Of a DNA stretch of 64,000 nucleotides, positions 1 to 64,000 are shown piece after piece. Origin of the DNA: Prochlorococcus sp. MIT 1341 (lineage in GTDB: Bacteria > Cyanobacteriota > Cyanobacteriia > PCC-6307 > Cyanobiaceae); NCBI RefSeq assembly GCF_034092415.1, contig NZ_CP139304.1, forward strand, positions 1,472,001 to 1,536,000, in the 5' to 3' direction. The position numbers and the translations under genes were made by a program. Each line of letters opens with the position of its first letter. Within the stretch, counting starts at the first letter, position 1. The notes under the pieces were generated by a model. The model was not told the origin of the DNA. It saw nothing but the letters and a program-made list of their open reading frames with translations, and ran no database searches.

Positions 1-63
1 TTCCTTGCGCCAAAAAGGCTTGCGGACTTCTTCATGAATGAACCAAAGGAAGATCCTAAGTAG
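1..63 (+). CDS. 3' end of an upstream gene (partial)
   Basis: Frame 1 is open from the first base to a TAG at 61-63 and encodes about 20 residues ending FMNEPKEDPK. This looks like the C-terminal tail of a gene entering from the left. The fragment is too short for a family assignment. From memory of picocyanobacterial gene order, ferredoxin-dependent glutamate synthase often lies upstream of rpsL, so that is a possible identity by synteny only. Confidence 0.4.
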   Translation, partial: FLAPKRLADFFMNEPKEDPK

Positions 64-538
64 TGAACCTCCATAAGTTTGATCGAGATGGTTTGCTCCA
101 TTCACTTTCTATCGTGGAGCATTTTCTAGGATTATTTGAAACTACCAATCTCTATCAGTAACACTTTAAAGATGGCTTGAATCTTGGAAGTGACATTTCG
201 AAGATTTTTCATCATTAAGAGTCGGTTCACCTCCTTAAGCAACTGTAAAAATCTTTACATCGGGTTATTTTTATTGAATGAGTCATCGAAGTAGTTTGGG
301 AATGCAAAAGAGCTTGAAATCAAATAATTTTTATCTTCAAAGCAACCTGCCCATGCTGTTTTATCAGGCACAATGCGCGCTGTTTTGAAGCGTGATGCTC
401 AAAAACAACGAAATCAGTTTGATTTTTGCTTAGAAGGTCACAAGATAAAGCAGCTGATTTATTTGGTTTGGCCAGGTGAACAGCTAATCTGGTTGATTGT
501 GATATGAGGTCGGAGTTCCGACCCTATGACTATCGTAA
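64..538 (+). other. Non-coding region upstream of the rpsL operon
   Basis: This 475-bp stretch carries no convincing gene; only very short open frames occur. It must hold the promoter and leader of the rpsL-rpsG-fusA-tuf-rpsJ run. The one clear structure is a perfect inverted repeat at 508-523, just before the rpsL start. No strong -35/-10 pair could be picked by eye. Confidence 0.5.
508..523 (+). promoter_or_regulatory. Hairpin just upstream of rpsL
   Basis: GGTCGGA (508-514) and TCCGACC (517-523) are perfect complements. The realistic RNA fold is a 6-bp GC-rich stem with a four-base AGTT loop, ending 15 nt before the rpsL ATG. It sits where a ribosome would load, so a role in translational control of the str operon is plausible but inferred. 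No U-tract follows, so it is not a terminator. Confidence 0.45.
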
Positions 539-913
539 ATGCCAACAATCCAACAGCTAATTCGAACTGAGAGACAGCGTCTGACCAGAAAGACAAAATC
601 TCCAGCATTGAGAGCATGCCCTGAGAGACGGGGTGTATGTACCCGTGTCTATACCTCTACTCCAAAAAAGCCTAATTCGGCCTTAAGAAAGGTTGCAAGA
701 GTTAGGCTTACTTCTGGTTTTGAGGTTACGGCATACATCCCAGGAATAGGTCATAACCTCCAAGAACACTCAGTAGTGTTGATCAGAGGTGGCAGAGTTA
801 AAGATCTTCCAGGTGTGAGATATCACATTATTCGAGGCACTCTAGATACCGCAGGGGTTAAAGATCGCCGTCAGGCTCGCTCAAAGTACGGTGCCAAATC
901 ACCTAAAAGTTAG
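539..913 (+). CDS. rpsL: 30S ribosomal protein S12
   Basis: The 124-residue product matches S12 along its full length. S12 lies at the decoding centre of the 30S subunit and helps control tRNA selection accuracy. The family signature [12 protein letters not shown] lies at residues 41-52, and the [11 protein letters not shown] segment, which includes the conserved Asp that is methylthiolated in many bacteria, follows near residue 86. The ATG start gives the usual N-terminus MPTIQQLIR. It is the first gene of a conserved rpsL-rpsG-fusA-tuf-rpsJ run; a hairpin (508-523) sits 15 nt upstream. Confidence 0.98.
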
Positions 914-979
914 CTTGATCTTATCTATTAGGGATTTTTCTTTTTTATTAGTTTCTTCACTCAAATTTTTTGGCCAACT

Positions 980-1450
980 ATGTCACGCAGAAACGCAGCA
1001 GAAAAAAAACCAGTTCTTCCTGACCCACAGTTCAACAACAGGCTTGCGACAATGATGATTGCAAGGTTGATGAAGCATGGAAAGAAATCCACAGCTCAAA
1101 GAATTCTTTCAGAAGCTTTTGGCTTGATTAACGAACGTACTGGAAGTGATCCAATAGAACTATTTGAAACTGCTGTTAAAAATGCCACCCCTTTAGTTGA
1201 GGTAAGGGCTCGTCGAGTTGGAGGTGCTACATATCAGGTTCCTATGGAGGTCAGACAAGAACGGGGCACAGCTATGGCTTTGCGTTGGTTAGTGAATTTC
1301 TCAAGATCTAGAAATGGGCGGAGTATGGCTCAAAAACTTGCTAATGAGCTGATTGATGCCGCTAATGAAGCTGGTAGTGCAGTGCGGAAGCGTGAAGAGA
1401 CCCACAAGATGGCTGAGGCTAATAAAGCTTTTGCCCATTACAGGTACTAA
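980..1450 (+). CDS. rpsG: 30S ribosomal protein S7
   Basis: The 156-residue protein is the usual length for S7, the primary 16S rRNA-binding protein that nucleates assembly of the 30S head. It begins [10 protein letters not shown] and carries the conserved basic [14 protein letters not shown] segment near residues 77-90, the rRNA-binding beta-ribbon region. It lies 66 bp downstream of rpsL and 94 bp upstream of fusA on the same strand, consistent with the str operon. In E. coli S7 represses this operon by binding an rpsL-rpsG spacer; no matching structure was recognised in the short AT-rich spacer here. Confidence 0.98.
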
Positions 1451-1544
1451 ATCATTAGTAATAATGCCGAGAAACTTTCATTTATGTAGGGCTGACATGT
1501 AGAGTCTCACCCGCCTTTTCATGCCTCAACCCGGAGAGTTTCTT

Positions 1545-3620
1545 GTGGATCGCGCCTTTCCCCTGGAACGTGTAAGAAATATAGGTATTGCCGCCCATAT
1601 TGATGCTGGCAAAACTACTTGCACTGAACGAATTCTTTTTTATTCGGGCGTAGTCCATAAAATGGGCGAAGTCCATGATGGCGCAGCAGTAACAGACTGG
1701 ATGGCTCAAGAGCGTGAGCGTGGAATCACGATTACTGCTGCTGCCATCTCTACAACCTGGAATGACCATCGTATAAACATTATTGATACTCCAGGTCACG
1801 TTGATTTCACTATTGAAGTCGAGCGTTCGATGCGAGTGCTTGATGGAGTAATTGCTGTTTTTTGTGCGGTTGGGGGAGTTCAGCCACAGTCAGAAACCGT
1901 TTGGCGTCAAGCCGACCGGTATTCGGTTCCAAGGATGGTCTTCGTAAATAAAATGGATCGAACAGGAGCAGATTTTCTGAAGGTTCATGCACAGATCAAG
2001 GATCGCCTCAAAGCTAATGCTGTTCCAATTCAACTTCCCATTGGTGCTGAAAATGATCTCAAAGGGATTGTTGATCTTGTCCAGAACAAAGCTTTTATCT
2101 ACAAAGATGATTTAGGCAAGGATATTGAGGAGACTTCAATACCAGCTGAAATGGAGGATATTGCGGCTGAGTGGCGTGGGAAATTGATGGAGGGAGTAGC
2201 AGAGACTGATGAACAATTGATTGAGGCTTTTCTAGAGACAGGTGAACTAACTCAGGAACAACTTAAGGCTGGTATTAGGGAAGGGGTTTTGAAGCATGGT
2301 TTGGTTCCAATGCTTTGTGGCTCAGCTTTCAAGAATAAGGGCGTGCAACTCCTACTTGATGCGGTAGTCAATTATCTACCTGCGCCTGTTGATGTCCCCC
2401 CTATCCAGGGCTTGTTGCCAAATGGTGAAGAGGCTTTGCGACCTTCCGATGACAATGCATCTTTTAGTGCATTGGCCTTCAAGGTTATGTCCGATCCATA
2501 TGGAAAACTTACATTTGTGAGGATGTATTCCGGTGTTCTTTCTAAAGGAAGCTATGTACTTAATTCAACTAAAGATCAAAAGGAAAGGATTTCTCGCTTA
2601 ATAGTTCTAAAGGCTGACGATCGCGAAGAAGTAGATGAGCTTCGAGCAGGTGACCTTGGAGCTGTACTCGGTTTAAAAAATACGACCACAGGTGACACTC
2701 TGTGCACAACTGATGATCCGATTGTCCTTGAGACACTCTTTATCCCAGAACCAGTGATTTCCGTTGCTGTTGAGCCCAAAACCAAGGGCGATATGGAAAA
2801 ACTATCAAAAGCATTAACTGCTCTAGCTGAAGAAGATCCAACTTTCCGAGTAAGTACTGATCCAGAGACAAATCAGACAGTGATTGCAGGAATGGGAGAA
2901 CTGCATCTTGAAATTCTTGTTGATCGAATGTTGCGCGAGTTCAAGGTTGAAGCAAATATCGGAGCTCCTCAGGTGTCTTACCGGGAAACTATTCGTGCTA
3001 GCTCATCTGGTGAAGGCAAGTTTGCTCGTCAGACAGGAGGAAAAGGTCAATATGGACATGTTGTGATTGAAGTTGAACCAGGTGAGCCTGGTTCAGGGTT
3101 CGAGTTCGTCAATAAAATTGTTGGAGGTGTTGTCCCTAAGGAATACATCAAGCCAGCGGAATCGGGCATGAAGGAGACTTCTGAGTCAGGCGTAATTGCT
3201 GGCTATCCTTTGATAGATGTCAAAGTGACGCTTGTTGACGGGTCTTATCATGACGTCGACTCTTCTGAAATGGCCTTTAAAATTGCTGGCTCAATGGCCT
3301 TCAAGGATGGAGTCAAAAAATGTAATCCAGTACTACTGGAGCCAATGATGAAGGTAGAAGTGGAAGTGCCAGAGGACTTCCTTGGTGCCATTATTGGGGA
3401 CCTATCCTCACGTCGAGGACAGGTGGAAGGACAGTCCATTGACGATGGACTGTCTAAAGTGGGTGCCAAAGTGCCTCTGGCCGAAATGTTTGGCTACGCC
3501 ACTCAGCTCCGATCAATGACACAGGGTCGCGGCATCTTTTCAATGGAGTTCAGCAATTACGAGGAAGTTCCTCGTAATGTGGCTGAAGCAATCATCTCTA
3601 AGAATCAGGGCAATTCCTGA
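1545..3620 (+). CDS. fusA: Translation elongation factor G (EF-G)
   Basis: EF-G is the GTPase that drives ribosomal translocation. The P-loop AHIDAGKT is at residues 17-24, followed by the switch motifs RGITI and DTPGH and the base-recognition motif NKMD; domains II-V follow to the C-terminus. I choose the GTG at 1545, giving 691 residues as is normal for picocyanobacteria, over an ATG 24 bp upstream. A GGAGAG ribosome-binding site sits 6 nt before the GTG, and the sequence [12 protein letters not shown] aligns with the usual N-terminus. It is third in the str operon, 42 bp before tuf. Confidence 0.96.
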
Positions 3621-3662
3621 TCTTTAAACCCCAACTTTTTTAACCCCCGATTCTTTAACAAA

Positions 3663-4862
3663 ATGGCTCGCGAGAAGTTTGAGAGGAACAAGCCTCACGT
3701 CAACATTGGCACTATTGGTCATGTTGATCATGGCAAAACCACCCTTACAGCAGCAATAACAAATGTGCTAGCTAAGAAGGGACAGGCCAAAGCACAAGAT
3801 TATGGAGATATCGACGGAGCGCCTGAAGAGCGCGAACGTGGTATCACCATTAATACAGCGCATGTTGAATACGAGACTGATTCTCGTCACTATGCCCATG
3901 TCGACTGTCCCGGGCATGCTGATTATGTAAAGAACATGATCACAGGGGCCGCACAGATGGACGGAGCCATCATTGTTGTTGCTGCTACAGATGGCGCTAT
4001 GGCTCAGACTAAAGAGCACATACTGTTAGCTAAGCAGGTTGGTGTTCCTTCTTTGGTTGTTGCATTGAACAAATGCGACATGGTCGATGATGAGGAAATG
4101 ATTGAGCTCGTAGAAATGGAAATTCGCGAGTTATTAAGTAGTTATGATTTTCCTGGGGATGATATCCCAGTTGTTCAAGTATCTGCTCTTAAAGCTTTAG
4201 AAGGAGATTCTGAGTGGGAAGGCAAGGTTGAAGCCTTAATGAAGGCTGTAGATGAGTCAATACCCGAGCCCGAAAGAGAGGTTGATAAGCCGTTCTTGAT
4301 GGCTATAGAGGATGTTTTCTCAATTACTGGACGGGGAACAGTCGCTACTGGACGTATTGAAAGAGGAAAGGTAAAGGTTGGAGAGGAAGTTGAAATCGTA
4401 GGTATTAAAGACACTCGTGTGACTACCGTTACTGGTGTTGAGATGTTCCGAAAGCTCCTTGAGGAAGGTATGGCTGGAGACAACGTTGGTTTATTACTTA
4501 GAGGTGTTCAAAAAGAGGATATAGAGCGAGGAATGGTTTTAGTTAAGAAAGGTTCGATTACTCCTCACACAAAATTTGAAGGCGAAGTTTATGTTCTCAA
4601 GAAGGAAGAAGGTGGTCGCCATACTCCTTTCTTTGCGGGCTATCGTCCTCAGTTCTATATCAGGACAACTGATGTAACAGGTCAAATCACAGCATTTACT
4701 GCTGATGATGGCAGCAATGTCGAAATGGTGATGCCCGGTGACCGTATCAACATGACAGGGGAGTTAATTTGTCCTGTTGCCATTGAGAAGAATATGCGTT
4801 TTGCAATTAGGGAAGGCGGCCGCACAATCGGTGCAGGAGTCGTTTCTAAGATTCTTGCTTGA
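3663..4862 (+). CDS. tuf: Translation elongation factor Tu (EF-Tu)
   Basis: EF-Tu delivers aminoacyl-tRNA to the ribosomal A site as a ternary complex with GTP. The 399-residue length is standard. The G-domain motifs GHVDHGKT (19-26), [22 protein letters not shown] and NKCD are all present, followed by beta-barrel domains 2 and 3. The gene lies 42 bp after fusA. It is the only tuf gene in this window. Two hairpins lie between tuf and rpsJ and may set differential expression or processing. Confidence 0.98.
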
Positions 4863-4910
4863 TGCATCAAAGCGTCATTTATTTCTATTAGAGTGCTGAA
4901 TCTCTTATAG

Positions 4911-4946
4911 TGATCAACAAGGCTGACTAGTTGGCCTTGTTGATCA
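4911..4946 (+). promoter_or_regulatory. Long perfect hairpin between tuf and rpsJ
   Basis: TGATCAACAAGGC (4911-4923) is exactly complementary to GCCTTGTTGATCA (4934-4946) across a 10-nt loop, a 13-bp stem starting 48 nt after the tuf stop. No run of T residues follows, so a classical intrinsic terminator is unlikely. An RNA-processing or mRNA-stability element at the tuf 3' end, or a partial attenuator, fits better. A second, smaller GC hairpin (CCCC TGATA GGGG, 4972-4984) lies just before rpsJ. Confidence 0.5.
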
Positions 4947-5001
4947 AGTACCTAGACAATTAATTTTCTTACCCCTGATAGGGGATTCTCCAGGACCCGT
5001 C

Positions 5002-5322
5002 ATGTCAACGGCAATAGCACAGCAGAAGATCAGGATTCGTCTCAAGGCATTTGATCGCCGAAGACTTGATCTATCTTGCGACAAGATTATTGAGACAGCC
5101 GACAATACTGCAGCTACTGCAATTGGGCCGATACCTTTGCCAACTAAAAGGAAAATATATTGTGTTCTTCGTTCCCCGCATGTAGATAAGGACTCAAGGG
5201 AGCATTTTGAGACAAGAACTCATCGCAGGATAATTGATATTTACAACCCCTCGGCAAAAACAATTGACTCTCTAATGAAGTTGGATCTCCCTAGTGGTGT
5301 AGATATTGAAGTTAAGCTTTGA
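5002..5322 (+). CDS. rpsJ: 30S ribosomal protein S10
   Basis: This is a 106-residue S10, a 30S head protein that in other bacteria also acts as NusE in transcription antitermination. The family signature is clear in the [20 protein letters not shown] segment near residues 52-71. In many bacteria rpsJ leads the S10 operon; here it closes the str cluster after tuf, the common cyanobacterial arrangement. The 139-bp tuf-rpsJ gap holds two stem-loops, so it may be partly uncoupled from tuf. Confidence 0.97.
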
Positions 5323-5380
5323 AAATCAGTCACTTTGGCAATCATTTATCTAGCATTAAGGCCTCTTTAATCAGATTTCC

Positions 5381-6043
5381 GTGTCAGACCTCTCAGTGAG
5401 GGAATTGCCTCTTTTCCCTTTGCCTGATGTGGTTCTTTTCCCTGAGGAGGTGCTACCACTTCATGTTTTTGAGTCTAGATACAGAATTATGCTCCAAAAT
5501 GTTTTGGAGAAAGACAGCCGGTTTGGCATTGTTCGCTGGGACCCCAGCAAGAAAATCTATGCGAATGTTGGTTGTTGTGCAGAGATAATTCAGCACCAAA
5601 CTTTTCAGGATGGACGGAGCAATTTGGTCACTCTTGGGCAACAAAGATTTAGGGTTTTAGAGGTTACTAGTGAGGCTCCTTATCGCAGGGCAGTCGTTAG
5701 TTGGATAGAAGATCAAGCTGTGACTGATCTAGATGGTCTCCATAAGCTTTCTGGGAATGTACGAACTGCTCTTGAGGATGTTGTTGAACTAACTGGGAAG
5801 TTGACAGGTAGTGAGGTCTCCTTGCCAGAGGATTTGCCTGATTTGCCTAGAGAGCTTTCATTTTGGATAGCCTCCCATTTGGGGGGGCCCGCAGCTGAAG
5901 AACAACAAAAATTGCTGGAGTTAACCGATACGATTAAACGTTTGGAACGAGAATATGAAATGCTTGATCAAACGAGAAGACAGCTTGCAGCAAGAACAGT
6001 TTTGAAAGATACTTTGAGCAATGCAGATCTTGGGAATAATTAA
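5381..6043 (+). CDS. LON substrate-binding-domain protein
   Basis: The 220-residue protein is a stand-alone LON N-terminal (PUA-like) domain without the AAA+ or protease parts of Lon. The hallmark is the N-terminal ELPLFPLPDVVLFPEEVLPLHVFE stretch, followed by RYRIMLQNVL and a beta-rich core (residues 1-120), then helices. The start is a GTG at 5381; no earlier in-frame start fits. The role of such free LON domains is not established; proteolysis or quality control is suggested by homology only. It ends 3 bp before the methyltransferase start, so the two are probably cotranscribed. Confidence 0.85.
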   Translation: MSDLSVRELPLFPLPDVVLFPEEVLPLHVFESRYRIMLQNVLEKDSRFGIVRWDPSKKIYANVGCCAEIIQHQTFQDGRSNLVTLGQQRFRVLEVTSEAPYRRAVVSWIEDQAVTDLDGLHKLSGNVRTALEDVVELTGKLTGSEVSLPEDLPDLPRELSFWIASHLGGPAAEEQQKLLELTDTIKRLEREYEMLDQTRRQLAARTVLKDTLSNADLGNN

Positions 6044-6046
6044 TTA

Positions 6047-6985
6047 ATGAAAATAATCCTTTTAACCGCAGTAATCTTCTCATTATTTTTATTGTTATTT
6101 GTTTTTATATGGATAAAAGTAGATCGTAGATATACCTCTGTTAAAAGTGTTGCATCAGCTTATGATTCCTGGACCAAAGATCAGCTATTAGAGACTCTTT
6201 GGGGTGAGCATATTCACTTGGGATACTATGGATTCTCTCAACAGAATCGTAACTTTCGCCAAGCAAAAGTTGATTTTGTTCATGAGTTGGTTAATTGGAG
6301 TGGTTTAGATAGGTTGCCTCCAGGTTCGCGTGTAATTGATGTTGGTTGTGGAATAGGGGGTAGTGCGAGAATTCTTGCTAAAGAATATGGGTTTGATGTA
6401 GTTGCTATAAGTATTAGTCCAGTTCAAATTTCTCGTGCAATTGAACTTACAGATCAAGGTATTAAATGTGATTTTCAGGTAATGGATGCACTCGATTTAA
6501 AATTTAGTGATGCTACTTTTGATGCTGTTTGGAGTGTTGAAGTAGGTCCTCATATTCTTGATAAGCAGCTTTATGCTGATGAGCTTTTACGAGTATTACG
6601 CCCAGGAGGCATTTTAGCTGTAGCTGATTGGAACCGTCGTGACGTCTCTAATGGAGAAACAAGTCTTGTGGAAAGACTTGTTATGAGACAGTTGTTAGAT
6701 CAGTGGGCTCATCCAGAGTTCTCCAGTATTCCAATGTTTAGGAATAATTTGGAGAATAGTAAGTATAAAAAAGGGTTGATCCAAACTGCAGATTGGACCA
6801 ATGAAACTTGCCCTTCTTGGTCAGAGTCCATTTTTGAAGGATTTAGACGGTCTAGGGCAGTTTTTGCTTTAGGTCCAGAGGCACTCTTGAAAGGAATTAG
6901 AGAAATTCCAACGATTCTTTTAATGCGTTGGGCATTCTCAACAGGACTGATGCGTTTTGGAGTTTTTAGGACTGGTGATGAATAA
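6047..6985 (+). CDS. SAM-dependent quinol methyltransferase, MPBQ/MSBQ type
   Basis: The 312-residue protein has one N-terminal membrane segment (residues about 3-24) and a class I methyltransferase fold with the SAM-binding motif VIDVGCGIGGSAR near residue 100. Segments such as WGEHIHLGYYG, SVEVGPH and VADWN match, from memory, the cyanobacterial Sll0418-type enzyme that methylates 2-methyl-6-phytyl/solanesyl-benzoquinol in tocopherol and plastoquinone synthesis. Plastoquinone is the likely relevant product for photosynthesis. The membrane anchor suits a lipophilic substrate. It follows the LON-domain gene by 3 bp and converges on pheA with a 1-bp gap. Confidence 0.8.
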   Translation: MKIILLTAVIFSLFLLLFVFIWIKVDRRYTSVKSVASAYDSWTKDQLLETLWGEHIHLGYYGFSQQNRNFRQAKVDFVHELVNWSGLDRLPPGSRVIDVGCGIGGSARILAKEYGFDVVAISISPVQISRAIELTDQGIKCDFQVMDALDLKFSDATFDAVWSVEVGPHILDKQLYADELLRVLRPGGILAVADWNRRDVSNGETSLVERLVMRQLLDQWAHPEFSSIPMFRNNLENSKYKKGLIQTADWTNETCPSWSESIFEGFRRSRAVFALGPEALLKGIREIPTILLMRWAFSTGLMRFGVFRTGDE

Positions 6986-6986
6986 C

Positions 6987-7829
6987 TTAGCTTTTTTGGA
7001 TTTCAGAACTTGGATAAACCCCAAAGCTCACTAGGTGTTCACACAAAGGTTCTAAAACTCTAATTAGGCGTTCGTAGTTATCAGATTTGCTTGCAGATAG
7101 TTCAATGTCTACAAAAAATATGTATTCGCCAAGCTCTCTTTTTGAAGGCCTTGATTCAATTCTACTCATGTTTAATCCAAGGTCTGCTATACATTTGAGT
7201 GCTTTTAGTAGGGCACCTGGGACATTTGTTTTTAATGAAAAGGCAAAGCTTCCAATGTCTCCTGTTTGCGTACTTTTCTCTTTTTTGAGTAATAAAAAGC
7301 GAGTTCTATTACCTTCAATATCATTTATGGGGAAAGCCAATTCTTTTAGCCCTGCTGTTTCTCCTGCGCTTCTAGATGAGATTGCTGCTCGGAAACGACT
7401 CCCGTAGACCATTTTTACTGCTTCAGCTGTGGAGCTAGTAGAAAGCTGAAGTGCGTTTGGAAGGTTTTTTGTAAGCCATTCATTGCATTGTGCAAGGGCC
7501 TGAGGGTGAGATAACACCTCCGAAATCTCACTAAGAGTCCCGCTGCTAAATAAAGAATGCTTGATAGGTAATACCAAAGCTCTGCTGATACTTAATTCCG
7601 GATGGGCCCAAAGCGTATCTAATGTTGCAGTCACTCCTCCTTCTACGGAATTTTCTACTGGGACTACCGCTTTTTCGCAAAGATTGTTTGCGAGATGTTC
7701 GATTACCGCTCGTAATCCTTTACATGGGATTAAGTCTGGTTTTGGAATTTTTTCTAGTTCAGCAAGCGCCAGAGCTGCTTTTTCGGCATAAGTACCTTCC
7801 GGTCCTAAAAAGGCCACACGAATTTGCAT
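6987..7829 (-). CDS. pheA: Prephenate dehydratase
   Basis: It converts prephenate to phenylpyruvate in phenylalanine synthesis. The 280-residue protein has the dehydratase domain (residues 1-180, starting RVAFLGPEGTYAE, with VPVENSVEGGV near 57-67) and a C-terminal ACT regulatory domain containing PGALLKAL and IESRPSK, which in this family binds phenylalanine for feedback inhibition. There is no fused chorismate mutase. The gene stands alone on the minus strand, converging with the methyltransferase gene and diverging from the DUF1997 gene across 53 bp. Confidence 0.95.
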   Translation of the reverse strand: MQIRVAFLGPEGTYAEKAALALAELEKIPKPDLIPCKGLRAVIEHLANNLCEKAVVPVENSVEGGVTATLDTLWAHPELSISRALVLPIKHSLFSSGTLSEISEVLSHPQALAQCNEWLTKNLPNALQLSTSSTAEAVKMVYGSRFRAAISSRSAGETAGLKELAFPINDIEGNRTRFLLLKKEKSTQTGDIGSFAFSLKTNVPGALLKALKCIADLGLNMSRIESRPSKRELGEYIFFVDIELSASKSDNYERLIRVLEPLCEHLVSFGVYPSSEIQKS

Positions 7830-7882
7830 TGGAGATTTGAGGGGGAAAGCTCGATAGGATCAATATGCCTTAGTCAAGAGAC

Positions 7883-8413
7883 ATGTTTCTGGCCTTTCGA
7901 GCCAGCCAGCATCTAGATCTTCCTGTAAGACACAACATTGAGCGTCTTCCAAGGTATCTGCTCGAGCAAGAAAGAGTTGTTGGCGCAATGCTAGATCCCC
8001 AAAAGTTAACTCTTCTAGCTCCCGGTAGTTTTCGCTACACAGTAACTAGTTTGAATGTGTTTCAGCTTCAAATTAACCCTGTGGTTTCTATAGAGGTGGT
8101 CAACACTGATGGCAAACTCAAAATGCGAGCTACTGATAGTGAATTAAGGGGCTTGGCAATGGTGGATGATTTTCAGCTAACACTTGATGCGACCTTAGAG
8201 GCCACATCCCATGGTTTAGAAGGGGAGGCGAATCTTGGGGTAACTGTAAGTCAGCCGCCTATATTGAAGTTGATTCCTGCAGGGGTTCTAGAGAGCACCG
8301 GTCAGTCTATTCTAAATGGAATATTGATAGGAATTAAGGCACGGGTCGGGAATCAATTATTAAATGACTTTAGTAATTGGTGCCAAGAATCAGGCAAACT
8401 TATTGATTCATAG
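7883..8413 (+). CDS. DUF1997 family protein
   Basis: The 176-residue protein starts MFLAFRASQHLDLPV and looks like the DUF1997 family, which is widespread in cyanobacteria and plastid-bearing plants and has no firm biochemical role. No signal peptide or membrane helix is evident. The fold appears beta-rich (alternating hydrophobic strands such as LKMRATDSEL and FQLTLDATLEA), with a C-terminal amphipathic helix. It is a single gene between divergent pheA and convergent rnhB, with only 5 bp between its stop and the rnhB stop. Confidence 0.7.
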   Translation: MFLAFRASQHLDLPVRHNIERLPRYLLEQERVVGAMLDPQKLTLLAPGSFRYTVTSLNVFQLQINPVVSIEVVNTDGKLKMRATDSELRGLAMVDDFQLTLDATLEATSHGLEGEANLGVTVSQPPILKLIPAGVLESTGQSILNGILIGIKARVGNQLLNDFSNWCQESGKLIDS

Positions 8414-8418
8414 CAGAA

Positions 8419-9003
8419 TTATTCACTAATATTTTTCAGGAAACTTAGCCTATGAAGTTTAGAAGCTCCTTTGGCCTGAATTGCTTGGATATGTTTCTTT
8501 GTTCCATATCCCATGTTTGTTTCGAGTCCATAGCCAGGGAAAAGACAGGCTAATCTTCTGATTAAAGCGTCTCTGCTTTCTTTTGCGACAACACTTGCAG
8601 CTGAAATCTCAGCTAATTTCACATCTCCTTTGATTATATTTTTCTGTTGACCGTTCCATATTCGTAATGGTAGGTTGCCATCGATGAGAAGGAAATCAGG
8701 CTTTTTCGCAAGCTTTTGTATAGCTCTAATCATAGCAGTTTCAGTTGCTTCTCTTATTCCAAATTCATCAATTTCTCTTGAGGATGCTTGGCCAAGTGCC
8801 CATCCTATTGACAAAGACTTTATTAAAGGAACTAAATATGTTCTTTTCTTATGAGTAAGTAACTTGCTATCAGTTAAACCCTCTTTTCTTAGATATTTCG
8901 CGGTGCTGTTATTAAGGACAACGGCCCCAGCAAAAACAGGTCCAAATAAGGAACCTCTCCCAACTTCGTCAATCCCTGCGATTATTTTTTTAGATGGCAA
9001 CAT
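8419..9003 (-). CDS. rnhB: Ribonuclease HII
   Basis: RNase HII nicks RNA-DNA hybrids at single ribonucleotides in DNA and removes primer remnants. The 194-residue protein has the N-terminal [13 protein letters not shown] motif carrying the first two metal-binding acids (Asp12, Glu13), then LTDSKLL, LLIDGNL with the third Asp, and the [17 protein letters not shown] region. The ATG at 9003 is one base past the rne stop, so rne and rnhB are translated from one transcript. The pairing puts RNA turnover and RNA removal from DNA under shared control. Confidence 0.95.
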
Positions 9004-9004
9004 T

Positions 9005-10915
9005 TCATACTTTTGCTGATGAACGCCTTCTTCTTCTTCGCGAGTCTTCTGGTTCTTGTTCCGATTGTGTTTCAGAGACTTTTAGTGAGATTTCACTCTC
9101 TTCAAAATCCTCTAGATTGGTAATTTCTACATTTAATTCTTCCTTTTGACTGTCAATCTCTGTTGGATTACTCTTAAGGGTCTCTTCGCTTTCATCACTT
9201 GAATCGCCATTAGATCGAAAAGTTGTTTTTCCTGAATTACGCCCACGCCTTCTTCGGCGCAGAGAACCTTCTTGAATTTGTTGACGAGCTTCTTCAAGGA
9301 TACTTTCTGAGTCTTCCCCTGGAAGTACAATCTTTACCAACAAATTGTCATTTTCTGGTAAAGGATCTAGAAGAAGAGTAGGATTTAGCCCTAGCCATCC
9401 AAATAATTGTGCTTGTTCTTTAGTCATTGGCACTGCGATTAACTCTGGATCTTGTCGAGAGTTGTTGACTTCTGGTTGAGCAACATCTTCCTGTCTTTCA
9501 CTTTGTTCAATATTGCAATCAAGATTAGTTTCTGTTGAAGAATCAAACTCTTGTTGTGTGCTTTCTTGAGTTATCTTTCCGCGACCTTTTTTACGACGAG
9601 TGTTATTTGCATCAATAGAAGAGCTAAGATCACTCTTTCCAGAAGTAATGGATTTAACTAAACCTTGTTCAATTGCTAATGGTTGCAAAAGATCGTTGCC
9701 AGGAAGTACTCCTACATGACCAATTCCTCCACAATTAGGGCATTCTTTTCCAAAAAGCTCATATATATTTTGCCCTTGTCTTTTTCGAGTTAGCTCTACT
9801 AAACCGAGCTCAGTTAATTGAGAAATTTGAGGGCGTGCAGAATCATTACGAATGGCAGTAGTAAAATGCTCTAGTAAATGTAATTGATCACGTCTAGAAT
9901 CCATATCGATAAAATCGACTATTATTACTCCACCAATATTTCTTAGCTTTAATTGTCTAGCGATTTCAATAGCTGCTTCACAATTTGTCCATAGAACAGT
10001 TTCTCTAGCATTAGCGGATCTCGTAAATGAACCTGAATTCACGTCAATTACTGTAAGTGCCTCGGTAGGTTCGATAATTATGTAACCACCTGAAGGTAGG
10101 TCTACTCTTGGCTTGAGCGCATCGCGTATTGATGCATTAATACGGAAATGATCAAGGATATTCGCTGGTTCTTGATGAGCTTCTACTAATACATTTAGCC
10201 CATCATGTTCTAGGAAGCTATTGACTCGACTCAGTGCATTTTCGTTGTCAACAACAATACTTGAAAGATTTTCTCCTTTATGGTCGCGTAAAACCCTATG
10301 AATAAAATCATCATCTCTATTTAGCAGCACTGGTGGATCTGCTTTTTCAGAAACCTGTTGGATCGCTTCCCATTGTTTTAGAAGTGTTTCTAGATCATTA
10401 ATGAGTAGTTCTTCACTTACATCATTAGCTTCGGTTCGAATTAATAGCCCTGTACCGGGTGGCTTGATTAGAACACCAAGTGCTCTTAGTCGATTCCTCT
10501 CACTTTCACAATTAATTTTTCTAGAGATATTTACTCCTTGCCCATGAGGTTGGAGGACTAAGTAGCGTCCTGGGAGAGCAAGATTCCCTGTTAATCTTGG
10601 CCCTTTTGTGCCGGTTGGTTCTTTCATTACTTGAACCAGAACAGGTTGACTGGGCCTCAGAAGTTCTGTAATAGTTGCTGCTCCCTTCTTTTGCCGAAGC
10701 GGACCTAGGTCAGTTACATGGATAAAGCCATTCTTTTCACTTTCTCCAATGTTTACAAATGCTGCATCGATACTTGGGAGCACGTTTTCGACAGTGCCAA
10801 GAAAAACATCACCGATTTGGTAGCGACCTTGAGCGACAATTAATTCATCTACTCTTTCATTGCTAAGCAGTGCTGCGATGCGCAGCTGCTCAGCAATGAT
10901 GATTTGTTGGGGCAT
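9005..10915 (-). CDS. rne: Ribonuclease E, cyanobacterial type
   Basis: This 636-residue endonuclease is the main initiator of mRNA decay and rRNA processing. An S1 RNA-binding domain (about 35-110) is followed by the catalytic core with metal-binding Asp291 (VIDVNSG) and Asp334 (IIVDFID), and the Zn-link CPNC (Cys392, Cys395). A shorter, low-complexity acidic/basic tail replaces the E. coli scaffold. Its very end, RRRRRRSSA, is the nonapeptide known in cyanobacteria to recruit polynucleotide phosphorylase. The leader upstream is 268 bp; rnhB follows after 1 bp. The start gives the usual [15 protein letters not shown]. Confidence 0.96.
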
Positions 10916-11183
10916 AGAGAAAAACAGGGTGATCCCTGGGTAGTTCAGATCCGATCAATGACTGCAGGTGCACAGGATCTAGTTTGTAAAGAATTGATGG
11001 CTAGAAGCCTTTCAAGAAATAGACGGAGTCAATGCTCCTATGAAGTAAGCAACTCATTGGGGCTCGGATGTTACGGACCGAACTCAGCGAGAAGCTATGG
11101 CCTCGCTTTCCTCAAGACTGGAGGTAAGAAAAGCCTGGATATGGAAATGGCAGATTCTGCCCTCGGTCATATCCTTAATGACC
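10916..11183 (-). promoter_or_regulatory. Long rne leader/promoter region
   Basis: This 268-bp gap separates the radical-SAM gene stop from rne on the same strand, long for this compact genome. RNase E commonly controls its own mRNA through a long 5' leader, so a regulatory UTR is likely by analogy. No single dominant stem was seen by eye. A 104-codon TTG-started frame crosses it on the plus strand but overlaps the rne start and has no recognisable content. Confidence 0.35.
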
Positions 11184-13850
11184 CTAGCACTCAGACAAAA
11201 TTAGTTCTTGTCTCTTAATGCGATTTATCTCAAGGGGTTGGTTTAGTTGTTCTTCTAAGAAGTGTTTAATTTGAATAGGCTTTATACTTCTACCTAATGA
11301 GTCTATATGACTTTCTAGCTGTATTAGTACGGTTTTAGTTTCTTCTTCTTTTAAAATTTCCAAAGATTTTGGCGTCTTGAAATTGACCCTGAGATTTTTC
11401 AAGTCAGGTTTACAGTCACGTTTTCTGGACCTACCTTTTTTGTCCGTATCAAGCCAGATTAGTTCAGGAGAAGTTATTATCTTTTCTATAGCTCTCTCCC
11501 ATTCTACGGTGGTTGGATAGTTGGGTTGACTAGCTAATAGGGAAAACTCCCACTTTGCTCCTGAGAGATTTTGCGAGAGGCTTTTCGAATTTGTCTTAAT
11601 AGATGTAGCTTTTAATAGATCTATATTCTTTGGTAGGTATTCACTGAGGCAACTTAGTACTTCTTTAGAGTCAATTTCTTTTGTAAATTCAATATCCATC
11701 CATTCACCTAATCCTTCTACACCTAGAGGAAGTGCTAGCGCTATCTGCACTCGAGGTAGTGGATGGTAACCACCTGAATAGCTGACAGGAAGGTTGCTTC
11801 TTCTCAATGCTCTTTCCATCATCCTGACAATATCTAAATGACTTAAAAGTGCCATTGGACCTGTCTTGGAAAATTGCAATCTAATTCGGCATATACGATT
11901 ACTGGGTGGGGGTATTTTCCCCTTTCTTTTTGGTATTGGCAGTGGTTCGATTACTATGTTATGTCCAAACTCATCACCACATACTCCACAATCACTGCAC
12001 TTATCAAATGAACAGTCTCCTATAACTTCAGATTTTAATGCTTTAATCAACTCGTTAAATAACCATTTCTTTTCAATCCCTGTGTCGATGTGATCCCAAG
12101 GTAGTGGTTGTGAACAGAATTTAAAAAGATCATTTCTTTTTAGACCCTCTACATGACTCCAGTCCCCTATCTCTAATTGTCTATAACGACCTGAAAGGCC
12201 TGCTTGAGAAATTGCCTCTTTCCAGGCTTTATATGTGAGATCTAAGGATTCATACCATGCGTCCATTCCTGCTCCTTTTCTCCAAGCTTGCTCTATTACT
12301 GAGGAAATAGATCTGTCTCCCCTTCCAATAAAGTCTTCCATGGCAGATAAGCGAACATCTGTGAAATTCACTTTTATTTTTTTATTGCTTAGGAAGGCGT
12401 CTTTGAGTATTTTTTGTTTTCTTTGAAACTCTTTAGTTGACACGCTATGCCATTGAAATGGTGTATGTGGTTTAGGTGTGAAATTGCTTATGGTTAAATT
12501 TATTCTAAGTGCTCCTAAATCTTTGCAATTTTTTTGTAGCATGTTGCAGGTCTCAGCTATTCCAAAAATATCTTCATCCGTTTCACCTGGAAGTCCAATC
12601 ATGAAGTAAAGCTTTACTTTTCGGTAACCATTCCTCATGGCAGTTTGTATTCCTTTTAAAAGATCTTCGTCAGTGAGTCCTTTATTAATTATGTTTCTTA
12701 AACGTTGTGTTCCTGCTTCTGGAGCAAACGTGAGCCCAGCTTTGCGAGAACCGCCAAGTATATGTGCAATATTTTCATCAAAACGATCAATTCGTTGGCT
12801 GGGAAGTTGAAGGGTTATTTCTTTATCTGATAATTGGTTGCGTAGTTCAGTCCCTAAAGAAGGTAATGAAAGGTAATCACTACAGCTGAGAGATAGCAAT
12901 GAAAAATCACTGTAACCAGTTTGTTTAATGCCTTTGTGAATAGTGTCGATAACTTCTTGAGGTTCTACATCTCTTGCTGGACGCGAAAGCATCCCTGGCT
13001 GACAAAAACGGCACCCTCGGGTACATCCTCGTCTTATTTCAATAGTGAGTCTGTCATGAACAGTTTCAATGTGTGGCACTATCCCCAGGCCATATTGTGG
13101 GATTGGTTTTGCAACTCTTCGTAGAATTGTTTTTGGTAAAAAAGGTTTTAAAGGGCGAAGACTTGTTCGTCTAGAATTTGTTCCATAAAGGGATGGGACA
13201 TATATTCCTGGTACTTGGGCAAGATCAAGTAACAATTCTGAGCGAGATAGGTTTGATCTCTTTCCTTCAGAAACAATTAATCCGATTTCGGGTAAAAGTT
13301 CTTCACCATCACCTAATGCGAAAAAATCAAAGAAAGCAGCAAATGGTTCTGGGTTGCTGGTTGCTGTTGGCCCTCCGGCAAAGATTAATGGAGGAGCTAA
13401 TGGATTGCTAATAGGTAGGTCACCCCTTTTGTTTGCATGTAAGGGAAGTCCAGCCAAGTCAATCATTTCTAATATATTTGTTGCACCCAGCTCGTAACTA
13501 AGACTGAATCCAAGAATGTCAAAAGCTGCCAGTGGATATCGAGTTTCAACCCCAAATAAAGGTACTTTCTGTTTTCTCAGTCTTTTGCATAGATCTTTAC
13601 CTGGTAAATAAGCTCTATCACAGAGACTGCTGTTGATAGAGTTCAGAATTGAGTAGAGAATGATATGTCCAAGGTTGCTTGCCCCTACTTCATATACCTC
13701 TGGGTATGCAAGTATCCATCTGACATTTGATTTTTGCCAATTAAGTTCTTTAGTCCCAAGCTCGTTCCCTAGGTATCGACCTGGTTTATTAATACTTGGG
13801 TCGACCAGTTCATCAAAATCAACTGGGTAGAAGTGTTTTTGGTTTCTCAA
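11184..13850 (-). CDS. Large radical SAM protein with DUF2344-type C-terminal domain
   Basis: The 888-residue protein has a B12-binding-like N-terminal region (residues about 40-220), a radical SAM core with the cluster motif CTRGCRFC (Cys276, Cys280, Cys283), and a C-terminal domain (about 655-860) of the type annotated as radical-SAM-associated DUF2344. Such fused proteins (TIGR03960/TIGR03936 style) are conserved in cyanobacteria; the substrate is unknown and RNA modification is only a guess. A Cys-rich patch CSDCGVCGDE sits near residue 615. The start is a TTG; another start nearby is possible. It lies upstream of rne on the same strand. Confidence 0.85.
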   Translation of the reverse strand: MRNQKHFYPVDFDELVDPSINKPGRYLGNELGTKELNWQKSNVRWILAYPEVYEVGASNLGHIILYSILNSINSSLCDRAYLPGKDLCKRLRKQKVPLFGVETRYPLAAFDILGFSLSYELGATNILEMIDLAGLPLHANKRGDLPISNPLAPPLIFAGGPTATSNPEPFAAFFDFFALGDGEELLPEIGLIVSEGKRSNLSRSELLLDLAQVPGIYVPSLYGTNSRRTSLRPLKPFLPKTILRRVAKPIPQYGLGIVPHIETVHDRLTIEIRRGCTRGCRFCQPGMLSRPARDVEPQEVIDTIHKGIKQTGYSDFSLLSLSCSDYLSLPSLGTELRNQLSDKEITLQLPSQRIDRFDENIAHILGGSRKAGLTFAPEAGTQRLRNIINKGLTDEDLLKGIQTAMRNGYRKVKLYFMIGLPGETDEDIFGIAETCNMLQKNCKDLGALRINLTISNFTPKPHTPFQWHSVSTKEFQRKQKILKDAFLSNKKIKVNFTDVRLSAMEDFIGRGDRSISSVIEQAWRKGAGMDAWYESLDLTYKAWKEAISQAGLSGRYRQLEIGDWSHVEGLKRNDLFKFCSQPLPWDHIDTGIEKKWLFNELIKALKSEVIGDCSFDKCSDCGVCGDEFGHNIVIEPLPIPKRKGKIPPPSNRICRIRLQFSKTGPMALLSHLDIVRMMERALRRSNLPVSYSGGYHPLPRVQIALALPLGVEGLGEWMDIEFTKEIDSKEVLSCLSEYLPKNIDLLKATSIKTNSKSLSQNLSGAKWEFSLLASQPNYPTTVEWERAIEKIITSPELIWLDTDKKGRSRKRDCKPDLKNLRVNFKTPKSLEILKEEETKTVLIQLESHIDSLGRSIKPIQIKHFLEEQLNQPLEINRIKRQELILSEC

Positions 13851-13966
13851 AGCAGTTTTAGGGAGGGTGAGCAGCTAAAAAACTCTTTGTCTTATTTCAT
13901 CGTATGGAGTCCAGGGAAAAATGACACTCTCCATAGCAAGATGTCTCTATATACGCCTTCATACTC

Positions 13967-15190
13967 GTGGTTCATGTCAACAGTAATTATTTAAAGCTTA
14001 AGGCGGGTTATTTATTTCCAGAGATAGCAAGGAGAGTTAATGCTTTCACTGCTAAAAGCACTAATTTGCCTTTAATCCGTTTAGGTATTGGAGATGTAAC
14101 CGAACCTCTCCCTAAGGCTTGTCGAGATGCCATGAAATTGGCTATAGATGAGATGGGAACACATAATGGCTTTCATGGCTATGGACCAGAACAGGGTTAC
14201 GCTTGGCTAAGAGAAGTTATTGCCAAAGAAGACTTTCAGTCTCGAGGGTGTGAGGTGTCTGCTGAGGAGATATTTGTTTCAGATGGTTCTAAATGTGATA
14301 GTAGTAATATTTTAGATATATTGGGCGAAAGAAATAAGATTGCGGTTACAGACCCTGTTTACCCAGTTTATGTAGATAGCAATGTTATGGCAGGTCGCAC
14401 AGGAGATGCTGCTGGACATGGTCGATATGAGGAGCTTATATATCTGCCTATTAATGCAGATAATGGGTTTGAAGCTCAAATTCCAACTGAAAAAGTAGAT
14501 TTAATATATCTTTGCTATCCAAATAATCCTACTGGTGCAGTTGCGACAAAAGATCAGCTTCAAAACTGGGTTAATTATGCTAATGAGAATAGAGCCTTGA
14601 TTCTATTTGATGCTGCATATGAGGCATTTATTCAAGATAAAGATTTGCCCCATTCGATTTTTGAGATAGAGGGAGCAAGAACTTGCGCAATTGAGTTTCG
14701 TTCTTTTTCAAAGAACGCAGGTTTTACTGGGATCCGTTGTGCATATACAATTATTCCTAAGACCTTGTATGGTCAATCAAGTAACGAAAAGATTGATTTG
14801 TGGGGCCTATGGAATCGAAGGCAAAGTACAAAATTTAATGGTGTAAATTATGTTGTTCAACGTGGAGCTCAGGCTGTATATTCTTCAGAGGGAAAGTCAC
14901 AGATAGCTTCTCTTGTGGATTTTTATATGAAAAATGCTTCTATTATTAGAAGAGAGCTTTTAGCCGCAGGATTAACAGTTTATGGTGGCAAACATGCCCC
15001 TTATGTATGGATAAAGACACCTTCAGGGATTGATTCTTGGGCATTTTTTGACCAGTTGCTTGAGAAGGCATATGTCGTGGGGACACCTGGTAGTGGTTTT
15101 GGCTACGCTGGGGAAGGATATTTTCGACTTTCGGCGTTTAATAGTCGTGAGAATGTTATAACTGCTATGAACCGTATATCGTCGCTTTAA
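13967..15190 (+). CDS. dapL: LL-diaminopimelate aminotransferase
   Basis: DapL converts tetrahydrodipicolinate directly to LL-diaminopimelate, the single-step route to lysine and peptidoglycan used by cyanobacteria and plants. The 407-residue fold-type I PLP enzyme has [10 protein letters not shown] with the Schiff-base Lys249, the YPNNPTGA motif near 184-191, and the N-terminal [18 protein letters not shown] typical of the family. The start is a GTG at 13967, matching the usual N-terminus MVxVNxNYLKL. It diverges from the radical SAM gene at 13850 and is followed by clpS after 55 bp. Confidence 0.95.
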
Positions 15191-15245
15191 TTTCTTGTAG
15201 CAGCCTCTTCTTGACCATAGATTTACTTTAACAAGCATCTTTGCC

Positions 15246-15560
15246 ATGGCATCAATGATTCCTAAACCCAGAGCCTCTGGCGCACCTGTTATTGAGAAGG
15301 AAGTTGTGAAGGTCCGGAAACCTTCACCTATGTATAAAGTTCTTCTTCATAATGACCCAGTTAATACAATGGATTATGTTGTTTCCGTTCTCTTAGAAGT
15401 CGTACCACAATTAAGCGAGCAAGGTGCATTGGCTGTGATGCTTGAAGCACATAACACTGGTGTTGGTCTAGTAATTGTTTGTGACTTGGAACCAGCAGAA
15501 TTTTATTGTGAGTCGCTTAAGGCTAAGGGACTTACAAGTACACTTGAAAAGGAAAGCTGA
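15246..15560 (+). CDS. clpS: ATP-dependent Clp protease adaptor ClpS
   Basis: ClpS binds N-terminal destabilising residues and delivers N-degron substrates to ClpAP/ClpCP. The 104-residue length is normal. The core is clear: YKVLLHNDPVNTMDYVVSVL near 32-51, with the Asn-Asp pair used to bind the substrate amino group, and the later MLEAHNTGVGLV segment. It sits 55 bp after dapL and 12 bp before the CPBP protease gene, so clpS and the protease may share a transcript. Confidence 0.93.
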   Translation: MASMIPKPRASGAPVIEKEVVKVRKPSPMYKVLLHNDPVNTMDYVVSVLLEVVPQLSEQGALAVMLEAHNTGVGLVIVCDLEPAEFYCESLKAKGLTSTLEKES

Positions 15561-15572
15561 GTTAGTCTATTA

Positions 15573-16451
15573 ATGCTTACTTTTTCAAATATTTATACTC
15601 GCTGGTTAGCTTTTGCATCATTTATCCCTGGGTTATATTTTTTGGGATGGGTATCGGTACAAATATTAAGAGTATTTGGTCTTGATTTTTTCTTAGAACG
15701 ATCTGATTTGTTCGGTACGATAATTAGCTTCTTACTTTTTCTATTGGCATTGCCTTATTGGATAAAGATTCGATGGGGTTTTAGAGATACATGGAAGGTT
15801 TTAGGGGTTTCAGGTATGTTTACTAAAAAAGGTAATTATATATTTTTAAGAGGGATACTATGGTCAGTTTCTTTTCTTCTGTTAATCAGTTTCACGCTTC
15901 ATACTGGAGGTTGGTTGCTTTGGGTTAATGAATTTAACTCAGGGGAAGTTATAAATGCCCTCCTATTATTATTTGGTGTGGGTTTTGCTGAAGAACTAGT
16001 TTTTAGAGGCTGGCTTTGGGGTGAGATGAATCACTTAATTGGTCCTCGATGGGGAGGTGTAATACAGGCTGCACTTTTTAGCATTGCGCATATTCGGTTT
16101 GATGTTGGTTTCTTCCCAATGATTAGCTTGATCCTAGGGTTATTTCTATTGGGGATAGTACTAAATTTTAGACGAATTCTCGATGGTGGGTCTCTTTGGG
16201 GATGCGTTGGATTACACGGCGGCTTAGTGAGCATTTGGTTCCTGTTGAATAATTGCTTATATACTCTTTCTAAGGACACTCCTTCATGGCTTACTGGTCC
16301 AGATATAGAGAAGTTAAATAATCCTTTGTCAGGTTTTCTAGCAATAATTGTACTTGCATTTATTATCGTTTTTCAATTAAATGCCGTTGCTAAAGCACCC
16401 TCTCCTTTTAAAGGTGCACGCAATGCATCTTCTAATGGTGCAATTCCATAA
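15573..16451 (+). CDS. CPBP-family intramembrane metalloprotease
   Basis: The 292-residue protein has about seven hydrophobic segments. It carries the CPBP/Abi (Rce1-like) motifs: FAEELVFRGWLW, with the EExxxR pattern, near residue 135, FSIAHIRFD near 170, and a later glycine/histidine motif (LHGGLVS). These acids and histidines form the predicted glutamate-type active site in the membrane. The substrate is unknown. It begins 12 bp after clpS. Its 3' end overlaps the convergent radical-SAM gene by 79 bp. Confidence 0.85.
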   Translation: MLTFSNIYTRWLAFASFIPGLYFLGWVSVQILRVFGLDFFLERSDLFGTIISFLLFLLALPYWIKIRWGFRDTWKVLGVSGMFTKKGNYIFLRGILWSVSFLLLISFTLHTGGWLLWVNEFNSGEVINALLLLFGVGFAEELVFRGWLWGEMNHLIGPRWGGVIQAALFSIAHIRFDVGFFPMISLILGLFLLGIVLNFRRILDGGSLWGCVGLHGGLVSIWFLLNNCLYTLSKDTPSWLTGPDIEKLNNPLSGFLAIIVLAFIIVFQLNAVAKAPSPFKGARNASSNGAIP

Positions 16452-18004
16452 TCTTTCTCAAGCAAGTTAAAGACAGTTTTTCCAAAGTTGTTAGGGTCCT
16501 GATCAAAAGCCTTAAGGCAAATGTTGCCAAAAATACTACCCATTGGCTCTGGATTCCAGAGTAACTTTCTTGCTGTCCATGGCATCATACTCATTGGATT
16601 ATAGCCAGGTCTAATTAATCCCTTATCAAAACCATATTGTTCAAGATGTGTGTGTGGTTGTAAACCTATGAAGAAGATAGAAGGTTCAACCTTGTCTTCC
16701 CCAAAAATTTTCTCAAGCTGTCTATGGTATGCAATTGTTTGGCGAATTGTTTCGGGCCTTTCATCAATAACATTGAAGGAATAGTTTACTGATACATGAT
16801 CTTTAAAGCCTGCATTTGAAAGTAACTTGCAATTTTCTAGTACATTGCGTAGGTTATAACCCATTCGCATTTTTCTTACTAGTTCTTGAGACCCAGATGT
16901 AATACCTATCTCGAAGTAATTCATTCCTGTTTCAACCATCAGTTCTGCAAGCTCCAAATCTAAATTATCTGCTCGAATATATGCTGCCCATCGAATATCT
17001 CGAAGTCCTTCTGATTTGATTTTTCTAAGCAGTAGCTTAGCATCTTCTATATAACGTTTTGCAGGTATAAATTGTGCATCTGTGAACCAGAAGCTTCTTG
17101 CACCAAGATCATATAATTGTCGCATTTCAGCAACTACTTCATCGATAGGGTTAACTCGTACTTTTTTACCTTCTACAACTGTATAAACGCAATAGCAGCA
17201 ATTATGTGGACATCCTCGTTTTGTTTGTACCCCTAGAAAAAAATCCCCACCCTCTAAATACCAATTCATTTCTGGCCAGATAGATCTTATGTATTCATAA
17301 TTACAGGCAGTTTTAGATGAAGATGATGGTTGTTCATGAATGAGTCCATGTCTAGGCTCTTCGCCAACTACAAAACATCGCTCTTTTTTGATTTCATCTT
17401 TTCTGATCAGTTTTTCAAGAAGTTTTTCTCCTTCTCCTACTGAGATTATTGTTCCTTTTGGCAGTGATCTGCCGAGCTGTTCGTAAAAAACACTTACCGC
17501 ACCGCCCCCAATTACTCCTTGAGCATGCTTGCAGTGTTTACGTGCATGATGCATGCCTTGCCGTATGAGTTTTTGATTCCTCCAAAGTTCTGAGTAGTGG
17601 CTTGACATTAGACGTAAGCCACCTAATGCGCCTCTTATTTTTTTAAACGGATTTTTGGCATAAAATACCTCGAATGAATTTTGTAGAGGATTGCCCCCTC
17701 TTCCATCGACAGGTGCATATATCTGTATATCTCTCCATGAGAAAACTAGGATTGAAGGCTGAAAGCTATCAATTGTTTTTAAAAGGACTTGTTCTACATC
17801 AAAGATTGGCAGAGCTGCTAAGTCGAGAATCTTTTGACTAATGCTAGGGAAACATTTATGTAGATGATCTGCCAGATAGATAGCCCCAATTGGGAAAATT
17901 GGGTTGCAGGGTAGCCTTATATATAAAACCCTCTCAGCAAAAGAACTCGAGGCTTTGGATGTTTCCCCCTGAATAGTTTGTACTGAGGTTGAGGAGTTAC
18001 TCAT
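16373..18004 (-). CDS. B12-binding-type radical SAM protein next to psbA
   Basis: A start at the ATG 18004 (MSNSSTSVQ) gives 543 residues; an upstream start at 18058 would add 18 poorly conserved-looking residues. A B12-binding-like N-terminal region (to about residue 190) precedes the radical SAM cluster motif CPHNCCYC (Cys265, Cys269, Cys272) and a barrel with a typical GITSGSQELVRKM segment. I recall this cyanobacterial family being labelled as a photosystem II high-light-acclimation radical SAM protein; treat that as memory, not proof. It lies divergently upstream of psbA, and its 3' end overlaps the CPBP gene. Confidence 0.75.
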   Translation of the reverse strand: MSNSSTSVQTIQGETSKASSSFAERVLYIRLPCNPIFPIGAIYLADHLHKCFPSISQKILDLAALPIFDVEQVLLKTIDSFQPSILVFSWRDIQIYAPVDGRGGNPLQNSFEVFYAKNPFKKIRGALGGLRLMSSHYSELWRNQKLIRQGMHHARKHCKHAQGVIGGGAVSVFYEQLGRSLPKGTIISVGEGEKLLEKLIRKDEIKKERCFVVGEEPRHGLIHEQPSSSSKTACNYEYIRSIWPEMNWYLEGGDFFLGVQTKRGCPHNCCYCVYTVVEGKKVRVNPIDEVVAEMRQLYDLGARSFWFTDAQFIPAKRYIEDAKLLLRKIKSEGLRDIRWAAYIRADNLDLELAELMVETGMNYFEIGITSGSQELVRKMRMGYNLRNVLENCKLLSNAGFKDHVSVNYSFNVIDERPETIRQTIAYHRQLEKIFGEDKVEPSIFFIGLQPHTHLEQYGFDKGLIRPGYNPMSMMPWTARKLLWNPEPMGSIFGNICLKAFDQDPNNFGKTVFNLLEKDYGIAPLEDALRAPLKGEGALATAFN

Positions 18005-18380
18005 GCATCCATTGAGTAGCTTCTTGAAGCTGAGCGATCTATCCAAAGACCCTAACAACTTTTGCGATCATTTTTGCGATATCTCAAGGGCAAGTCTCCT
18101 ATTTGGTCTCTGCCGAGTTGCACAAAATCAAATTCAGCAAGAAAGTGATGCTATGAATAGATTCTTCTAATTGGCTGTTCCCTCTAGAGAAGCCTTATTT
18201 TCTAGATTTAAACTAATGAGAATTGATTTCATCAAGGGTTCTCTTGTGTTGTTTGCTTAACTTTTGCAAAGCCCTCTATTCAAGAGGGTCACAGTAATCA
18301 CAATTTTCCTTTAAAGTCTAAAAGGCATAATTTTTGTGCCTTTTTTACTTGTCCCTTTTTGGGACTATTTTCACGTCCTT
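18005..18380 (+). promoter_or_regulatory. psbA promoter and hairpin-rich leader
   Basis: This 376-bp gap lies between divergent genes and must hold the psbA promoter. Three inverted repeats lie in its last 110 bp: CCCTCT/AGAGGG (18272-18288), AAAAGGCA/TGCCTTTT followed by more T (18320-18346), and GTCCC/GGGAC (18351-18365), the last ending 15 nt before the ATG. The second resembles an intrinsic terminator and could attenuate transcription. A weak -35/-10 guess is TTGCTT (18253) with TATTCA (18277), spacing 18; confidence in that pair is low. Confidence 0.5.
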
Positions 18381-19463
18381 ATGACCACCTCAATCCGCAC
18401 CAATAGGCCGGATCTAACCAGTTGGCAGCAGTTCTGTGAATGGGTCACTTCCACCAATAACCGTATTTATGTCGGTTGGTTTGGTGTTTTGATGATTCCT
18501 TGCCTTCTTGCGGCCACAATCTGCTTCATCATTGCCTTTATCGCTGCTCCACCTGTCGATATTGATGGTATCCGTGAGCCTGTTGCTGGTTCTTTCCTTT
18601 TTGGAAATAACATCATTTCTGGAGCTGTTGTTCCTTCCAGTAACGCCATTGGCCTCCACTTTTATCCCATTTGGGAAGCCGCAACTATGGATGAGTGGCT
18701 TTATAACGGTGGCCCTTATCAGTTAGTTGTCTTCCACTTCTTGATTGGTATCTGTGGCTGGATGGGACGCCAGTGGGAATTGTCATACCGATTGGGTATG
18801 CGCCCTTGGATTTGTGTTGCCTACTCAGCACCTGTATCAGCAGCATTTGCTGTTTTCTTGGTTTACCCCTTTGGTCAGGGATCCTTCTCTGACGGAATGC
18901 CACTTGGTATTTCAGGTACCTTTAACTTCATGTTTGTGTTCCAGGCTGAGCACAACATTTTGATGCATCCTTTCCACATGTTTGGTGTAGCAGGCATGTT
19001 CGGTGGAAGCTTGTTCTCTGCAATGCACGGTTCTTTGGTCACTTCTTCACTTATTCGTGAGACCACTGAAACTGAGTCACAGAACTATGGCTACAAGTTT
19101 GGCCAAGAGGAAGAGACCTACAACATCGTGGCTGCTCACGGTTATTTTGGTCGCTTAATCTTCCAATACGCCAGCTTTAACAACAGCCGGAGCCTTCACT
19201 TCTTCTTGGCAATTTTCCCTGTCGTATGTGTTTGGTTGACTTCTATGGGCATCTGCACCATGGCTTTCAACTTGAATGGTTTTAATTTCAACCAGTCAAT
19301 CATTGATTCTTCGGGCAAAGTTGTTCCTACTTGGGGAGACGTTCTAAATAGAGCCAATCTTGGTATGGAAGTTATGCATGAGCGTAATGCTCACAATTTC
19401 CCTCTTGATTTAGCTGCTGCTGAATCAACACCAGTTGCTCTAGTTGCTCCAGCAATAGGTTGA
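18381..19463 (+). CDS. psbA: Photosystem II reaction-centre protein D1
   Basis: D1 binds the special-pair chlorophylls, the QB quinone and most ligands of the Mn4CaO5 cluster. The ATG at 18381 gives the standard 360-residue precursor; an in-frame start 45 bp upstream is rejected. With a one-residue offset, the key sites are present: YZ tyrosine, the SFSDGMPLG aspartate, the [11 protein letters not shown] histidines, the QB-site ASFNNS, and the C-terminal [13 protein letters not shown]. CtpA cleavage after that Ala would remove 15 residues. The position equivalent to 130 is Gln, as in the low-light-type D1. CGWMGR and the C-terminus are typical of marine picocyanobacteria. Confidence 0.98.
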
Positions 19464-19518
19464 GCTTAAGCAATTTCATTCATTGCTTAACAACAATTAG
19501 CCTTTTGGGTTAAGTGTT

Positions 19519-19548
19519 AAAAAGCCCCCTCGTAAGAGGGGGCTTTTT
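19519..19548 (+). terminator. Intrinsic terminator of psbA
   Basis: AAAAAGCCCCCTC (19519-19531) pairs perfectly with GAGGGGGCTTTTT (19536-19548) around a GTAA loop, a 13-bp stem with a T-tract. It begins 55 bp after the psbA stop. The A-tract on the left makes it functional on the minus strand too, although no minus gene is close. This is the clearest terminator in the window. Confidence 0.92.
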
Positions 19549-19671
19549 AGATGGGTTTTCCCTCAAGGAGAATAGCTAAGTATAATAAATGTTTATTTGA
19601 TTTTGCTTAGAGATTTAGTAAGGGTTAGAGCATTTGAATTCAAAACTGATTGGTTCGATGAATTTTCCGCC

Positions 19672-20442
19672 ATGAATATTGATTCTCTAACTACACAGAT
19701 TACTTTAGGCTTGATTTCTTTTACTGCAAACTTTCTTTCGGCTTTGGCAGGAGGTGGTGCTGGTTTGTTACAGCTTCCTGCCCTAATCTTATTAGGCTTA
19801 CCATTTCAGATTGCACTGGCAACACATAAAACTGCAAGTGTTGCGTTGGGCTTAGGGGCTGCTTTTCGTTATTTAAAAGGGAGTTCATTAGACAAAGGTT
19901 TTGCAGCTTTAATTCTCATTTTTGGTTTACCAGGTGTTCTTCTTGGTGCAAAAATAGTTATCGCTTTGCCTGAAGAGCTCTTTAATTTTCTGCTGGGATT
20001 GCTTACATTGATTATAGGGCTTTATTCATTTAATAATCAAAGCCTTGGGATTAAGAAAAGAGTTAGGGAAAAGACTTCTTTAGAGCTACTTTTGGGGGGG
20101 TTGGTCTTATTTTGTATTGGAATCTTGAATGGATCTCTTGCTTCAGGAACGGGCCTATTTGTTACTATTTGGCTTGTGTACTGGTTTGAAATAGATTATG
20201 CCTTGGCTGTTGCCTATACATTAATTCTTGTGGGTTTGTTTTGGAATGGTACCGGCGCTTTAGTTTTAGGGGTAAGAGGCGATATCGCGTGGGATCTTTT
20301 GCCAATTCTTTTAATAGGGTCTCTCCTTGGAGGTTTTTTGGGATCTCATTATGCGATTTCCAAAGGCAGGTGGTTCATAAAAAGAGCATTTGAATGTTTG
20401 ACTCTTTTAGTGGGTCTTACACTTTTAACAAAAGCAATATAG
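19672..20442 (+). CDS. TauE/SafE-like membrane permease
   Basis: With the ATG at 19672 the product is 256 residues; a TTG 75 bp upstream would add a hydrophilic extension that I reject. It shows about seven to eight membrane segments and the glycine-rich ALAGGGAGLLQLPALILLG of the TauE/SafE (DUF81) family near residues 23-41, repeated in weaker form after the centre. The family includes sulfite, sulfoacetate and other anion exporters; the substrate here is not known. It starts 209 bp after psbA, beyond the psbA terminator. Confidence 0.8.
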   Translation: MNIDSLTTQITLGLISFTANFLSALAGGGAGLLQLPALILLGLPFQIALATHKTASVALGLGAAFRYLKGSSLDKGFAALILIFGLPGVLLGAKIVIALPEELFNFLLGLLTLIIGLYSFNNQSLGIKKRVREKTSLELLLGGLVLFCIGILNGSLASGTGLFVTIWLVYWFEIDYALAVAYTLILVGLFWNGTGALVLGVRGDIAWDLLPILLIGSLLGGFLGSHYAISKGRWFIKRAFECLTLLVGLTLLTKAI

Positions 20443-20510
20443 TGATACTTCTCTATTGGTACTTAAACTTATTCTATTCTTTTATCGATTTAGATCATTT
20501 TCTTCCTTAT

Positions 20511-21701
20511 TTAAGCCAATGACCTCCCTTTCCATGTCCACCCTTTTCCAGTAATTGTTCTTACAACTGATATTGGTCCAAGAAAGAGAATAATTATCCC
20601 CCCTGCACCCATTAACCACCAGTATTTCAATGAAAAATCAAATTTTTTGTTGATCCATATTCTCAGAATGAGTTGAAGTGTTATTGCTAGAAGAGAGACC
20701 AATATTATATTTAGGAGAAGATTGTAATTCGTTATGAACAATAGGCAAATAGATGCTGAAGGAAGTGTTAGCCATGGAGTAGAAAAGATTAAAAATACTA
20801 CTAATGAGGCCGAAATTGCCTTTGGGATATTTCTGTCAAGCCCTAAAAACCAGTTTTTGCTCCAACCTTCCCATAACGCATCAAAGTCCGGATACATATG
20901 CAGATCAACTGCATTTAAACCAAGCAAAAAACGCAGCTTGAAGCCCGAGCCTTTTATTTTCCTTGCTAATGCCAGGTCTTCAACTACTTCTCCGGCAAGA
21001 TCCTTATGGCCGCCTATCGCTTTATAGGCGCTTCGTCTGAACAGCATGAAAGGCCCCGCTGCAAATGCTGTGCTTTCTTTCGACTGATTAGCTGCTTTGA
21101 TAGGGAATCCAATAGATATTAGGCTCGCCATGATTGGTTGAACCATCCATTCTGATAGGCATTCACAGGTGAGTCTTGGGGCAAGACTTAGAAGGTCAAT
21201 GCCTTCCATGTTTGCCTGTGATAAGGCCCGGAAAATAGTTTCTTTTTTTATTTGTATATCTGCATCCAGAAATAAAATCCAATCGCTATCTATTTTTTCC
21301 ATTGCCTGCGAGCAAGGCCAGTTTTTACCTACCCAGCGCTGGTTTTTAGGTCGAGGACCAGCTTCTAAAAAATCAATTCTTATAGACGATTTTTTAGAAG
21401 CCAGCTTTGCTTTTGTTAAGGTTTGATCACTGGAACTATCATCTGCAATTATAACTTTCCAATCGTCACATGGATTGACACTTTCTATGATAGATGACAA
21501 ACACTGATAGATATTTTTCTCTTCATTAAAAGTAGGTACTATTACAGTTAAGGTTGTTTTGTTCTCAAAAGAATCTAACTCAGAATATTCAATTAGGCTC
21601 GGTGCATTTTTCAATGTCCTGTTTAGTTGGAATAATAGTACTATTATTCCAATAATAGAAATACTTGGAAGGCTTATTAAGAGTATAGAAAAATCGATCA
21701 A
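20511..21701 (-). CDS. Family 2 glycosyltransferase, membrane-bound
   Basis: The 396-residue protein has an N-terminal membrane helix (about 5-25), a GT-A domain starting TVIVPTFNEEKNI near residue 52, the metal/nucleotide motif LFLDADIQ near 142, and EVVEDLALARKIKG near 235, then three C-terminal membrane segments. This layout resembles the HpnB/CruG-type transferases used for hopanoid or carotenoid glycosides; the acceptor cannot be told from sequence. The start is TTG at 21701. Its upstream gap is 190 bp to the tRNA gene. Confidence 0.78.
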   Translation of the reverse strand: MIDFSILLISLPSISIIGIIVLLFQLNRTLKNAPSLIEYSELDSFENKTTLTVIVPTFNEEKNIYQCLSSIIESVNPCDDWKVIIADDSSSDQTLTKAKLASKKSSIRIDFLEAGPRPKNQRWVGKNWPCSQAMEKIDSDWILFLDADIQIKKETIFRALSQANMEGIDLLSLAPRLTCECLSEWMVQPIMASLISIGFPIKAANQSKESTAFAAGPFMLFRRSAYKAIGGHKDLAGEVVEDLALARKIKGSGFKLRFLLGLNAVDLHMYPDFDALWEGWSKNWFLGLDRNIPKAISASLVVFLIFSTPWLTLPSASICLLFITNYNLLLNIILVSLLAITLQLILRIWINKKFDFSLKYWWLMGAGGIIILFLGPISVVRTITGKGWTWKGRSLA

Positions 21702-21842
21702 TTCTTTAGAGCGTATGATTGTAAGAGTTTCAATATTGTATTGTCTTTGCTCTAGAATTGTTAGAATTCAAGAGATGTCTTCATTATCAGATGAATTGCC
21801 CTTGAAAGTAATTCTAACTTTCTTTTATTTTGCTTTTTAGCT

Positions 21843-21873
21843 GTAATTAGTAATTATCATAATTACTAATTAC
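21843..21873 (-). repeat. AT-rich perfect inverted repeat beside tRNA-Thr
   Basis: GTAATTAGTAATTA (21843-21856) and its exact complement (21860-21873) flank three bases. It lies 18 bp downstream of the tRNA-Thr 3' end in the tRNA's direction, so it may help end or process the tRNA transcript. It is also upstream of the glycosyltransferase. There is no clear T-tract. Confidence 0.4.
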
Positions 21874-21891
21874 CACTTTCTTTGATTTCAA

Positions 21892-21963
<72 letters not shown>

Positions 21964-22009
21964 AGCCCCTTAGAGAACCTAACATTCAAGATATTGTCGG
22001 ATCGGATCT

Positions 22010-22276
22010 TTGAGCGATTTATTTCCCAAGGGTGTTGAATCAAATCTTGGCCCTGAAATGCGTCAACGTTTGCTTCAAGAATCCCGGAACCCTTGGCGAG
22101 GCCTTCGCCGAGTGGTTTGGTTTGCTTGTTTTGGTTCCGCCTGTTTAGGTATTGGGGTCATGGGTCTTAGATCGGTTTCTGGAATTACTGTTCCACTAAC
22201 TGATCTTGGGATACAATTTGCGGCTTTTGGAATTTTTGGTGGGTTGCTTTTATGGGACCGTAGAAGCTCTAATTAG
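22010..22276 (+). CDS. DUF3493 small membrane protein
   Basis: The 88-residue protein starts at TTG 22010. A hydrophilic N-terminal third (residues 1-33, including ESRNPWRGLRRV) precedes two membrane segments (about 36-55 and 62-81). This matches the DUF3493 family, conserved in cyanobacteria and plastids. Its function is unestablished; from memory, related plastid proteins are linked to photosynthetic complexes, which is only suggestive here. It starts 46 bp from the divergent tRNA and converges on infB. Confidence 0.7.
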   Translation: MSDLFPKGVESNLGPEMRQRLLQESRNPWRGLRRVVWFACFGSACLGIGVMGLRSVSGITVPLTDLGIQFAAFGIFGGLLLWDRRSSN

Positions 22277-22355
22277 GTTACTTAAAGGATCGAAAACCTG
22301 CCTTAGGCCGTAGAAAATGACAAAGGCTTGGATTATTTGTCTAATAATGATTGCT

Positions 22356-25300
22356 TTATGTGCTTAATTTCCTTCTTTGAGTAACAAGCTTATAGGCTTC
22401 AATTACATCTCCCTCTTGCCAATTAGCAAATCGATCGCAACCAATACCACATTCAAAGCCTGTGCCAACTTCTTTTACATCATCTTTGTTTCTTCGAAGC
22501 GAGTCGAGATCGCCTTGGAAAACAATCTGGTTAGATCGTTGAACTTTTACGCTACAGTTACGTTGAATTTTTCCATTGGTTACATAGCAACCTGCAACAG
22601 CACTCTTTCCTATTGTGAAAATAGCCCTTACTTCTGCTTGCCCAAGAGATTCTTGAACCATTTCGGGCTCTAATAATCCTTCCATAGCTAGTTGAATATC
22701 TTCAAGAAGTTTATAAATAACCTCATACTCTCTTACGTCTACACCTGTTGCATCTGCTGCCTTTCTTGCACCAGATGCCATAGAAGTATTAAATCCAACG
22801 ATGACTGCTCCTGATGCGGACGCAAGGTCCACATCTGTTTCTGTAATTTCACCTGGAGCGGAAAGGAGAACTCTCACTTGTACTTCATCCTTTGGCAGTT
22901 GTTCAAGAGATCCGAGGATGGCTTCAACACTTCCTTGTACATCGGATTTAAGAATTATATTCAATTCTTTAAGTTCACCTTCACTGGCTTGACCAGACAT
23001 TGTGGCGAGAGAAACTCTGCGGGAAGCCATTTGCTGTGCCAGCCTAGTTGCTCTTGCATTCGATGCTCTCTCGCCAACGACGGCACGAGCTGCTTTCTCG
23101 TCTGGATAGACCTCAAATTCGTCACCTGCAGTTGGGACTTCATTAAAGCCCAGTGCCTCTACGGCGGAGGAGGGGCCACCTGCTTTAAGTCGGCTGCCTT
23201 TTTCGTCAACCATTGCCCTGACTTTGCCGAGTACTGGCCCTGCCGCGACGACATCTCCAGTTTTAAGTGTTCCATTTTGGACTAACAGTGTTGCTACTGG
23301 GCCTTTGGCTTTATCGAGGTGGGCTTCAATTACGGTTCCTTTAGCTAAACGATCTGGATTAGCTTTTAAATCTTCAACTTCGGTTACTAGCAGGATCATT
23401 TCAAGGAGTTTATCTATGTTTTCCCCCTTTATTGCACTTACTGGAACCATCACTACATCACCCCCCCATTCCTCAGGGACTAATTCTTTTTCTGATAGCT
23501 CTTGTTTCACTTTGTCTTCAGATGCACCTTCTTTATCAATCTTGTTAATTGCCACAATGATTGGAACTTGGGCAGCGCGTGCATGACTTATTGCTTCAAG
23601 TGTTTGAGGCCTTACACCATCATCAGCTGCGACTACAAGTATTGCTACGTCAGTAACTTTGGTCCCTCTAGCTCTCATGGCTGTAAAAGCTTCGTGGCCA
23701 GGGGTATCTAGGAAAGTTATCTTTCTTGGCTCTCCGCCATGTTCAACTTCAATTTGATAAGCACCAATGTGCTGTGTTATTCCACCTGCTTCACCAGCAG
23801 CAACTCTTGCTTTTCGGATTGCATCTAAAAGGCTGGTTTTACCATGATCAACGTGCCCCATCACTGTTACAACAGGTGGCCGGCGGATTAGATGTTCTAA
23901 ATCAGCATCTTCAATCATCTCTACCGTTTTCTTGGCTGCTTCTTCCACATCGTCTTGTAAAACAGGAACTCCTAATTCTTCCGCAACTGTTTCGATGGTA
24001 GTGAGGTCAAGAGTTTGGGTGACTGTTGCAATTATCCCCTTGAAGAAGAGAGATTTGATGATTTCAGAACTTTCGACGCTGAGCATGTCGGCTAGTTCCT
24101 GAACAGTAAGGTTGTCCTCTGGAACAATTAGCATTTCTGGTCTAACTTGTTTAGCCTCACGAGCAGCTCTAAGTTCCATTGCCCGCCTACGTTGTCGTTG
24201 ACGAGTTGTTTCTTTTTTGCGCTTGCGCATTGCTGCGACAGGCTTTGCTGAAGTTTTTTGTTGTGACTTTGGCTTTGCTGGTCTAGCTAAACTTGCGGAA
24301 AGTAAGACTGCTTGTTGTTCTCCTGCAAAACCACTTGTTTCAGTGGTTAGCGCATCATCATTGTCACCAATGATGTGAACTTTTTGCCGCTGTTTTTGAG
24401 GAGATTTGTTTTTCAGTGCTTCGAGTTTTGCACTGTCATCCCAATCAGCTTTCCCAGGCCTACGCCCTGAGCCCTGACCAACACGATGTGCAGGACGTTT
24501 TGGAGCATTTGTTGGAGGTGTTGGCCTTTTGGTTGGTGGGGTAGCACCAGAAGTAGTGCCCTTTGGGGTAACTGGCGTACCATCCGGTCTTCTAGGGGGG
24601 GGGTTCCAGGTCTGCCCGTTGGCTTTTGGAGCTGCATAAGCTCACCTGGCGCCATAGGTTTGCGCATACCACTTGGCATCCCTGGACGTGTTGGTGCACC
24701 TGGTCGCTTCCCTCCATCGCGATTGCCTTGAGGATTGCTGTTAGGAGACCTATCCCGACGAATAGGTTTACCGACTAGCTCAAGTGAATTCCCCCCAGAT
24801 CGAGGTTGTCCAGGCCGGTTTGCGCCTTGTCTTTGTTGGCCCCCAGGTCTTTGTTGGCCCCCAGGTCTTTGTTGGCCCCCAGGTCTTTGTTGGCCCCCAG
24901 GTCTTTGTTGGCCCCCAGGTCTTTGTTGGCCTCCAGGTCTTTGTTGGCCCCCAGGTCTTTGTTGATAGTTATTCCGTTGATTAGCTCCACCTAGAGGCCT
25001 TGGGCTAATGCCTGGCTTCCTTCTCTCAGAGCGTTGAGCTTCTGGGCGAACGGGTGGTGCTGCAGGTCGTTTTGGTTGGGGACGCCCTACCAGTTCTGGT
25101 TTCGGCTTGGAGCGTTGTGGAGGAGGAGTTGACTTGGTTGTTGATGTATGTGGTGGTTTGGTTTCGGGGTTCTGGGGTTTTGAAATTATTTGGGGTCGTG
25201 AAGGTGTTAAAGAGTCTGGCTTAGGAGTTCCTTTGATTGAGGGCTTGGGAATGGAATTAGTTGTGTTCTTCCCTGAGTTTGGTCTTATAGGTGATTTTGG

Positions 25301-25774
25301 CTTTGGAACTGCCGTTTTATGAATTAATTGTTGAGAGGGCTTTTTAGCTTTGTTAGTTTCGTTTGATTGATTGAGCTTTGGCGCTTCGATTTTTTTTGTA
25401 GGGTTTGTGCCAAGTTCCTGTGATGGTTTAACAGGACGTTTTGGTCCAGTAGCTTTGAGTGGAGTTATAGGTTTGTTGGCGACTTTAGGGGGCTTTTTGT
25501 TCGCTTCCGCTTGACCTTTAGAGGGAGTAGATATTGCTGCCTTTTTCACCGAAAGAATGACTTTCTCAGCTTTAGGTTTGTTCTTTGAAGGTGAAACAGA
25601 CTTTTCCTTTTGCCCTAAAAAACTTCTGATCCTCTGAACTTCTTCGTCACTGATAGAACTGCTATGACTCTTTGCTGAAATGGACAGTTGTTTAGCAGCA
25701 TCAAGCACATCCTTATTCTCAAGGCCAAGGTCCTTGGAAAGTTCGTAAATTCTGATTTTTCCGCTGCTGGTCAT
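22356..25774 (-). CDS. infB: Translation initiation factor IF-2, frameshifted at a C run
   Basis: IF-2 is the GTPase that brings initiator tRNA to the 30S subunit and drives subunit joining. The N-terminal part (from 25774) has an IF2_N domain, then a long Pro/Gly/Lys-rich linker; the C-terminal part has a second IF2_N segment, the G domain ([20 protein letters not shown]) and domains II-IV. The two parts are in different frames: the first frame runs on to a stop at 24413. They join if one base is added to, or the ribosome slips back one at, the C9 run (plus-strand G9, 24595-24603), giving about 1139 residues. The joined frame reads through [10 protein letters not shown], typical of cyanobacterial IF-2. 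It is last in rimP-nusA-ylxR-infB. Confidence 0.88.
24595..24603 (-). other. infB: C9 homopolymer, frameshift point in infB
   Basis: On the coding strand nine C residues follow GGAA and precede TAGAAGACC. In the upstream frame they read ACC-CCC-CCC-CTA; ten C would read ACC-CCC-CCC-CCT-AGA and restore the reading frame of the IF-2 linker. Eight would create an immediate TAG. Homopolymer miscounting, a real mutation, polymerase slippage or a -1 ribosomal shift could all explain it. Confidence 0.85.
24839..24964 (-). repeat. infB: Seven tandem 18-bp repeats in infB
   Basis: Seven head-to-tail 18-bp units encode the hexapeptide QQRPGG in the IF-2 linker; one unit carries a single change (gcctcc for gccccc). 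A decayed eighth copy (QQRQGA) follows on the protein. Near-identical DNA across units points to recent expansion by slippage. Open frames on the opposite strand across it are artefacts of the repeat. Confidence 0.95.
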
Positions 25775-25838
25775 TAATGTCTCCGGTTGATTCCGGACTT
25801 AGGTGCTTAGGGTGCTACACCGAAGGTGGAGCGATGGT

Positions 25839-26117
25839 TCATATTGCCTCAGCGGCTTCATCAATGCTTTGACTTAGTCGCTTTTGAAGCACCTCGAAAA
25901 CGCTTTCCGGCACCTGACAACGCAGGGCTTTTTGAAGTCGTTTTCTTCGTCGTGCTTCTTCTAGGCAGTCCTCACAAGGGCATAAATAGGCCGAGCGACC
26001 CATTCCCTTTGTGAGTACGACTCCGTCTTGGTGATCACGAATAACCCTCAAAAGTTGCTGTCTATCCAGCAATTTCCTACAGGCTACGCAACGGCGCAAG
26101 ACGGTGCTTTTGTTCAC
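25839..26117 (-). CDS. ylxR: YlxR family RNA-binding protein
   Basis: The 92-residue protein begins at a GTG (26117) whose last two bases open the nusA stop TGA, a 4-nt overlap pointing to translational coupling. It has the YlxR/DUF448 signature RRCVACRKLLDRQQLLRV near residues 8-25, then GRSAYLCPCEDC near 40-51 with further cysteines. YlxR proteins lie in nusA-infB operons across bacteria and are implicated in RNA binding or regulation. infB begins 64 bp downstream. Confidence 0.88.
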   Translation of the reverse strand: MNKSTVLRRCVACRKLLDRQQLLRVIRDHQDGVVLTKGMGRSAYLCPCEDCLEEARRRKRLQKALRCQVPESVFEVLQKRLSQSIDEAAEAI

Positions 26118-27520
26118 CGGGTACCATCCTCTTCGTTTGAGGGGGTTTTTTGTTCAGTCTCACTATCGCCGTTAGAAATATTCGCTACTTCTTCTTCTTC
26201 GAGTTGTGTCTCTGAGTAATCCTCTTCATCTTCTGGGAGAGGGTATAGCTCTCTAAGCCGGGCATCTTCTTCTGCTCGTGCAGTTTGTTCAGCAGCTAAA
26301 CGTTCTTCTGCATCCCGTTGAAGAGATTCTTCTTCTTCTCTTTGAGCGATTAGTTCTGCTACAGCTGAGTCTTCTGCTGATTGGTCATATTCTTGTGAGT
26401 TTTTGATATCAATTTTCCAGCCTGTAAGTCGAGCTGCAAGCCTCACATTTTGGCCTTCTCTTCCGATTGCAAGACTTAATTGATCAGGTGGAACTAGAAC
26501 ATGCGCATGTTGTCCATCTGGATCCACTAATCTAACCAGCTCAACTTTTGCAGGGCTTAGAGAGTTTGCAATGTATTGACTTGCGTCTTGGGACCAACGA
26601 ATTACATCAATTTTTTCACCTCTTAGCTCATTGACTACTTGTTGAATTCTTGAGCCTCTTGCCCCAATACATGCACCTACAGGGTCTACTTCTCTTTCAA
26701 TACTGTCGACTGCAACCTTTGTTCGGGGACCTACTGATCTAGATGGAGGATTTGCTTCACGAGCTACGGCAACAATGCGGACTGATCCTTCTTGAATCTC
26801 TGGCACCTCATTTTCAAAGAGATAAACTACTAAGCCTGCATTGGCTCTGCTCACAAACAATTGAGGACCTTTTCTAGGGATTTCACTAACTTCTTTAAGA
26901 AAAACTTTGAAGGTTGCATTTGCTCGATAATTGTCATTTGGTAGTTGATCTCTTCTTGGGAGTTCGGCTTCTACTTCTGGTCTGCCAAGTCCAGAGCTGA
27001 CTGCCATAATTACTGATTGACGTTCAAAGCGTATAACTCTTGCAGTTAGTACAGGATCCTCAAGATCCGCAAATTCTTCTTGAATCATTCGTCTTTGCTG
27101 ATCCCGGAGCTTTTGAGCTAGAACTTGCTTTGTGGTTGCTGCTGCCATCCTTCCAAAATCTTCCTTCTCTGGCGTGACATCAAGGACAACTGTGTCTCCT
27201 ATTTGCGCATCTTCAGCAACCTGCATAACTTCTGATAATGCAATTTGATGATCTTCACTTTCAACTTCCTCAACAATTATTTTGCTTGCTAGAACTCTGT
27301 ATCCTTCTTCATCTAGATCAAGACCAACATCAAAGTTGCTGAAGTATTCCTCTTCAAAAGGGTCTTCACTGATCCCGATATAAAGAGTTCTTCTATATCT
27401 TTCATAGCCCTTTAATAGGGCTTCACGAAGAGCAACTTCCACAACTGGTGGAGGAAGTTTTTTTTCCTCACTGATGTCTTCGATCAGATTGTTGAGGCCG
27501 GGGAGAATTACTAGTGCCAT
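26114..27520 (-). CDS. nusA: Transcription termination/antitermination factor NusA
   Basis: NusA binds RNA polymerase and nascent RNA and affects pausing, termination and antitermination. The 468-residue protein has the N-terminal polymerase-binding domain (1-125), an S1 domain (about 135-205) and two KH domains (about 230-370, containing DPVGACIGARGSRIQ and AIGREGQNVRLAARL). A long acidic Glu-rich tail (about 375-468) replaces the acidic repeats of E. coli. It follows rimP by 37 bp and overlaps ylxR by 4 nt. Confidence 0.96.
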   Translation of the reverse strand: MALVILPGLNNLIEDISEEKKLPPPVVEVALREALLKGYERYRRTLYIGISEDPFEEEYFSNFDVGLDLDEEGYRVLASKIIVEEVESEDHQIALSEVMQVAEDAQIGDTVVLDVTPEKEDFGRMAAATTKQVLAQKLRDQQRRMIQEEFADLEDPVLTARVIRFERQSVIMAVSSGLGRPEVEAELPRRDQLPNDNYRANATFKVFLKEVSEIPRKGPQLFVSRANAGLVVYLFENEVPEIQEGSVRIVAVAREANPPSRSVGPRTKVAVDSIEREVDPVGACIGARGSRIQQVVNELRGEKIDVIRWSQDASQYIANSLSPAKVELVRLVDPDGQHAHVLVPPDQLSLAIGREGQNVRLAARLTGWKIDIKNSQEYDQSAEDSAVAELIAQREEEESLQRDAEERLAAEQTARAEEDARLRELYPLPEDEEDYSETQLEEEEVANISNGDSETEQKTPSNEEDGTR

Positions 27521-27557
27521 TGAGGCTTTGGATAAAGATTGAGCTAGATAGTTAGGT

Positions 27558-28028
27558 TTATGAGACCTTAGCTTGTGTTAGATGTACCGTTATGACCTCT
27601 TTTCGGGGTATTCGATCGATGCGCCCTTTTACGTTTAGGTGAACATGTTCAGCAGATCGCTTCAGTAAAAGACCTGCTTTGCAAATTTCTGAGCCATTGG
27701 TCTTTTTATGGCAAACCTCAACAGGGAAGCCTTTAAAAGAATCAAAGTCACGATCACTTAGCAAGTTAACTCCAACACCGGGACTGCTTATTTCTAGAAC
27801 ATATTTCTCTTGGAAAAGTTCGGAAGCCTCTATAGCTTGCTCCATAGGTTTGCTAAATCTTGCACAGTCATCAAGAGAGACATCTCTTCCTTCTAGCAAG
27901 CGTATTTGTATCTGTAAGGTCATGGGCATGGCATGGGTCAGTATTTGCACACCACAAATATCAAAGCCGTTTTTGGCAGCTGTAGACGAGGCGATGTTCT
28001 CCAGATCCGCTAGCAGAGAATGAGGCAA
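27558..28028 (-). CDS. rimP: Ribosome maturation factor RimP
   Basis: RimP assists assembly of the 30S subunit. The 156-residue length fits. The family pattern is visible: the DVSLDDCARFSKPMEQAIE segment near residues 50-68, VLEISSPGVGVNL near 78-90 and a C-terminal Sm-like domain. The start is TTG at 28028. It heads the rimP-nusA-ylxR-infB operon, and the 225-bp gap before it is shared with divergent htrA. Confidence 0.92.
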   Translation of the reverse strand: MPHSLLADLENIASSTAAKNGFDICGVQILTHAMPMTLQIQIRLLEGRDVSLDDCARFSKPMEQAIEASELFQEKYVLEISSPGVGVNLLSDRDFDSFKGFPVEVCHKKTNGSEICKAGLLLKRSAEHVHLNVKGRIDRIPRKEVITVHLTQAKVS

Positions 28029-29405
<1,377 letters not shown>

Positions 29406-29449
29406 ACTCTTGCTACGGTCTCGTAATTCGCAATTTAGTTAATCAAATC

Positions 29450-30166
29450 ATGGTCGACATTCAACTCCAAATGAAACGAGCAGTCGCTTCGAAAGTCCTT
29501 GAGCAAATTCAAGATGGGATGGTCTTAGGTTTAGGTTCAGGTTCTACAGCTGGTTTGATGATTCAAGGCCTTGGCTCCAAGTTGTCCAAGGGAGAAATTA
29601 AGGACATTGTTGGTGTTACAACTTCTTTTCAAGGTGAAGTAATGGCAGCCGAACTCGGCATTCCTTTGCTTGACCTTAATGCTGTCAGTAAAATTGATTT
29701 AGCAATTGATGGTGCTGACGAGGTAGACCCTTCTTTTAATTTGATCAAAGGAGGAGGAGCCTGTCATGTTCAGGAGAAATTGGTTGCTAGTAGGGCAGAG
29801 CGGTTTGTAGTTGTTGTTGATTCAACTAAGCTCGTAAAAAGATTGAATATGGATTTCTTGCTGCCAGTTGAGGTTTTGCCTGGTGCTTGGCGGCAGGTGA
29901 AAACTGTTTTAAAGGCAATAGGAGGGGATTCCAACTTGCGAATGGCTAAATGTAAGGCAGGACCGGTAGTTACTGATCAAGGGAACCTTGTTCTTGATTT
30001 AAGAATGCCCGGTGGAATAGGTGAGCCTAAAGAACTTGAATGCCAGATAAATAACATCCCAGGGGTCTTAGAGAATGGACTCTTTGTTAATCTTGTAAAT
30101 GAAGTTTTAGTGGGCGAAATAAATGAGGATTCAGTTGTTGTGAACTCTCTGAATCTAGCTACTTAG
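29450..30166 (+). CDS. rpiA: Ribose-5-phosphate isomerase A
   Basis: RpiA interconverts ribose-5-phosphate and ribulose-5-phosphate in the Calvin cycle and pentose phosphate pathway. The ATG at 29450 gives 238 residues starting MVDIQLQMK, the family's usual N-terminus; an in-frame TTG at 29402 overlapping htrA is rejected. Motifs GLGSGSTA (near 27-34), [10 protein letters not shown] (near 84-93) and [11 protein letters not shown] (near 99-109) form the substrate pocket, with the conserved Asp-Glu and Lys. It overlaps the convergent hisD stop by 4 bp. Confidence 0.96.
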
Positions 30167-31458
30167 AAATTCTCTTCCGTTCTGAGTCTGATGGATTCTG
30201 AATGACTATGAAGTCCCTCACTATTTGCTAATTCTCTTATTGCGGAGCTAGTTGCATTTAGGGCTTCTGCATTGAATTCAATCAAAGATGTGTGCCTTAA
30301 GAATGTTTCTACACTTAGTGCCCCAGAGAATCTTGCTGTGCCAGATGTTGGAAGAGTATGGTTCGGTCCAGCAAGGTAATCTCCTACAGCTTCCGGACTC
30401 CAATTTCCTAAAAAAATTGCTCCAGCATTATTAATATTTTCTGATATTGCATGTGGATTTTCGACTAATAATTCAAGATGCTCGGGTGCAAACAAATTGC
30501 TTAGATAAGTACATTCGTTAAGAGTTTTGCAGATAACTATTAGTCCCCAATTTGCAAGTGATGATTTACAAATTTCTGCTCTGGGGTGATTTGACATTTG
30601 TTGCTTAATTGCTTCTGGTATTGCCTTCGCAAGAGTAGGGTCCGTTGTTAGAAGTATTGAAGCCGCTAGAGGATCATGCTCTGCTTGAGCAAGCATGTCA
30701 GAAGCAACATGTTCAGCATCAGCTGTATGGTCGGCTATTATTAATATTTCACTAGGACCTGCTAGTGAGTCGACTCCTACTTCACCGTAGACAGCTTTTT
30801 TGGCAAGTGTTACGTATAAGTTTCCAGGACCACTGATGACATCAACTTTAGGGATTGTCCTTGTACCGAATGCCATCGCAGCTATTGCTTGAGCTCCTCC
30901 AATGCGAAAGAGTTCATTGATCCCAACTAAATGTGCTGCGGCAAGAACTGTTTTGTTTACATAACCATTTCGATCTGCTGGGGAAGCCATTATTAGGCGC
31001 TCTACTCCTGCAACTTGTGCAGGGATAGCGTTCATTAGAACAGTGCTTGGATAAGACGCTTTTCCTCCAGGAACATAAATCCCAGCATTTTGTACAGGTC
31101 GCCACCTTCTTCCTAACCGTTCACCATGAATGCCTGTGTAGTTCAGATCAGTTGGTTTTTGCCGTTGATGAAAATCTTCAATTCTATTTTTTGCTAGTTC
31201 AAGAGCTTTTTTAAGGCTAGATGGAGTTGTCTCCCATGCTATTTCAAGTTGTTCAAATGGTACTTTTAATGGGTTTGGATGAAATCCGTCAAAGCGCTCT
31301 GTATAGCTAATAAGCGCTTTGTCCCCTTCTTTTTGGACATTATTTAGGATTTCTACCACTGTACTAATGGCAGCTTTTTGGGACTCTGGGCTGGTTCGCG
31401 CGGACAGGCTTTTCAGTTTCCGCTTTGCTTGGTCCAAATCCTTAACACAATTGATCAT
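30163..31458 (-). CDS. hisD: Histidinol dehydrogenase
   Basis: HisD carries out the last two oxidations of histidine synthesis (histidinol to histidine) with NAD and a zinc ion. The 431-residue length is normal. Recognisable are [18 protein letters not shown] near 126-143, the segment [32 protein letters not shown] near 204-235, AQAEHDP near 261 and APEHLEL near 329. It is a single minus-strand gene, 150 bp from the divergent rpsT start. Confidence 0.96.
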
Positions 31459-31518
31459 GCTGGAGAATGTTTTTGGACTTGAATGGCTGCTTTAGCGAGC
31501 GCAGCAAACTCGTTATGA

Positions 31519-31902
<384 letters not shown>

Positions 31903-31997
31903 ACCTCAAGAGTTTTGTATTAGAGAGTAAATTTCTATATTTGAATTTTTTGATCCCATAGTCAGAATAGAGTTTTGAAGGCTTACTCATAAACAAG

Positions 31998-32783
31998 GTG
32001 GAAAATCCCCAGCTCATAGATAGTCATTGTCATATCGTTTTCAAGAACTTTGATGATGACTTAGAGGACGTCGCCAAACGTTGGCGGGAGGCAGGGCTGG
32101 TGAGTCTTCTCCATGCCTGTGTAGAACCTGACGAAATACCAGCGATTAGAGCATTGGCAGATCGTTTTTCAGAATTGCGATATTCAGTAGGTGTCCATCC
32201 TTTAGATACGCAGCATTGGGATAGCAATACTTTGCAAGTTTTACGAACAGCTGCTCTAGAAGATGATCGCGTGGTTGCGATAGGAGAACTTGGCTTGGAT
32301 TTTTTTCGGGAGAGCAACCTTGAAGAGCAGCTTCAAGTTTTACGACCTCAGCTGGATCTGGCTGGGGAATTGGATTTGCCTGTAATTATTCATTGCCGTG
32401 AGGCAGCTGAGGCAATGCTTAAAGAGCTTGAACATCGCAACTGCTCTGGGCTTTGCCCAAAAGGGGTTATGCACTGCTGGGGAGGGACGCCAGAAGAGAT
32501 GAGAAGGTTTTTAGATCTTGGTTTTTTTATTAGTTTTAGTGGAATCGTTACGTTCCCTAAGGCTTCTCTTGTTCATGAATGTGTGAGAGAAGTCCCTGAA
32601 GATAGGTTTTTGGTAGAGACTGATTCCCCTTTCCTTGCCCCAGTCCCTTGGAGGGGGAAACGTAACGAACCCGCGTTTGTTGAGTGTGTAGCAAAAAGAG
32701 TTGCTGAACTTAGAGGGCAATCCTTTGAAACCATTGCTAAGCAAAGCACAAAGAATGCTAGAAATTTGTTTGAACTTCCTTGA
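31998..32783 (+). CDS. tatD: TatD family metal-dependent hydrolase
   Basis: The 261-residue protein starts at GTG 31998, with an AAGG stretch just upstream. The TatD metal-binding motifs are present: DSHCHI (His10, His12), AIGELGLDFF near 93-102, IIHCREA near 130, MHCWGG near 157 and ETDSPFLAP near 206. The family acts as a 3'-5' exonuclease/DNase in DNA or RNA quality control in several bacteria. It lies between rpsT and the rpoB operon, a frequent cyanobacterial order. Confidence 0.92.
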   Translation: MENPQLIDSHCHIVFKNFDDDLEDVAKRWREAGLVSLLHACVEPDEIPAIRALADRFSELRYSVGVHPLDTQHWDSNTLQVLRTAALEDDRVVAIGELGLDFFRESNLEEQLQVLRPQLDLAGELDLPVIIHCREAAEAMLKELEHRNCSGLCPKGVMHCWGGTPEEMRRFLDLGFFISFSGIVTFPKASLVHECVREVPEDRFLVETDSPFLAPVPWRGKRNEPAFVECVAKRVAELRGQSFETIAKQSTKNARNLFELP

Positions 32784-33063
32784 GTAATTGAAAAGTCTTA
32801 CTTTTATGACCCTTAAACGGGTAGGATAATTAATTGGTTTGGTGATAACGCAGGACATCCTGCGTACTTACCTCCTTTAATAGGTTCATCCCCATCTGGT
32901 TCGTTGTCGACGTTAGCCGTTCTGACCCGAGATTTTTGAGTCTTTGCAATTAAGCCCTCTTCTCCAAGGAGAAGAGGGGTTGATCTGCTTTTGGGATTGC
33001 TTCGGGTTAAAGGGGCCATCGATTACCAGCTTGTTCAACACTTCTCAACTGCCTTTCTCCAGC
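32784..33063 (+). promoter_or_regulatory. rpoB leader with two perfect hairpins
   Basis: The 280-bp gap before rpoB contains ACGCAGGA/TCCTGCGT (32848-32865) and CCCTCTTCTCC/GGAGAAGAGGG (32955-32978), both perfect inverted repeats with 2-nt centres that fold as GC-rich stems with 4-nt loops. Neither is followed by a T-tract. Their position in the leader of the RNA polymerase operon suggests attenuation, protein binding or RNase processing; that is inference. An in-frame ATG at 32944 lies inside this leader but the rpoB-like sequence begins at 33064. Confidence 0.5.
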
Positions 33064-36000
33064 ATGAGCAGAAGCTCCATTCAGGTCGCGAAGACCGCAA
33101 CTTACCTCCCTGATCTGGTTGAGGTGCAGAGAGCTAGCTTTAAGTGGTTTTTGGATAAAGGTCTGATTGAAGAACTTGAAAGTTTTTCGCCGATTACTGA
33201 TTACACTGGCAAGCTAGAACTTCATTTTATAGGCAGTGAATACAGGTTAAAACGCCCTAGACATGATGTAGAGGAGGCTAAGAGAAGAGATGCGACTTTT
33301 GCTTCTCAAATGTATGTAACTTGTCGTTTAGTTAATAAGGAAACTGGTGAAATTAAAGAACAAGAGGTTTTTATAGGCGAGTTGCCTCTAATGACTGAAC
33401 GTGGAACTTTCATTATTAATGGTGCAGAACGAGTTATTGTCAATCAAATTGTACGTAGTCCAGGTGTTTATTTTAAAGATGAACAAGATAAGAATGGACG
33501 ACGAACTTATAATGCGAGTGTGATTCCTAATCGAGGAGCATGGCTAAAATTTGAAACAGATAAGAATGATCTTTTACATGTAAGAGTAGATAAGACAAGG
33601 AAAATAAATGCCCATGTTTTAATGCGTGCAATGGGCCTTTCTGATAATGATGTTATAGATAAGCTTAGGCATCCTGAATATTATAAGAAGTCTATTGAGG
33701 CGGCTAATGATGAAGGCATTAGTTCTGAAGATCAGGCTTTATTGGAACTATATAAGAAGCTCCGTCCAGGAGAGCCCCCTTCTGTTACGGGTGGCCAACA
33801 ACTTCTGCAGGCTAGATTTTTTGATCCAAAGAGGTATGACTTAGGCCGTGTTGGCCGCTATAAAATTAATAACAAATTAAGGCTAACTATACCTGATTCA
33901 GTCCGGACACTTACACATGAAGATGTTCTTTCTACAATAGATTATCTGATTAATTTAGAGTTAGATATTGGTGGCGCAAGTTTAGATGATATTGATCATC
34001 TTGGTAATAGAAGAGTTCGCTCTGTTGGTGAACTTCTTCAAAACCAAGTCCGAGTTGGATTGAATCGCCTTGAGCGAATCATTAAAGAGAGGATGACAGT
34101 TGGCGAGACAGATTCCCTTACTCCAGCTCAGTTGGTAAACCCAAAACCTCTGGTGGCAGCAATTAAAGAGTTTTTTGGTTCAAGCCAACTTAGTCAATTC
34201 ATGGATCAGACTAATCCTCTTGCTGAGTTAACCCATAAGCGGCGTATTTCTGCTTTAGGACCTGGTGGTTTAACTAGAGAACGTGCAGGTTTTGCAGTTA
34301 GAGATATACATCCTTCTCACTATGGTCGTTTATGCCCTATTGAGACTCCTGAAGGACCAAATGCTGGCTTAATCAATTCTTTGGCAACACATGCTCGAGT
34401 TAATCAATATGGTTTTATAGAGACACCTTTTTGGAAGGTTGAAGATGGATGTGTAAATAAAAAGGGTGATCCAATTTATCTTTCAGCAGATTTAGAAGAT
34501 GAATGTAGAGTTGCTCCTGGTGATGTAGCAACAGATAGTGAAGGTAAAATATTGGCTGAGCTTATCCCTGTTAGGTATCGCCAGGACTTTGAGAAAGTTC
34601 CTCCAGAGCAAGTTGATTATGTTCAACTTTCGCCAGTGCAGGTCATTTCGGTTGCTACTTCGTTAATACCTTTTCTTGAACATGACGATGCAAATAGAGC
34701 GCTCATGGGATCAAATATGCAACGTCAGGCAGTACCACTTTTAAGACCTGAACGCCCCTTAGTTGGAACTGGCTTAGAGACACAAGTTGCTCGGGATTCT
34801 GGGATGGTTCCTATCACAAAGGTAAGTGGCCATGTGACTTTTGTAGATGCAACGGCTATTACTGTGCGTGATGAGGATGGACAAGACCATACTCATTATT
34901 TGCAGAAATATCAGCGTTCAAATCAAGATACTTGTTTAAATCAAAGGCCAATAGTTCATCAAGGAGACCCTGTAATTACAGGCCAGGTACTTGCAGATGG
35001 ATCGGCATGTGAAGGAGGAGAAATTGCTCTCGGACAGAATGTTTTAGTCGCTTATATGCCGTGGGAAGGTTATAACTATGAGGATGCAATACTTGTAAGT
35101 GAACGCCTAGTTAAGGATGATCTATATACCTCTGTACATATTGAGAAATATGAGATTGAGGCTAGACAGACAAAGCTTGGCCCTGAGGAGATAACAAGGG
35201 AGATTCCAAATGTTGCAGAAGAAAGTCTGGGAAGTCTTGATGAGATGGGGATTATTCGAATAGGTGCCTTTGTCGAAAGCGGAGACATTTTAGTTGGTAA
35301 GGTCACTCCGAAAGGGGAATCTGATCAGCCTCCAGAGGAGAAGCTGCTAAGAGCTATTTTTGGCGAGAAAGCTCGTGATGTTAGAGACAATTCTCTGAGA
35401 GTACCTAGTACAGAACGTGGAAGAGTTGTTGATGTACGGATCTATACCAGAGAACAGGGAGATGAGCTTCCTCCTGGGGCAAACATGGTGGTCAGGGTTT
35501 ATGTGGCTCAACGACGAAAGATTCAAGTTGGTGACAAGATGGCTGGACGCCATGGCAACAAAGGAATTATTAGTCGAATTCTTCCTAGAGAAGATATGCC
35601 TTATTTGCCTGATGGCACCCCCGTTGACATCGTGCTCAACCCTTTAGGGGTTCCTAGCAGAATGAATGTAGGTCAGGTTTTTGAATGCTTGATGGGTTGG
35701 GCAGCGGCTAATCTTGATTGCCGAGTAAAGGTAGTCCCTTTCGATGAAATGTATGGGGTTGAAAAATCCCAGCAAACCGTAGAGGCGTATTTAAAAGAAG
35801 CTGCTAGACAACCAGGCAAAGAATGGGTTTACAACCCAGAGACTCCTGGAAAGCTCCAGCTAATTGATGGTCGTTCCGGAGAGCCATTTGATCAACCAGT
35901 CACAGTGGGCTATGCCCAGATTTTGAAATTAGTTCACTTGGTAGATGACAAAATTCATGCTCGTTCAACTGGCCCATATTCATTAGTAACTCAGCAGCCT

Positions 36001-36357
36001 CTTGGAGGTAAGGCTCAGCAAGGTGGGCAGCGCTTAGGGGAAATGGAGGTTTGGGCTCTTGAGGCTTATGGAGCCGCATATACCTTGCAGGAACTTCTGA
36101 CTGTGAAATCGGATGATATGCAGGGAAGAAATGAGGCCTTAAATGCGATTGTGAAAGGAAAGCCAATCCCTAGACCTGGCACTCCCGAATCATTCAAGGT
36201 GTTAATGAGAGAACTTCAATCACTTGGCCTAGATATTGCAGTTTATACAGACGAAGGTAAGGAGGTTGATTTAATGCAAGATGTCAATCCGAGGAGGAGT
36301 ACTCCTAGTCGTCCAACATATGAATCTTTAGGAGTATCTGATTATGACGATGACTAG
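33064..36357 (+). CDS. rpoB: RNA polymerase beta subunit
   Basis: Beta forms the upper jaw of the polymerase active-site cleft. The ATG at 33064 ([11 protein letters not shown]) gives 1097 residues, the usual picocyanobacterial length; the 40-residue upstream extension has no beta-subunit character. The rifampicin-binding region is visible in [20 protein letters not shown] near residue 380, and the catalytic [12 protein letters not shown] near 825. The C-terminal segment [23 protein letters not shown] is typical. It leads the rpoB-rpoC1-rpoC2 operon with 50 bp to rpoC1. Confidence 0.98.
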
Positions 36358-36371
36358 ACACTTTTAATTAA

Positions 36372-38312
<1,941 letters not shown>

Positions 38313-38350
38313 TTTTTCTCTTCCTATTTATTTCTTCAAACTCTAACTAA

Positions 38351-42487
<4,137 letters not shown>

Positions 42488-42537
42488 AGCATCATTTATT
42501 TTTAAACTTCCAACTTTTACATCGAAGAATTGATTGA

Positions 42538-43811
<1,274 letters not shown>

Positions 43812-43816
43812 ATATC

Positions 43817-45580
43817 ATGACTTTTGTTGATTGGTTGATTCTTGGATTTTATTTATTGGGAACGCTTCTTTTAGGACTTTGGCTTGCTGCACGTAATAAG
43901 ACAGAGGATGATTATTTTGTTGCTGGTCGTAGCTTAAGTGGTTGGCTTGCTGGGGCTTCAATGGCCGCAACAACATTTTCTATCGATACCCCTCTTTATG
44001 TTGCTGGATTAGTAGGTACTCGTGGCTTGGCCGCAAACTGGGAATGGTGGAGCTTTGGATTGGCTCACATTGCAATGGCTGTAATTTTCGCACCTCTTTG
44101 GAGAAGAAGTGGAGTGTTGACTGATGCAGCTTTTACAGAACTTCGATATGGGGGAGTGTCTGCTGCATGGTTGAGGGGGGTAAAGGCTTTTTTACTTGCA
44201 TTACCAGTGAATTGTATTGGGATTGGATACGCATTTTTAGCTATGAGGAAGGTAATGGAGGCTTTGGGAATTGTTCAGGGGCGACTAATTGTCGGAGGCA
44301 TGACCGACACGATGTTCCTTCTTGTTCTTGTAGCCGTACTAATGCTTGCTTACACTGTTATTGGAGGCCTTTGGGCAGTTGTTGTTAATGATCTAATTCA
44401 GTTAGCTCTAGCTCTTGTAGGGGCATTTGCGGTTGCAATGGCAGCTGTGCATGCTGCGGGTGGGATGACAAATTTATTGCACAAACTTGAGGAGTTGAAC
44501 CGTCCTGAGTTGCTTTCATTATTCCCATGGCAATGGCAAAGTGGTCGATTTGAATGGATAGAAGGTGCAGGTATAAGTGTTGCAACCTTCAGTGCATTTT
44601 TGACTATTCAGTGGTGGAGTTTTCGCCGTAGTGATGGAGGAGGAGAGTTTATCCAAAGAATGTTGGCAACCCGTAATGAACAGGAGGCGACTTTAGCGGC
44701 TTGGGTGTTTCTTGTAGTTAATTATCTTCTCCGAAGTTGGTTATGGATTGTCGTTGCGCTTGCTTCGATAGTTTTACTTCCTACTCAGCAGGATTGGGAG
44801 CTTAGTTACCCAACCTTGGCAGTGAAATACCTTCCCCCAGTTGGATTAGGCCTTGTAGTTGTTTCTTTGGTCGCTGCTTTTATGAGCACTGTTAGTACAG
44901 CGGTGAATTGGGGTGCAAGTTATCTAACCCATGATTTATATCAGAGGTTTGTCAGACCTATGGCAACTAATTTTGAATTAGTGCAGGTTGGTCAAATTAC
45001 AAGCTTCGTGCTTTTGGGACTAGGTGTTGTAACTGCTTTGTGGGCCGAAAGTATCGGTTCAGTTTTTAGATTGGTTATTGCTATTGGGACTGGTCCAGGC
45101 GTTGTATTAGTTCTGCGTTGGTTCTGGTGGCGTGTTAATGCTCAGGCAGAATTGGCTGCAATGGTTGCTGGATTTTTAATTGGATTTACAACCTCAGTAA
45201 TTCCTGTTTTCCGCATAGAGGATTATGGCGTTAGATTGATTGCAACAACAGCAATTACAGCAGTTATTTGGTTAGTGGTTTTAGTATTAACACCTCCAGA
45301 ATCAAAAGCTGTTCTGGAGCATTTTGTGACAAAGGTTCAACCACCTGGACCTGGCTGGAGAATTATTCGTAATCAATTAGGCGTTCAGCCACCTGAGCCC
45401 ATTAACAGAATTTTTGCACGGTTTTTGTTAAGCGTAGGAGTTTTGTATGGAGGCTTACTTGGGAGTGGAGCCTTTATTCTTCATCAACAATTGTGTGGGT
45501 GGCTAGGAATTTCTATAGCAGGTATTTGCTTTATCGCCCTTTGGAGGGGATGGCTACGCAGAAGACTGGCTACTTTGTGA
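43817..45580 (+). CDS. Sodium:solute symporter family protein
   Basis: The 587-residue protein has about 13 membrane segments and the SSS/SLC5 layout: the start MTFVDWLILGFYLLGTLLLG, AARNKTEDDYFVAGRSLSGW near residues 25-44 and the FMSTVSTAVNWGASYLTHDLY region near 355-375, which includes the sodium-site serines. The solute is not evident. It starts 5 bp after rlmN and so is probably cotranscribed with it. A tiny one-helix frame follows 50 bp downstream. Confidence 0.88.
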   Translation: MTFVDWLILGFYLLGTLLLGLWLAARNKTEDDYFVAGRSLSGWLAGASMAATTFSIDTPLYVAGLVGTRGLAANWEWWSFGLAHIAMAVIFAPLWRRSGVLTDAAFTELRYGGVSAAWLRGVKAFLLALPVNCIGIGYAFLAMRKVMEALGIVQGRLIVGGMTDTMFLLVLVAVLMLAYTVIGGLWAVVVNDLIQLALALVGAFAVAMAAVHAAGGMTNLLHKLEELNRPELLSLFPWQWQSGRFEWIEGAGISVATFSAFLTIQWWSFRRSDGGGEFIQRMLATRNEQEATLAAWVFLVVNYLLRSWLWIVVALASIVLLPTQQDWELSYPTLAVKYLPPVGLGLVVVSLVAAFMSTVSTAVNWGASYLTHDLYQRFVRPMATNFELVQVGQITSFVLLGLGVVTALWAESIGSVFRLVIAIGTGPGVVLVLRWFWWRVNAQAELAAMVAGFLIGFTTSVIPVFRIEDYGVRLIATTAITAVIWLVVLVLTPPESKAVLEHFVTKVQPPGPGWRIIRNQLGVQPPEPINRIFARFLLSVGVLYGGLLGSGAFILHQQLCGWLGISIAGICFIALWRGWLRRRLATL

Positions 45581-45630
45581 TTCCGAAATCCTTATTTGGG
45601 TAGCAAAATGGATTAAAAGCTTTTGATGAA

Positions 45631-45756
45631 TTGGGTTTCTTACGCTCAACCGTTCTTCCAGTATTGATAGTGGCTATTTTTGGGTTGGCCTTGATTGCGG
45701 TCAGTGCTCGGATTTGGCTACCAGGCGACATGCTGGCACCTGCGCCATTGAGTTGA
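45631..45756 (+). CDS. Predicted 41-residue one-helix membrane protein
   Basis: An open frame starting TTG at 45631 encodes LRSTVLPVLIVAIFGLALI followed by AVSARIWLPGDMLAPAPLS, with a single membrane helix at residues about 5-27 and a polar end. The frame is open upstream to 45604 (QNGLKAFDELG), so the true N-terminus may be longer but has no ATG. Codon use and a clean TM-plus-tail design look real; a similar small protein after the symporter seems familiar from related genomes. No known domain was recognised. Confidence 0.5.
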   Translation: MGFLRSTVLPVLIVAIFGLALIAVSARIWLPGDMLAPAPLS

Positions 45757-45789
45757 GCTTAGATCTTTTAATTGGTTTAATGTTTTTGC

Positions 45790-46599
45790 ATGACTGATGA
45801 ACAGGAAAATTTGGTTCAAGAATCGCCGGTCAATTTGGCTATAGATCCAGATGTGTTAGCAAGTGAGTTAGCAGCTGAACTACTTGGAGATCCCCTTGAT
45901 GAGATCGATTTTGAGGGGTTTGATCCAGATTCTCTGCAAATTGCTATGGAATGCGAGTCTGGCTTGACTTGGCTAAAGGAAGGGCATGAGCAACGTCTTC
46001 AGGGCTTAAGAGTTTTCTGTGAGCATAGAGATCCACGAGCCTTGCCACTGTTAATTCCCTTGTTAAAAGAGCCGTGCCCCGTTGAACGTATGAGTGCTGT
46101 TTATGCTTTAGGTCGAAACCCTTGTCCTAGGGCTTTGGACCTTTTGCTAAATCTTCTGAAAAATGACTGCAATGCTTATGTGCGGAAGGCAACGGCTTGG
46201 AGTTTAGGGAATTATCCGGATGATTTGGTGCTGCAACCGTTAATAAATGCGTTGAAGAATGATGTTTCAGCAGTGAGACTATGGGCCTCGAGTTCATTGG
46301 CTGATGTAGTCGGCACTTCTTCTGAAAAAGCTGCCAAAGCTTCTGAACAGCTTTTAATTAGCCTTAAGATTGATAGTGAGCCTGTTGTTCGCAGTAATTG
46401 CATATGGGCCCTTGGTCGAATTATTGAGAATTTAGAGGAGTCATTAAGAACCGCACTGATAGATGCTTTCTTTGATGTCTTGCTCAATGATGTTGAGTCT
46501 TCGGTGCGAGATGAAGCAAGAATTGTTTTGGAGCAATTAGGCACTGGGATTGTTAGGACTCGCCTTCAAGAGCTGATCGATGATGGCGTTTTGGTTTGA
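45790..46599 (+). CDS. HEAT-repeat (PBS-lyase-like) protein
   Basis: The 269-residue protein has an acidic N-terminus (1-60) and then a run of HEAT-like helix pairs from about 65 to 265, with repeat motifs RMSAVYALGR, VRKATAWSLGNYP, VRLWASSSLADV, VRSNCIWALGR and VRDEARIVLEQLG. This is the EZ/PBS-lyase HEAT type found in CpcE/F-like bilin lyases and in many protein scaffolds; lyase activity cannot be assumed. It starts a same-strand run with DUF2997, Ycf35 and a ferredoxin. Confidence 0.8.
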   Translation: MTDEQENLVQESPVNLAIDPDVLASELAAELLGDPLDEIDFEGFDPDSLQIAMECESGLTWLKEGHEQRLQGLRVFCEHRDPRALPLLIPLLKEPCPVERMSAVYALGRNPCPRALDLLLNLLKNDCNAYVRKATAWSLGNYPDDLVLQPLINALKNDVSAVRLWASSSLADVVGTSSEKAAKASEQLLISLKIDSEPVVRSNCIWALGRIIENLEESLRTALIDAFFDVLLNDVESSVRDEARIVLEQLGTGIVRTRLQELIDDGVLV

Positions 46600-46688
46600 G
46601 TTTGCTAATGCTTACGCATTTGTGTAACAACTTATGCACAGAAGATGGAATTCTTTCTATAAAATCAAGCTCCTAAAGGATAAAACGG

Positions 46689-46892
46689 ATGCCTCAAAGG
46701 ACCTTACGTTTTCGGATTAGACAAGATGGTCGGGTGGAGGAGTCAGTAACCGGCGTTCTTGGTGAATCGTGTCAAGTACTTACAGAAAAGCTCGAAGCTG
46801 CTTTAGGCTCCGTTGAAGTTAACCATCAGACAGCTGATGCTTTCCGTGTTAACCAAGAAGAAAACCAGTCAATTTCTACTGAATTAAACTAA
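46689..46892 (+). CDS. DUF2997 family protein
   Basis: The 67-residue protein starts MPQRTLRFRIRQDGRVEESVTGVLGESC and fits DUF2997: a beta-hairpin with RxDGRVxE followed by a helix (residues 28-45). Its TAA stop overlaps the ATG of the next gene by one base (TAATG), a strong sign of coupled translation with Ycf35. The function is unknown. A purine-rich AAAGGA site lies about 9 nt upstream of its ATG. Confidence 0.75.
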   Translation: MPQRTLRFRIRQDGRVEESVTGVLGESCQVLTEKLEAALGSVEVNHQTADAFRVNQEENQSISTELN

Positions 46893-47281
46893 TGTCTCAT
46901 TTCAGCATTATTAAAACTCAACTTCGCAAAAAGGAGCATCTTCTAGCAGCTTTAAGAGATCTAGGCATGGTGGCAGAAGCTGAAGAGAAGCTGGTTAGAG
47001 GGTATAGGGGGCAAACTGTAAAGGCCGATCTTGCCGTTTCAGTTAACAAAGGATCAGATATAGGTTTTCGCTGGAACTCTTCAACTGATTCATATGAATT
47101 GGTTGCTGATTTAGATCTTTGGAGTCAGCCAGTTCCGGTAGAGCGTTTTCTTTCCAAACTTACTCAGCAATATGCACTTAATACAGTTCTATCTGCGACT
47201 GCAGAAGAAGGTTTTGCAGTTGAGAAACAGGCAAATAATCTTGATGGGTCGATCGAGTTAGTAGTAACACGTTGGGATTAA
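46892..47281 (+). CDS. ycf35: Ycf35 / DUF1257 family protein
   Basis: The 129-residue protein starts MSHFSIIKTQLRKKEHLLAALRDLG, the typical Ycf35 (DUF1257) opening, and continues with the GYRGQTVKADLAV and DIGFRWN strands. It is encoded in red-algal plastids and most cyanobacteria, with no settled role. Its start overlaps the DUF2997 stop, and the ferredoxin gene starts 9 bp after its stop. The two small proteins probably act together. Confidence 0.85.
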   Translation: MSHFSIIKTQLRKKEHLLAALRDLGMVAEAEEKLVRGYRGQTVKADLAVSVNKGSDIGFRWNSSTDSYELVADLDLWSQPVPVERFLSKLTQQYALNTVLSATAEEGFAVEKQANNLDGSIELVVTRWD

Positions 47282-47290
47282 AAAGTAATC

Positions 47291-47683
47291 TTGGTGCCAG
47301 TAGATCCTTCAACAGCTTTTAGAGTTTTAGTAGGTAATTCAGACGCTCCCAATGGCTCTGAACCTCGTTTAGGTGGTCAGCTTAGGGAGCGTGCCATATG
47401 GGTAGATGAATCCGTTTGTATTGGATGTCGATATTGTTCACATGTAGCAACTAATACTTTTGTTATTGAGCCATTATTAGGTCGATCAAGAGTTATACGC
47501 CAGAATGGTGATAGTACTGATTTGGTTCAAGAAGCTGTTGACACTTGTCCAGTCGATTGCATTCATTGGGTTCCGTTTGAGGACCTTGACCGTTTAAGAG
47601 AAGAATTAGAACTAATGGAAATCCAACCTTTGGGATTTCCTCCAAAAAAGTCAAATCGGTTGAAAAAACGTAGAAATATCTGA
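47291..47683 (+). CDS. 4Fe-4S ferredoxin
   Basis: The 130-residue protein carries CIGCRYC (Cys43, Cys46, Cys49) and CPVDC (Cys86, Cys90), enough for one 4Fe-4S cluster, with a spacer longer than in the classical small ferredoxins. The C-terminus is basic (KKSNRLKKRR). It starts at TTG 47291 or GTG 47294. The tight spacing after Ycf35 suggests it feeds electrons to the product of this run; the partner is unknown. Confidence 0.88.
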   Translation: MVPVDPSTAFRVLVGNSDAPNGSEPRLGGQLRERAIWVDESVCIGCRYCSHVATNTFVIEPLLGRSRVIRQNGDSTDLVQEAVDTCPVDCIHWVPFEDLDRLREELELMEIQPLGFPPKKSNRLKKRRNI

Positions 47684-47691
47684 TCAGATCA

Positions 47692-48900
47692 TTGCTGAAT
47701 AATTCTCTCCCTTCTCGCCGCTTCGGCCGAACAGGTTTGGAAATGCCTGTACTTTCTTTAGGGAGTATGAGGTTTCAGCAGAGTTGGGATGATTTACCGT
47801 CTAGGGATATTGATAGTTCTTCTCAGAATAAGTTGGAGGAGATTCTTCGTCTTGCTGTGCGCAAAGGGTTTCACCATGTTGAAACTGCAAGGCATTACGG
47901 CACTTCAGAGCTACAACTTGGCTGGGCTTTGCGTAATGTCCCAGACTCTAAGAGGCTTCTTCAGACGAAAGTTCCTCCTAGGCAAGACCCGCACATCTTT
48001 GAGAGGGAATTAGAGCTTAGCTTTAAGAATTTGCAATGCGATTACTTGCATCTTTTAGCTATACATGGGTTAAACCATTCAGAGCATCTCGAACAAACAT
48101 TAAGGCCGGGTGGATGTATGGAAGTAGTGCGACAATGGCAATCAGAAGGACGGATTGGACATGTTGGTTTTTCAACTCATGGCCGTACAGATTTCATCCT
48201 GAAGGTTATTGAAACAGATCAATTTGATTACGTTAATCTTCATTGGTACTATATTAATCAAGACAATTCTTCGGCTATTCAAGCAGCAAAAGATAGAGAT
48301 CTTGGTGTTTTTATTATTAGCCCTACCGATAAGGGTGGCCATTTGCACACTCCATCCTCTTGCCTTGAAAAACTTTGTAGTCCTCTTCCTCCAATCGTTT
48401 TTAATGATCTTTTTTGTTTAGCGAACCCTCTGGTTCATACTATTAGTGTTGGGTTAGCGTGTCCAGGTGATATAGATAATCATCTTGAGGCCGTAAAGCT
48501 TTTACCACAAGCAAATCAGTTGGTAGCGCCTATTCATAATCGTTTAACAGAAGCTGCCCGCCTTTCACTTGGAGATGACTGGTTGGGAACTTGGAGGGTT
48601 GGTTTACCTTCTTGGGAGGACACACCCGGAGGAATAAACCTTACAGTTTTGCTTTGGCTGCACAATCTTATTGAGTCTTGGGAAATGGAGAATTTTGCAA
48701 AAGCTCGTTATTCTCTTTTAGGAAATGGAGGTCATTGGTTCCCAGGGGAGAATGCAGATCTTTTGGATAAGGAAGTTAGCCAAAGAGACTTAGAAAAGGC
48801 CCTTGAAGAAAGTCCTTGGGGAAAGGAGATACCATTAATATTGCGAAAATTAAAGAAAAGGCTTGGCGGTGGATCAAAGCAAAGACTCGGGAAATATTAA
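47692..48900 (+). CDS. Aldo/keto reductase family protein
   Basis: The 402-residue protein has a TIM-barrel AKR domain (residues about 8-300) with VETARHYGTSE near 62-72 (catalytic Tyr), QTKVPPR near 92 (Lys), and HLLAIHG near 121 (His). The C-terminal 100 residues are an extra helical part. The start is TTG at 47692, 8 bp after the ferredoxin stop. AKRs of this size often work with NADPH; the substrate is unknown. It converges with rsmG, overlapping by 4 bp. Confidence 0.85.
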   Translation: MLNNSLPSRRFGRTGLEMPVLSLGSMRFQQSWDDLPSRDIDSSSQNKLEEILRLAVRKGFHHVETARHYGTSELQLGWALRNVPDSKRLLQTKVPPRQDPHIFERELELSFKNLQCDYLHLLAIHGLNHSEHLEQTLRPGGCMEVVRQWQSEGRIGHVGFSTHGRTDFILKVIETDQFDYVNLHWYYINQDNSSAIQAAKDRDLGVFIISPTDKGGHLHTPSSCLEKLCSPLPPIVFNDLFCLANPLVHTISVGLACPGDIDNHLEAVKLLPQANQLVAPIHNRLTEAARLSLGDDWLGTWRVGLPSWEDTPGGINLTVLLWLHNLIESWEMENFAKARYSLLGNGGHWFPGENADLLDKEVSQRDLEKALEESPWGKEIPLILRKLKKRLGGGSKQRLGKY

Positions 48901-49640
48901 TTACCAAGAGGATGTTTCGACGGGATTCCAACTTTTCGAGGATATTTCATAGGGCAACTTGCTATAGCCTTTAGTCGTATTTGATGACGCAAACCTAGTT
49001 TATAGGGAAGATGTTGTATTTCTATTTTGATGAGATCTGCTTTTAGAAGCTTGATGGCTTTTGTTAGATTGACCTTATCATCATTGGTCCATTTCCCTCT
49101 AAAAAGTATTGCTTCTCCAGTGTGATTTAGGAGTGGGATCAGATATTCAGCGACTATTGGTGCAGGGGCGACTGCTCGCGCCATAGCGATATCAAACATT
49201 GATCTATAGCTCTTGTTTTGTCCTGTTATCTCTGCTCTTTCATTTAGAATTTTTACTCGTGAACTTATCCCAATTTCTTCAATCATATTTTTTAGAATAC
49301 GTGTTTTCTTGGAAGCAGCATCAACCAAAGTGAATTGAGAATTTGGCAGAGCTATTGCTATTGCTAGCCCAGGGAAACCACATCCACTGCCTATATCTAT
49401 GCATCGAAGTGACCTGAGAGGATTGGTTAGTTCTTTCTTTAAAGGCCAAAGGCTGTCAAAAATTTGACCTACCCAATAATCTTCATTGTGTATAAGTCGA
49501 GTTAGATTGACACGTTGATTCCATGCTTTAAGAAGCTTTTGAATGCTTATCATTTGCTCTAATTGTTTTGATGAGGGTTCCCATCCAAGGGCTTCCCATA
49601 GACCGAAGCCATGATTTTCTAACCAAATTTGCTTCGACAT
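48897..49640 (-). CDS. rsmG: 16S rRNA m7G527 methyltransferase
   Basis: RsmG (GidB) methylates G527 in the 530 loop of 16S rRNA. The 247-residue protein has the SAM-binding motif CIDIGSGCGFPGLAIAI near residues 95-111, then the LVDAASKKTRIL and MARAVAP segments. The C-terminal extension (about 220-247) is basic. It is on the minus strand, facing the AKR gene and divergent from the J-protein gene. Confidence 0.94.
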   Translation of the reverse strand: MSKQIWLENHGFGLWEALGWEPSSKQLEQMISIQKLLKAWNQRVNLTRLIHNEDYWVGQIFDSLWPLKKELTNPLRSLRCIDIGSGCGFPGLAIAIALPNSQFTLVDAASKKTRILKNMIEEIGISSRVKILNERAEITGQNKSYRSMFDIAMARAVAPAPIVAEYLIPLLNHTGEAILFRGKWTNDDKVNLTKAIKLLKADLIKIEIQHLPYKLGLRHQIRLKAIASCPMKYPRKVGIPSKHPLGN

Positions 49641-49720
49641 TGTTGAGAAGTTTCAGTTTTTGTAGGCTTCTTGGCAGATTAGAGCTTGATTAGGAACCAT
49701 TCTTTAGGAGTTTTGAGGAT

Positions 49721-50203
49721 TTGCCGTTCACCCGTGATTATTACGACTTGCTTGGCGTTCCTAGGTCTGCTGATGCATCCACTTTGAGAAGAGCATTTCA
49801 TAAACAAAGTAAAGTTTTCCACCCTGATACGACATCTCTTCCTTCTAGTCAAGCGGCGGAGAAGTTTCAATTGCTCTGCGAAGCTTACGACCTTCTTATA
49901 GATCCTAAAAGGCGAAAATCTTATGATGACAATCTTTCGGATCAGAAAATTTCTGAAAAAACTCTTTTTAAGGAAGAACTTTTCAGTAAGTCCTCATCTT
50001 TTAATGGACTAAAAAAAAAGGAGGTTCTTCGTCCTCTTTCTGGAGGAGAGTTGTTTTCATTGATCCTTTTGGGAGCAACATTTTTTCTTAGCTTGATCAT
50101 TTGCCTCATAGTTCTTTTCACGAAAGGTACTGAGGTACAAATCCTGCCGAGTTGGCTAATCGCAGATCAGACTTTTGATCAAATAAGGCAAGTTTCTAGT
50201 TAG
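49721..50203 (+). CDS. Membrane-anchored J-domain protein
   Basis: The 160-residue protein has an N-terminal J-domain (residues 5-71: DYYDLLGVPRSAD and the HPD motif at 34-36) and a single C-terminal membrane helix (about 111-133). There is no Gly/Phe region or zinc finger, so it is a type III DnaJ that would recruit DnaK to a membrane. The start is TTG at 49721 with GGAG and GAGG sites 5-15 nt upstream. Its stop overlaps a terminator-like hairpin. Confidence 0.87.
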   Translation: MPFTRDYYDLLGVPRSADASTLRRAFHKQSKVFHPDTTSLPSSQAAEKFQLLCEAYDLLIDPKRRKSYDDNLSDQKISEKTLFKEELFSKSSSFNGLKKKEVLRPLSGGELFSLILLGATFFLSLIICLIVLFTKGTEVQILPSWLIADQTFDQIRQVSS

Positions 50204-50234
50204 GTATATTTATTTGATCAAAATAAATATACCT
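50202..50234. terminator. Bidirectional terminator between the J-protein gene and bioA
   Basis: AGGTATATTTATTT (50202-50215) pairs perfectly with AAATAAATATACCT (50221-50234) over a GATCA loop. The left arm includes the last two bases of the J-protein stop codon, and TTATTT follows on the right. It sits between convergent genes, so it may act on both strands, although the stem is AT-rich and weaker than the psbA terminator. Confidence 0.6.
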
Positions 50235-50301
50235 TTATTTGAAATAAGTTGGCTGCAGCTGTGCCTAGATTTATTTGAATTTGCTTGCTTTACAAGGTTA
50301 T

Positions 50302-51627
50302 CTATAGATCGTCAATTATATCACTTATCACTGAATAGCATTTTTCTAGTTGTGAGTCGCTTATGCATAGAGGGGGCATTAAATAAATCACATTTCCAAG
50401 GGGCCTAATGAAAACACCTTTTTCCATTGCACGCTTCTTGATAGTTAATCTAGCTTTATTTAGATACCCTTTCTCTCCTCTATTGCAAAGATTAAATGCG
50501 GAAATATTTCCAATCAATCTTGGCTTCTCGATGTTTTCTTTCCTTGAAATCCTTTCAACATAGGGACGGTGTCTATTCTCAAAGTTCTCGTACATTTCTG
50601 GAGACTTCTCTAGTAGATCTAGGCTTGCATTAGCTGCAGCACAACCAAGAGGGTTTGCTGTAAAGCTATGCCCATGCCAGAAAGTATGTTTAGGGTCTTC
50701 ACTAAGAAATTTTTCGAATATTTTCTCTTTCGCCAGTGTGATCCCCATCGGTAAGAAGCCTCCTGTGAGGCCTTTTGATATAGCCATTAGATCTGGAGAA
50801 ATGCCGGCATTTAGAGATGCAAAAAGTTTTCCAGTTCTCCCAAAACCAGTGAGAACTTCATCAGCAATAAGAAGAGCTCCAGATTCTTGAACTACCCTTT
50901 GGACATCTAGTAAGAATTTTTTTCTTACTATTTTCATACCGCCAGCACCTTGAATTAATGGCTCAAGTATTACAGCTGCTGTAGGGGTTAAGAGGTGTTT
51001 TTTAAGTTTAGTTAAGGCCAGCCTTTCATGAGTTTCTATTTCTTCATTCCCCCACCAATCTTCTGGCCATGGAACTCTTTTAACAGGAAACAGCATTTTT
51101 TCAAAAGGTGCATTGAATAGATTTCGTTCACCGACAGACATTGCTCCAAAAGTATCTCCATGGTAGGCACCTTCGAAGGCAATAATTTGAGTACGATTTT
51201 CCCTATTGTTTTGCCAGAATTGACAGGCAATCTTTATGGCTACTTCAACTGCTGTTGACCCATTATCTGAGAAGAATAAGCGTTCAAGTTTAGTTAGACG
51301 ATAAAGCCTTTCGGCTAAATATTCGGCTTGAGGGTGAAGGAAATCAGCAAAAATAACCTGTTCCAGTTTACTTGCCTGCTCGGAGACTGCCTTTGCTATA
51401 TAAGGATTGGAGTGACCATGAAGTGTAACCCACCAGCTGCTAATAGCATCTATTAGAGGTAAGCCTCCCTCTCTGTATAAAAGGGCGCCTTTCCCAGTGA
51501 CTACACGATCAGGGGGGCTTGAGAGCGCTATTTGTGTAAATGGTGGCCAAATATGCTGATTCCAGTCTTGGTTGAGAGCTTGAGATGGGTTTTTGAAATT
51601 TATTTCGGTGTTTTGTTTTTTTGACAT
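50302..51627 (-). CDS. bioA: Adenosylmethionine-8-amino-7-oxononanoate aminotransferase
   Basis: BioA makes 7,8-diaminopelargonate from KAPA using SAM as the amino donor. The ATG at 51627 gives 441 residues starting MSKKQNTE; the longer frame upstream (24 more residues) has no BioA character. The family motifs are present: HIWPPFTQ near the N-terminus, SWWVTLHGHSNP, GAYHGDTFGAMSVG, LIADEVLTGFGRTG and the PLP-binding LMAISKGLTGG. It lies 256 bp downstream of the small peptide gene of the biotin cluster and may have its own promoter. Confidence 0.95.
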   Translation of the reverse strand: MSKKQNTEINFKNPSQALNQDWNQHIWPPFTQIALSSPPDRVVTGKGALLYREGGLPLIDAISSWWVTLHGHSNPYIAKAVSEQASKLEQVIFADFLHPQAEYLAERLYRLTKLERLFFSDNGSTAVEVAIKIACQFWQNNRENRTQIIAFEGAYHGDTFGAMSVGERNLFNAPFEKMLFPVKRVPWPEDWWGNEEIETHERLALTKLKKHLLTPTAAVILEPLIQGAGGMKIVRKKFLLDVQRVVQESGALLIADEVLTGFGRTGKLFASLNAGISPDLMAISKGLTGGFLPMGITLAKEKIFEKFLSEDPKHTFWHGHSFTANPLGCAAANASLDLLEKSPEMYENFENRHRPYVERISRKENIEKPRLIGNISAFNLCNRGEKGYLNKARLTIKKRAMEKGVFIRPLGNVIYLMPPLCISDSQLEKCYSVISDIIDDL

Positions 51628-51882
51628 TTTAAATCGGATTTTTTGATCAGTACTTTTGGAAAAAGCAGATAGGAATTGCCTTCGTACTCGCCCTACCATT
51701 TTGATAGCACAGGAGAAAGTCTAATGCATCATTTCTGAGAATAAAATCACCTGGATTAACTTTATTGGCTTCCAATAATGATTAATTTAGGAAAGACTTG
51801 TTTCAGTAGGGCTAAGTACGAGGTTGTGATAATCTATGTGGTAAATATGTTCTCACGCCTTGGCATTTTTAAAATGCATTTC
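51628..51882 (-). other. Gap between the small peptide gene and bioA
   Basis: This 255-bp stretch holds no supported gene. A 24-codon plus-strand frame (51848-51922) is hydrophobic but has no context. The gap likely includes a promoter for bioA, because the rest of the bio cluster is tightly overlapped. No terminator or binding site was convincing. Confidence 0.4.
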
Positions 51883-52038
51883 TTAATAGCAGTGTTTTCT
51901 ACTGTTCTTTATATCTTTTGAAAGCTGATTACATTCCACTAAATGAATGAGATTTTCTTCTATATCTGTTAGAAGAACAAGTATACCGCTGCAGAGAATA
52001 GCGACGGTAAAAGTGGCCAATATTTGGCGATTATTCAT
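51883..52038 (-). CDS. Predicted 51-residue one-helix protein in the bio cluster
   Basis: The ATG at 52038 overlaps the end of bioD and has an AAGGGGG ribosome-binding site 4 nt upstream. The product begins MNNRQILATFTVAILCSGIL with one membrane helix (about 5-24), then a soluble tail rich in Glu, Asn and Lys with two cysteines. No family was recognised. The strong RBS and overlap argue for a real gene translated with bioD. Its place between bioD and bioA is curious, but a link to biotin is unproven. Confidence 0.55.
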   Translation of the reverse strand: MNNRQILATFTVAILCSGILVLLTDIEENLIHLVECNQLSKDIKNSRKHCY

Positions 52039-52693
52039 ATTCCCCCTTGAGGAGCTCATTGAACTTAGAACGAAGATTTTGTTTATGCCATTGCTTTGAA
52101 AGATTTTCAGCATTTAGAGGTTTTAATTGTGGTAATTCTGCGATTACAGGGATTTTACCTATTTTTTCAAGGGTTTTAGGATTATTTGGATGATGGGGAC
52201 CGTTCAAAATAATTCCTAATACTGGTATCTTTCGTAAATGAAGAGCCTCTAAACTTAGAAGAGTGTGGTTGAGAGTACCAAGACCACTTCGGGCAACAAG
52301 AATAACTGGAGATTTCCATTGTTCTATTAGTTTGATTTGTAAAAAGTCATAAGTTAGTGGAACCATTAACCCCCCAGCTGTCTCTACTACAATTGTTTGA
52401 GTGTTGTTTGGAAGAACGATCAGTTCAGGTTTTATTAAAGAATCTTCCATTTCTGCTGCCCAGTGAGGAGATACAGGTGCTTTTAGGTTGAAAGTTTCAG
52501 GGAGCCATCTTCCCTCTGGTAGCTTTAGTAATTCGCATACCCTGCCCCTATCTCCACCACCATCAAGCCCACTTTGAATAGGTTTCCAATAGGTTGCATT
52601 TAGCCCTTGAACAAGTAGCGCACTGACTACAGTTTTCCCTACATCAGTACCTGTACCGCATACAATAATGTTTTTGCTTCTTTTGGTATTCAT
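52031..52693 (-). CDS. bioD: Dethiobiotin synthetase
   Basis: BioD carboxylates diaminopelargonate to dethiobiotin with ATP. The ATG at 52693 overlaps the bioC stop by 4 nt and gives 220 residues starting MNTKRSKNIIVCGTGTDVGKT, with the P-loop at residues 11-21. Later motifs WKPIQSG near 34 and ETAGGLMVPL near 106 are typical. A longer frame with 14 more residues is rejected. It is followed by an overlapping small gene. Confidence 0.94.
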   Translation of the reverse strand: MNTKRSKNIIVCGTGTDVGKTVVSALLVQGLNATYWKPIQSGLDGGGDRGRVCELLKLPEGRWLPETFNLKAPVSPHWAAEMEDSLIKPELIVLPNNTQTIVVETAGGLMVPLTYDFLQIKLIEQWKSPVILVARSGLGTLNHTLLSLEALHLRKIPVLGIILNGPHHPNNPKTLEKIGKIPVIAELPQLKPLNAENLSKQWHKQNLRSKFNELLKGEYE

Positions 52694-53442
52694 CGTTTTA
52701 GAATGATGATCTGGATGCGCCAGGTTAGAGCACATTTTTTCTCAAGAGATCTTTTCCACGAATTGCTAAGTCTTCTCCACTCCTTAATACTTAAGGGCTT
52801 GTTCTTACTGGTTTGTCCGCCAACTCTTCGCATTGTTTTTAAAAGAGATGGGGCGTCATTGGCATATTGAGTAAAGCTATGTATTTTGCGGTATTGGATG
52901 CAATGTTTTGGTATTTCGTTGAGTAATGATTTTGGATTAGGTAATGGCAGGGCTGTACAAGGTACTTTTGCGTTATTTGAAGCTTGATACCATTCTGGAA
53001 AGCTTCCATCTACAGGAACTGCTAGTGCCAGGAAGCCTCCTGATGCAAGAGAATAGAACCATTCATTTAGTTTACGGGGGGGATCTTCGAGCCAGTGAAG
53101 AGTGAAACTTGAGGCGAGTAAACTGGGCAATGTTTCTAGATTTGGAAGACCCTCGCTTAAATCCCAAAGTCTTGTGTGAGAAAGCCTTTTAGTTCTTGAG
53201 AGCATTTCATTGCTCCCATCAATTCTTAATACTTGTTGAGCGGGATTTAATTCTTCAAGTGCATCTGCAAGTAGACCAGTCCCTGCCCCCAGATCAACCC
53301 AAAGACCTTTAGGCATTTTGTTTCTTGTACATATTTTCGCAAGTCGCCAGGCAATTGCAATTTGTAGCTTGGCGTTCTCATTGTATGAGATAGCAGCTTT
53401 GTCAAAGTTTTCTATTACTTCCTGATGCCACAGTTGTTTCAT
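52690..53442 (-). CDS. bioC: Malonyl-ACP O-methyltransferase
   Basis: BioC methylates malonyl-ACP so that fatty acid synthesis builds pimeloyl-ACP methyl ester. The 250-residue class I methyltransferase has WVDLGAGTGLLADAL near residues 48-62, the VLRIDGSNEML segment and a C-terminal half lacking other domains. It overlaps bioK upstream and bioD downstream by 4 nt each, a tight translational chain. The assignment rests on fold plus context. Confidence 0.88.
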   Translation of the reverse strand: MKQLWHQEVIENFDKAAISYNENAKLQIAIAWRLAKICTRNKMPKGLWVDLGAGTGLLADALEELNPAQQVLRIDGSNEMLSRTKRLSHTRLWDLSEGLPNLETLPSLLASSFTLHWLEDPPRKLNEWFYSLASGGFLALAVPVDGSFPEWYQASNNAKVPCTALPLPNPKSLLNEIPKHCIQYRKIHSFTQYANDAPSLLKTMRRVGGQTSKNKPLSIKEWRRLSNSWKRSLEKKCALTWRIQIIILKR

Positions 53443-54155
53443 TTGGATGACTCCAACCAGTGCTCAATTCTTTCAATTAGACCATAAACTAATAAAGAAT
53501 GACCTACACCTTTAAGCCTCCATTCAGTAGGCTTGGTCTGTTGTTTTAGAGTTAATTCGTCTAGCAGGAACTGTTGAACCTCAGGGAGGACAATTGTATC
53601 TTCTTGTGCATTAACTACAAGCACTTTTGCTGCCTGAGATATTCCTTCAGGAAGACCACTAGTCCCAATTAGCAGGGTAAGGTCTTCTTGAAGTTTTTTT
53701 CTACCTTTGTTAGTCAGGGGTTTGTGGATAGGTCCTGAAGGGAGAGAATTCAGAGGGGCTGGGTAGGAAGCTTTTGTTAGGAAGTTGATTAGCATTTTTT
53801 GTTCTTCATCTGTCCCTAATTGGTTCTGCATCCCTTTTAAAGCTGCCAAAAGAGCTCGATTGTTTCTGCCGTTTGGGAGGAACCTGCTAAAGCTAGCCAG
53901 AAGCACAAGATGGGTGGCATGTGCATAAATCTTTTTGGGCACTAGATGAGGCCCAAGAGAATGAGCAATTACTACTCTTTTAATTTTTCCTGAGCTCGTT
54001 CCGATGCTCTGCCAACTTGGGGAAGACAAGGGAAGTTCTCCATAGCCTCTCTCTGCGCTTTGCCATTGCCACTCATTATCTCGAAAAAATCTTTCCCAAT
54101 TTTCCCAAGATGAGCTATCACTTCCCCAGCCATGCATTGCGTAAACTTCTTTCAT
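53439..54155 (-). CDS. bioK: Pimeloyl-ACP methyl ester esterase, BioK type
   Basis: The 238-residue alpha/beta hydrolase carries AHSLG with the nucleophile Ser66, a likely Asp186 and His219 near the C-terminus. It sits in the bioF-bioC gap where E. coli would need BioH. Known picocyanobacterial clusters encode BioK, which removes the methyl of pimeloyl-ACP methyl ester and ends chain elongation; I assign it by position and fold. It overlaps bioF and bioC by 4 nt each. Confidence 0.85.
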   Translation of the reverse strand: MKEVYAMHGWGSDSSSWENWERFFRDNEWQWQSAERGYGELPLSSPSWQSIGTSSGKIKRVVIAHSLGPHLVPKKIYAHATHLVLLASFSRFLPNGRNNRALLAALKGMQNQLGTDEEQKMLINFLTKASYPAPLNSLPSGPIHKPLTNKGRKKLQEDLTLLIGTSGLPEGISQAAKVLVVNAQEDTIVLPEVQQFLLDELTLKQQTKPTEWRLKGVGHSLLVYGLIERIEHWLESSK

Positions 54156-55291
54156 TTTTCTTTTAGGGCCTTAATGACTTTCTCTAAGGTTTGATCAGGC
54201 AGCTTTTTGCGAATAACAAGACGCAGTCTGGATGAGCCTTCTGGGACAGTGGGAGGTCTTATGGCTGCACTTAGTAAGCCTTTTCTTTCAAGTTGTTTTT
54301 GTTGGTAAAGAGTGGTCTCATCTGACCCCATCAAAATCGGAATAATTGGCCCTTCACCATTTGGAATTTCCCAGCCATTTTCTTTAAGCTTTATACGCCA
54401 TATCTTTGCCTGTTTTAGTAGCTCAATGCCCCAATGACTATTTTCTTTTATTAGGCTTAATGCAGCAAGAGCAGCAGAGGCTAATGGTGGCGCCAATGCA
54501 GTTGTATAACGAAACCCCCCACTGGTTTGGAGTAATTGTTCTCCAATTAAAGTGTTAGTTGCTAAGAATGCACCTCCGCTTCCAAAGGCTTTGCCGAAGG
54601 TCCCACTTATCATTACTAATGGATCCTCTATTGCATGGCTAAGACCTTTCCCTTTCGGCCCCATTATGCCAAGCGCATGTGCTTCATCTACAAGCATCTT
54701 TGCTCCATATTGATCACATAAACATGTCATCTTTTTTAGATCAGGACTTGTTCCTTGCATGCTAAATAGACTTTCAGTAACCACTAAAGGTTTGGATTTA
54801 GGATCTCTTTTTGTGCATCTTTGAAGGCATCTTTCTAAATCTTCACAGCTATTATGTGCAAATCGATGTAATTTAGCTCCAGCGGCTTTTATTCCTACTA
54901 GAAGAGAATAGTGGCATAATCTATCTGCAATTATTGGTGTTTGCCGATTGGCTAATGCCATCACAGCAGCAATATTAGCTTGGAATCCACTTGGGAAGAG
55001 GAAGACTTTTTCTCTCCCAAGCCAATCAGAAAGTGCACTCTCGAGAGATTGATGAATTAGTCGACTGCCTGTGACAAATCTAGAGCCACCTGCTCCAACA
55101 CCTTCCTGAGAGGAGGATTCTTGGGCTGCTTGGATTACTACAGGATGTCGACTTAGACCCAGATAGTCATTGCTGGCAAGGTCAATTAGTGATTGTGACT
55201 GTTTGGAATCATTAGCAAAAAATTCTGCTTCCCTAGGTCCCGGCCTCAAAATCCTGAGATGACGAAGTCTTGATTGAGGGATATCAGGCAT
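54152..55291 (-). CDS. bioF: 8-amino-7-oxononanoate synthase
   Basis: BioF condenses pimeloyl-ACP with alanine to form KAPA. The 379-residue PLP enzyme has DLASNDYLGLSRHP near 37-50, GVGAGGSRFVTGS near 64-76, VDEAHALGIMG near 201-211, and the Schiff-base Lys234 in TFGKAFGSGG. It is the first gene of bioF-bioK-bioC-bioD, and each next gene overlaps the previous by 4 nt. Its start is divergent from the helicase gene by 128 bp. Confidence 0.95.
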   Translation of the reverse strand: MPDIPQSRLRHLRILRPGPREAEFFANDSKQSQSLIDLASNDYLGLSRHPVVIQAAQESSSQEGVGAGGSRFVTGSRLIHQSLESALSDWLGREKVFLFPSGFQANIAAVMALANRQTPIIADRLCHYSLLVGIKAAGAKLHRFAHNSCEDLERCLQRCTKRDPKSKPLVVTESLFSMQGTSPDLKKMTCLCDQYGAKMLVDEAHALGIMGPKGKGLSHAIEDPLVMISGTFGKAFGSGGAFLATNTLIGEQLLQTSGGFRYTTALAPPLASAALAALSLIKENSHWGIELLKQAKIWRIKLKENGWEIPNGEGPIIPILMGSDETTLYQQKQLERKGLLSAAIRPPTVPEGSSRLRLVIRKKLPDQTLEKVIKALKEK

Positions 55292-55419
55292 TGTTTCTAA
55301 TTCGAAAAAGGCTTCTGGGAAAGGGGCTCTTGGTAAAAGAAACTTTGAGCGTTGTGCATAAAGGAGCTTTTGGGTCTGATTTCTTTATTTTGCTTACTAG
55401 GATTGAATCTATGAGCTAA

Positions 55420-58188
55420 GTGGCTCATGTCACGACTTTTTCTGACTTGACCAAGGTCGATTTGAATCCTCTTTCGATTTTTCCTTTCAAGCTGGATGGA
55501 TTTCAGCTTGAGGCTATTGATTCGTTGAATCAAGGACATTCTGTAGTTGTGAGTGCCCCAACGGGCTCAGGGAAGACTTTGGTTGGTGAATACTCAATAC
55601 ACCGTGCAATTGCTCATGGGAGCAGGGTGTTTTATACCACTCCTCTTAAAGCACTTTCTAATCAGAAGCTTAGAGATTTTCGGGAGCAGTTTGGGCATGA
55701 AAATGTAGGCCTAATGACTGGTGATTTGTCCGTGAATCGCGATGCATCAGTGGTTGTTATGACAACAGAGATTTTTAGGAACATGCTTTATATAGAGGCA
55801 GATCAGAAGAGTGACCCATTAGAGAAAGTGGAAACAGTGGTTTTTGATGAGTGTCATTACATGAATGATTCTCAAAGGGGTACTGTTTGGGAGGAATCAA
55901 TTATTCATTGCCCATCCAATATTCAGTTAGTTGCATTGTCGGCAACTGTTGCCAATGCTGGCCAGTTAACTGATTGGATTAATGAAGTACATGGGCCTAC
56001 GAAATTAGTCGTTAGCAAATATAGGCCTGTTCCTTTGGTTTTTAGTTTTTGTAGTTTTAAGGGCCTGCATCAATTACTTAATGAGAAAGGCACCGGCCTA
56101 CATCCAAATTGCAAAATCTGGCGATCACCTAAGGGGAATAAGCGGAAGGCTCGCTCCTCAAAGCCCCTCCAACCGAAGTCTCCAAGTACCAAGTTTGTTG
56201 TGGAGCAAATGGGAGAGAGAGAAATGTTGCCAGCAATTTATTTCATATTTAGTAGGCGCGGTTGTGATAGGGCTTTGGAGGAGATGGGAGCTCTTTGTTT
56301 GGTAACACCATCTGAACAGGTCTTGCTTCGTGAGCGTCTTAGTCACTACAGCGAGCTTAATCCTGAAGCTGTGCGCGATGGAATACATTCGGATGCTCTT
56401 TTGCGTGGGATAGCTGCTCATCATGCTGGTGTCTTACCAGCATGGAAGGAATTAATTGAGGAGTTGTTTCAGCGGGGATTAGTGAAAGTTGTTTTTGCAA
56501 CTGAGACTTTGGCGGCTGGTATCAATATGCCTGCAAGAAGTACTGTGATTTCTGTGCTTTCTAAGCGCTCTGATAGAGGCCATCGGGCATTGATGGGTAG
56601 TGAGTTCCTTCAGATGGCCGGACGGGCAGGTCGAAGAGGGCTTGATTCAAAGGGTTATGTAGTCACCGTACAAAGTCGCTTTGAGGGAGTGCGAGAAGCA
56701 GGGCAGCTTGCTACTAGCCAGGCGGATCCTCTTGTCAGTCAGTTTGCGCCAAGTTACGGCATGGTCTTAAACCTTCTCCAACATCACACTTTAGATAAGG
56801 CTAGAGAAATGATTGAGCGAAGTTTTGGACGTTATCTCGCAAGTCTTGATTTAGCAGATGAAGAGCAACTAATTGATCAACTGAGGAGTCAGTTGAGTGA
56901 ATTGAATGATGTTGCTGGAGATATACCTTGGCAAGACTTTGAGATATATGAGAAACATCGTGGACGATTGCGTGAAGAACGAAGACTTTTACGCATTCTT
57001 CAACAGCAGGCTGAGGAGACACTAGCTAACGAACTTACGTTGGCATTACAATTTGCAAGTGTAGGGACTTTGGTAAGCATTAAGTCTCATCAATTGAAAG
57101 CTGGTGTGACACCTGCTGTGATAGTTGAGAAATGCGATGGACCAGGACAGTTTCCCTTATTACTTTGTTTGACAGATAAGAATATTTGGCTTTTATTACC
57201 GTGCCATTCAGTCGTAAGTATTCATGCAGAATTGAGTTGTTTAAATGTTGGCGAAATTAAGAGACCTGATTTATCTCGACCTGGAGAGATATGTCATGGT
57301 AATGATCAAAGTAGAGAAATTTCTCTTGCAGTTTCAGATATTTCTAAGCGCCATGAGATGCGCAGGCCACAATATGATTTAGCAGGTGAAGTGATTGCAC
57401 AAGTTGAGTTGGTTAATAGCCTGGAGAAAGAGTTAGAGAGTCAACCTGCACATCGATGGGGTGATCGAAAGAAATTGAAAAAACATCGCCGTCGGATGGA
57501 ACAGCTAGATCACGAGATAAAGGAACGTCAATTGCTTTTGCATCAAAGAGCCAACCATCATTGGGAAACTTTTTTATCTTTAATAGATATTCTTCAGTAT
57601 TTTGGATGTCTCGAAGAGTTAACTCCTACTCAAATGGGACGTACGGTTGTTTCTTTGAGAGGTGATAACGAGCTTTGGCTAGGTCTTTCTTTAATGAGCG
57701 GACATTTAGATGATTTGCCTCCACCAGAACTTGCAGCAGTATTCCAAGCTATTAGTAGCGATGTGAATCGACCAGATCTTTGGAGTGGATATCCAACCCC
57801 TCATAAAGCTGACGAAGCTTTAAATGACTTAAATGATTTAAGACGAGAGCTTTTAAGGATGCAGGAACAGCACCAACTGTTTATTCCTGCATGGTTTGAA
57901 TCAGAATTGATGGGCCTTGTAGATGCATGGGCAAGAGGTACGTCTTGGGGTGATTTGATTTCAAATACCTCTTTGGATGAAGGAGATGTTGTTCGAATAA
58001 TGCGGAGAACAGTTGATTTGCTTTCCCAAGTCCCCTATTGCGAGTTGGTGACTGAGCGACTTCAAAAAAATGCACGAATTGCTTTGAAAGCAATTAATCG
58101 TTTCCCAGTTTGTGAGGCATATGACCTTATTAATGAGGCGGAAGCAGAGAAAAGAGGTTTAAACCCTGCGACAGAACGTGTTTCATAG
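55420..58188 (+). CDS. Ski2/Mtr4-like DEAD/DECH-box RNA helicase
   Basis: The 922-residue protein has the Q-motif-like FQLEAIDSL, Walker A APTGSGKT (46-53), DECH box (143-146), SATVANAG near 176, and helicase C motifs FATETLAAGINMPAR and QMAGRAGRRG. A long C-terminal part (about 440-920) has the DSHCT-type region. Ski2-like helicases in cyanobacteria and plant plastids (ISE2) act in RNA processing. The start is GTG at 55420. It ends 18 bp from the convergent fumC gene. Confidence 0.92.
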   Translation: MAHVTTFSDLTKVDLNPLSIFPFKLDGFQLEAIDSLNQGHSVVVSAPTGSGKTLVGEYSIHRAIAHGSRVFYTTPLKALSNQKLRDFREQFGHENVGLMTGDLSVNRDASVVVMTTEIFRNMLYIEADQKSDPLEKVETVVFDECHYMNDSQRGTVWEESIIHCPSNIQLVALSATVANAGQLTDWINEVHGPTKLVVSKYRPVPLVFSFCSFKGLHQLLNEKGTGLHPNCKIWRSPKGNKRKARSSKPLQPKSPSTKFVVEQMGEREMLPAIYFIFSRRGCDRALEEMGALCLVTPSEQVLLRERLSHYSELNPEAVRDGIHSDALLRGIAAHHAGVLPAWKELIEELFQRGLVKVVFATETLAAGINMPARSTVISVLSKRSDRGHRALMGSEFLQMAGRAGRRGLDSKGYVVTVQSRFEGVREAGQLATSQADPLVSQFAPSYGMVLNLLQHHTLDKAREMIERSFGRYLASLDLADEEQLIDQLRSQLSELNDVAGDIPWQDFEIYEKHRGRLREERRLLRILQQQAEETLANELTLALQFASVGTLVSIKSHQLKAGVTPAVIVEKCDGPGQFPLLLCLTDKNIWLLLPCHSVVSIHAELSCLNVGEIKRPDLSRPGEICHGNDQSREISLAVSDISKRHEMRRPQYDLAGEVIAQVELVNSLEKELESQPAHRWGDRKKLKKHRRRMEQLDHEIKERQLLLHQRANHHWETFLSLIDILQYFGCLEELTPTQMGRTVVSLRGDNELWLGLSLMSGHLDDLPPPELAAVFQAISSDVNRPDLWSGYPTPHKADEALNDLNDLRRELLRMQEQHQLFIPAWFESELMGLVDAWARGTSWGDLISNTSLDEGDVVRIMRRTVDLLSQVPYCELVTERLQKNARIALKAINRFPVCEAYDLINEAEAEKRGLNPATERVS

Positions 58189-58206
58189 CAGCATTAACTG
58201 GGAGTC

Positions 58207-59607
58207 TTAAGGAGTTGGACTAGTCATCTTTTCAGGATCAATAATTCGATCAAATTCATCGCCACTTATATAATTAAGCTTAAGAGAGGCCTGCCGTAAA
58301 CTTAAGTTATTTTCATGAGCATATTTAGCAATTTCACTTGCTTTATTATAGCCAATTACTGGTGCTAATGCTGTTACAAGCATAAGAGAATTTTGTAGAT
58401 AATCGTTTATTTTTGATCGATTTGCTTCCATCCCTTCAATCATCCCTATTCGACAGGACTTGCATGCATCATGCAGCAAATTAATACTATGAAGCAGATT
58501 GAATCCTATTAGGGGCTTGTAGGTATTCATTTGGAGATGACCTCCGCTCCCGGCCATTGCTACAGCCGTCTCAAGCCCCATGACTTGAGTGCAAACCATT
58601 GACATTGATTCACATTGAGTAGGATTTATTTTGCCAGGCATTATTGAACTACCCGGCTCATTGGCTGGGAGGCTTAATTCTCCTAAGCCTGTACGAGGCC
58701 CACAAGAAAGAAGGCGGATGTCATTTACGATCTTTAGAAGTGTGATTGCAAGCATCTTGAGTTGAGCCATTGCATTTACTAGCCCATCATGATTCGCCAT
58801 AACAGCGAACTTGTTGTTTGCTGAGAAGAAAGGTAGACCAGTAATTGTTGTTAGAGTCTTGGTGATTTCAATATCAAAGCCAGCAGGTGTGTTTAGGCCT
58901 GTGCCAACTGCTGTGCCACCTAGAGGCAAAGGGTAAAGTTCAGTGAGACTTTGTTGAATACGGGAGTAAGCATGAATCACTTGATCTCTCCAGGCGGAAG
59001 CCTCCTGCCCAAGGGTTAGTGGTACAGCATCTTGTAAATGTGTACGGCCAACTTTAATTATCTCACCCCAAACTTTGCTTTTATTATCAATAGCTTGGAT
59101 GAACAATTTTAGCTCAGGTAATAGTCTATTTTTAAGGCTAATTGCTGCTGCAATATGAATCGCAGAGGGGAAAACATCGTTAGTTGACTGTGATTTATTT
59201 ACATCATCATTTGGGTGTAAAGGTTTTTGGCTTCCAAGTTGTTCACCAGTTTCTTTGGCAATGATATTGCTGATAACTTCGTTGATATTCATGTTGGTTT
59301 GTGTCCCGCTACCCGTTTGCCAGACACGAAGCGGAAACTGATTGTCAAATGAACCATTAGAAATTGATTTTGCGGCTTTAACGATTTGATCTTTTTTAGA
59401 GTTTTCCAATAGGCCGAAATGTTCATTCACGATTGCTGCTGCTTGTTTAATTAAAGCAAGTGCATGAATTATTTCAGTAGGAATAGTATCTTCAGTAATT
59501 GCAAAGTTCTTTAGTGATCTTTGAGTCTGAGCGCCCCATAAGACATCAGCTGGTACCTCGATAGGGCCAATGCTGTCATGCTCAATGCGAACTACTGGTT
59601 TAGTCAT
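58207..59607 (-). CDS. fumC: Fumarate hydratase class II
   Basis: FumC interconverts fumarate and malate. The 466-residue length is standard. Motifs present include GAQTQRSL near 25, TGSGTQTNMN near 100 and the superfamily signature GSSIMPGKINPTQ near 320. It is iron-free, unlike class I fumarases. It is followed on the same strand upstream by purB, another enzyme that makes or uses fumarate, after a 153-bp gap; linkage may be coincidental. Confidence 0.96.
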   Translation of the reverse strand: MTKPVVRIEHDSIGPIEVPADVLWGAQTQRSLKNFAITEDTIPTEIIHALALIKQAAAIVNEHFGLLENSKKDQIVKAAKSISNGSFDNQFPLRVWQTGSGTQTNMNINEVISNIIAKETGEQLGSQKPLHPNDDVNKSQSTNDVFPSAIHIAAAISLKNRLLPELKLFIQAIDNKSKVWGEIIKVGRTHLQDAVPLTLGQEASAWRDQVIHAYSRIQQSLTELYPLPLGGTAVGTGLNTPAGFDIEITKTLTTITGLPFFSANNKFAVMANHDGLVNAMAQLKMLAITLLKIVNDIRLLSCGPRTGLGELSLPANEPGSSIMPGKINPTQCESMSMVCTQVMGLETAVAMAGSGGHLQMNTYKPLIGFNLLHSINLLHDACKSCRIGMIEGMEANRSKINDYLQNSLMLVTALAPVIGYNKASEIAKYAHENNLSLRQASLKLNYISGDEFDRIIDPEKMTSPTP

Positions 59608-59760
59608 TCATCCTTTGTTGATGGAGATGGATCCTTTAGAACACATAACTTACTTTCTTAAGAGCTTGAATAAGTAAGCTTTCAACTTTATATTAGGAGT
59701 TTTTGCGAATTTGTAAAACTTCTGCTTGAAACACTTTCCTCATTAGATTATATGGTTCAT
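59608..59760 (-). other. Gap between purB and fumC
   Basis: This 153-bp AT-rich spacer lies between two minus-strand genes. No gene, terminator or strong stem was seen. A fumC promoter probably lies in it. Confidence 0.35.
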
Positions 59761-61056
59761 TTATAGGCCCAGCCTTTCCCATATTACATCTAGATTTGAT
59801 TCATATGAGTCGGTGTTAAAGCAATTGGCAAGGTGATCTGCTTTTAATACTGAGAGAACTTCATTGTCTGATTCAAGGTTTTTTCGGAAATTGCCCTCTT
59901 CTTTATTCCAGGCTGAATGTGCATTTCGTTGAACAATTTGATATGCTTTCTCGCGACTCATTCCACACTCAACAAGAGCTAAAAGAACTCTTTGGCTGAA
60001 GACTACCCCCCCATAAATATTCATGTTTCGCTTCATATTTTCAGGATAGATGCCAAGACCTTGCATGATTTGTGTCATTTCTCTTAGCATAAAATGAAGT
60101 GTTGTTGAACAGTCAGGGAGCATCATTCTCTCGGTTGAACTATGGCTAATGTCTCTTTCATGCCAAAGAGCTACATTCTCAATTGCTGCGATTACATATC
60201 CTCGTAAAACTCTTGATAAGCCGCTAATTCTTTCACTTCGAATAGGGTTTCTTTTGTGAGGCATGGCAGAGCTGCCTTTTTGACCCTTGGCAAAATTTTC
60301 TTCTACCTCAAGGACATCAGTACGCTGTAGATTTCTGATTTCCGTTGCAAATCTATCTAGCGAAGCACCTATTAAAGCAAGGGTTTGCACATAATCAGCA
60401 TGACGATCTCGCGAGATTACTTGTGTACTAGCTGTATCAGGTGTAAGACCAAGCTTTTGGCATGCAAGACGTTCAACCTCTGGATCGGTGTTTGCATAGT
60501 TGCCCATAGCACCACTTATTTGACCTGCGGAAATATCTTTTTCTAGGCGGTCTAGGCGAAGTCCGTTTCGTTTGGTTTCTGCTAGCCAGCCTGCAAGTTT
60601 GAATCCAAATGTGATTGGCTCTCCATGTATTGCATGCGACCGTCCGATCATGACGGTGTTTTTATGTTGCTTAGCGAGTGAATGGATTGCGGCTTCAAGT
60701 TGATTCAACTCTTCCTTCAACAATTTCACAGAAGCTTTCATTTGGAGTGCCAAGCCAGTATCAAGTACATCGCTACTGGTCATTCCTAAATGGATGAAGC
60801 GCCCTGCATCTCCAACATGTTCATTTACGTTTGTGAGGAATGCAATGACATCGTGACGCACCTCAGCTTCGATTTCCAGAATCCTGTTCTCGTCAAAGGC
60901 CGCTTTTTGACGGATCTGGGTCATCGCATCATGGGGTATTCTTCCTAGCTCAAAATTTGCTTCGCAAGCAGCGATCTCAACGTCTAGCCAGCTTTGGTAT
61001 TTGGCCCTGTCATTCCAGACATGGCTCATTTCAGGGAGAGTGTATCTATCAATCAA
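59761..61056 (-). CDS. purB: Adenylosuccinate lyase
   Basis: PurB cleaves SAICAR and adenylosuccinate in purine synthesis, releasing fumarate. The 431-residue protein starts at TTG 61056 (MIDRYTLPEMSHVW) and has GMTSSDVLDT near 92-101, GRSHAIHGEPITFG near 139-152 and the signature GSSAMPHKRNPI near 260. Length and motifs are those of the bacterial short type. Confidence 0.96.
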   Translation of the reverse strand: MIDRYTLPEMSHVWNDRAKYQSWLDVEIAACEANFELGRIPHDAMTQIRQKAAFDENRILEIEAEVRHDVIAFLTNVNEHVGDAGRFIHLGMTSSDVLDTGLALQMKASVKLLKEELNQLEAAIHSLAKQHKNTVMIGRSHAIHGEPITFGFKLAGWLAETKRNGLRLDRLEKDISAGQISGAMGNYANTDPEVERLACQKLGLTPDTASTQVISRDRHADYVQTLALIGASLDRFATEIRNLQRTDVLEVEENFAKGQKGSSAMPHKRNPIRSERISGLSRVLRGYVIAAIENVALWHERDISHSSTERMMLPDCSTTLHFMLREMTQIMQGLGIYPENMKRNMNIYGGVVFSQRVLLALVECGMSREKAYQIVQRNAHSAWNKEEGNFRKNLESDNEVLSVLKADHLANCFNTDSYESNLDVIWERLGL

Positions 61057-61100
61057 TGGTTCTTAAATGCCTGAGAGTTTGTTGAACTTAAACCCTTTTA

Positions 61101-61367
61101 TCATGCAGATTTCAGACGGTAGTGCTCTACTTCCCAATGCACACATTGTCCCCAGGCTTGTTGACGAACCCAGCAACGACCTCCTTTGCAGTTGATGACT
61201 TCAAAAGGGGGTAGATCACTTGGTTGATTGTCTAAGGTAACGAAACATCCTGGCTGTAGAAGTTCAAGCACCTTTTTGGATTTTGCGATATACAAGCCAT
61301 ACAAGTTTTTGCGGCCTTTTTGCTTTTTTCGCTGTTGTGATGGCTTATTAGGTTTAGGAGGAGACAT
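61101..61367 (-). CDS. Small conserved hypothetical protein
   Basis: The 88-residue protein begins MSPPKPNKPSQQRKKQKGRKNLYGLY with a Lys-rich, probably disordered first 25 residues, then a compact part (LLQPGCFVTLDNQPSD, GGRCWVRQQAWG). The mid-part resembles an SH3-like barrel such as those that bind RNA or chromatin, but no family was recognised. It lies 44 bp upstream of purB on the same strand. Confidence 0.6.
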   Translation of the reverse strand: MSPPKPNKPSQQRKKQKGRKNLYGLYIAKSKKVLELLQPGCFVTLDNQPSDLPPFEVINCKGGRCWVRQQAWGQCVHWEVEHYRLKSA

Positions 61368-61461
61368 TCCTTGGAGTTCTTGTTTGAATGATCTTCATGC
61401 GTTTTTGCCCTTTTTTGCTCAGTTGATTGGTTTTTGTTCGGTTTTTATCTGAATTTCAGCA

Positions 61462-62865
<1,404 letters not shown>

Positions 62866-63024
62866 AAACAGCTAATTAGCTTGTGCTGACCTATTAGGGG
62901 GGCTAGCGGCTAATTCTGATGTTGCCGTTGTTACCAATTCCAGATTTGAGGTGGTGAAAGTTCATTTGAATTTGGATTTGAGTAAAATTTGCTCAGACCG
63001 AGTATCAATGGAGGGGAAATTGTT

Positions 63025-63441
63025 TTGCTTGAGAGTAAAACTGATTCAGCGACAGAATCTCCTCTATATGGAGAAAGGGCAATTAAGGACTCGAGGTTAA
63101 TTTGCTTTGAAAACCCAAATAATAAAAGGCCTTATGAGATTTCTATTGAGTTGCCCGAGTTTACATGCTTATGTCCTTTTTCTGGTTACCCTGACTTTGC
63201 AATAATTCGTCTCATTTACCAGCCTGAATTAAAAGTTTTAGAGCTTAAGGCTCTTAAGCTCTATGTAAATAGTTATCGGAACAGAACCATTTCCCATGAA
63301 GAGGTCGTCAATAGGATTCTTGATGATATTGTGGAGGCTTGCAATCCTAAGTGGGTCGAATTAGAAGCAGACTTTAATCCTAGAGGAAATGTTCACATGG
63401 TAGTAAGAGTTACACATGGAAAAAAAGAGATGTTTGATTAG
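63025..63441 (+). CDS. queF: NADPH-dependent 7-cyano-7-deazaguanine reductase
   Basis: QueF reduces preQ0 to preQ1 for queuosine synthesis. A TTG at 63025 with GGAGGGGA 7 nt upstream gives 138 residues; an in-frame TTG 36 bp earlier (150 residues) has no such site. The unimodular QueF motif [14 protein letters not shown] carries the nucleophile (Cys50) and general acid (Asp57); FNPRGNVH follows near 120. Length and motifs fit the short form. It converges on the ccs1 gene, overlapping it by 4 bp. Confidence 0.93.
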
Positions 63442-64000
63442 TTTTTTATAGCTTGGGAAAGAAGGATTGGTAATTCATTCGCCAGCCCAATTAGGTTTCT
63501 ATTTGATAGTCCACCCACATGAATAACAGATTCATTTGGATCTTTTATTACCCAAAGCTGCTTGGTCGCAATCATGCTTAAACTTCCGCCTAAGAGGATA
63601 ACCGCAAAACCTGTATATACCATTGGTACCCCTGGATCACGTTTTAAAAGTATTCCGCTTGCTGCTAGGACGTCTAATACCTGAAGGGATAGACCATTTA
63701 TTTCAATCTTCTCAGATCCAGGGCGAAGATTATTGATGAAATTTCCTTCTTCATCGAAGACTTCTATGGGACCTTTTTCATTAGAAATTGTGAGGAGTAA
63801 TGGGTTCTCGCCACTAGGGCTAGTTGGAAGTACTAATCCCCAAATTTGTTCTCCTAATTCGGGAAAACTTTTTAGAGGGAGTTGGAGCTTAGGGCTATTC
63901 CCAATCCGTACTGTTAATGCGGCCAAAGACCAGTCCGCTTGATAAATGGTCATTCCATGGATTCTTAATGGATGATTAACACTTATTTCCCAAAAGGAAC
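63438..64000 (-). CDS. ccs1: Cytochrome c biogenesis protein Ccs1/ResB (partial)
   Basis: This is the C-terminal part of a ResB-family protein that, with CcsA, delivers haem to c-type cytochromes in system II. The frame stays open through the window edge at 64000, so the start lies outside. The visible [20 protein letters not shown] is the family's strongly conserved lumenal segment, followed by a membrane helix ([20 protein letters not shown]) and a C-terminal soluble tail. About 187 residues are visible. Confidence 0.88.

Follow-up and report, generated by a model that had tools for sequence, protein, structure and literature searches.

Five closely spaced genes on one strand of Prochlorococcus sp. 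MIT 1341 code for a HEAT-repeat protein, a DUF2997 protein, Ycf35 (DUF1257), a ferredoxin and an aldo/keto reductase (AKR). They lie in a stretch of 64,000 nucleotides, here called the window (Table 1). The original prediction was that they may form an undescribed module acting in a redox step on an unspecified substrate or protein. This raises the question of which of these genes belong together and what they might do.

Table 1. Features at the ferredoxin locus (window positions)
Feature	Position	Strand	Remarks
HEAT-repeat protein	45790..46599	+	neighbour; outside conserved unit
DUF2997 protein, 67 aa	46689..46892	+	Pfam PF11211, 58.5 bits vs cut-off 24.1
Ycf35 / DUF1257 protein, 129 aa	46892..47281	+	Pfam PF06868, 125.9 bits vs cut-off 22.2
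Fed7-type [4Fe-4S] ferredoxin	47291..47683	+	Fer4_13
N-terminal tag G-S-E-P-R-L-G-G inside ferredoxin	47354..47377	+	pattern G-x-E-P-x-L-G-G
Aldo/keto reductase (AKR)	47692..48900	+	neighbour; outside conserved unit
Small DnaJ-domain protein past rsmG	49721..50203	+	DnaJ PF00226

The layout largely agreed with the prediction. The one-base overlap of DUF2997 and ycf35 is real (TAATG) and all five genes share one strand, but HEAT, 89 bp upstream of DUF2997, is spaced less tightly. The gaps of 9 and 8 bp around the ferredoxin gene are present but uncertain, as both depend on TTG starts. The 3' end of the AKR gene runs 4 bp into the convergent rsmG on the opposite strand. A scan of the locus for promoters and terminators gave no signal exceeding that of shuffled sequences.

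The conserved unit consists of three genes, not five. DUF2997, ycf35 and the ferredoxin gene (the trio) kept order and strand in all 30 best cyanobacterial loci (flanks of about 1.5 kb), in 20/20 loci of family members and in 20/20 loci of cyanobacteria outside the family (flanks of about 9 kb; largely the same genomes as the set of 30). HEAT, SSF and AKR genes were within reach of the trio in one of these 20 non-family loci, L457 from a genome of 2.8 Mb, where HEAT and AKR adjoin the trio; in the other 19 HEAT and AKR were missing from the surrounding 18 kb or so. A five-gene module, in which a HEAT scaffold and AKR would be the redox partners, might appeal to the family itself, where HEAT was near the trio in 20/20 loci and AKR in 19/20, as well as to L457 and to the HEAT proteins of Chloroflexota loci. 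However, the opposite-strand rsmG, matching HEAT, and the DnaJ gene were also kept in 20/20 family loci. Because these genes are retained equally, synteny within the family reflects only a frozen region. On their absence from 19 of the 20 non-family loci and on the rsmG control, HEAT and AKR were rejected as members, and we give the five-gene module hardly any credence. The predicted order survives elsewhere as the trio, with HEAT and AKR beside it only in the picocyanobacterial lineage and, outside that lineage, in L457.

A conserved, co-regulated and unassigned redox-linked module does exist, as DUF2997-Ycf35-ferredoxin; the three Synechocystis genes are joint members of the SigD regulon (PMC8875361). 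The module is not undescribed, as it has been published as fed7 gene cluster 'g' (duf2997-ycf35-fed7; sll0662 is fed7 of Synechocystis), reported for nearly all cyanobacteria listed there (PMC4284462). Prochlorococcus is entered as g', a symbol undefined in the legend. The window has the same genes in the same order, with the ferredoxin downstream of duf2997 and ycf35 on one strand. The five cysteines of its translated CxxCxxC...CxxxC motif (C43, C46, C49, C86 and C90) have the spacing published for Synechocystis Fed7 (C53, C56, C59, C96 and C100; PMC4284462). Deletion of fed7 gives stress phenotypes under low iron and H2O2 (PMC4284462), and light, iron or heat elicits responses from fed7 and ycf35 (PMC4284462, PMC8875361). 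According to the accessible text of PMC4284462, two-hybrid and mutant data identify FtrC, Grx2 and DnaJ as partners of Fed7, not Ycf35, DUF2997 or Ycf46. Since DnaJ is a published two-hybrid partner, a link between Fed7 and the DnaJ protein of the window, at most a candidate orthologue of Sll1384, is possible. The same portions of that paper give no account, for cluster g, of the three features that are new here: the linkage of DUF1257 and DUF2997 to AAA+, HSP70 and GrpE proteins, the Fed7 tag, and the DUF2997-Ycf35 pairs of phages and viral contigs.

DUF1257 and DUF2997 also occur away from the trio, in cyanobacteria and in Chloroflexota, and there they repeatedly neighbour a Ycf46-type AAA+ ATPase, an HSP70 and a GrpE-like protein. 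Among 18 loci with a second DUF1257 copy, AAA+ was nearby in 15, HSP70 in 14, GrpE-like in 12 and DUF2997 in 11; a Pseudanabaena plasmid has the order grpE-Hsp70-DUF1257-...-DUF2997-AAA. The Chloroflexota survey covered the flanks of 20 of the 25 DUF1257 genomes (four more were fetched separately and G680 was left out). The same parts were found there, DUF2997 adjoined DUF1257 in 19/20 loci, and a radical-SAM Fer4_12 protein adjoined the pair in 5/20, as it did in G508 and G396. Ten of the 20 loci (L386-L395) had no Ycf46-type AAA+ or HSP70 nearby, and DUF1257 stood alone in those non-photosynthetic relatives whose flanks were retrieved. The window cluster itself, by ORF list and Pfam, has no AAA+ or HSP70 gene; the single Ycf46-type AAA+ of this genome is encoded away from the trio. 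Of the genomes sampled from the phylum, 146 had intact DUF1257 and, by hand count, 145 of these (all but G096) encoded such an ATPase, versus 41 of 146 without. Three reduced genomes, all from genus g51, had neither protein intact, and plastid losses of ycf35 and ycf46 go together with habitat (PMC5940233).

These loci resemble DnaK/GrpE and AAA+ unfoldase-adaptor systems in their parts, but their HSP70-like proteins score far below the DnaK and HscA cut-offs. An HscA-type Fe-S assembly chaperone was rejected for the second-locus HSP70 (84 bits against the NCBIfam HscA cut-off of 708.55), as was an IetA/IteA anti-phage ATPase for the AAA+ (86 bits against the IteA cut-off of 510; 96.8 bits against PADLOC IetA). 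A defence system was likewise set aside: PADLOC returned only generic AAA+, HSP70 and HEAT matches and a weak viperin-type radical-SAM match. Another parallel is the Synechocystis stress operon slr0373-slr0374(Ycf46)-slr0376, in which a Ycf46 AAA+ has a small stress gene as its neighbour, an arrangement resembling that of the second DUF1257 loci (PMC7496141, PMC7283877); slr0376 may be the DUF1257 paralogue.

The ferredoxin is connected to these loci by its N-terminal tag. The window genome (1.94 Mb) has one DNA match to the pattern, inside fed7, and none to the control pattern. With a relaxed pattern, N-terminal tags were present in 72 of 77 distinct Fed7 proteins (reduced from 105 ORFs); of the other five, two ORFs start within the tag, two start after it and one has the variant SGRDPVLGG. 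In the first ORF set the motif occurred in 65 of 3593 ORFs, 62 being Fed7 and three coming from an AAA+/DUF1257 locus. In the Anaerolineae genome G292 all nine matches were N-terminal (positions 7-26) and were spread over eight proteins, of which six are HEAT, one combines receiver and HEAT and one is FGE-like; three matches fell within the AAA+/DUF1257/DUF2997/GrpE/HSP70 locus, and the control gave none. In G802, 3/6 matches were on HEAT N-termini, two of these in the AAA+/DUF1257 locus. Background Chloroflexota genomes had 0-4 DNA matches each, and 0/10 inspected were N-terminal. As only G292 and G802 were enriched, the other 23 of the 25 DUF1257-bearing Chloroflexota genomes being at background, the tag is not a mark of every such genome. 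The radical-SAM Fer4_12 proteins showed no tag.

Overlapping DUF2997-Ycf35 pairs were found in phages P-SSM2 (genes PSSM2_178/179), P-SSM5 and P-SSM7 and in many marine viral contigs, DUF2997 lying beside DUF1257 in 66/80 viral loci. The phages took the pair without Fed7, and 1 of 1161 ORFs near phage pairs had the tag, in mid-protein. In P-SSM7 the pair is flanked by hli genes on one side and by psbA and a ferredoxin gene on the other. The pair is of host origin: in the Ycf35 tree 37 viral and two phage rows fell inside the picocyanobacterial clade (support 100/99, from few columns) and all grouped together (100/95, again few columns). For this tree near-identical rows (>90% in a group) were removed, reducing 173 to 113, and 11 of 24 Chloroflexota loci gave a row, a start pattern being required. 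Phage copies are under purifying selection; the pairs compared were restricted to equal length and 60-97% identity and are thus not independent. Host derivation and purifying selection are shared with the cyanophage auxiliary metabolic genes psbA, hli and petF but, unlike these, the phage pair is annotated only as 'hypothetical' (T4-GC 174/175). Ycf46-like AAA+ proteins occur in 120 records of named phages, mostly of Vibrio, Mycobacterium and Pseudomonas, distinct by listed names from the 15 DUF1257 phage records.

Both small proteins have invariant positions. DUF2997 has the invariant residues D13, G14, C28, T32, E36, L39 and G40 (n=42), and Ycf35 an invariant N-terminal MSHF (n=58). The predicted structure of Ycf35 has a pLDDT of 90.8; no solved relative was found by sequence, and matches to solved structures were weak (Foldseek best E 0.07; VIA best Z 5.5), KA1 and adaptin-appendage rows at Z of about 5 lying in the usual noise range. 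BFVD gave one viral protein (E 2.2e-7). The DUF2997 model (pLDDT 63.5) was left unused for fold comparison. No resemblance of DUF1257 or DUF2997 to any known adaptor was found.

The explanation we favour, tentatively and at somewhat less than an even chance, is that DUF2997-Ycf35 is an adaptor for the Ycf46 AAA+ and Fed7 its tagged iron-sulfur partner. In this view, an iron-sulfur protein associated with a machine of the AAA+/HSP70 type is a better account than the redox step originally proposed. DUF2997 and Ycf35 would act as one unit, an adaptor or cofactor of a Ycf46-family ATPase encoded elsewhere in the genome. Fed7 would dock on this machine by its tag or tags, and the remodelling of a target, most probably a photosynthetic or CO2-use protein, would thereby be coupled to iron-sulfur or redox state (low iron, oxidants). 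Phages would supply extra DUF2997-Ycf35 and so make use of host Ycf46 and Fed7. The complex, recognition of the tag, the target and the direction of electron or cluster flow are all inferred. In favour we count the trio's conservation, the AAA+ linkage, the co-distribution, the plastid losses, the tag, the phage pair and the fed7 stress phenotypes (PMC4284462, PMC5940233). Against it stand an AAA+ outside the window operon, solitary DUF1257 loci, the ten Chloroflexota loci lacking AAA+ and HSP70, tag enrichment in two Chloroflexota genomes, untagged radical-SAM proteins, G096, the 41 genomes with AAA+ and no DUF1257, the different published partners of Fed7 (PMC4284462), a Ycf35 fold with no confident match and the poor DUF2997 model. 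A wider version is doubtful: tag-addressed, iron-sulfur-gated remodelling, in which Ycf46 with its DUF2997-Ycf35 adaptor would read the tag on Fed7 in cyanobacteria or on HEAT, FGE-like and receiver proteins in some Chloroflexota, and the cyanophage pair would redirect the host machine.

Fed7 may instead act only as published, as an electron carrier in Fed1-FtrC-Fed7-Grx2, with DUF2997 and Ycf35 as small redox-controlled targets or Fed7 maturation helpers and the AAA+/HSP70 linkage a separate job of paralogues. Two-hybrid and mutant data (PMC4284462), the single invariant cysteine of DUF2997, its faint similarity, below threshold, to HMA metal-binding domains (E 0.019) and the separation of the trio's DUF1257 clade from the AAA-linked clade lend this a minor share of probability. 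However, it leaves unexplained the Fed7 tag on proteins of AAA+/DUF1257/HSP70 loci in another phylum, the phage pair lacking Fed7 and the co-distribution with Ycf46. These tags might be convergent low-complexity linkers, the link through them being chance; the low background and the presence of only two outstanding genomes among those sampled suit that idea, but the N-terminal bias in G292 and G802, the absence of N-terminal background matches and the confinement of the motif to Fed7 and one AAA+/DUF1257 locus in the first ORF set make it quite improbable. It is also unlikely that DUF2997-Ycf35 serves to assemble or repair a photosynthetic complex, with ferredoxin and AAA+ incidental, though this suits retention of ycf35 in plastids, its loss or breakage in the reduced g51 genomes, the neighbours of the P-SSM7 pair and the light, iron or heat responses of fed7 and ycf35 (PMC4284462, PMC8875361). 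Against such a role is the presence of DUF1257 in 25/396 genomes of one Chloroflexota class and in 10 relatives that do not belong to the photosynthetic class; it is in any case compatible with the adaptor reading rather than exclusive of it.

The wider meaning lies in the distribution of these genes. Plastids keep ycf35 and ycf46, nearly all photosynthetic cyanobacteria keep both together with DUF2997, and marine phages also carry ycf35 and DUF2997; none of the three has an assigned role. Connecting them to one ATPase and one tagged ferredoxin would turn three separate puzzles into one testable problem. Viruses of ocean cyanobacteria took two of the three genes, so the job of these genes can be tested, and the phage copies suggest that DUF2997-Ycf35 may limit something during infection of the ocean's most abundant photosynthetic cells.

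The original prediction treated five consecutive plus-strand genes, encoding a HEAT protein, DUF2997, Ycf35 (the DUF1257 protein), a [4Fe-4S] ferredoxin of the Fed7 type and AKR, as one possible redox module. With Pfam assignments, their positions, the one-base overlap of DUF2997 and Ycf35, and the gaps of 9 and 8 bp on either side of the ferredoxin gene were all confirmed. DUF2997 begins 89 bp downstream of HEAT, while the 3' end of AKR reaches 4 bp into the convergent rsmG. The single-contig genome (1.94 Mb) that holds the window has one DUF1257 gene. The expected persistence of gene order elsewhere was borne out for DUF2997, Ycf35 and ferredoxin, whose order and strand were kept in 30/30 best-scoring loci of other cyanobacteria, in 20/20 wider loci from outside the window's family, the Cyanobiaceae (genomes largely shared with the former set), and in 20/20 loci of the family itself. 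It did not extend to the outer genes, as HEAT, SSF and AKR were found near the trio in only one of the 20 non-family loci (L457, from a genome of 2.8 Mb). Within the family HEAT was retained in 20/20 loci, AKR in 19/20 and a DnaJ gene in 20/20, but because the opposite-strand rsmG was kept equally (20/20), HEAT and AKR are linked to the trio no more than is an unrelated neighbour. HEAT and AKR were therefore rejected as members, and the conserved unit is the trio DUF2997-Ycf35-ferredoxin.

This gene cluster is itself already known. PMC4284462 names it cluster g and gives it for nearly all cyanobacteria covered, with Prochlorococcus entered as g', a sign that the legend leaves undefined. According to the same paper Synechocystis can do without fed7, and cells that lack it withstand oxidative, metal, salt and low-iron stress less well. 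The partners given there for Fed7 are FtrC, a DnaJ-like protein and, within the pathway, Grx2. The small DnaJ-domain gene of the window, which encodes a hydrophobic C-terminal stretch and lies near Fed7 in 20/20 family loci, is a candidate counterpart of the DnaJ that is Fed7's published two-hybrid partner in Synechocystis. Other papers assign ssl1263, ycf35 and fed7 to the SigD regulon (PMC8875361), note that Ycf35 predicts the light ecotype of Prochlorococcus and that DUF2997 occurs in other phyla and some viruses (PMC13131479), and tie both plastid ycf35 and ycf46 to marine habitat among 127 red algal plastids (PMC5940233).

Across the phylum DUF1257 was present in 148/292 genomes, and most of the carriers outside the family had a second copy. 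Among 18 second-copy loci annotated with Pfam, 15 held a Ycf46-type AAA+ ATPase, 14 an HSP70-like protein, 12 a GrpE-like coil protein (called GrpE by Pfam in a Chloroflexota relative) and 11 DUF2997; on a Pseudanabaena plasmid grpE, Hsp70, DUF1257, DUF2997 and AAA+ form a single run. The same AAA+ type (query of 529 aa, E up to 1e-60) occurred in 186/292 genomes, comprising 145 of the 146 with intact DUF1257 (the exception being G096) and 41 of the 146 without it, hand counts that are inflated by relatedness. In genus g51 DUF1257 was broken in genomes G183 and G268 and absent from G147, and none of the three had a full-length AAA+. These small genomes are probably reduced endosymbionts; the genus also has a larger relative, DUF1257 having been lost or broken in the reduced members (L091, L092). 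In the window's genome a single full-length AAA+ of the Ycf46 type (46% identity) is encoded in trans. Within the family, marine Synechococcus-type genomes (L094-L099) carry a divergent further DUF1257-like protein (MSHLTILPTV...), its gene adjoining genes that by eye resemble argC and purN.

In the Chloroflexota DUF1257 was found in 4/251 genomes, and in 25/396 genomes of the class to which one of these belongs. DUF2997 adjoined it in 19 of 20 loci, accompanied according to Pfam by AAA+ in six, HSP70 in five and a radical-SAM Fer4_12 protein in five. Genomes G508 and G396 have AAA+, HSP70, DUF1257, DUF2997 and radical-SAM genes consecutively (G508 with one extra gene between AAA+ and HSP70), so that an iron-sulfur protein again stands beside the pair. 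Ten of the 20 loci (L386-L395, some on short contigs) lacked both AAA+ and HSP70 of this type, and in the non-photosynthetic relatives fetched with flanks the DUF1257 genes stand alone, which counts against a link with an AAA+/HSP70 machine. In L386-L395 the pair lies amid apparent housekeeping genes, with a RuvB-like gene nearby, by eye, in L388, L389 and L391. A DUF1257 protein encoded on Treponema succinifaciens plasmid pTRESU01, a weak relative (E 2e-7), sits among genes that resemble a contractile-tail cluster (gp25, baseplate J, sheath, PAAR). Overall, DUF2997 and Ycf35 recur as a unit, and the partner they recur with is an AAA+ of the Ycf46 type, frequently joined by HSP70 and GrpE; the third gene beside the pair often encodes an iron-sulfur protein.

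Coordinates of the features discussed
Feature	Sequence	Position	Strand
HEAT to AKR gene run	window	45790-48900	+
Tag match in Fed7	window	47354-47377	
DnaJ-domain gene	window	49721-50203	
Ycf35 of small-genome family relative	L060	7542-7934	
Divergent DUF1257-like gene	L096	1471-1878	
Overlapping viral pair	L260	4802-5381	
Overlapping viral pair	L261	4832-5384	
DUF1257 gene, pTRESU01	L398	8218-8625	

The N-terminus of Fed7 bears one or two G-x-E-P-x-L-G-G motifs (consensus P-E-R-S-G-[LF]-E-P-E-L-G-G-x-L-R), a relaxed pattern matching 72/77 distinct Fed7 sequences. In a first set of 3593 ORFs the motif occurred in 65, namely 62 Fed7 and three proteins of one Anaerolineae locus that also holds AAA+, DUF1257, DUF2997, GrpE-like and HSP70 genes. 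At the DNA level the window's genome gave one match, in Fed7 (reversed control 0), and in 21 other photosynthetic genomes most matches lay just 3' of ycf35 with a few elsewhere, G137 having none. The Anaerolineae genome G292 gave nine against a control of 0, and every one falls within positions 7-26 of a protein, eight proteins in total: six HEAT-repeat, one receiver plus HEAT and one FGE-like. G802, with the same locus, gave six (control 1), three of them N-terminal on HEAT proteins. In 23 other DUF1257-bearing and 38 DUF1257-lacking genomes of this group the tag was at background, and none of ten background matches inspected was N-terminal; the tag is thus a mark of Fed7 and of one AAA+/HSP70 locus subtype, and not of every DUF1257 genome.

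Viruses also carry the pair. A scan of IMG/VR gave at least 571 DUF1257 relatives, and in 66 of the 80 loci kept DUF2997 lay immediately 5' of DUF1257, the two reading frames sharing 1-56 bases in every case. This coupling (L180-L261) is tighter than in non-family cyanobacterial hosts. One of 12 P-SSM marker genes was present in only 35/80 loci, which limits any host assignment to those. Among 50,697 named phage records DUF1257 occurred in 15, including Prochlorococcus phages P-SSM2, P-SSM5 and P-SSM7 and nine marine single-virus records; DUF2997 occurred in the same 15, and no Fed7 was found in them. In P-SSM7 the pair is flanked by hli genes on one side and by psbA plus a ferredoxin on the other, and in P-SSM2 it precedes gp43. 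All viral sequences fell inside the picocyanobacterial clade (support 100/99, from few columns), next to the long branch of a small-genome relative (98/84, likewise from few columns) whose Ycf35 is nearest the phage clade. Median dN/dS was 0.115 for Ycf35 (305 pairs) and 0.23 for DUF2997 (124 pairs). The phage genes are host-derived and under selection. Ycf46-like AAA-ATPases (H34-H43; about 32% identity in the best) were seen in 120 named phage records, many of them from phages of Vibrio and Mycobacterium; these records apparently lack DUF1257.

Among the matches listed, literature on DUF2997, DUF1257, ycf35, ycf46 and cyanophages linked the pair neither to an AAA+/HSP70 machine nor to cyanophages; the papers combining at least three of ycf46, ycf35, AAA, Hsp70 and DUF1257 dealt with plastid genomes. 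Within the literature searched there is no joint description of the AAA+/HSP70 tie, the tag and the phage copies.

Cysteine C28 of DUF2997 is invariant in the alignment, as is the MSHF start of Ycf35, the latter partly by selection since the scans used the same start; both are candidate functional sites. The structural model of Ycf35 was confident (pLDDT 90.8) and had no confident match among solved folds. On the simplest reading, DUF2997 and Ycf35 would be a putative adaptor pair for a Ycf46-type ATPase, and the tagged iron-sulfur partner may set when, or on what, that ATPase acts.
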